Source of the DNA: an uncultured Clostridium sp.
Lineage (GTDB): Bacteria > Bacillota_I > Bacilli_A > Acholeplasmatales > Anaeroplasmataceae
Assembly: GCA_946538835.1 (NCBI GenBank)
Contig: CAMNGZ010000005.1
Span: 1 to 35,982, forward strand
Length of the DNA stretch: 35,982 bases
Reading direction: 5' to 3'
Below the pieces are notes generated by a model that was not told the DNA's origin, ran no database searches, and saw only the letters and a list, made by a program, of their open reading frames with translations. Position numbers and translations under genes: made by a program. Below, piece by piece: positions 1 to 35,982 of the stretch; within the stretch, counting starts at the first letter, position 1; each line of letters begins with the position of its first letter.

Positions 1-5
1 TAATT

Positions 6-1607
6 TTATTTAATTGTATATACTAGTTCAAAACGTCCTTCAACTAGTTTATATTCAGGTGTAAACTTATGTGTTTCAATTAAAGAAACAAGGTTTGTAT
101 TTCCACAATCTTTAAAATCAAGAATGATTTGTTTGTTTTCTAAATCTACGCTTAAATATTTTAAATCAACATTATCTTTAACAAATTTTAATATAGTATC
201 ATATTTAGTTTCTGAAACTTTTAAATCTCCAATAGTAATTTCATCAATATTTGTAACAAGCTTGCCTTCACCACTGACCTTATTTAGTTTAATACTAACT
301 TCAGTCTCTTTAGAATTAACATCAAGTAATATTACAATATAAAGATAATTATCATGAATTTTAGTGTTAATATCCTCAACAACAAGGTATGAATATGCAT
401 CCGCATTAAGATTTAATACTGCACTAGATAAACCTACACACTTATTCTTTTCAATTTCATGATTAATTGTCTCTTCATGTACTTGAAGTGTGAATTCTCT
501 ATTAGTTAAATATTCCATAGCCCTAACGAAATCAATATCAAATGTTACATGATCATCACTTCTTGAAATAACACCAGGATATGATTCAACATTAGCTGAT
601 GTGATACCAATACTTGAGAAATCAATTTTCTTAACAACAGCTTTATCATTTTCATTAAGCATTTCATAACCATTTACTAAATAATTAAATACTATAGATG
701 CGTTATCATTATTCACGACTTTAGAATTTACTAATGTTTGCATATTAGCTTTTACACTAACTAAAGATGATTCAATTGAATCTGTAGGATTTGTTGAAAT
801 TGCTTTAGACACATCAGCGCTTAAGCCGATGTTTGTTTTTGTAAATGAATAGCCAATTTTCTTTTGACTATTTAATGTATCAAATAAGACAGAAAATAAT
901 TCATTTGAATTAATAGAACTAGTTAACTTATTTAAAATGTCCCTAGAAGGAATTTTAATATCAAAACCAGTTTTATCAATATTGCATTTTACATTTAAAT
1001 CTAGATTTTTAAACATATTTTCAAAGCTAGATTCATCGATATTAGGTAAAACAAAGTTCTTAATAATAAAGTTGTTTGTATCTAGTTTACCAACATTTAT
1101 CTTGTTGATTTTCATATCAACAACATCTGTTGTTTCAATATATTTGATTGTACAAGATGCATATACACAAGATTTAATCATTAAGAATTCACAAGGCATA
1201 TAAATAGTGTAGTTAGTATCACTATCATAAGTCATATAAATATTCTTTACTTTAAGTTTACCAAGATTAATTTTTCCACTTGCAGCATGAAGTAAATAAT
1301 TCATATTATCTTCACTTAATGCGATATCCATCTCGTTAGATGTACTAGTCTTTAAGCTTTCTAAAGAATCATATAAGACATTTTGAGTAACTTGACTAGT
1401 TGGCTTATCTTCCTTAGCAATCTGCTGAACACGTTCACTACCATTGAAATTCTCACTAGTTGAAATATTCACTCCGACATATATTACAAGTGCAATTGCA
1501 AGAATTAACGCTAAAAAAACTAATCCAATTATAATCCTGAAAAAAGTTCTAATAGGATGTCTTTTTTTACGCTTTTTATTATTTTCTAAATTCTCATTAT
1601 TATCCAT
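6..1607 (-). CDS. Membrane-anchored hypothetical protein (533 aa), short basic cytoplasmic N-terminus, one TM, extracytoplasmic domain possibly YpmS-like
   Basis: Full ORF; KKRKKRHPIRTFFRIIIGLVFLALILAIALVIYVGV N-terminal TM; SD GGGAG upstream of the ATG; TAA stop. Confidence 0.8.
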   Translation of the reverse strand: MDNNENLENNKKRKKRHPIRTFFRIIIGLVFLALILAIALVIYVGVNISTSENFNGSERVQQIAKEDKPTSQVTQNVLYDSLESLKTSTSNEMDIALSEDNMNYLLHAASGKINLGKLKVKNIYMTYDSDTNYTIYMPCEFLMIKSCVYASCTIKYIETTDVVDMKINKINVGKLDTNNFIIKNFVLPNIDESSFENMFKNLDLNVKCNIDKTGFDIKIPSRDILNKLTSSINSNELFSVLFDTLNSQKKIGYSFTKTNIGLSADVSKAISTNPTDSIESSLVSVKANMQTLVNSKVVNNDNASIVFNYLVNGYEMLNENDKAVVKKIDFSSIGITSANVESYPGVISRSDDHVTFDIDFVRAMEYLTNREFTLQVHEETINHEIEKNKCVGLSSAVLNLNADAYSYLVVEDINTKIHDNYLYIVILLDVNSKETEVSIKLNKVSGEGKLVTNIDEITIGDLKVSETKYDTILKFVKDNVDLKYLSVDLENKQIILDFKDCGNTNLVSLIETHKFTPEYKLVEGRFELVYTIK

Positions 1608-1627
1608 TTAAATCAACTCCCAAATTG

Positions 1628-1636
1628 ATTATAACA
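1628..1636 (-). promoter_or_regulatory. Candidate extended -10 promoter (TGTTATAAT) for the 533-aa gene
   Basis: Minus strand reads TGTTATAAT about 20 nt upstream of the ATG at 1607; no strong -35. Confidence 0.4.
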
Positions 1637-1722
1637 CGATTTTTTTTAAACTTTATCTGTTTTCACATAAGCTTCATAACTATTAAGAAATTATGAATGA
1701 ACTTAAAAATTTTTATTCATTT

Positions 1723-1753
1723 AAAAAGCAATCCTAATAGTTATTAGAATTGC
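1723..1753 (-). terminator. Rho-independent terminator downstream of the 106-aa ORF
   Basis: Arms 1728-1738 / 1743-1753 (one G-U pair), loop 4 nt, T-run on the minus strand. Confidence 0.7.
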
Positions 1754-1760
1754 CATAATT

Positions 1761-2081
1761 TTATTTAATTAAATAAGCTTTTTTAGCTTTATTATACTTG
1801 ATAACATAAAGAATCTCAGTAATTCCTAACAACAAAATAGTCAAAAGGAATAAATAATCATAAACATTGATGATGACATTTTTAACAATTACTGCTGCTA
1901 CTATTATAGTTATAACCTCATATAAGCTAGCTAATATGATAGCTGACTTAGATAAATGAGGAGCCTCATCCTTATTCTTTAATGTAATATTAAGATGGAT
2001 AAAATAAATGAATAGAGCCATACAAGATAAGCTTATCACTGCTGCAATGTAGAAAAAATTATTTTCTAAAGTATTAATCAT
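1761..2081 (-). CDS. Small multi-pass membrane protein (106 aa), unknown function
   Basis: Several hydrophobic segments; start codon overlaps the stop of the giant ORF by 8 nt. Confidence 0.7.
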   Translation of the reverse strand: MINTLENNFFYIAAVISLSCMALFIYFIHLNITLKNKDEAPHLSKSAIILASLYEVITIIVAAVIVKNVIINVYDYLFLLTILLLGITEILYVIKYNKAKKAYLIK

Positions 2082-5000
2082 TCTTCTTACCTCTCTTTAC
2101 AATAATAAATAAAACCACAATTAAACCAGTTAATGCGACAACTGATGCATACACAATTGTGTATGTAATATTAGGGTTGCTATATTTGAATGTAATATCA
2201 GATTCATAACCATTTGTACCCTTAATAATAAGCCTATGTGTACCGTTTTTAACAACAGTATCTTCGTTAATCTTTACACCATCAAGTGTCAAATCCGCAT
2301 TGATATTATCAATGATAATCTTATTATAATAATTACCTTCGTTTTCTACAGGAACATAAGCATCAACTGTAAAATTCTTTGTGTAAACATAACCATTTAA
2401 ACCAGTTATCTTAATAATGTGATTACCAACGATATCATAATTATTACCATTAGTATAAGTTACATTATCAATCTCAACAGACTCATAACTATTAAGAATG
2501 TCAAATGAGGCGTTAAAATGATTTTTTTCTAATGTATTTTCATATACAAAATCAGGAGTAATCACAAAATGAATTTCTTCATTATATCCAGCTTCACCAA
2601 TAATAGTTACTGTATGATTACCAATAGTTTTGACTAATGAGTCATCATATAGTGCACCATCTAGATAAATAGTCGCATTAGGAATTGTGACATGTAATTG
2701 ATGGAATGAATCATTATCTTTAAATGTTGCAAGATAATCATTTCTAAACACATATTTGTTGTAATAACTATTAGTACCAAATACTTCTAATGTATAATTA
2801 CCAACATTAGAAATCTTGGTGTTAGAAATGTAATCACTACCATTTAGACGTAATTTAGCATGTGGTACATTGATAAATAATGTCTCGTTCTTATAAACAG
2901 CATTATTTTCAATTCCCATCACAATTTCACTAACAGTAATATCAAATACCTCACTAGCATTTAAACCTTCAAATTTAATTGAGTGGTTTCCTACTGTATT
3001 TAACAAATAATTATTATTTACTTCTTCGCCATCAACATAGATATTAGCGTTAGCATTAATTCTAACTTGTTCATTATATTTAGCATTATCAAAGATATTA
3101 GTATCAAGTTCAATATATACAAAATAATCATGTGAATAATTAACTCCACTAATTGTGATCTTATGATAACCATAATAATCAATTAGTGTATTACTATATT
3201 TGTTGCCATCTAAATATAATTTATAATCAAGATCTTTATTGAATATAGCAACTACCTTATCATTAACTTTATAGCTGTTAATTTTAGCATCTGTTAAAGA
3301 ATCATATAATTTAGTACCTTGGCTAGTTTCATTAATATTAACCAAGTAAGTCTTTACTACATTATTGTAATCTATAGTTTTAACAATATTATTACCAATA
3401 GTATTAATCGTTAATGGTAAATTAACTAATGAGTCATTCAAATAAATTTCTTTATAACCTAGATTACTTGATTCACTTAATACACATGATGCTGTCTTAT
3501 TACTGATTGATTCAATTTGTTGATCATCAAGTAATAAATCACTTCTCAATTCAAATTTATAACTAGATTTATAACCATTTACACCATAAATATCTAATTC
3601 ATATTTACCTTTAGTATTTAATTCACTAAAGTCATAATCTTCACCATTCAATGTAGCACGACTAATTTTAGATGATGTTAATGGAGTGATTGAAGAAGTT
3701 GAATCACTAACATTATTTACTACTTCTTTAACAACAATATTATAAATAACCTCTTCATTACTATTACCAATAAACTTAACCATGTGATTACCAATAGTAT
3801 CTAAATCGGACATATTGTTATCAATAATTACTCTAGCATTAGATTCAAATTCACACTTATTTTTATAACTAGCACCATTTTTTAAATCTGTCACTAAGTT
3901 AATATCAAAATAATATGTATTATTGTAATCAACACCACTTATAACAATTTTGTGTAATCCAAATGAATTTACTAAATCATTTTTAAAATATGGATTATCA
4001 TCAAGTGTTAATGAATATTTTAAAGTATCTCCAAATGTTACTTTGTTGAAATCTAATGAATTTAGATAAGCCTTAGATTTTGAATCATAGATAGTATCTG
4101 AAGGTGTTTCAAGAATAGTTACTTTAATATTCTCTCTGTAATCACCTTCACCAATTAATGTAATAATATTATTACCAATTGTATCAATAAAGTTTGTAGT
4201 AGTTTTATTTCCGTTAACTAAAACATCACCTAAAATTACATCATTTGAATTCTTGAATGTGACAATATTATTATAAGAATCCTTTAATTCATCTGAATTA
4301 AATAAAAGACTTGATTCAATCACAAAATCATAACTCTTAACATAATTACCTAAACCCTGAATTTCAAAATGATATCTACCAATTTTATAGATAGTTTCAT
4401 AATTATATTCTTCGCCATTTAAATATGTCTTAGCTTCAAGTGAATTATTGATAAATTTAGGACTAACTTGAGTGTTGTATTTTTGACTAGCTACATCACT
4501 TACATTAGCTTCAATAACGAAATTATATGGTGCTGATACATAATCATTTGTACCAATTACATTTAATGTGAAATTACCAACTTTATTAATTGTATCACCA
4601 CTAGAAATTACAAATTCATCAGCTTGTCCTTTGTTTATTACAAGGCTCTTAGCATCAGGAACTACAATAGTTCTTTGTGAATCATAAGTTCCATTATTTG
4701 AAATGCCTGAAACATTTTCAAAAATTGTGAATGTGTAATACTTGTCATCCTTAACATTTTCAAGTCCATGAACAAATAATGTGTGGGTACCAACAACACT
4801 ATATTCATCCCCAGAATTATACTTGATTCCGTCGATAAACATTTCAACACCACTAGCTTTGATTACAGCTTTAGTTTGATATTCTTCAGATATACCTTCA
4901 ATCAAATAATTAATTGTAAAATTATATATTTTCTTGTAGTCATTAACACCAATAACTGTGATTTCATAATCACCAACTGTATCAAATAATCCAAGCTCCT

Positions 5001-8000
5001 TTGATTCTCCATTTACTAGAACATCTTTAGCCACACCATTTAATGATAATCTGACTGACGAATCGAAAGATTCCTTGAAATTATTAATTGAACCATCTAC
5101 AGTTATTACAAATTCATATGTAGATTCATTATCAAATGATTTTAATAGACACTTATTGTTACCAATTGTGTTTACAATTTCATTTAAAGAAACCTCATTT
5201 TCATTTACAAATAATCTACCATTCGCTTTAGTAAATATTAATAAATTAAGATTATCAAATTTATATTCAACATTTTCTTCAATGAAACAATAATAATCAT
5301 TTTGATAGTCAACGCCTTTAATGCTGATTTTGTGGTATCCGAATGCTTCTACAACTTGATTATTGTATAATACATCATCTAAATAAATGTCATACAACAA
5401 GTCTTGATTAAAGGTTGGAATATTACTTGAAATACTAAACTTATTTTCAAAAGCGCTAGCCTTAGTAGTGAATAGAGGCATTGAGTCTTTGTTTATAGTT
5501 TCTGTAATAAGAACTTCTTCTACATGTTCATTTAAATTTACATCTGTAAATACTACTTTATTATTACCTACAGTATTAACTTGATATGGTAATTCTACAG
5601 ATGTACCATTTACTGAAACATCAAGGAATTTTAAAGTATTTGAAGTCAAAGATATTGTAACAATATCACTTGCATTATTTAAAACATTAATATCGCTGGT
5701 TAAACTAAATTTATATTCAGAAGATACATAATCATTTTCACCATAAATTTGAAGTGTGTATTGACCAACAAGTGATACTATTGTACCAACAGTATAATCT
5801 TCACCATTCAATTTAGCACCTGTGATATTACCATAAATTAGAGGAATAAATTCTTCATTAGAATCAGTGACTAAAACATTTTCTTTAACAACGACATTTA
5901 AATCCACTTCTTCACCATCAAAGCTAATCAATGATACCATATGATTACCGACTTTGTTGATAATTTTAGACTCTTGCAAGTCAACATAAGTTTCTTTAGC
6001 ATTAGTTTCAATTTCTTTATTTAGAATATAAATATCATTATCTTCTACATTCTTTAACAAATTAATATGTAGATAATAAGTTGTCTTATAATTAGCACCA
6101 ACTACTGTTATTTCATGTGTTCCCCAAACAGTGATTGAATCATTCTTTGTGTAGGAATTACCATCTAGCAATAGAGTGTATACTAAATCATCACCACAAG
6201 TGACACTCGCTTTATCTACACTATATTCTATAGCTTTAGCTTTAGAATCATATGCTCCATTAATTGTTTCTAAAATATCAATTGTATAATTTGTAATATT
6301 ACCATTTGCATCTTTTGATACTAACTTGTTATTTCCAATTGTATTTACCTTAAATGGTAATTCAATATTTTTACCATTTAATAAAAGTGAATCAAATACT
6401 AAATCCGAATCATATTCAATTGTAACAGCCTTATCAGATGTAGAATTTACATTCTTAATTTCACCAAGCAAATCAAAAGTGTAAATGTTTGAATAATTCT
6501 TTCCACTTACTTTCAAAGTATAAGAACCAATCTTATTAACCTTATCGCCACTATTAAAAGACTTACCATTTAATTCAATTTCAATACCATTACCATTTAC
6601 TACAGGAGAAATAGAACTTGTATAAATTTTACCATTTTCAAAATTAGAAATAGTTTCACGAACTAATACATTCTTAGTTATTTCTTCACCAAATCCCTTG
6701 AATGTAACCTTATGATTACCAATTGTATCAATTAAAGAATCACTATTTATTCCATCTACTAATACACTACTAGCATTTGATTTGAAAGAAGCATGAAGTA
6801 AATACTCATTGTCTAAGTCATCTACTAATTCAACATATGCATAATATGGCTTAGATTCATAATCATGACCTTTTACTACAATTTCATGGTAACCATAAGT
6901 ATTGATTAAATCTTTTTGATTATATGTCTTACCATCAACAAGCACTTGATACACAAGATTATCTTGGAATTTAGCAACAACTTCATCAATAGTATAAGAA
7001 TTAGCTTTAGCTTTTTCTTTTGATAGATATAGTGTGGAACCTGTTGTCTCTTCTAAAATAATGATCTCATATGAATCGATTACCCCATTCTTGTTGTAAG
7101 CTTTTAAGATATGTTTACCAATTTCATTTAATTCATAGTTGTCAATTTCAATCTCTTTATCATCTAATTCATATTTAACATATGATAAATTTCCATATTG
7201 ACTTAACGAAACATTAGTTTTCTTTTCAACCTTAGAATCAAGATTATTCATATTATCTTGAATTGGGCTCTTTAATGTAAATGAATAAGTATTCTTATAA
7301 CCATTTTCACCATTTATTATTAATGTATAAGTACCAATTTGATCAATTGTTTCACCATTATAAGCACTTGTAACTGTTTTTGATTGAGTTTCATAGCTTA
7401 ATAAGGCATTTGCTACCTTTCCTTTTATTACAGGAGTAATAGCCATATCACTAGATGTAGCATTAAGTACTTCTTCTTGAATCACAACGTTCTTACTAAT
7501 CTTTTTATTACCAACACCATTGAATGTTACTATGTATTTACCAACATTATTTAAAGTATTATCGCTAGAATTAATAACGGTTGATAAAGCGTTAGATTTT
7601 ACTTCATATGATAATGAATATGCAGTATCATCTAGGTTGTCAATCAAATTTATCATGAAATAATAAACATTTTGATAATCGATACCTTTTATTACAACCT
7701 TATGCATACCATATGTTGTGATATTTTTGGCATTAGCATCATCTTCATTTAATTCTAGTGTATATATTAATTCATTTCCAAAATCAAATGATAAAGAGTC
7801 TACACTATTAGCTAAAGCTTCATTTTCAGTCTTATAAATAGGGTTACCACTATTAGTTTCTTTAATAAAGATAGTATATGTTTCTTTTAAATTATTACCT
7901 ATTAAAACTAATGTATTCTTACCAAGAGTATTAAATTTAGTATTCAATACGTATTCTTTACCATTTAGTGTGCTAGAAAGAACATTCACTTTAGTAGTAT

Positions 8001-11000
8001 TAGCTTTAACACTAGTTGTATATTCATTTTTGATTGTATCATCATTAAATAAGACATCGCTTGAAATAGTGATTACATACTTAGTCAAATTACCAAAATA
8101 ATCTTCAAGAACTAGATTATATAAACCCAATGTATCCAAAGTAGGTAATGTTTCAATATTTACATCATCTAATTTTATACTCTTGTAATTTGACATATAT
8201 TTCTTAGTCAAAGAAATAGTATCAGAAATTTTTAATCCACTAGTAAGGATTTGATTATTATTTCCAGCAGTATAATCAATTTCATTTTCAATATCAAAAC
8301 GATACACATTAGTATAATCATTGTTACCATAAACAATTACTACATATGAACCAACAATATCAAAAGAACTATTTGATTTTATTTCAGTTTCAGCACTGTC
8401 TAACTTGTTCTCAGATAAACTCAACTTATTCATCTTTTCACAAGTGATGACTATTTTTTGATTATATGTCTTTTCTGGGCTAACACCATTTATCTTAAGA
8501 TTATCTTTAAGTCTGAACATATAAGTGGCTTCATATTTATTAGTACCACTTACGACTAACTTATAATTACCAATTTCGTCAACTAATACACTAGTCTCTA
8601 AAGAGTCAGCATTAAAATTAGTTGAAACACTAGCTTTACCATACATGATAATTGAAACGCTCTTAACCAAATCAATTTCATAAGTATAATCATCAAGTGA
8701 CAATGATGGTGTATCAAGTGTAGAATTCGCTTTAACTGAGTTAAAGAAAACTTCTTCTTTTACAACAAATTTTAATTCCTTAATATATTTATTACTACCA
8801 CGAACAAATAAGCTATGGTTACCAACTAAATCAATATTTTTTAAATAATAATTAGTTTCTTTATCTAAATCTAGTGTAGATAATGCAGTTTCATTAGAAG
8901 TCTTAAATGTAACATTATTTAGATATGTATATTTATTTGAATAATCAAGTAAAGTAGATGTTGCATCTGATTCATTGACTAATACATTAGTATTGATAAC
9001 TAAAGTGATTACATAATCAAGGTCATCTAGGTGTACTGTGATGTAGTGGTTACCTACTTCATCGTATAAGACACCTTGGCTAAACTCTTTACTATTCTTA
9101 TCCATGTCAAAATCATTATATGAAATACCATTACCATCTTTAAATGTGATAGTGGCATTATCAAGGCATACTAGTGATTGGGAATCAGTCTTAGTGCCAT
9201 TTAATGTAACAACTGGTTTAATGTAGAAATAAATAACTGTATTAGTAGATTCAGTAGTAGTTTCTAAACCATTTAGATTAAATGTAAATGTGAAATAATG
9301 CTTACCTACTGTTTTAATTTCTTGATTATCTTTATATATTTCAGTAATTCTATTTGTATTGTTATCAGTTAATGGGAATGTTAAATTAACTGAAACACCA
9401 TACATATTAAATTCAAATGAGTGACCATTAAAATAAACCGCTGCAATATTAATTACTTTACTGTCAATGATAATGTAGTTGATTATTTTTTCATATCCAC
9501 CACGAGCATTTATCTTTAATTGATATGTTCCGCTTCCAAGTTTAAGACCTTTTAGTTCTTCAACACCATTTATAGTTTTTAGATTAGAAACATCTTTACC
9601 AGTTTCACTAGTTAATTCAAATGATAAATCAGTAATGTTAAATGTGTAATAATCAAATATTGATTGATTACCAATATATGCCTTGGCATTTTCCACATTT
9701 AACTTAGGTGAAATAATAAAATCAATTGTTTCATCATCTAAAAGTAATTGATATTTACCAATAACATCTAGTCTATAACCAGATTTAAAATCTTCTACAT
9801 TTATAACATTATCATTATAAACATAAGTTAGACTTGCTGTCTCATAGCCTGCAAATAAGATTATTTTTGAATCAAAGAATTCATCACCATCTTTAATGTT
9901 GACACCCTTTTTAATTTCAAAATTATAAGTAACTTTATATGTACCTTTTTCACTATCAAAAGTTTCATTTCTTAAATTTTTACTGTTTTGATATCCTTTA
10001 TAATAAATATTTAATTCATATTTTCCGGCTTTAGAAATTGTTTGTCCACTAATGTATTCTGCAGTTTCAGTGCCATTCGAAATAGTCATGTAGTTACCAC
10101 AAACTGCAGGAATTACACCATGATCAAATATTTGATTAGTTTCTGTAACATTTAATTCTTCTGGTAAAACATAGAATTCGATAGTCTTAACTAATTCATT
10201 TGATTCATTATAGATTTCAAATTTATAGTCGCCCGCTTCTTTAACCTCTTGACCAAGTTCATATGCTTCTTTATTTAATTTAAATTTACCACCAGAAACT
10301 ACAGGTAGAACTGAACCAATATATTCTTTCTTATCAACTAAATTACATAAAGGAGTTATATAGAAATTTATTGTAACTTGGTAATTAGATTCACCAAATA
10401 AAGTTAAACTATTATTACCAGGATTGTATGTTTCAAATCCAGAATAGATTTTATGATTATTTAATATAGCATTAGCAGCATTACCAGTCCATGATAATGT
10501 AGTATGTTGAGTTTTATTGACGCTATTAAATTTATTAATAACTGTTTCACCATCTATTTTTTTTGAATAAGTGACAGGAATATTATCTGAAACATTTACT
10601 TTAGTTGTATCAATGTAAATAGTTGGGTTAATTGTAAAAGTATAGCTTGTAACCAGTTTATCATCTAATCCATATACTTCTAGTGTGTAGTCACCAAATG
10701 AGTCAATAGTTTCTCCTGATGCAAATTCCTTACCATTTAATTTAACATTTAAGTTTGATAAACTTTCAAATGTAATTTTAGGAGCATCTAGAGTTTCATA
10801 TTGAGTACCACTTACTAAACCTTCTATATCAAATACATTTAAGTTATATGTTTTAACAATACCATTATCTAAAGTAACTACTAATGTATTTAAACCTTTC
10901 TTAGTAAGACTAAATCCGGTAGTTACTTCTTCACCATTAAGTAAAGCACTACCTTCGAAATCAATAATGTCCCCTAATAAATAAATATCATTATTAACTA

Positions 11001-12171
11001 AAGGTAATGTTTCGGTTCTTGTATATGTAATACCATTTATATGAAGCTTAACTTCATATAAATATACATTTTCTCCTTTATTAACACTATACAAGATTGA
11101 ATCTTCTAAATTTTTAGAAATAACTTCATTATTACCATTTAAATCATATGATGTTAAGTCGTCATATACCAATTTAGAATCATTATTAATTTCTTTAATA
11201 GCATCTTTAATATTAATATTTGAAATATTAGAAACCTTATTTAATGATGATTCATAATATGATACTTCACCATTTTCAAATTTTATATTTGTATTCTTTA
11301 AAGGAAGTGTCTTAACTAATTCATTTGATTCATTATATAAATAAATTGAATTTAAGTCTGATAATGCAAGATTATCTAGATAAGAAACTTCTTTATATGT
11401 TCCTTCAATAGTTCTAGTATTTTCACCATTTACTAAATAAGTCTTGGCATCATCAAGTATAACAAGTTCTTTTTGAGAAACTAATTTAGCACTATTTGAC
11501 ACTTCAAATAAAGTTGTTATATTTTCAAAATCTGAAGCTTTTACTAAATTTGAGTTAGCAATTGTATAAATATTATTTTCAAAAACAACAGCTTGAGTTA
11601 AATCAATATTTACTGCAATAGTTTCCTCTTCAAAAGTATCAGATAACTTAATTAATGTTGTAGCATTTTCAACTAAATATAAATTATTTTTAAAATATAA
11701 AGAATTTAGAACAGCAGTCTCTGTTGTAACTTCTTTTACAATTTCTAAGTTTTTGTCAAGGATATAAGTTGTGTTTGCCTCACCACTTACGCTTAAAACC
11801 AAAAAATCATTTAAAACATTTACAAAATTTAATGTTAAATCTTTATCAAATGACTTAACTAATCCGTTATATTTTAAAGTCAAAGAGTCTTTAAAGGAAA
11901 CAAAAATATTATGATTTAAGTCTACATAATCATAGTTATTTTCATCAATTGTTTCTAGCTTATATTCAAGCTTTTCTTCAAATTCATCTCTACTTATTTC
12001 ATTTAGTTTTGATCTATCCAAATTAAGTGATGCGATAGCTTCATCAGATAGATTTGACGAAATTGAATAATAATTTGTTGAATCACTTTCACTTGCTAAA
12101 GTTTTAAATTCAGCAAAAAAGAATAATACCGCTATCAGTATTACTGTAATAATTTTTTTAAATTTTCTCAT
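2074..12171 (-). CDS. Giant repetitive cell-surface protein (3365 aa) with signal peptide, N-terminal propeller-like region, many ~65-70 aa beta-rich modules and a C-terminal TM anchor
   Basis: Single uninterrupted ORF; N-term MRKFKKIITVILIAVLFFFAEFKTLAS; C-term TIVYASVVALTGLIVVLFIIVKRGKKND; recurrent motifs such as NTIGNNKLV, DTIGNHxVxFxG, GxYTLxIxGxNxYxxxYxF. Confidence 0.9.
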   Translation of the reverse strand: MRKFKKIITVILIAVLFFFAEFKTLASESDSTNYYSISSNLSDEAIASLNLDRSKLNEISRDEFEEKLEYKLETIDENNYDYVDLNHNIFVSFKDSLTLKYNGLVKSFDKDLTLNFVNVLNDFLVLSVSGEANTTYILDKNLEIVKEVTTETAVLNSLYFKNNLYLVENATTLIKLSDTFEEETIAVNIDLTQAVVFENNIYTIANSNLVKASDFENITTLFEVSNSAKLVSQKELVILDDAKTYLVNGENTRTIEGTYKEVSYLDNLALSDLNSIYLYNESNELVKTLPLKNTNIKFENGEVSYYESSLNKVSNISNINIKDAIKEINNDSKLVYDDLTSYDLNGNNEVISKNLEDSILYSVNKGENVYLYEVKLHINGITYTRTETLPLVNNDIYLLGDIIDFEGSALLNGEEVTTGFSLTKKGLNTLVVTLDNGIVKTYNLNVFDIEGLVSGTQYETLDAPKITFESLSNLNVKLNGKEFASGETIDSFGDYTLEVYGLDDKLVTSYTFTINPTIYIDTTKVNVSDNIPVTYSKKIDGETVINKFNSVNKTQHTTLSWTGNAANAILNNHKIYSGFETYNPGNNSLTLFGESNYQVTINFYITPLCNLVDKKEYIGSVLPVVSGGKFKLNKEAYELGQEVKEAGDYKFEIYNESNELVKTIEFYVLPEELNVTETNQIFDHGVIPAVCGNYMTISNGTETAEYISGQTISKAGKYELNIYYKGYQNSKNLRNETFDSEKGTYKVTYNFEIKKGVNIKDGDEFFDSKIILFAGYETASLTYVYNDNVINVEDFKSGYRLDVIGKYQLLLDDETIDFIISPKLNVENAKAYIGNQSIFDYYTFNITDLSFELTSETGKDVSNLKTINGVEELKGLKLGSGTYQLKINARGGYEKIINYIIIDSKVINIAAVYFNGHSFEFNMYGVSVNLTFPLTDNNTNRITEIYKDNQEIKTVGKHYFTFTFNLNGLETTTESTNTVIYFYIKPVVTLNGTKTDSQSLVCLDNATITFKDGNGISYNDFDMDKNSKEFSQGVLYDEVGNHYITVHLDDLDYVITLVINTNVLVNESDATSTLLDYSNKYTYLNNVTFKTSNETALSTLDLDKETNYYLKNIDLVGNHSLFVRGSNKYIKELKFVVKEEVFFNSVKANSTLDTPSLSLDDYTYEIDLVKSVSIIMYGKASVSTNFNADSLETSVLVDEIGNYKLVVSGTNKYEATYMFRLKDNLKINGVSPEKTYNQKIVITCEKMNKLSLSENKLDSAETEIKSNSSFDIVGSYVVIVYGNNDYTNVYRFDIENEIDYTAGNNNQILTSGLKISDTISLTKKYMSNYKSIKLDDVNIETLPTLDTLGLYNLVLEDYFGNLTKYVITISSDVLFNDDTIKNEYTTSVKANTTKVNVLSSTLNGKEYVLNTKFNTLGKNTLVLIGNNLKETYTIFIKETNSGNPIYKTENEALANSVDSLSFDFGNELIYTLELNEDDANAKNITTYGMHKVVIKGIDYQNVYYFMINLIDNLDDTAYSLSYEVKSNALSTVINSSDNTLNNVGKYIVTFNGVGNKKISKNVVIQEEVLNATSSDMAITPVIKGKVANALLSYETQSKTVTSAYNGETIDQIGTYTLIINGENGYKNTYSFTLKSPIQDNMNNLDSKVEKKTNVSLSQYGNLSYVKYELDDKEIEIDNYELNEIGKHILKAYNKNGVIDSYEIIILEETTGSTLYLSKEKAKANSYTIDEVVAKFQDNLVYQVLVDGKTYNQKDLINTYGYHEIVVKGHDYESKPYYAYVELVDDLDNEYLLHASFKSNASSVLVDGINSDSLIDTIGNHKVTFKGFGEEITKNVLVRETISNFENGKIYTSSISPVVNGNGIEIELNGKSFNSGDKVNKIGSYTLKVSGKNYSNIYTFDLLGEIKNVNSTSDKAVTIEYDSDLVFDSLLLNGKNIELPFKVNTIGNNKLVSKDANGNITNYTIDILETINGAYDSKAKAIEYSVDKASVTCGDDLVYTLLLDGNSYTKNDSITVWGTHEITVVGANYKTTYYLHINLLKNVEDNDIYILNKEIETNAKETYVDLQESKIINKVGNHMVSLISFDGEEVDLNVVVKENVLVTDSNEEFIPLIYGNITGAKLNGEDYTVGTIVSLVGQYTLQIYGENDYVSSEYKFSLTSDINVLNNASDIVTISLTSNTLKFLDVSVNGTSVELPYQVNTVGNNKVVFTDVNLNEHVEEVLITETINKDSMPLFTTKASAFENKFSISSNIPTFNQDLLYDIYLDDVLYNNQVVEAFGYHKISIKGVDYQNDYYCFIEENVEYKFDNLNLLIFTKANGRLFVNENEVSLNEIVNTIGNNKCLLKSFDNESTYEFVITVDGSINNFKESFDSSVRLSLNGVAKDVLVNGESKELGLFDTVGDYEITVIGVNDYKKIYNFTINYLIEGISEEYQTKAVIKASGVEMFIDGIKYNSGDEYSVVGTHTLFVHGLENVKDDKYYTFTIFENVSGISNNGTYDSQRTIVVPDAKSLVINKGQADEFVISSGDTINKVGNFTLNVIGTNDYVSAPYNFVIEANVSDVASQKYNTQVSPKFINNSLEAKTYLNGEEYNYETIYKIGRYHFEIQGLGNYVKSYDFVIESSLLFNSDELKDSYNNIVTFKNSNDVILGDVLVNGNKTTTNFIDTIGNNIITLIGEGDYRENIKVTILETPSDTIYDSKSKAYLNSLDFNKVTFGDTLKYSLTLDDNPYFKNDLVNSFGLHKIVISGVDYNNTYYFDINLVTDLKNGASYKNKCEFESNARVIIDNNMSDLDTIGNHMVKFIGNSNEEVIYNIVVKEVVNNVSDSTSSITPLTSSKISRATLNGEDYDFSELNTKGKYELDIYGVNGYKSSYKFELRSDLLLDDQQIESISNKTASCVLSESSNLGYKEIYLNDSLVNLPLTINTIGNNIVKTIDYNNVVKTYLVNINETSQGTKLYDSLTDAKINSYKVNDKVVAIFNKDLDYKLYLDGNKYSNTLIDYYGYHKITISGVNYSHDYFVYIELDTNIFDNAKYNEQVRINANANIYVDGEEVNNNYLLNTVGNHSIKFEGLNASEVFDITVSEIVMGIENNAVYKNETLFINVPHAKLRLNGSDYISNTKISNVGNYTLEVFGTNSYYNKYVFRNDYLATFKDNDSFHQLHVTIPNATIYLDGALYDDSLVKTIGNHTVTIIGEAGYNEEIHFVITPDFVYENTLEKNHFNASFDILNSYESVEIDNVTYTNGNNYDIVGNHIIKITGLNGYVYTKNFTVDAYVPVENEGNYYNKIIIDNINADLTLDGVKINEDTVVKNGTHRLIIKGTNGYESDITFKYSNPNITYTIVYASVVALTGLIVVLFIIVKRGKKND
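3330..7860 (-). repeat. Higher-order protein repeat in the giant ORF: six copies of an 'ETxxG...GxHxIxxxGxxYxxxYY' landmark module
   Basis: Landmark Glu codons at 7860, 7050, 6270, 5502, 4110 and 3330; spacings 270, 260, 256, 464 and 260 codons. Confidence 0.85.
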
Positions 12172-12205
12172 ATACTATACCTTTTTAATTTTTAATTTTT
12201 TTCAT

Positions 12206-12242
12206 TAAATAAGAGTTTAATTGATACCAATCAAAAAATCAA
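12206..12242 (-). promoter_or_regulatory. Candidate promoter region for the giant surface-protein gene
   Basis: Two possible sigmaA pairings: TTGATT-N17-TAAACT (12214-12242) or TTGATT-N17-TATTTA (12206-12234); neither strong. Confidence 0.3.
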
Positions 12243-12253
12243 GAATATTATTA

Positions 12254-12279
12254 AAAAAAGTCCCCTAAAGGACTTTTTT
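12254..12279 (-). terminator. Rho-independent terminator downstream of the P-type ATPase
   Basis: aaaaaagtcc / ggactttttt hairpin just after the stop codon at 12283. Confidence 0.8.
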
Positions 12280-12282
12280 AGC

Positions 12283-14244
12283 TTAATATTTTTTAGAGTT
12301 TGCACGCATAGCATTTAAAATAGCAATAATCGCAACACCAACATCTCCGAATACAGATAACCACATATTTGCCACACCAAAGGCTGCAAGAATTAAAATT
12401 AATACTTTAATACATAATGCAAATATAATATTCTCGTATACAATTCTCATAGTCTTTCTAGCAACCTTTTTAGCTGTTACGATACTCTTTAAATCATCAT
12501 GCATCAAAACGATATCACTCGCTTCTATTGCTGCATCACTTCCGACACCACCCATTGAAATACCAATATCAGATTTCATAATTACAGGGGCGTCATTAAT
12601 TCCATCACCTACGAAACATAATAATTCATTTTCTTTTTTATCTTTTAATAAGTTATCTACTTCTTCAACTTTATTTTGTGGAAGCAAGTTTGATTTAAAT
12701 TCAGTCAAGCCAATCTCTTTTGCAACATTAGACGCAATCTTTTCATTATCTCCTGTCAACATAATTGTACGAGATCCAATAGAATTTAGATAAGCAACAG
12801 TATCTTTTGCATCTTCTTTAATTTCGTCTTCAATTAAAATATAACCAATATAATTACCATTATGAGCTACATAAACGATAGTGCCAGGGTCTATCACTTC
12901 TTTAGCATAAACATTAAACATTTGAAGTAACTTTAAGTTACCTGCCAAAATGGTATCTTTACCTTTTGTCGCCTTAATACCTTTACCTGCAATGTTTTCT
13001 AAGGAATATCCAAAATTTTCCACCTTATTAGCTTCTAAATATCTATTCTTAATAGAGATAGCAATAGGATGATTAGATGCTTCTTCGGCAATATATGCTA
13101 ATTTTAAAATATCTTCATTTGTTTCATTATAGATTTTTTTAATCGCAAAGTTTCCTTTAGTTAATGTACCTGTTTTGTCAAACACAAATACACTAGCCTT
13201 ATTGAAACGCTCTAAATGAATTGAGCCTTTAATTAAAACACCATTTCTACTTGCGCCACCAAGTCCTGAGAAAAAAGACATAGGTACACTAATCACAAGT
13301 GCACATGGACATGAAACAACAAGAAAAGATAAAGCTCTGTAAATCCAAGTGTGGAAAGTTAACCAGTTATTATCTTTAAATCCAATAAATAGTGGTGGAA
13401 TAACCGCAAGAAGAATTGCAAGTATTACCACAATAGGAGTGTAATATTTAGCAAATTTAGAGATAAAAGCTTCAGATTCTGACTTTTCATTACTAGCATT
13501 TTCAACTAAATCAAGAATTTTTGATACTGTTGACTGTCCAAACTCTTTCGTTGTCTTTACTAATATTGTCTTCGTTAAATTAACAGTACCACTTAATACA
13601 TTATCTCCTTCAATAACATCTTGTGGCAATGATTCACCAGTTAAAGCTTTTGTATCTAGAGTTGTATCACCACTAATAATTACTCCATCAAGTGGAATCT
13701 TTTCACCTGGCTTAATTTGAATGATATCACCAACTGCTACATCAGAAGGGTCTACCATCTCAAATGTTTCTCCTTTTTGCAAATTAGCATAATCAGGACG
13801 AATATCCATCAAATCTTTAATAGATTTTCTTGATTTACCTGCTGCATAACCTTGGAACCATTCTCCAACTTGATAAAATAATAATACTGCACAAGCTTCA
13901 TCAAATCCTTCAGGTTCTCCTGTAGAAATACCAGTGTAAATACCAAGTCCGAAAGCTCCTAGGGTCGCAATAGCCATTAAGAAGTTTTCGTCAAACACTT
14001 GACCATGCACAATATTAATAAAGCTCTTCTTTAATACATCATGTCCAATATATACATATATTAAAAAATATAATCCAAATGGTAATAAAAATCCAACCTT
14101 GTCATTATTAACAAGACTAGCTAACCCCTTAGGAAAGGTATTACCGAATCCATTCTTCAACACTAAATTTGTAATTAGAACAATTAAAAATAAGCATAAA
14201 GATATGATTATTCTCTTTAAATTTCTTTTCAACTTCTTACTCAT
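12283..14244 (-). CDS. cadA: Heavy-metal-translocating P1B-type ATPase, Cd/Zn/Pb (CadA/ZntA-like), without N-terminal HMA domain
   Basis: SCPCALVIS TM motif, DKTGTLTKG phosphorylation motif, NHPIA, TGES, GDGINDAP. Confidence 0.9.
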   Translation of the reverse strand: MSKKLKRNLKRIIISLCLFLIVLITNLVLKNGFGNTFPKGLASLVNNDKVGFLLPFGLYFLIYVYIGHDVLKKSFINIVHGQVFDENFLMAIATLGAFGLGIYTGISTGEPEGFDEACAVLLFYQVGEWFQGYAAGKSRKSIKDLMDIRPDYANLQKGETFEMVDPSDVAVGDIIQIKPGEKIPLDGVIISGDTTLDTKALTGESLPQDVIEGDNVLSGTVNLTKTILVKTTKEFGQSTVSKILDLVENASNEKSESEAFISKFAKYYTPIVVILAILLAVIPPLFIGFKDNNWLTFHTWIYRALSFLVVSCPCALVISVPMSFFSGLGGASRNGVLIKGSIHLERFNKASVFVFDKTGTLTKGNFAIKKIYNETNEDILKLAYIAEEASNHPIAISIKNRYLEANKVENFGYSLENIAGKGIKATKGKDTILAGNLKLLQMFNVYAKEVIDPGTIVYVAHNGNYIGYILIEDEIKEDAKDTVAYLNSIGSRTIMLTGDNEKIASNVAKEIGLTEFKSNLLPQNKVEEVDNLLKDKKENELLCFVGDGINDAPVIMKSDIGISMGGVGSDAAIEASDIVLMHDDLKSIVTAKKVARKTMRIVYENIIFALCIKVLILILAAFGVANMWLSVFGDVGVAIIAILNAMRANSKKY

Positions 14245-14256
14245 ATATTTCTCCTT

Positions 14257-14278
14257 TAGTTGAACAAGTATTCAACTA
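14257..14278. promoter_or_regulatory. ArsR/SmtB-type operator-like inverted repeat upstream of cadA
   Basis: TAGTTGAA-CAAGTA-TTCAACTA, 8-bp perfect arms, abutting the SD (AAAGGAG) of cadA. Confidence 0.55.
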
Positions 14279-14292
14279 TTTCTCAAAAATTA

Positions 14293-14309
14293 ATAGCGCT
14301 ATGCGCTAT
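14293..14309. other. GC-rich hairpin between the HMA gene and cadA
   Basis: ATAGCGC-TAT-GCGCTAT perfect 7-bp arms, 3 nt after the HMA stop codon, followed by AATTTTT on the minus strand. Confidence 0.55.
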
Positions 14310-14312
14310 CAA

Positions 14313-14519
14313 TTAATCATTTATTTCAAAATCAGGTTCAACCTTTTTAGCAGCCTTTAAAACTTTCTTTAAAACATCTTCAGATTCGCTATCAAGAATC
14401 ATTTTTTGAGTCATGTAATTGATTTTACAATCATTTACTCCATCAACTTTCTTAATAGCTTCTTCACATTTTAATGCACATGCTGCGCAATCAACTTCAA
14501 TATCATATGTTTTCTTCAT
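14313..14519 (-). CDS. Stand-alone heavy-metal-associated (HMA) domain protein
   Basis: 68 aa, EVDCAACALKCEEAIKKVDGV matches the HMA CxxC signature. Confidence 0.85.
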   Translation of the reverse strand: MKKTYDIEVDCAACALKCEEAIKKVDGVNDCKINYMTQKMILDSESEDVLKKVLKAAKKVEPDFEIND

Positions 14520-14533
14520 AAATAATTTCTCTC

Positions 14534-14851
14534 CTATTTATCTTCTCTTATATGTTCTAAGCCATACTTAAATATTGTAGAAATATGATCATCATCAAAT
14601 GAATAATATACTTCTTTACCATCTTTTCTAGCTTTAACCAACTTAGCATCACGTAATATTCTTAGCTGATGGCTTACTGCAGACTTTTGCATATTCACAC
14701 ATTCACAAATATCCGTAACATTAAGCTCATTCTCTTCTATTGTATATAAAATTTTACTTCTAGTTGGGTCACCTAACACCTTAAACAGATTAGATACTTC
14801 TTCTATTTCGTGTTCATTTGGCATTGATACCTTTATATCCTCTAAAGACAT
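14534..14851 (-). CDS. ArsR/SmtB-family metal-responsive repressor
   Basis: Winged helix KSAVSHQLRILRDAKLVKARKDGKEVYYSF; alpha5 motif DxHx10HxxE; operonic with HMA protein and P-type ATPase. Confidence 0.88.
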   Translation of the reverse strand: MSLEDIKVSMPNEHEIEEVSNLFKVLGDPTRSKILYTIEENELNVTDICECVNMQKSAVSHQLRILRDAKLVKARKDGKEVYYSFDDDHISTIFKYGLEHIREDK

Positions 14852-14873
14852 ATTATCAACTCCTTACGTCCTT

Positions 14874-14902
14874 ATTATAGTCACAGTTGAATAGTTTGTC
14901 AA
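14874..14902 (-). promoter_or_regulatory. Consensus sigmaA promoter of the arsR-HMA-cadA operon
   Basis: Minus strand TTGACA-N17-TATAAT, exact consensus and spacing. Confidence 0.85.
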
Positions 14903-14906
14903 CTGT
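14883..14906. promoter_or_regulatory. ArsR-family operator overlapping the -35 box
   Basis: ACAGTTGA-N8-TCAACTGT, perfect 8-bp arms; core AGTTGA-N8-TCAACT shared with the 14257-14278 site. Confidence 0.75.
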
Positions 14907-14922
14907 TTAACTGTATTATATT

Positions 14923-14945
14923 AAAAAAGCCCAGAAGGGCTTTTG
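14923..14945 (-). terminator. Rho-independent terminator of asnA
   Basis: agccc-aga-agggct hairpin flanked by A and T runs, adjacent to the asnA stop. Confidence 0.8.
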
Positions 14946-15950
14946 TTATAACAATTCAATATTATGTTCTTTTAAGGCTTTTATATCTTCCTCAGGCCAA
15001 ATAGAAGCTTGAACTTCACCGATATGAGCTTTCTTTAGCATATACATACAAAGTCTTGATTGTCCAATTCCACCGCCAATAGTAAGTGGTAAAACATCAT
15101 TTAAGATATCTTGGCAATATGGTGTATTAATCTTATCATAATCCTTATGTTCTTTTAATTGCTTAACTAATGACTTAGCATCTACTCTAATACCCATACT
15201 AGATAATTCAAACGCGATATCTAATACATCATAATATACTAGGATATCACCATTTAATTTCCAATCATCATAGTCAGGAGCTCTACCATCATGTGGCTTT
15301 CCTGATTTAAGCTTAGAGCCTATTTGCATCAAGAATACTGCCTTATGTAATTTAGTAATTTCATATTCTCTTTGACTAGGCTCAAGATTTGGATACATAT
15401 TTTCAAGTTCTTGGGTAGTAATAAAGAAAATATCTTTTGGCAAATCATGTTTAATACCATATTTCTTTTCAATCATTTGCGCTAATTGTCTAATAGTCAA
15501 ATAAATTTGTTTAACAGTCTTCTTTAAATATTTTCTAGTTCTATCCTTCTTTGTGATAATCTTTTCCCAATCCCATTGATCCACATAAGCAGAATGAATA
15601 GAGTCTAAATCTTCATCACGACGAATTGCGTTCATATTTGTATATAAACCGCAACCTTCTGAAAAACCATATTTATGTAGTGCATTACGCTTCCACTTAG
15701 CTAATGATTGAACAATTTCAACATCTTCTAAAATATTTTTAACATCAAAATTAACTCTACGTTCAACGCCATTTAAATTGTCGTTCAATCCTGTTGAAGG
15801 GAAGACAAAAAGTGGAGCACTGACACGAGTTAAATTTAATTTCTTGCATAATTTTCTTTCAAAATTATCTCTAGTATATTTGATAGCTTCTTCTGTTTCT
15901 AATACAGATAGCTTAGATTTATAATTTTCTGGTAATAATAAACGTTTCAT
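14946..15950 (-). CDS. asnA: Aspartate--ammonia ligase (asparagine synthetase A)
   Basis: 334 aa; NGVERRVNFDVKN, EIVQSLAKWKRNAL, DQWDWEK, GGGIGQSRLCM. Confidence 0.93.
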   Translation of the reverse strand: MKRLLLPENYKSKLSVLETEEAIKYTRDNFERKLCKKLNLTRVSAPLFVFPSTGLNDNLNGVERRVNFDVKNILEDVEIVQSLAKWKRNALHKYGFSEGCGLYTNMNAIRRDEDLDSIHSAYVDQWDWEKIITKKDRTRKYLKKTVKQIYLTIRQLAQMIEKKYGIKHDLPKDIFFITTQELENMYPNLEPSQREYEITKLHKAVFLMQIGSKLKSGKPHDGRAPDYDDWKLNGDILVYYDVLDIAFELSSMGIRVDAKSLVKQLKEHKDYDKINTPYCQDILNDVLPLTIGGGIGQSRLCMYMLKKAHIGEVQASIWPEEDIKALKEHNIELL

Positions 15951-16027
15951 TTTTTCACCCTTTTTTTCCTATATTATATCATAAAAGAATATCAGCATAT
16001 ATAAATATTTAAAACCAATATAAATAA

Positions 16028-16051
16028 ATAGAAGTGGGTCCCCACTTCTAT
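16028..16051. terminator. Strong hairpin downstream of the sulfatase, probable terminator
   Basis: ATAGAAGTGGG-TC-CCCACTTCTAT, 11-bp perfect arms just after the stop at 16056; no uninterrupted U-tract. Confidence 0.5.
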
Positions 16052-16055
16052 CATA

Positions 16056-17663
16056 TTATTTGGTTTTATTTATGCTTAAACAATACATAATAATTGGCAC
16101 TAACCCCATACCACTATCTATCTTATTTTTAATATCATCCTCATAACCATCGGGTACATATTGACTAACTTTAGACCACAACATTTTTTTAGTAAGTCTT
16201 GAGTCTAAATCAAATGGTACGATATCACTTGTACGCTCTAACCACTTTAAAGTCTCATATCTCATATCCGCTATAATCTCTTTATACTTAGGATTATCAA
16301 TTTGATTAAATAATTCAAAAGGATCATTTATCAGATCATAGAATTCATCTTTAGTGTGACTTCTTGAAACATATTTATATTCCTTATTCCTACACATGAT
16401 ACCTTTGTCATGCAATTTATCATCTTTTTGAGCAATCTTTTTAGGATAATATTCATTATTAGGGCTTGTACCATTAGGACCATCCGAATGATATTCATCT
16501 GCCCAAGTTTCACCTGGCTCTCTACCGCCTTCTGAGAAAACATAATCTCTACCACAAACATCCTTGTTTGCAATATTGGCTACCAAGTTTCGTCCAAAGT
16601 TTGTGTGTGTTTCTTTTGTACCAGAGATATCTAGACAAGTCTTATAAAAATCAACAAGTTCAACTAATGAATCATTGACACCAGGACTAACTTTATACTC
16701 TTTAGGGAGTTTAACCACAAATGGTACATTAGTTAAACAATCTTCAAAACTATTCTGACACTTTTCCACAAGAGAATAATCTCCAGTAAAATCTCCATGA
16801 TCACTAAAAAAGAAAATTGCTGAATCATCATAAGTATTAGTTTCTTTTAAAGCTTTAACAATTTTCCCAAATTGATAATCAACTTTCATACACATACCAA
16901 GATATGTCGCACGAAGCTCATTATAATCATCTTCTGTATAGTCAGACATCTTCTCTTCTTTATTTATTGCATAAAGAATTGGAGCCTTATCCAAAGTATC
17001 ACTTAATTTAATACGCATTTTAAGTTTAGTTCTATCAATTGCACTAAAATAAGGATTCTCAACTTGATATGGTACATGTGGATAAAATAAACCAAGGAAG
17101 ATACAAAGAGGTCTATCATCAAGAGGATTTTTAATACGTTCAATAGCTGCGTCTATAGCTTGGTCATCAGCTGAATAATTCAAACCATTCTCATCCACAC
17201 CAAGTTCTCCTTTAAAATGAGAATAAAAATTTTTATCCCCCATTTCTAACTTCCTATCAACTTTTGGTCCTGGCGCTCTTTTAGTTGGATCATTGTAATA
17301 AATCTCATCAGCTAAAGATTCAGTCCAACCATCATATTGACCAGCAGTTAAATCATTTCTATCATTCATCCAAACATAGTATCCACTATCTTTTAATTCT
17401 TTAAGAAGACTAGACTCACCAGGACGAAGTAAATACGACATAGTTCTATGTCCGTTCGTATGTGGATATAGTCCTGTCATAAAGCTACATCTGCTAGGAA
17501 CACATACAGGATTTTGACAAAATGCATTAGAAAAGCTAACCGCATCATTTTTTATAATATCATCAAGATTTGGAGTGTGACTAGCCTCATTTCCTAAATG
17601 ATGTAATGAATCAGCTCGCATTTCATCAGGATTAAAAATAATAATCGTAGGTCTTTTTTTCAT
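16056..17663 (-). CDS. Cys-type sulfatase (alkaline phosphatase superfamily), apparently cytoplasmic
   Basis: NPVCVPSRCSFMTGLYPHTNG contains the C-x-P-S-R formylglycine motif; FFFSDHGDFTGDY; no signal peptide. Confidence 0.9.
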   Translation of the reverse strand: MKKRPTIIIFNPDEMRADSLHHLGNEASHTPNLDDIIKNDAVSFSNAFCQNPVCVPSRCSFMTGLYPHTNGHRTMSYLLRPGESSLLKELKDSGYYVWMNDRNDLTAGQYDGWTESLADEIYYNDPTKRAPGPKVDRKLEMGDKNFYSHFKGELGVDENGLNYSADDQAIDAAIERIKNPLDDRPLCIFLGLFYPHVPYQVENPYFSAIDRTKLKMRIKLSDTLDKAPILYAINKEEKMSDYTEDDYNELRATYLGMCMKVDYQFGKIVKALKETNTYDDSAIFFFSDHGDFTGDYSLVEKCQNSFEDCLTNVPFVVKLPKEYKVSPGVNDSLVELVDFYKTCLDISGTKETHTNFGRNLVANIANKDVCGRDYVFSEGGREPGETWADEYHSDGPNGTSPNNEYYPKKIAQKDDKLHDKGIMCRNKEYKYVSRSHTKDEFYDLINDPFELFNQIDNPKYKEIIADMRYETLKWLERTSDIVPFDLDSRLTKKMLWSKVSQYVPDGYEDDIKNKIDSGMGLVPIIMYCLSINKTK

Positions 17664-17705
17664 ACTATTCCTTTCTTTCTAGTTTATTTTTATTATATCT
17701 TATTT

Positions 17706-17734
17706 TTGATTTTTTTTCACAAATAGTTTATCAT
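17706..17734 (+). promoter_or_regulatory. Candidate promoter for the anSME gene
   Basis: TTGATT-N17-TATCAT upstream of SD AAAGGTGAT and the ATG at 17752. Confidence 0.45.
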
Positions 17735-17751
17735 TTAATAAAGGTGATAAT

Positions 17752-18861
17752 ATGAAATCCGCTTCTATTTTAATTAAACCAGCTAGTGGTTTATGTAACC
17801 TAAATTGTAAATATTGCTTCTACAAAGATGAAATGTCAAACCGAAAAACTAATTCTTATGGTTTTATTAATAAGACCACTACATCAAACATATTAGATAA
17901 ATTTTTGAATATCAAAGATTTAACTAATTTAACTATTGCATTTCAAGGTGGAGAACCAACCTTGATTGGACTTGATTATTACAAAGAATTTGTTAAACTA
18001 GCTAATGATAAAAACTTCAATAATGTTAATATTTACTACACAATTCAAACAAATGCCACACTATTAAATGAAGAATTTGTAAAATTCTTTAGTGAGAACA
18101 ATTTTTTAGTCGGTGTATCGCTTGATGGTATCAAAAATACAAATGATTTATATAGACTTGATAACAATAATAAACCTGTTTATGATTCAATTTTAAACGG
18201 GATTAACTTACTTAAAAAATATAATGTATCGTTCAATATTTTAACTGTAATTACTAAAGATGTATCTAAAAACATTAATACTATATACAAGTTTTATAAA
18301 GATAATAATTTTAAATATACACAATATATCCCTGTTCTAAATAAGTTTAATAACTCCATGTGCTCATATTCATTAACGCCCCATGATTACACTATTTTTT
18401 TACAAAAATTATTTGATTTATATTACAAAGACATTATAAATAATAATTATGTCTACAATAGATATTTTGAAAATCTAATTTGTTTAATCTTAAATATAAA
18501 TCCAGAAGATTGTTCGCTAAATGGCCATTGTTCAATTCAATTTGTAATCGAAGCCAATGGTAATGTCTATCCTTGCGACTTCTATTGCTTAGACAAATAC
18601 TTATTAGGAAATATAAACACAAATACAGTGGAAGAACTATTAAAAGAAAAAGCTATAGATTTCATTAAAGAATCATCAAATTTAAATACTAAATGTACCA
18701 CATGCAAATATTTTAAATTATGCCGTTCAGGTTGTAAAAGATATAAAGATGGCATAAACAGGAACTATTATTGTTCTAGCTTCATTAAGTTTTTTGATAT
18801 GAATTTAGATAGACTTATAGAATTATCTAGGATTTTACCTCAAATTAAAAGAAACGTCTAA
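17752..18861 (+). CDS. Anaerobic sulfatase-maturating enzyme (radical SAM/SPASM)
   Basis: CNLNCKYCFYKDE (CxxxCxxC), FQGGEPTL, C-terminal SPASM-type cysteine cluster; divergent from a Cys-type sulfatase. Confidence 0.92.
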   Translation: MKSASILIKPASGLCNLNCKYCFYKDEMSNRKTNSYGFINKTTTSNILDKFLNIKDLTNLTIAFQGGEPTLIGLDYYKEFVKLANDKNFNNVNIYYTIQTNATLLNEEFVKFFSENNFLVGVSLDGIKNTNDLYRLDNNNKPVYDSILNGINLLKKYNVSFNILTVITKDVSKNINTIYKFYKDNNFKYTQYIPVLNKFNNSMCSYSLTPHDYTIFLQKLFDLYYKDIINNNYVYNRYFENLICLILNINPEDCSLNGHCSIQFVIEANGNVYPCDFYCLDKYLLGNINTNTVEELLKEKAIDFIKESSNLNTKCTTCKYFKLCRSGCKRYKDGINRNYYCSSFIKFFDMNLDRLIELSRILPQIKRNV

Positions 18862-18873
18862 GACGTTTTTTTA
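18852..18873 (+). terminator. Terminator between convergent anSME and recQ
   Basis: aaacgtct-a-agacgttttttt overlapping the anSME stop. Confidence 0.6.
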
Positions 18874-20397
18874 ATTTCTTAATTTATAATCATCAAGTTT
18901 ATAAATCAAATCACTCTGTTCATTAAGTTTTAAGATAGGATATTCATCATATGTCCTACTTAAATATCCATCATTTACTAAATTTGAAATAACATTCTTA
19001 ACATCATTAATTGAATGAATTGTTTTATTATAGGTCTTAATTTTATTTAAATATCTCTTCTTAATACTTTGATCCTTACTTCCGCTTATAATCTTTGAAA
19101 TGATTTGACTACCATATCTTTCTTGTGTCAGTTTTATTGTATCAATCACAAGCTTAGCTTCTTTTAAGTAATCATGTGTCTTTGTATATTTCAAGCAATT
19201 TGAGCAATTATTACAGTAAGACATAAATAATTCTCCAAAGTGAGATACCATATATTCATGCAAACATCTTTTAGTTGTCGCAAATCCTACAACTTCCCTT
19301 AACTTTTCTCTTTTAACTTTCTTTAATATTTTCTTTTTATCATCATCAATATCTAAATCATCAACTAATGAAATAAAATATTCATTATTTTTTAAATCAC
19401 TCATATTATATATAAGAGCACATTTGCTACTCTTATTATCTCTTCCAGCTCTACCAATCTCCTGAGATAAATCTTCTAAAGACATAGGAAATGAATATAC
19501 TACAACAAGTCTTACATTTTCTTTATCAATACCAGTACCAAACGCACTAGTTGCAACCATTAAATTAACTTTGCCAGACATAAATAAATCTTGATAATAT
19601 TCTTTAACATCATTATCAAGTCCACCATGATATAGGCCAACATTATAATCTAGCCTCTTTAGTTTATAATATAGTTCTTCTGCATTTCTACGAGTCAAAG
19701 TATAAATAATGCCACACTCATTCTTAAATGGTTCAATTACCTTAATCAAATCACTGAATTTATCATTTGACTCAATCGTTTCATAAAATAAATTTTTTCT
19801 ATCAAAACCAAATTTAAATATCTTAAAATTAAGTTTCGTAACATTCTTAATATCATTTATTACAGAAACACTTGCGGTAGCAGTAAATGCTGATACAACA
19901 GGAATTGACTCAAATATTTTTATAAATTCACCTATTTCACTATATTCAACTCTAAAATCATATCCATACAAAGAAATTGAGTGAGCTTCATCAAGAACTA
20001 TTTGACTGACTTTAACTGATTTAATTATTTCAACAAAATATTTATTTTTAAACCTTTCTGGTGACACATATAAAAACTTTAGGGAATTCGCTCTTATTTC
20101 TTCTAATACACTATTTTGTTCATGAAATGATAAACTAGAATTTAAGAATCTAGCGTTTATCATATGTTTTCTTAAATTATTAACTTGATCTACCATTAAA
20201 CTTATCAACGGTGAAATTACAATAGTTAGTCCATCCATACATAATCCTGGAATTTGAAAACATAATGATTTTCCACCACCAGTTGGTAAAATAGCCAATG
20301 TGTTTTCTCCTTTAATAATTGAATCAATTATTTCTTCTTGACCATCCCTAAAAGTATCATAATTAAAATATTTCTTTAAAGCTTCATACTTATCCAT
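18871..20397 (-). CDS. recQ: RecQ-family ATP-dependent DNA helicase
   Basis: LPTGGGKSLCFQIP, LDEAH, QEIGRAGRD, C-x..CNNCSNC zinc cluster. Start moved to the internal ATG (MDKYEALKKYF) because the 5' extension in the track lies in a terminator-like hairpin. Confidence 0.9.
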   Translation of the reverse strand: MDKYEALKKYFNYDTFRDGQEEIIDSIIKGENTLAILPTGGGKSLCFQIPGLCMDGLTIVISPLISLMVDQVNNLRKHMINARFLNSSLSFHEQNSVLEEIRANSLKFLYVSPERFKNKYFVEIIKSVKVSQIVLDEAHSISLYGYDFRVEYSEIGEFIKIFESIPVVSAFTATASVSVINDIKNVTKLNFKIFKFGFDRKNLFYETIESNDKFSDLIKVIEPFKNECGIIYTLTRRNAEELYYKLKRLDYNVGLYHGGLDNDVKEYYQDLFMSGKVNLMVATSAFGTGIDKENVRLVVVYSFPMSLEDLSQEIGRAGRDNKSSKCALIYNMSDLKNNEYFISLVDDLDIDDDKKKILKKVKREKLREVVGFATTKRCLHEYMVSHFGELFMSYCNNCSNCLKYTKTHDYLKEAKLVIDTIKLTQERYGSQIISKIISGSKDQSIKKRYLNKIKTYNKTIHSINDVKNVISNLVNDGYLSRTYDEYPILKLNEQSDLIYKLDDYKLRN

Positions 20398-20401
20398 AAA
20401 A

Positions 20402-20436
20402 AAACACCTCTTACTAGAAAATAGTAAGAAGTGTTT
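20402..20436 (-). promoter_or_regulatory. Terminator-like hairpin with U-tract abutting the recQ start codon
   Basis: Minus: AAACACTTCTTACTA-TTTTC-TAGTAAGAGGTGTTT-TTTT-ATG; 15-bp stem with one G-U pair; 3' arm contains GAGGTG. Confidence 0.75.
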
Positions 20437-20447
20437 ATTTTTTCTCA

Positions 20448-20930
20448 TTAATTAACTAAATTATTAGTGCTAGAATCATTATTAAAGAAACTTGTTTGAT
20501 AATCAATCATATCAAACTCATCCAATAATTGAGTTAAAGATTCGATATAATATTTTTTTAAAGGAAAAGAATTATTAGTAATAAAATCAATAACATCTTG
20601 ATGAGTAGTATGCGTTTCTAAATAATTTAGATATTCTTCTTTGCTAACCTCATGATGTTCTTTTGACTCAATATCAGTTAAATCATCATTTTCATAAAAT
20701 GTATATCCACATTCTTTACAAACAACTTTTCTACCATGAAGTGTATAGAACACTTTCTCTTCTTCAGACATTTCTTCATCTAAATTTAATTTTTTAACAA
20801 GATTAACAAGGTCTTCTGGTAAAGCTGCTATACCTGTCAAATTAAGAACATTCTTGATTTTTTGCCTAGATTGAATTGGATCAATGAATAAAAGATCTGT
20901 TGATTTACAAATTGGGCAGTGTTTACACAT
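20448..20930 (-). CDS. Hypothetical zinc-ribbon protein (160 aa)
   Basis: CKHCPIC...CKEC paired cysteine knuckles. Confidence 0.7.
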   Translation of the reverse strand: MCKHCPICKSTDLLFIDPIQSRQKIKNVLNLTGIAALPEDLVNLVKKLNLDEEMSEEEKVFYTLHGRKVVCKECGYTFYENDDLTDIESKEHHEVSKEEYLNYLETHTTHQDVIDFITNNSFPLKKYYIESLTQLLDEFDMIDYQTSFFNNDSSTNNLVN

Positions 20931-20963
20931 AATATTCTCCTTAAAGACAAAGAAGATTCAGAC

Positions 20964-22442
20964 TTACTCTGAATCATCTTCCTTTTTATACTCTTCAACT
21001 TCTTCATCAGTTGCATCTGTAATTGTAAGACGAACTTTTTCAATTCTTCTTTCATCAACGACAATAACTTCAAAAAGTAGTTTTTTAGCATAATCTTGAT
21101 ATTGACCATCTTCATCTTCTTGAGTGTAAGATGCAATATAGGTCATTTTATCTCCTGGCTTAGGTAATTCTTCTTGGGATTCAAAAATCCAAGATGAAAC
21201 TTTAGTCTCGTCAGGAGCATCACCGATATCAAGTTTGTCAAATAATTCATCGACATCACAATCACCATCAACAATATATTGATTATCTTTGATTTTATGA
21301 ATCATTGAATATTTAACAGAACCTTCATCGTGTTCGTCATATATTTCACCAACAAGTTCTTCTAATGCATCTTCCATTGTGACAAGACCAAGAGTATCGT
21401 TATACTCACCTGAGACAATAGCCATATGCATCTTAGAAATTTGTAATTCTTTTATAAGTCTATCAACGGTCATAGTCTTGTTAACAAATTTAGCCTTACG
21501 CATACAAGACTCAATAGTAACATCATTTGTACCTGCAAGTAGAGCACTAAAGAAATCACGCTCGTATAAAATACCTACGATATGATCCTTATCTTCTTTA
21601 TAAACTGGTATACGAGAATAATGATTCTCAAAGAATAGCTGCTTAGCCTCATCAATTGTAGACTCAACATCTAACGCTACCATATCTACACGTGGAACCA
21701 TAATATCTTCAACTGTTTGATCATTTAAGTCAAAAACATTCTTAATCATTTCACGTTCATCAGCTTCAATAGAACCTTCTTCTTCCATTGTATCAAGAAT
21801 AGAACCAAGCTCATCCTCATCAACACGAGGTTCAGTTTCACTCTTTCTACCTGTTATAATCTTTTGTAAAAATCTAAATGGTATAACTATAGGGTAAATA
21901 ATATAACTTAATAACCATATAACAGGAGCTACTATTAAAGAAACCTTTTCATTATATTTTTTTCCAATTGTCTTTGGTAAAATCTCACCAAAGATTAAAA
22001 GGACAACTGTCATAATGATGGTAGCATAAAGATTAACCAAACTTTCAGAAGTTTTAACAAAAATTTGCATAAAGAAAGTAACAGCAATAACGCTCATTGC
22101 AGTATTTACGATATTATTACCTACAAGAATAGTTGTAAGTATTTTTTCATAATGTTCAATACAGAATAATGCTTTCTTACTACCTGGTTTTCTATCTTCG
22201 ACAAGAGTTTTAACCTTCGCTTCACTAATTGAAGAAAGCGCAGTTTCACTCATTGAAAAAAATGCTGATAAAATTGTACAAATTATAATAACTATTAATA
22301 TGCCGACATTTACATGAGCAATTTTAGGCTCAGCAACTATATTGCTTGCTTCGTTAAAGAAGTTAGTAAGTGCCAGCGGCCACGAACCATGATCCAATTT
22401 ATAATCAAGGCTAGAAGGTGAATGTATATATAAAACAGTCAT
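20964..22442 (-). CDS. CorC/HlyC-family protein (DUF21/CNNM membrane domain, CBS pair, transporter-associated domain)
   Basis: FFSMSETALSSISEAK, TVEDIMVPRVDMVALD, MEDALEELVGEIYDEHD. Confidence 0.9.
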   Translation of the reverse strand: MTVLYIHSPSSLDYKLDHGSWPLALTNFFNEASNIVAEPKIAHVNVGILIVIIICTILSAFFSMSETALSSISEAKVKTLVEDRKPGSKKALFCIEHYEKILTTILVGNNIVNTAMSVIAVTFFMQIFVKTSESLVNLYATIIMTVVLLIFGEILPKTIGKKYNEKVSLIVAPVIWLLSYIIYPIVIPFRFLQKIITGRKSETEPRVDEDELGSILDTMEEEGSIEADEREMIKNVFDLNDQTVEDIMVPRVDMVALDVESTIDEAKQLFFENHYSRIPVYKEDKDHIVGILYERDFFSALLAGTNDVTIESCMRKAKFVNKTMTVDRLIKELQISKMHMAIVSGEYNDTLGLVTMEDALEELVGEIYDEHDEGSVKYSMIHKIKDNQYIVDGDCDVDELFDKLDIGDAPDETKVSSWIFESQEELPKPGDKMTYIASYTQEDEDGQYQDYAKKLLFEVIVVDERRIEKVRLTITDATDEEVEEYKKEDDSE

Positions 22443-22520
22443 CTAACACATTCACAGTTCTAGCAAGAATTTCAACTCCTCTAAATAACTTATTGATTTG
22501 ACTTTTTCTATTAATTAATA

Positions 22521-23078
22521 TTAAGCTCTTGAAACGTAAGAACCATCAATTGTTGAAACAATAATTGATTCATCTTGGTTGATGAACATAGGAACCTTAA
22601 CTAAGAAACCTGATTCAAGGAATGCATCCTTAGTAGCGTTAGTCTTAGTATCACCCTTAACAGCTGGAGTAGTTTCAGCAACTCTAGCTGTTACCTTATC
22701 TGGAAGGTCAATAGTTAAAATTTCATCACCATAGAATTCTACAGAAACTTCCATACCTTCTTGTAAGAAGTTCTTTTCCCATTCAAGACGAGCAGCTGGG
22801 ATTTCGATTTGTTCATAAGTTTCTGTGTTCATGAATGCATATGCATCACCTGTTGAATAGATGTATTGCATTGGCTTACGGTCGATGAAGCAAAGCTTAA
22901 ACTTTGAGTCAGAACCCTTTAAAGCAGTTTCCATAATAGAACCAGTTCTAACATTTTTCATCTTAACTCTAACGTAAGCAACCTTATTTTGTAAAACGTG
23001 TTGGAATTCCAAAATTTTCATTAAGTTTCCATCGTATTCGATTACGACACCATTTTTTAAATCATTAACATTAATCAT
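22521..23078 (-). CDS. efp: Translation elongation factor P, divergent modification loop
   Basis: MINVNDLKNGVVIEYDGNLMKILEFQHV...; KNVRTGSI; C-terminal GSYVSRA. Confidence 0.93.
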   Translation of the reverse strand: MINVNDLKNGVVIEYDGNLMKILEFQHVLQNKVAYVRVKMKNVRTGSIMETALKGSDSKFKLCFIDRKPMQYIYSTGDAYAFMNTETYEQIEIPAARLEWEKNFLQEGMEVSVEFYGDEILTIDLPDKVTARVAETTPAVKGDTKTNATKDAFLESGFLVKVPMFINQDESIIVSTIDGSYVSRA

Positions 23079-23113
23079 AATTAATATCTCCTTGTTTTTT
23101 TCGTACGTTCTTT

Positions 23114-23142
23114 ATTATAACACTTATAGAATTTTTTGTAAA
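23114..23142 (-). promoter_or_regulatory. Candidate efp promoter inside the 3' end of aroQ
   Basis: Minus TTTACA-N17-TATAAT. Confidence 0.6.
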
Positions 23143-23540
23143 TATTCCACAGCTTTGATATAAGACTGCTCCTTTAGGTTAGTAATGCATATATCACACA
23201 CATCTTTAATGTAGTCTATTTTTCTAAAATCGTCCCTATTGAACACATCACTCAAATGTACTTCAACCTTTGGTTTATCAACAATTTCAAGTGCATCTCT
23301 AATAGCTACACTTGTATGAGTATAAGCAGCCGGATTGATGATGATTGCATCATAATCAAGCACTTGGATTCTATCAACAATTGCCCCTTCATGATTTGAT
23401 TGAAAGAACATAAACTCATACATAGGTGCGCTTTCTTTTATCATTTGGTTAATTTCATCAAGAGTTTTAGAACCATAATGTTCCTTAGGCCTTTTACCTA
23501 ACATATTTAAATTTGGTCCATTAATGACTAATATTTTCAT
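23124..23540 (-). CDS. aroQ: 3-dehydroquinate dehydratase, type II
   Basis: MKILVINGPNLNMLGKRPKEHYG; FFQSNHEGAIVDRI; NPAAYTHTSVAIRDAL. Confidence 0.95.
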   Translation of the reverse strand: MKILVINGPNLNMLGKRPKEHYGSKTLDEINQMIKESAPMYEFMFFQSNHEGAIVDRIQVLDYDAIIINPAAYTHTSVAIRDALEIVDKPKVEVHLSDVFNRDDFRKIDYIKDVCDICITNLKEQSYIKAVEYLQKIL

Positions 23541-24018
23541 ATTTATTTACCACCTTTAAAATCTCTTTTACAGTTTTTGAAACAATTAAAGATTTTACAG
23601 TATAATCCTTAAAATAATCATATTTATCTTTTCTAAGATTATACAAAGTTTTAATATCTATTTTTTGAGAGACTGGACGTACACTTGTATCTCGACTTAT
23701 TCTAAATTCAAGTTCACTAAGTGGGCATTCAAGGTAGATAATAGGACCATTCATATAAGTCTTATTTATCTCTTTCATAACAATTCCACCACCACATGAT
23801 ATAACTTGATTTTGACCATTCATTACATCTTTCAATGCCTTAGTTTCAAGAGTTCTAAACAACTCTTCACCCTCTTTAAAGATATCCGGAATTGATGCAT
23901 TGTTATCACGTTCTATCTTCTTATCTAAATCTACAAATGTGTAATTTAACGTTTTAGCTAATTCCTTCCCACAAGTAGATTTTCCACTTGCCGGAAGTCC
24001 AATCAAATAAATATTCAT
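23521..24018 (-). CDS. aroK: Shikimate kinase
   Basis: IGLPASGKSTCGKELA Walker A; FVDLDKKIE; ISCGGGIV. Confidence 0.93.
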   Translation of the reverse strand: MNIYLIGLPASGKSTCGKELAKTLNYTFVDLDKKIERDNNASIPDIFKEGEELFRTLETKALKDVMNGQNQVISCGGGIVMKEINKTYMNGPIIYLECPLSELEFRISRDTSVRPVSQKIDIKTLYNLRKDKYDYFKDYTVKSLIVSKTVKEILKVVNKYENISH

Positions 24019-24019
24019 A

Positions 24020-24913
24020 CTAACTCCTTAAAAATACATCTAAATCTTTAATAATCTCATTAATTGTAGAATCAATATCATTTAAATTAACCAGATAGAA
24101 ATGAGTATCCATTTGGTTCCTAAACCAAGTCATTTGTCTCTTTGCAAGATGACGACTATTCTTTTTAATCTCATCAACTGCAGTTTCTAAACTTACTTCA
24201 TGAGATAAATAAGGAAGAAGTTCTTTATATCCAATCGCATTAGGGAATATCGAATCATTTGCAAGACTGCTAACTTCTTCAACTAAACCATCTGAAATCA
24301 TTTTATCGACACGATTATTGATTCTATCATATAAGACATCTCTGTTTTCCACATTTAAATAAATGATATAGAAATCATAATATGGTTTATGACATCCATT
24401 CTCAGAAGTTATAGATTTTCCAGTTGATTCAATTATCTCAAGAGCTCTTAAAACTCTTGTTCTGTTATTTTTATGTATTCTTTCTTTAATTGTAGGATCT
24501 TTAGATAACAACAAATTATAAAGTTCTTCATTAGAATAATCTTTATATTTATTTTCAAATTCTAAATCTCTATTTTGCCCCTTGAATTCATAATCATATA
24601 AAAGTGATTGAACATATAAACCAGTACCACCGGCTACAATTAGTGGCTTTTCACTTGAATCAATAATGCTACGAGCTCTCTTTTGGAACTCTTCAACATT
24701 ATATTGCTCTCTTGGATCAAGTTCACTAATTAAATAATGCTTAACACCGCTCATTTCGTCTACTGTAGGTTTAGCACTACCAATATCAAGTTTTTTATAT
24801 ACAGCAACGCTATCAGCTGAAATAATTTCAAATCCGTAGTGCTTTGCAACTTCAATTGAAATCTTAGTTTTACCAATAGCTGTTGGTCCGACAATTGCAA
24901 TAACTTTTTTCAT
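24020..24913 (-). CDS. miaA: tRNA dimethylallyltransferase
   Basis: IVGPTAIGKTKISIEVAKH; ISADSVAVYKKLDIGSAKP; KRQMTWFRNQ. Confidence 0.95.
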   Translation of the reverse strand: MKKVIAIVGPTAIGKTKISIEVAKHYGFEIISADSVAVYKKLDIGSAKPTVDEMSGVKHYLISELDPREQYNVEEFQKRARSIIDSSEKPLIVAGGTGLYVQSLLYDYEFKGQNRDLEFENKYKDYSNEELYNLLLSKDPTIKERIHKNNRTRVLRALEIIESTGKSITSENGCHKPYYDFYIIYLNVENRDVLYDRINNRVDKMISDGLVEEVSSLANDSIFPNAIGYKELLPYLSHEVSLETAVDEIKKNSRHLAKRQMTWFRNQMDTHFYLVNLNDIDSTINEIIKDLDVFLRS

Positions 24914-26808
24914 TACATGATCCTCATAAACATTTTTTCTAAGTCCTTCTTACTATATCTGATGATAGTAGGTCTTCCATGTGGACAAGTGAATGGATTG
25001 TTACATTCACGTAATCTTTTAACAAGTGCAGCAACTTCTTCTTTTGAAATAATATGATTAGCTTTAATTGATGCTTTACATGAAATTTGCTTAGAAATGT
25101 AGTCTCTATAAGACATAACTTGTAAGTTAAAATTATTCTTAAAATCATTGATAAGATTATGAATAAAATCAGATACATCTTCAAGTCTTACCCAAGTAGG
25201 AATTTCTCTTACAAAATATGATTGTGGTCCACTTGGTTCTAGTTTAAATCCAAGAGATTCAAAATTTGGAATCAAATCAGATATCTTATCATATTCAAAT
25301 TTAGTTAGTTCAACATTTTCACTAACCAACAATTGAATTCTTTCATTCTTTGGGTTGGCAAGAACATTGTAATAATATTCATAATTGATACGTTCAGCAG
25401 CAGCATGTTGATCCATAATATACATACCATCTTCTGATTCAAATATTAGATATGTACCATGAATTTGACCAATGTAATTAAGATTTGGAATTCTATCATT
25501 ACTCTTTCTCATGGCTAGTGGAATGGTCTCTAGATTAGAATCTACATCTTTAACATCTTCATCATTAACGGGTTTTAAATCCACATGATAATTATTTTTT
25601 TCTTCATTTAATTCAACACTTGTTTCTTTAAAATCATCACTTTTTTTTGAGGAAACCAAACTTGAAAATGAGAAAATATTTTTGTCATCTTCATCTATTT
25701 CTTCAACATTCTTTTTTATAATCTTCTCACCAGCAGATATTTCATTAAAATCTAAAGCTTCATTTAAATCATTTAAAAGAGAAGCTTTTTTATAACCATC
25801 TTGATCAACTGCATCAGGAATCAAATTTTCACTAATTAAGATTTTTCTAATATGAGATGTCAATAAACTTGCCATCTCACGTTCATTTGCAATCTTTATA
25901 GTCATTTTAGATGGATGAACATTTACATCAATAAGTAATGGGTCAATTGTAATATTTATTAGTGCTATAGGATATCTTCCTTCAGGAATTAATGTCTTGT
26001 AAGCTTCGCATACCGCATCATTAATCACATTAGACTTAACGAAACGACCATTAACAATTGTAGTAAGTTCAAGCTTATTTGATCTTGAAATCATATTCTT
26101 ACCACAAGTTAAATTGACTGAGTAGCCTTCTTCTTTAAAAGAGTCAGTCACAAGATTTCTGGCTACATTTAATCCATATAATTCTCCAAATACTTCAACT
26201 ATATCATTTGATCCATTAGTCTTATAAATAACTTTTTTATCATTAGTTAGTGTAAATGATAAACCAGGGTTTGCAAGAATAAATTTAGAGATTAAGAATG
26301 TGATTGAACCAAGTTCACTCTTTAAACTTTTTAAGTATTTAAGTCTAGCAGGTACATTAAAGAATAAGTTTTCAACCATTATCTTTGTACCACGATTCAT
26401 CGCACATGGTAAAACTGAAACTAACTTACCTGCATTGTAATTTACATTAGTAGATTCATTTCCATCAGATGTGAACAATGAAAATTTAGAAACTGATGCT
26501 ATTGAAGGAATAGCTTCACCACGAAAACCTAATGTAGATATTCTAAACAAATCATATTGATTCTTAATCTTACTTGTAGCATGACGAGAAAAACACATCT
26601 TTGCATCTTCCTCACTCATACCAGAACCATTGTCAATTACTTCAATAAGTTTAGTACCGGACTCCTGCAAGTTAATTGTTATTTGGCTGGCACCGGCATC
26701 GATTGAGTTTTCCACTAATTCTTTGACTACTGATGATGGCTTTTCAACAACCTCACCGGCAGCAATCATATTGGCTAGATGAGTGTCTAGCTGAACAATT
26801 TTACTCAC
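24913..26808 (-). CDS. mutL: DNA mismatch repair protein MutL (endonuclease type)
   Basis: GHKL ATPase ENSIDAGASQ, GFRGEAIPSI; DQHAAAERINYE (DQHAx2Ex4E); CPHGRP. Confidence 0.95.
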   Translation of the reverse strand: MSKIVQLDTHLANMIAAGEVVEKPSSVVKELVENSIDAGASQITINLQESGTKLIEVIDNGSGMSEEDAKMCFSRHATSKIKNQYDLFRISTLGFRGEAIPSIASVSKFSLFTSDGNESTNVNYNAGKLVSVLPCAMNRGTKIMVENLFFNVPARLKYLKSLKSELGSITFLISKFILANPGLSFTLTNDKKVIYKTNGSNDIVEVFGELYGLNVARNLVTDSFKEEGYSVNLTCGKNMISRSNKLELTTIVNGRFVKSNVINDAVCEAYKTLIPEGRYPIALINITIDPLLIDVNVHPSKMTIKIANEREMASLLTSHIRKILISENLIPDAVDQDGYKKASLLNDLNEALDFNEISAGEKIIKKNVEEIDEDDKNIFSFSSLVSSKKSDDFKETSVELNEEKNNYHVDLKPVNDEDVKDVDSNLETIPLAMRKSNDRIPNLNYIGQIHGTYLIFESEDGMYIMDQHAAAERINYEYYYNVLANPKNERIQLLVSENVELTKFEYDKISDLIPNFESLGFKLEPSGPQSYFVREIPTWVRLEDVSDFIHNLINDFKNNFNLQVMSYRDYISKQISCKASIKANHIISKEEVAALVKRLRECNNPFTCPHGRPTIIRYSKKDLEKMFMRIM

Positions 26809-26817
26809 AATAAATCA

Positions 26818-29385
26818 CTACTCCTTATATTCATTCTTTTTATCGTATAGGAAGTTTAACGCGTCTCTTCCTGACATATCTTCAAGATTAAGGGCTTCAA
26901 TTTCGTGTAATAGCTTAATAGCTCTTTCCTCTTCTTTATGTTGAGGATCTTCTTCATATTGATCGAAGTTAAATAAATTCATATTGGCTTCTTTTCTAGT
27001 ATCTTTTTCTGTCAATATTTCAAGAATCTGATCAGCTCTCTTTAATAATGAACGAGGTAATCCTGCAAGTGAGGCTACATTAATACCATATGATTTATCA
27101 ACACCACCATCTAAAACTTTATGTAAGAATACAATCTTACCATTTATTTCTTTAGCTTCAACATGGACATTTTTTAAATGAGTTAGTGTCTTAGTCAAGT
27201 CACAAAGCTCATGGTAATGTGTTGAGAATAACATCGCACAACCAATCTTTTGATGTACATATTCAATAATAGCTTGCGCAATAGCCATACCATCATATGT
27301 AGCTGTACCACGACCAAGTTCATCAAATAGAATTAATGAATCTTTTGTAGCATGAGAAATAGCATAATTAGCTTCAAGCATTTCAACCATGAATGTAGAT
27401 TGACCACTTAATAAGTCATCACTTGCACCAATACGTGTAAAAATTTGGTCAAAAATCATAATATCACAAATATCTGCTGGTACAAATGAACCTATTTGAG
27501 CCATAATGGCAATTAAAGCTAATTCTCTCATAAATGTTGATTTACCAGACATGTTAGGTCCTGTGATAAGCATTTCATTAAATTTATTTAATTCAATATC
27601 ATTAGCCACAAAATTTTCTTTTAACATTGATTCAACAACAGGATGACGACCTGAGATAATATGTACAGTCCGATTCTTGTTAAATGTAGGACGGACATAA
27701 TTTCTCTTTAAGGCGTTATCTGCAAGTGAAACTAAGCAATCAATTGTAGACACAATATTTGCAAGATGTTGCAAAGACTTAGAATAACTTTTTGCTAAAT
27801 CTCTTAATTCTCTGAATAAATCATATTCAAGTTTGATGATTTTATCATTAGAACCTAAAATGATTTGTTCATACTCTTTTAATTCAGGTGTAATGAAACG
27901 CTCGGCATTAGCCAAAGTTTGTTTGCGCTCATAATGTCCTTCTTCATTTAAGTTCTCAATTTGACCTTTTGAAACTTCAATATAGTAACCAAAGACTCTA
28001 TTGTATCCAACGTGCATAGTCTTAATACCAGTACGATCACGTTCAGATTGTTCATAATTTTGAATCCATTCATTACTATTTCTTGAAATTTCTCTGATAT
28101 TATCAAGTTCTTCGTTATATCCTTCTTTAATCATTCCACCTTCTTTAATTGTTAGAGGTGGTTCGTCAACTAAAGCTTTTTCTAATTGCTCAAATAAAAC
28201 GTCATGTGTATCTAAAGAATCAGCCAAATCTTTTGATGTAGGAACATTTAATTTAGAAACGTTTTCTTTTAGACTTGGAATATTAGATAAGGACTTTCTT
28301 AATTGAACAAGATCACGAGCATTCGCATTACCACAAGAAATTCTACCAATGATACGTTCAAGGTCATAAATGGTTTTTAAACTATTTTTGATATCTTCTT
28401 TTACAACATAATCATTCTTTATAGCTTCGACATAATCAAGACGTGAATTGATTTCGTTCATATCTTTTAAAGGTCTATCAAGCCATTTTCTCATCATACG
28501 ACTACCCATCGCAGTTTGGCAATTATCAAGTAAAGCTAATAAAGAGCCTTGCTTTTGATGCAAACGAAGATTTTCAGTAAGTTCCAAATTACGCTTTGTA
28601 AATGGATCAATTCTTAAAAAATCTTCATTTGTATAATATTTAACAGGCTGTAAGTGGGTAATATCTTGCCTTTGAGTTTCAATTAGATAATTAACAAGAA
28701 GTCCAATAGGTTTAAAGAACTTTTCTTCAAGTCCATATAAAACATACTTATCTTCATCATTTAATTGAGAATTTTCTTCAACTGAAATTAAAATTTGATA
28801 ATTAGTCTTTAATTGGTCCAATTGACTAGCATTAAATGTTTTTGAAATAACAATTTCCTTACTATTTAAGTTAATAATTTCATTTAATGCGGTATTTAAG
28901 CTCTTAATCTCGGTTAAGTAGATTTCACCTGTTGAAATATCGGCATAGCTTAACACGTAATTATTATCAACCTTTGATAAAGATGAAATATAATTATTTT
29001 CTCTATCATTTAAACCAGTATCAACTAATGTACCAGGAGTGATAATTTTCACTACATCTCTTTTTACAAGACCCTTAGCTTGGCTAGGGTCTTCTACTTG
29101 TTCTACAATTACAACCTTGTATCCTTTAGATACTAATGTCTTTGCGTAATCCAAATAAGCATGGAAAGGAAGACCACACATAGGTACTCTTTCAGTATAA
29201 CCTGCATCCTTACCAGTTAATTGTAATTCTAATTCACGAGAAGCAATATATGCGTCATCAAAAAACATTTCATAGAAATCACCAATTCTATAAAACACAA
29301 TTGAATCCATATATTTTTCTTTACACTCAATATATTGTTGAATCATTGGAGTAAAATATTCTTTTTTTACTTCACTTAATCTCAT
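26818..29385 (-). CDS. mutS: DNA mismatch repair protein MutS
   Basis: RIGDFYEMFFDDA; TGPNMSGKSTFMRE; LFDELGRGTATYDGMAIA. ATG at 29385 preferred over the TTG at 29397 used in the track. Confidence 0.95.
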   Translation of the reverse strand: MRLSEVKKEYFTPMIQQYIECKEKYMDSIVFYRIGDFYEMFFDDAYIASRELELQLTGKDAGYTERVPMCGLPFHAYLDYAKTLVSKGYKVVIVEQVEDPSQAKGLVKRDVVKIITPGTLVDTGLNDRENNYISSLSKVDNNYVLSYADISTGEIYLTEIKSLNTALNEIINLNSKEIVISKTFNASQLDQLKTNYQILISVEENSQLNDEDKYVLYGLEEKFFKPIGLLVNYLIETQRQDITHLQPVKYYTNEDFLRIDPFTKRNLELTENLRLHQKQGSLLALLDNCQTAMGSRMMRKWLDRPLKDMNEINSRLDYVEAIKNDYVVKEDIKNSLKTIYDLERIIGRISCGNANARDLVQLRKSLSNIPSLKENVSKLNVPTSKDLADSLDTHDVLFEQLEKALVDEPPLTIKEGGMIKEGYNEELDNIREISRNSNEWIQNYEQSERDRTGIKTMHVGYNRVFGYYIEVSKGQIENLNEEGHYERKQTLANAERFITPELKEYEQIILGSNDKIIKLEYDLFRELRDLAKSYSKSLQHLANIVSTIDCLVSLADNALKRNYVRPTFNKNRTVHIISGRHPVVESMLKENFVANDIELNKFNEMLITGPNMSGKSTFMRELALIAIMAQIGSFVPADICDIMIFDQIFTRIGASDDLLSGQSTFMVEMLEANYAISHATKDSLILFDELGRGTATYDGMAIAQAIIEYVHQKIGCAMLFSTHYHELCDLTKTLTHLKNVHVEAKEINGKIVFLHKVLDGGVDKSYGINVASLAGLPRSLLKRADQILEILTEKDTRKEANMNLFNFDQYEEDPQHKEEERAIKLLHEIEALNLEDMSGRDALNFLYDKKNEYKE

Positions 29386-29409
29386 TTTAAACACCAACTT
29401 TTTGAAAAA

Positions 29410-29436
29410 ATTTACTATATTTATTTTATAGTAAAT
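29410..29436. promoter_or_regulatory. Perfect inverted repeat over the mutS -10 region
   Basis: ATTTACTATA-N7-TATAGTAAAT. Confidence 0.6.
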
Positions 29437-29451
29437 GGCCTTTTTTTACAA
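29423..29451 (-). promoter_or_regulatory. Candidate mutS promoter
   Basis: Minus TTGTAA-N17-TAAAAT. Confidence 0.5.
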
Positions 29452-29460
29452 GAAAATAGC

Positions 29461-29490
29461 TAAAAAAAGTCCTAGACGAAGCTAGGACCT
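29461..29490 (-). terminator. Rho-independent terminator of the BspA-like gene
   Basis: gtcctag-acgaag-ctaggac with T-run on the minus strand. Confidence 0.85.
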
Positions 29491-29494
29491 TAAG

Positions 29495-30808
29495 TTAGAT
29501 TTCATGATTGCAGAAAACTTCTCTTCCGTTTGTAACAGTACTTGATACAGTAATCTTTGACCACTCTTCTTCAGTACCAACGAAATAAATAGTTTTGAAT
29601 TTTGAGCATCCAGTAAATGCACTATCATTAATTTGAGACATCTTAGTGTTCTTAATGACTATACTTGTTAATTCAGAACAGTTAGCAAACACATTTGATT
29701 GTATCATATAAAGATTCTTTGATAATGTTATATCCTTTAAGCTTGTGCATGAGCTAAAAGCATATGTTTGAACACCTGAAACAAAATCAGCCATATTAAA
29801 ATTAGTTAATTTCTCGCAATTTGCAAATGCGTATGATCCAATTGAATTAACTTCAAGAGTATCAAAAGAAGTTATCTTAGAACCATATAACGCATATGCG
29901 CCAATCATCTTAATATTTTTAGTTAATTTGATACTTGTAGCATTTGAATTGTAGAACGCAAATTCATAAATTCCATCAACTGCGTAAGTTTGACCCATAA
30001 ATGTAGTAGTTTCTGGTAGTTCAAATGTTGTTTGATCTAGTTTCTTATAACCAGATACATCACAAGTCTTTGTTTCATTATCATATACAAAATAGTAATC
30101 ACTATTTTCTTTTTCAAAATTGACACCATAATTGGCAGTTAATCCCAAGAAATATTCATTACCTTTTTCATTTACTTGGTTAGAAAATTGTCCACTCTTA
30201 TAATATAAACCTTTTAAGCTTGAAGCTTTTTCAAAATCATAAGCTGAAACAGAATCAAGTTTATTAGCATATACATTTCTTAATTTTGTATCACCACTGA
30301 ATGTGTAGCCATTCAATTTAGTTACATTAGATGGTAAAAAAATATCAGTCATAGATGAGCAATTTCTAAATGCGCCATAACCAATATAATTTAGAGTTTC
30401 AGGCAATTCTACATTGACAAGGGCAGAGCATCTATCAAATGCGAAATTATCAATTTTTTCCACACCGCCAAATGAAACATATCTTAAGTTTGTGCAACGT
30501 GCAAATGATTGATCTCCAATTTGTTTAACATTGTTAGGAATAATGACTTTTTCAATAACTGTATTTGAAGCAAATGCACTCTTATCAATTGAGGTAACAT
30601 TATATGATGTTCCGTCAATTTTAACTATATTAGGTATTTCAACTACTTTTTGACTTGAATTAAGTCCCTTAACTGATGCTTCATTTGTCTTTTTGTTTAT
30701 TGTAAATGATATATCTTTTACTACTTCATCACTAGCTAAATCTTGATTACAAGATCCTAGTGTTAACAATAATAATGGTAATAATACTGCAAATTTTCTT
30801 TTTTTCAT
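29495..30808 (-). CDS. BspA-type leucine-rich-repeat (LRR_5/TpLRR) surface lipoprotein
   Basis: MKKRKFAVLLPLLLLTLGSC lipobox; repeats such as FARCTNLRYVSFGGVEKIDNFAFDRCSALVNVELPETLNYIGYGAFRNCSSM. Confidence 0.9.
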   Translation of the reverse strand: MKKRKFAVLLPLLLLTLGSCNQDLASDEVVKDISFTINKKTNEASVKGLNSSQKVVEIPNIVKIDGTSYNVTSIDKSAFASNTVIEKVIIPNNVKQIGDQSFARCTNLRYVSFGGVEKIDNFAFDRCSALVNVELPETLNYIGYGAFRNCSSMTDIFLPSNVTKLNGYTFSGDTKLRNVYANKLDSVSAYDFEKASSLKGLYYKSGQFSNQVNEKGNEYFLGLTANYGVNFEKENSDYYFVYDNETKTCDVSGYKKLDQTTFELPETTTFMGQTYAVDGIYEFAFYNSNATSIKLTKNIKMIGAYALYGSKITSFDTLEVNSIGSYAFANCEKLTNFNMADFVSGVQTYAFSSCTSLKDITLSKNLYMIQSNVFANCSELTSIVIKNTKMSQINDSAFTGCSKFKTIYFVGTEEEWSKITVSSTVTNGREVFCNHEI

Positions 30809-30884
30809 TAGTAACCCCTTACTTTCTTAATTCTTTACCAATATTATACACAAAAAAAGTCGAATTTTGTAGACTGTTAAGCAA

Positions 30885-30910
30885 AAAATAGGTTATTTCT
30901 AACCTATTTT
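30885..30910 (-). terminator. Rho-independent terminator of the RicA/YlbF-like gene
   Basis: aaaataggtta-tttc-taacctatttt, 11-bp perfect arms, overlapping the stop. Confidence 0.75.
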
Positions 30911-31245
30911 AAATTACGATTTATTTTGTTACCTAAATAATCAAGAATACTTACGAGTAAGTCATTATAATATTCTAACAAATCAATATATTCATTTAAT
31001 AATGGCAAATCTTCAATTTGTTCGTTAATTTTTTTATACTCATTTCTATATTCTTTATAAGTTTCTACAAGGCCCATAATTTTAGCTTGAACTATAGATT
31101 TAGAAATATTTTGCTTTTGCTTGATAAGTTTAACTATATCTTCATTTGAATCAAAATATGCTTCTAAATCATGAAGTCGCTTTAGATTGGAATCACTATC
31201 TAGAATTTCAAATAGTTTATCTAAACTAGTCACAAAGTTCTCCAA
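30904..31245 (-). CDS. YlbF/YmcA (RicA)-family protein
   Basis: Helical 113-aa protein with KQKQNISKSIVQAK; position directly after miaB and before mutS matches the ymcA position in B. subtilis. Confidence 0.65.
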   Translation of the reverse strand: MENFVTSLDKLFEILDSDSNLKRLHDLEAYFDSNEDIVKLIKQKQNISKSIVQAKIMGLVETYKEYRNEYKKINEQIEDLPLLNEYIDLLEYYNDLLVSILDYLGNKINRNLK

Positions 31246-32665
31246 TTACAAACCATGACTTAGCTTCAGTTACACGAACATTAACAATCTTACCAACTAA
31301 TGACATATCGCTAGACTTGAAGTGGCATAGCTTATTGTATTCTGTGTATCCACAAAGCATACCTTCACCATTCTTAGAAGGACCATCAACAAGTACCTTT
31401 TGAACAGTACCAACGAAACGTTGATTACCTTTTAAATAATAACTATTAACCTTGTCAATTAAAGTTTGAAGACGTTGATTTTTTTCTTCTTCAGTCAATG
31501 TATTAGGATATGTTGCAGCCGGAGTACCTTCTCTTGGAGAATAGATGAATGTATAAGCACCATCATATTCAACTGCATCTACTAAATCTAGAGTATGCTT
31601 AAATTGTTCTTCAGTTTCTCCAGGGAATGCAACGATAATATCTGTAGTAATCGCGATACCAGGTCTTGCCGCTTTAAGCTTATTGATTTTATCTAGATAT
31701 TCCTCAACAGTGTATTTTCTGTTCATTCTCTTTAACACTTCATTATCACCACTTTGAACTGGTAAATGAAGGTTAGGCATTACAGACTTGCATTTAGCAT
31801 GTGCTTCAATTGTCAAATCATCGAAATCTCTTGGATGGCTAGTTGTATATCTTATACGTGGAATACCTGTCTTATCAAGATCAAATAATAGATTACCAAA
31901 TGAATAATCATCATATCTATCTTTACCATAAGCATTTACATTTTGACCAAGTAATGTAACTTCTTGATATCCTTCTTTAACAAGTTCTTCAACCTCACGA
32001 ATGATATCTTCTTTAGCTCTACTTCTTTCCTTACCACGAGTGTATGGAACGATACAGTATGTGCAGAATTCATCGCAGCCAAACATAATATTTACCCAAG
32101 CTTTATACTTAGATACACGAATCTTTGGTGCATTTTCAAGAATTCCACCTTGTTCGCTTAATACTTCAACAACCTTCTTGCTAGTTTCATATTTTTTTGC
32201 AATAAGATTTGGAAGATTATTGATATTGTGTGTACCAAAGACAATGTCAACATGAGGATAAGTTTGTAAAAATTTCTCTGTGGCATTTTCTTCTTGAGGC
32301 ATACAACCACAAATACCAATTGTCATATCAGGCTTTTCACGTTTTGCACCTTTAAGTTGTCCTAAAACACCCCAAATACGATTTTCAGCATTTGCACGAA
32401 TAGCACAAGTATTAAGAATTACAATGTCAGACTTCATTGCGTCTTCTTCGCTATTTTTTGAATATCCCATATTTTCAAGAATACCTGAGATAACTTCACT
32501 ATCAGCTTCATTACCTTGGCATCCATATGTAAATACATGATAAGTCTTACCTGTACCTAAATGACGATAAGCATCATTCATTTCAAATTTAATTGTTTGC
32601 GTTTCTTCCTTACGACGATTTCTCGCTTTCTTTAAATCAGGAAGTGCTATTTTAATACTCTTCAT
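31226..32665 (-). CDS. miaB: tRNA-2-methylthio-N6-dimethylallyladenosine synthase MiaB
   Basis: TYGCQGNEADSE; CDEFCTYCIVPYTRGKERSR; TRAM-like C-terminus. Confidence 0.95.
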   Translation of the reverse strand: MKSIKIALPDLKKARNRRKEETQTIKFEMNDAYRHLGTGKTYHVFTYGCQGNEADSEVISGILENMGYSKNSEEDAMKSDIVILNTCAIRANAENRIWGVLGQLKGAKREKPDMTIGICGCMPQEENATEKFLQTYPHVDIVFGTHNINNLPNLIAKKYETSKKVVEVLSEQGGILENAPKIRVSKYKAWVNIMFGCDEFCTYCIVPYTRGKERSRAKEDIIREVEELVKEGYQEVTLLGQNVNAYGKDRYDDYSFGNLLFDLDKTGIPRIRYTTSHPRDFDDLTIEAHAKCKSVMPNLHLPVQSGDNEVLKRMNRKYTVEEYLDKINKLKAARPGIAITTDIIVAFPGETEEQFKHTLDLVDAVEYDGAYTFIYSPREGTPAATYPNTLTEEEKNQRLQTLIDKVNSYYLKGNQRFVGTVQKVLVDGPSKNGEGMLCGYTEYNKLCHFKSSDMSLVGKIVNVRVTEAKSWFVIGELCD

Positions 32666-32682
32666 AAAAAATCACCTTTTAA

Positions 32683-32711
32683 AGTATAATCTATTTTATT
32701 TTTTTATTCAA
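32683..32711 (-). promoter_or_regulatory. Candidate miaB promoter
   Basis: Minus TTGAAT-N17-TATACT upstream of SD AAAGGTGAT. Confidence 0.6.
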
Positions 32712-32714
32712 CAA

Positions 32715-33497
32715 TTAATTAAAGTTCTTACAAACTTCATGGATTCTCTTAATTGATGGTTTTGAGTCTCCAATTGATAGAACAACCGCATTAAATTGGA
32801 AGTCTCCTGTTGAGACCATAGCCTTGTTGAAAACACCGGTTCTAAATCTTTCAATAATAGCCGGTGCATCACTACCAATTACGCCATTTAATGGTCCAGT
32901 CATACCAATATCAGTAATAAATAATGTGCCATTTGGCAACACTCTTTCATCCGCTGTTTGAACGTGGGTATGAGTTCCTACAACAGCACTAACTTTACCA
33001 TCAAAATCATAACCAAGTGCTATTTTTTCACTTGAGGCTTCAGCATGCATATCTACAATATAATAATCAGCTTTAACTGAAGCTAAAATATTGTCTAACG
33101 CTCTAAATGGGCAATCTAGGCTCATATTCATAAAGACACGTCCCATCAAATTAATGACACAAATTTTCTTTCCATTATAATTGATTACATAATAACCCTT
33201 ACCAATATTTGTATTGATATTAGCTGGTCTAATAACTAAAGAATTATCAATATATGAAAGAATTTCATTATTTGAAAAAGTGTGATTTCCCATAGTAAAG
33301 CAAGAAATTCCAAGTTTCTTTAATCTATTGTAGTGTCTTTCAGCTAAACCTTTTCCATTTGTAACATTTTCCGCATTAGCAATAACAAGATTAATCTTAT
33401 TTTCTTGTTTGATTCTAGCTAGATTCTTTTCAAGATAAGTGACTGAATCATTGCCAAACAAGTCACCAATAAATAATATATTCATATTTTCACTCAT
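32715..33497 (-). CDS. ymdB: YmdB-family metallophosphoesterase
   Basis: NILFIGDLFGNDSV; IANAENVTNGKG; TMGNHTFSNNEI; VVGTHTHVQTADERVLP. Confidence 0.93.
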   Translation of the reverse strand: MSENMNILFIGDLFGNDSVTYLEKNLARIKQENKINLVIANAENVTNGKGLAERHYNRLKKLGISCFTMGNHTFSNNEILSYIDNSLVIRPANINTNIGKGYYVINYNGKKICVINLMGRVFMNMSLDCPFRALDNILASVKADYYIVDMHAEASSEKIALGYDFDGKVSAVVGTHTHVQTADERVLPNGTLFITDIGMTGPLNGVIGSDAPAIIERFRTGVFNKAMVSTGDFQFNAVVLSIGDSKPSIKRIHEVCKNFN

Positions 33498-33537
33498 TTC
33501 TAATAAATTTATGATACCACATTTTGATGCATAAAAA

Positions 33538-33563
33538 AAGCAAGAAACTTTCGTCTCTTGCTT
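33538..33563 (-). terminator. Rho-independent terminator of rny
   Basis: aagcaaga / tcttgctt arms with T-run on the minus strand, just after the stop at 33570. Confidence 0.75.
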
Positions 33564-33569
33564 ATTTAA

Positions 33570-35132
33570 CTATTTTGCAATGTCACTAGCTCTTGTTTCT
33601 CTAATAACTGTTACTTTGATAGTACCAGGATATTGAAGTTTAGCTTCAATTTGTTCACGAATTTCACGTGCAACTTTAAATGTTGAAGCGTCATCAACTT
33701 GATCAGGATTAACAATAACTCTAATTTCTCTACCAGCTTGAATAGCGAAGCTTGATTGAACACCCTTAACTGTGTTAGCAATCTCTTCTAAGCTTTCAAG
33801 ACGCTTAGTATAATTTTCTAGAGAATCACTTCTAGCACCAGGACGAGCACTTGATAAAGCGTCAGCTGCAGCTACTAATACTGCAATAACTGATTTAGGT
33901 GCAACATCTTCGTGATGGCTTGCGATAGCATCAATAACCTCAGCAGGTTCATGATACTTCTTTGCAAGAGCAACACCAATTTCAACGTGGCTACCTTCAA
34001 TTTCATGGTCAACAGCTTTACCGATATCGTGTAATAAACCTGCACGTTTAGCTAATTGTTCATTTTCACCAATTTCTACTGCAAGCTTACCTGCTAAGAA
34101 GCTAGTTTCAAGTGAATGTTGAAGAACATTTTGGCCATAACTTGTACGATAATATAATCTACCAAGTAATTTTACTAAATCTGGGTGTATTTTACCTACA
34201 CCAGCTTTAAATACGGCTTCTTCACCTTTTTCACGAATATCCATTTCAACTTCGGTACGGCATCTTTCAACAACTTCTTCAATTCTAGCTGGATGAATTC
34301 TACCATCACTAACCAAAATCTCTAATGCTTTCTTAGCTACTTCTCTTCTGATTGGATCAAATGAAGAAATAACTACAGCATCTGGAGTGTCGTCAACAAT
34401 CAAATCAACTCCTGTCATTGATTCAATTGTACGAATGTTTCTACCTTCGCGACCGATAATTCTACCCTTTGTATCATCCTGTGGAAGAGATACAGTTGTA
34501 GCTGTGGTTTCACTAACTGTTTCACCGGCATATTTTTGAATAGCAAGACTTAGAATGTTACGAGCGTTAGCTTTAGCATCATTCTTAGCCTTTTCTTCTT
34601 CATCTTTAATGTATTGAGTAATTTCATTAGACATATCTTCTTTAACTTTCTTAATGATAATGTCTTTTGCTTGTTCCTTACTCATACCTGAAATTTCAAC
34701 GAGCTTATTTTCTTGCTCCTTCATAATCCCTTGAACTTTGATATTAAGATTGTCAATCTCAGATTTCTTTTCATCAATCTTAGATTCTTTTTCGTTTAAT
34801 AATTCTTCTCTACGGTCAAGATTACTAGAACGTCTGTCTAGAGTATCTTCACGTAAATCAAGTTTATTTTCAAGGTCAACAACAACACTTTTTCTTTCTT
34901 TAATGTCATGTTCAGCTTGAATCTTTAAATTATTAACCTCTTCTTTTCCCTCTTGAATAGCTTTATTTTTAATTGCTAATGCTTCATTTTTTGCATCTTC
35001 AAGTATCTTTTCAGCCTTATTTTGGTTTTGGCCAACCTTCTTCTTATTATGTACATTCGTAATAATAATAGTGGCACCTGCACCAACGGCTAAACTTATC
35101 AAAGCAACAAGGATATATATTAATGGTTCCAT
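33570..35132 (-). CDS. rny: Ribonuclease Y
   Basis: N-terminal TM plus coiled coil, KH domain [17 protein letters not shown] motif [10 protein letters not shown]. Start moved to [11 protein letters not shown] (SD GAGGTGATATA). Confidence 0.95.
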
Positions 35133-35203
35133 TATATCACCTCTGCTTAAATATCTAATATATCGTCTTTCCACATTAAGACCGATATTATTTTATCCAT
35201 ATA

Positions 35204-35221
35204 TGTAATTTCACAATTACA
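35204..35221. other. Small hairpin at the predicted 5' end of the rny transcript
   Basis: TGTAATT-TCAC-AATTACA, 7-bp perfect arms starting about 6 nt downstream of the -10 box. Confidence 0.45.
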
Positions 35222-35226
35222 ATTAA

Positions 35227-35255
35227 ATTATACCTTTTAAAACTCTAGTAGTCAA
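35227..35255 (-). promoter_or_regulatory. rny promoter
   Basis: Minus TTGACT-N17-TATAAT. Confidence 0.75.
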
Positions 35256-35280
35256 TTAAAGAATTGGCGTAGTTTTAAAC

Positions 35281-35309
35281 TTGAAAAGATTTTACTCCTA
35301 TTGTAAAAT
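35281..35309 (+). promoter_or_regulatory. Promoter of the 206-aa membrane-protein gene
   Basis: TTGAAA-N17-TAAAAT, then SD AAAGGATG. Confidence 0.75.
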
Positions 35310-35335
35310 AATTATATAGTGAAAAGGATGATAAA

Positions 35336-35956
35336 ATGAAAAAAGAAAAAGTGAATAATAGAAAATACGTATTATCGAGAAAGATTTTATTCTTATCTAT
35401 AATTATCATTGTTCCACTTCTAGTCTTAATTATCTGGTTCATTTCAGGATTTGTTAACTCAAGAGTTGGAAATGATATTAAAACTAAATTTGAAATTGAA
35501 AATGCTAATGAAGTTAATTATCAACAAGCAACAAGCTTTAATGACTTCAACCTTAAATTTTATTTAACTGACTATACTAAAGCTAGTGAATCATCAAATG
35601 GTTCTCTAACTGGTGAATATCAAGTTTACTACAATTCAGATGTTAAAGTAACTAATTTAAAGATGTCATTCACAGCAGCTGACTATTGGAGTCACTACGT
35701 TGCAACTCCAAAATCTAAATCAAGCGTTACAATCAGTACATCAATTCCTTCAAGTAATTCAACACTTGGAACATTAACTCTAGATTATAAGAGTAAAAAT
35801 GGCTGGGGTATCGATGCTACAACTTCTACTACCCCTGACATCTATTTATATCTATCTTATACATATGTAGATAAAGATGGTAAAAAGAGCGATAAGATGA
35901 CAATCTTAACTTACAAATTCAATGATTTTAGTTCTTCAATAAGATTTAAAGAATAA
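35336..35956 (+). CDS. Single-TM exported hypothetical protein (206 aa)
   Basis: ORF with SD; N-term TM KILFLSIIIIVPLLVLIIWFISGFV; beta-rich extracytoplasmic domain. Confidence 0.75.
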   Translation: MKKEKVNNRKYVLSRKILFLSIIIIVPLLVLIIWFISGFVNSRVGNDIKTKFEIENANEVNYQQATSFNDFNLKFYLTDYTKASESSNGSLTGEYQVYYNSDVKVTNLKMSFTAADYWSHYVATPKSKSSVTISTSIPSSNSTLGTLTLDYKSKNGWGIDATTSTTPDIYLYLSYTYVDKDGKKSDKMTILTYKFNDFSSSIRFKE

Positions 35957-35982
35957 CTTAAAAAGCCTAATTGGTTTAAAAT

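Follow-up and report, generated by a model that had tools for sequence, protein, structure and literature searches.

The window (the whole 35,982-nucleotide stretch of DNA that was analyzed) encodes a real and conserved giant surface protein, P0001. Its kind is already recognizable, that of a long Ig-like stalk protein; new are its domain family, its partner and its setting. Together with the small membrane protein gene P0003 at its 3′ end, it probably constitutes a two-gene unit for a TM-anchored Ig-like surface fibre with an N-terminal binding head, in an apparently wall-less, rumen-type bacterium. The features of the locus are listed below.

1727..1754, minus strand: intrinsic-terminator-like hairpin 3′ of the partner gene (12 pairs and a T run)
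1761..2081, minus strand: partner CDS P0003, a 106-aa polytopic membrane protein, with an 8-bp overlap with the giant CDS
2074..12171, minus strand: giant surface protein CDS P0001, 3365 aa (ORF list and translation; colinear homologues of 3148 and 2696 aa)
2086..2172, minus strand: C-terminal TM segment at residues 3334-3362, with the basic tail KRGKKND after it (hydropathy)
2179..11019, minus strand: array of 43 Ig-like modules, residues 385-3331 (self-trained HMM, alignment, AlphaFold two-module model, Foldseek)
2926..7470, minus strand: stretch with five copies of a super-repeat of four modules (~260 aa), at residues 1568-2357 and 2555-3082 (lag-4 similarity)
11017..11949, minus strand: N-terminal blade-like domain, residues ~75-385, probably a β-propeller head (blade-like repeats by eye, low-confidence model, similar domain in the relative L047)
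12088..12171, minus strand: signal peptide region, residues 1-28, MRKFKKIITVILIAVLFFFAEFKTLA (hydropathy, translation)
12252..12280, minus strand: inverted repeat resembling a terminator, AAAAAAGTCC TTTAGG GGACTTTTTT, in the interval that separates the giant gene from the P-type ATPase gene upstream of it (by eye)

The first-pass annotation of this DNA had described an uninterrupted ORF of 3365 aa at 2074-12171, with a signal peptide, a C-terminal TM segment, a KRGKK tail and no LPxTG motif. Translation and hydropathy agreed on each of these points and placed the gene on the minus strand. A mass of 378 kDa and a pI of 4.6 were computed from the translation. Hydropathy revealed two hydrophobic segments only, residues 1-28 and 3334-3362. 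The LPxTG motif was absent from the translation, which separates P0001 from LPxTG adhesins.

Dozens of ~65-70 aa modules had also been proposed. The motif proved real: 43 conserved Gly positions were in register, with a mean spacing of 68.7 aa (range 56-92), and 42 modules scored >15 bits with the self-trained HMM, a score exceeded by no match in shuffled P0001 controls (n=50). However, the modules begin only at about residue 385, and the first ~360 mature residues form a different domain. Module-to-module similarity peaked at a lag of four (58.0 versus 35.7 when permuted; none of 5000 permutations was as high), and the five ~260-aa blocks, of four modules each, were 31-41% identical to one another. 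The array probably grew by duplication both of single modules and of the four-module block.

Structure prediction with AlphaFold used 37 two-module stretches from P0001 and two relatives as input. Two modules (residues 3082-3205) were modelled as small all-β domains (pLDDT 94.7, pTM 0.82) of about five strands each, with a long C-terminal hairpin. Foldseek matches to this model were mainly Ig-like tandem domains (SGBP-B, best E 1.9e-4; Sidekick; Rib; SraP), and the S-layer proteins SlaA/SlaB and Sap were also among them; query TM-scores were only about 0.3, so that none of the solved structures is close to the module. In addition, a weak alignment was obtained between the conserved G-x-Y-x-L of the module and GxYxC, which Ig domains have in their F strand. 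The earlier description of the modules as Ig-like was supported by the model and by these matches, with each module showing an all-β Ig-like arrangement, at the level of fold class but not of any family.

As the first-pass annotation had claimed, no named domain could be assigned at Pfam and NCBIfam cut-offs. Neither the whole protein nor its single modules reached the curated cut-off of any Pfam or NCBIfam model (Big, MBG, BiPBP_C and Rib included), modules of the homologues likewise fell below every such cut-off, and a PDB sequence scan with whole P0001 gave no match. Weak PDB sequence matches to Ras GTPases were taken as chance. It has been reported that Ig strands are lost in the Rib domain (PMC6936399), a Rib domain being defined here as an Ig fold in which core strands are missing (B-D-E sheet). 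By analogy with Rib, the module could be an Ig domain in reduced form; the likeness consists of five strands in the module model and Rib among the Foldseek matches.

Homologues of P0001 were all missed by a single-sequence search of 80 relatives, and profiles were required. With the module profile, colinear giants were identified in two genomes of the same family and another genus than the genome of the window (G000), one of 3148 aa (G084) and one of 2696 aa (G085), which aligned from residue ~408 to the tail. Both retain the module order, the TM segment and the tail, with hundreds of invariant columns, and towards its end the G084 giant carries additional modules that are nearly identical. 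A partial gene for 1720 aa, cut by the contig end, was present in a rumen MAG labelled 'Clostridia bacterium Tb.RUG.47' (L047). Among 160 genomes of the order, module carriers were limited to three (G000, G084 and G085) plus a fragment in G050. No relative of P0001 was found in IMG/VR at the search sensitivity used.

The N-terminal domain was modelled from two sequences with a mean pLDDT of 39; about 70 residues were confident, and these formed β meanders. Foldseek on this low-confidence model returned almost exclusively β-propellers (BBS1, BamB, Nup159, Tako8), suggesting that residues ~75-385 likely form a β-propeller (a fold defined by a closed ring of four-stranded blades). A similar domain is located at the N-terminus of the L047 relative. 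Since BLAST revealed no significant similarity between the two N-termini, their homology rests on position and pattern. When relatives were searched with the P0001 N-terminus, nothing but chance matches emerged (an FN3-like protein and a phage-tail-like gene). The G084 and G085 giants are without a P0001-type N-terminal domain, and the head is therefore not essential to the family.

A small polytopic membrane protein gene lies directly 3′ of the giant gene in all three complete loci. In G085, the P0003 homologue (E 4.9e-6) overlaps the giant gene end by 1 bp, and in G084 a similar 99-aa protein is encoded 1 bp after the giant gene. We also detected a P0003 homologue at a contig start (L069:1-1371; G001:C159) in G001, a genome of the same genus as the window. 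The C-terminal tail of this homologue is long, acidic, cytoplasmic and repetitive (VETxVEETT repeats). The bases before it encode, in another frame, a hydrophobic stretch and a basic tail, implying that this assembly may lack a giant gene, probably one cut off at the contig end. Judging from gene position, our guess is that the partner probably assists in fibre insertion, anchoring, coupling or signalling. With regard to the locus boundaries, a terminator scan, which reported consensus matches only, found 2 versus 1.5 expected, and the inverted repeat upstream of the giant gene was not flagged by it.

Much of Anaeroplasmataceae is peptidoglycan-deficient, with a mixed state within the family, and it has been noted that sortase loss would reduce surface proteins and adhesion (PMC10868615). 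We detected PBP transpeptidase domains in 22 of 100 relatives, and 5-6 Mur ligase matches in each of four PBP-positive family members tested. In G000, G084 and G085, no PBP transpeptidase domain, Mur ligase or sortase was found. These carriers are 63, 92 and 78% complete, respectively, and with incomplete MAGs, a missing gene counts for little in a single genome. The pattern nevertheless agrees with the published mixed state of Anaeroplasmataceae, to which the window probably belongs. The host of P0001 appears to be without a cell wall, which the absence of PBPs and Mur ligases supports rather than proves. Anchoring by a TM helix instead of sortase, also proposed earlier, agrees with the translation, the hydropathy and the lack of sortase in the three carriers, and such an anchor fits wall-less cells. 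Bacteria without peptidoglycan and sortase still need surface attachment; to judge from this locus, one solution could be giant Ig-like stalks that are anchored in the membrane and encoded together with a membrane partner. We rejected TM anchoring of module arrays as a marker of wall-less cells, as PBPs were present in 7 of 21 other module-bearing genomes tested (members of families f12, f9 and f14 with PBPs; f16, f19, f23 and f24 without). The occurrence of shorter TM-anchored arrays in PBP-positive lineages indicates that this anchoring is not specific to wall loss.

Among these shorter arrays, those of f12 comprise 11-14 modules with a TM segment. PF16403 is present in f12 arrays as a separate N-terminal domain, and repeated sub-threshold matches to BiPBP_C were observed in several members of the module family. 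At two f12 loci (L082:146-7821 and L083:3220-9711), the partner position after the array is taken by a different and larger membrane protein (~595 aa), with a VWA protein and a PP2C_2 phosphatase next, an order that recalls VWA-phosphatase signalling clusters. Homology between P0003 and this larger protein (G166, G188) was not detectable by hhalign. A miniature form was also identified, a 424-aa protein with a signal peptide, a ~190-aa N-terminus, about three modules, a TM segment and KKK, whose gene lies between genes read as acetate kinase (ackA) and DNA polymerase III alpha (dnaE). Its modules were linked to those of P0001 by hhalign (E 9e-13), and its N-terminus was not linked to that of P0001. 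This ~424-aa surface protein, which has no Pfam or NCBIfam match, was observed at L073:697-1968 and also in L074, L076-L079 and L081, in several PBP-negative families.

The first-pass annotation was largely right, but it had overlooked the head domain, the four-module super-repeat, the membrane partner, the colinear homologues and the wider family with its 424-aa miniature. Tentatively, and at somewhat short of even chances, the modules could represent an uncatalogued reduced Ig-like family of this bacterial class that builds TM-anchored stalks (3 to >40 beads), each large array having a dedicated membrane partner, and that replaces sortase-anchored adhesins in peptidoglycan-less lineages. Since modules were found in 58 genomes out of a sample of 395 from the class yet remain uncatalogued, with neither a Pfam nor an NCBIfam model, a new domain model would annotate many unnamed proteins, including the 424-aa protein. 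Our literature search yielded no paper on Ig-like adhesins of giant size, either in wall-less bacteria or in Acholeplasmatales.

Several other loci were noted. G000 contains a second giant gene, for 2547 aa with a signal peptide and a C-terminal TM segment (L038, G000:C3:10000-29000). At 2081-17812 on the plus strand, it shares a conserved arrangement with genes for a ~250-aa lipoprotein-like protein, a ~465-aa membrane protein and an 886-888-aa TraG/VirB4-type P-loop protein. The same gene order occurs in G084, G085 and G086 and partly in G031, and the whole resembles a type IV secretion-like locus that includes a gene for a giant surface protein. Within the window, a Cys-type sulfatase (CVPSR motif) adjoins a divergent radical-SAM/SPASM gene at 16056-18861, the product of which is probably the anaerobic maturase of this sulfatase. 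The gene at 29495-30808, among the mutS, mutL and miaB genes, encodes a lipoprotein-like protein whose leucine-rich repeats are BspA-type (LRR_5). Two proteins of 533 and 206 aa (6-1607 and 35336-35956) have an N-terminal TM segment and no Pfam match.

In the mechanism that we propose, P0001 would be exported by its signal peptide and stopped in the membrane by the C-terminal helix, leaving the positively charged tail in the cytoplasm. The 43 Ig-like domains would then stand off the cell as a string of beads, with the N-terminal, probably β-propeller, head at the fibre tip as the putative binding part. A Rib domain spans about 4 nm per ~80 aa (PMC6936399); with each module somewhat shorter than this, we estimate a fibre length of 130-180 nm for 43 modules. 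The surface-exposed, fibre-like character claimed by the first-pass annotation stood. The adhesin part of that claim we infer from architecture, since a stalk that carries a head is best read as adhesive.

Other explanations were considered. It is very improbable that the long ORF is an assembly or annotation artefact, either a chimera or a decayed repeat gene. The sequence is repetitive and comes from a MAG, and related genes are cut at contig ends (L047 and probably G001). However, DNA identity in the repeat families shown is only about 60-83%, so that the copies are too divergent to collapse and the gene did not arise in assembly from identical repeats. There is also no internal stop across 3365 codons at about 26% GC, and intact colinear full-length homologues, with their invariant columns, are present in two independent assemblies. 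Together, these sequence comparisons make misassembly of the locus unlikely.

Alternatively, P0001 could be a structural envelope protein, present in many copies and forming a glycocalyx-like or S-layer-like coat, which would protect or stiffen a wall-less membrane and bind no particular target. We consider this unlikely, although it would fit the lack of detected PBPs and Mur ligases in the carriers, the headless giants of G084 and G085 and the S-layer proteins among the Foldseek matches. Carriers are too rare in the order for the fibre to replace the wall in general, PBP-positive genomes also have related arrays with a TM anchor, and single extended chains do not by themselves form a lattice. 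Less likely again is a contact or load sensor, in which the array would be the external portion of a signalling complex and the signal would be relayed inward by the small membrane protein, which carries a long acidic cytoplasmic tail in G001. Conservation of the partner at the 3′ end of the giant gene is in line with this possibility, as are the f12 loci, in which the genes after the array encode a membrane protein whose cytoplasmic part is large, a VWA protein and a PP2C phosphatase. However, P0003 itself is almost without a cytoplasmic domain, no PP2C_2 was found in the carriers and no homology was detected between P0003 and the membrane protein of f12. An adhesive fibre with a membrane partner is the reading that we prefer.

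Several known systems resemble this fibre in part. Rib-domain rods of streptococcal alpha-like proteins (PF08428; PMC6936399) are built from small reduced Ig-like domains in tandem and project a different N-terminal domain as a rod, an arrangement that P0001 probably shares. Repeat number varies in both families, and Rib tandem structures (6s5y, 8yke) were among our Foldseek matches. In contrast to these rods, P0001 has no Rib sequence match and no LPxTG/sortase anchoring, and its modules are divergent instead of near-identical. Pfam Ig-like families (Big; BiPBP_C, PF06832; Bact_surface_Ig-like, PF16403) belong to the same Ig-like class, but the modules reach none of their cut-offs. RSP, which IncHI plasmid conjugation requires (PMC6764697), is likewise a large bacterial Ig-like surface protein and mediates cell contact; however, it is exported by a plasmid type IV secretion system, whereas the P0001 gene is located outside such a locus. 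Giant1-4 of Apilactobacillus kunkeei (PMC12863079), which are sortase-anchored, share with P0001 a very long extracellular chain, a special N-terminal domain and a long repeat region. Their head is a β-solenoid, whereas that of P0001 is blade-like (in a low-confidence model), and P0001 differs from them further in its TM anchor without LPxTG, its dedicated membrane partner gene and its host without detectable peptidoglycan genes.
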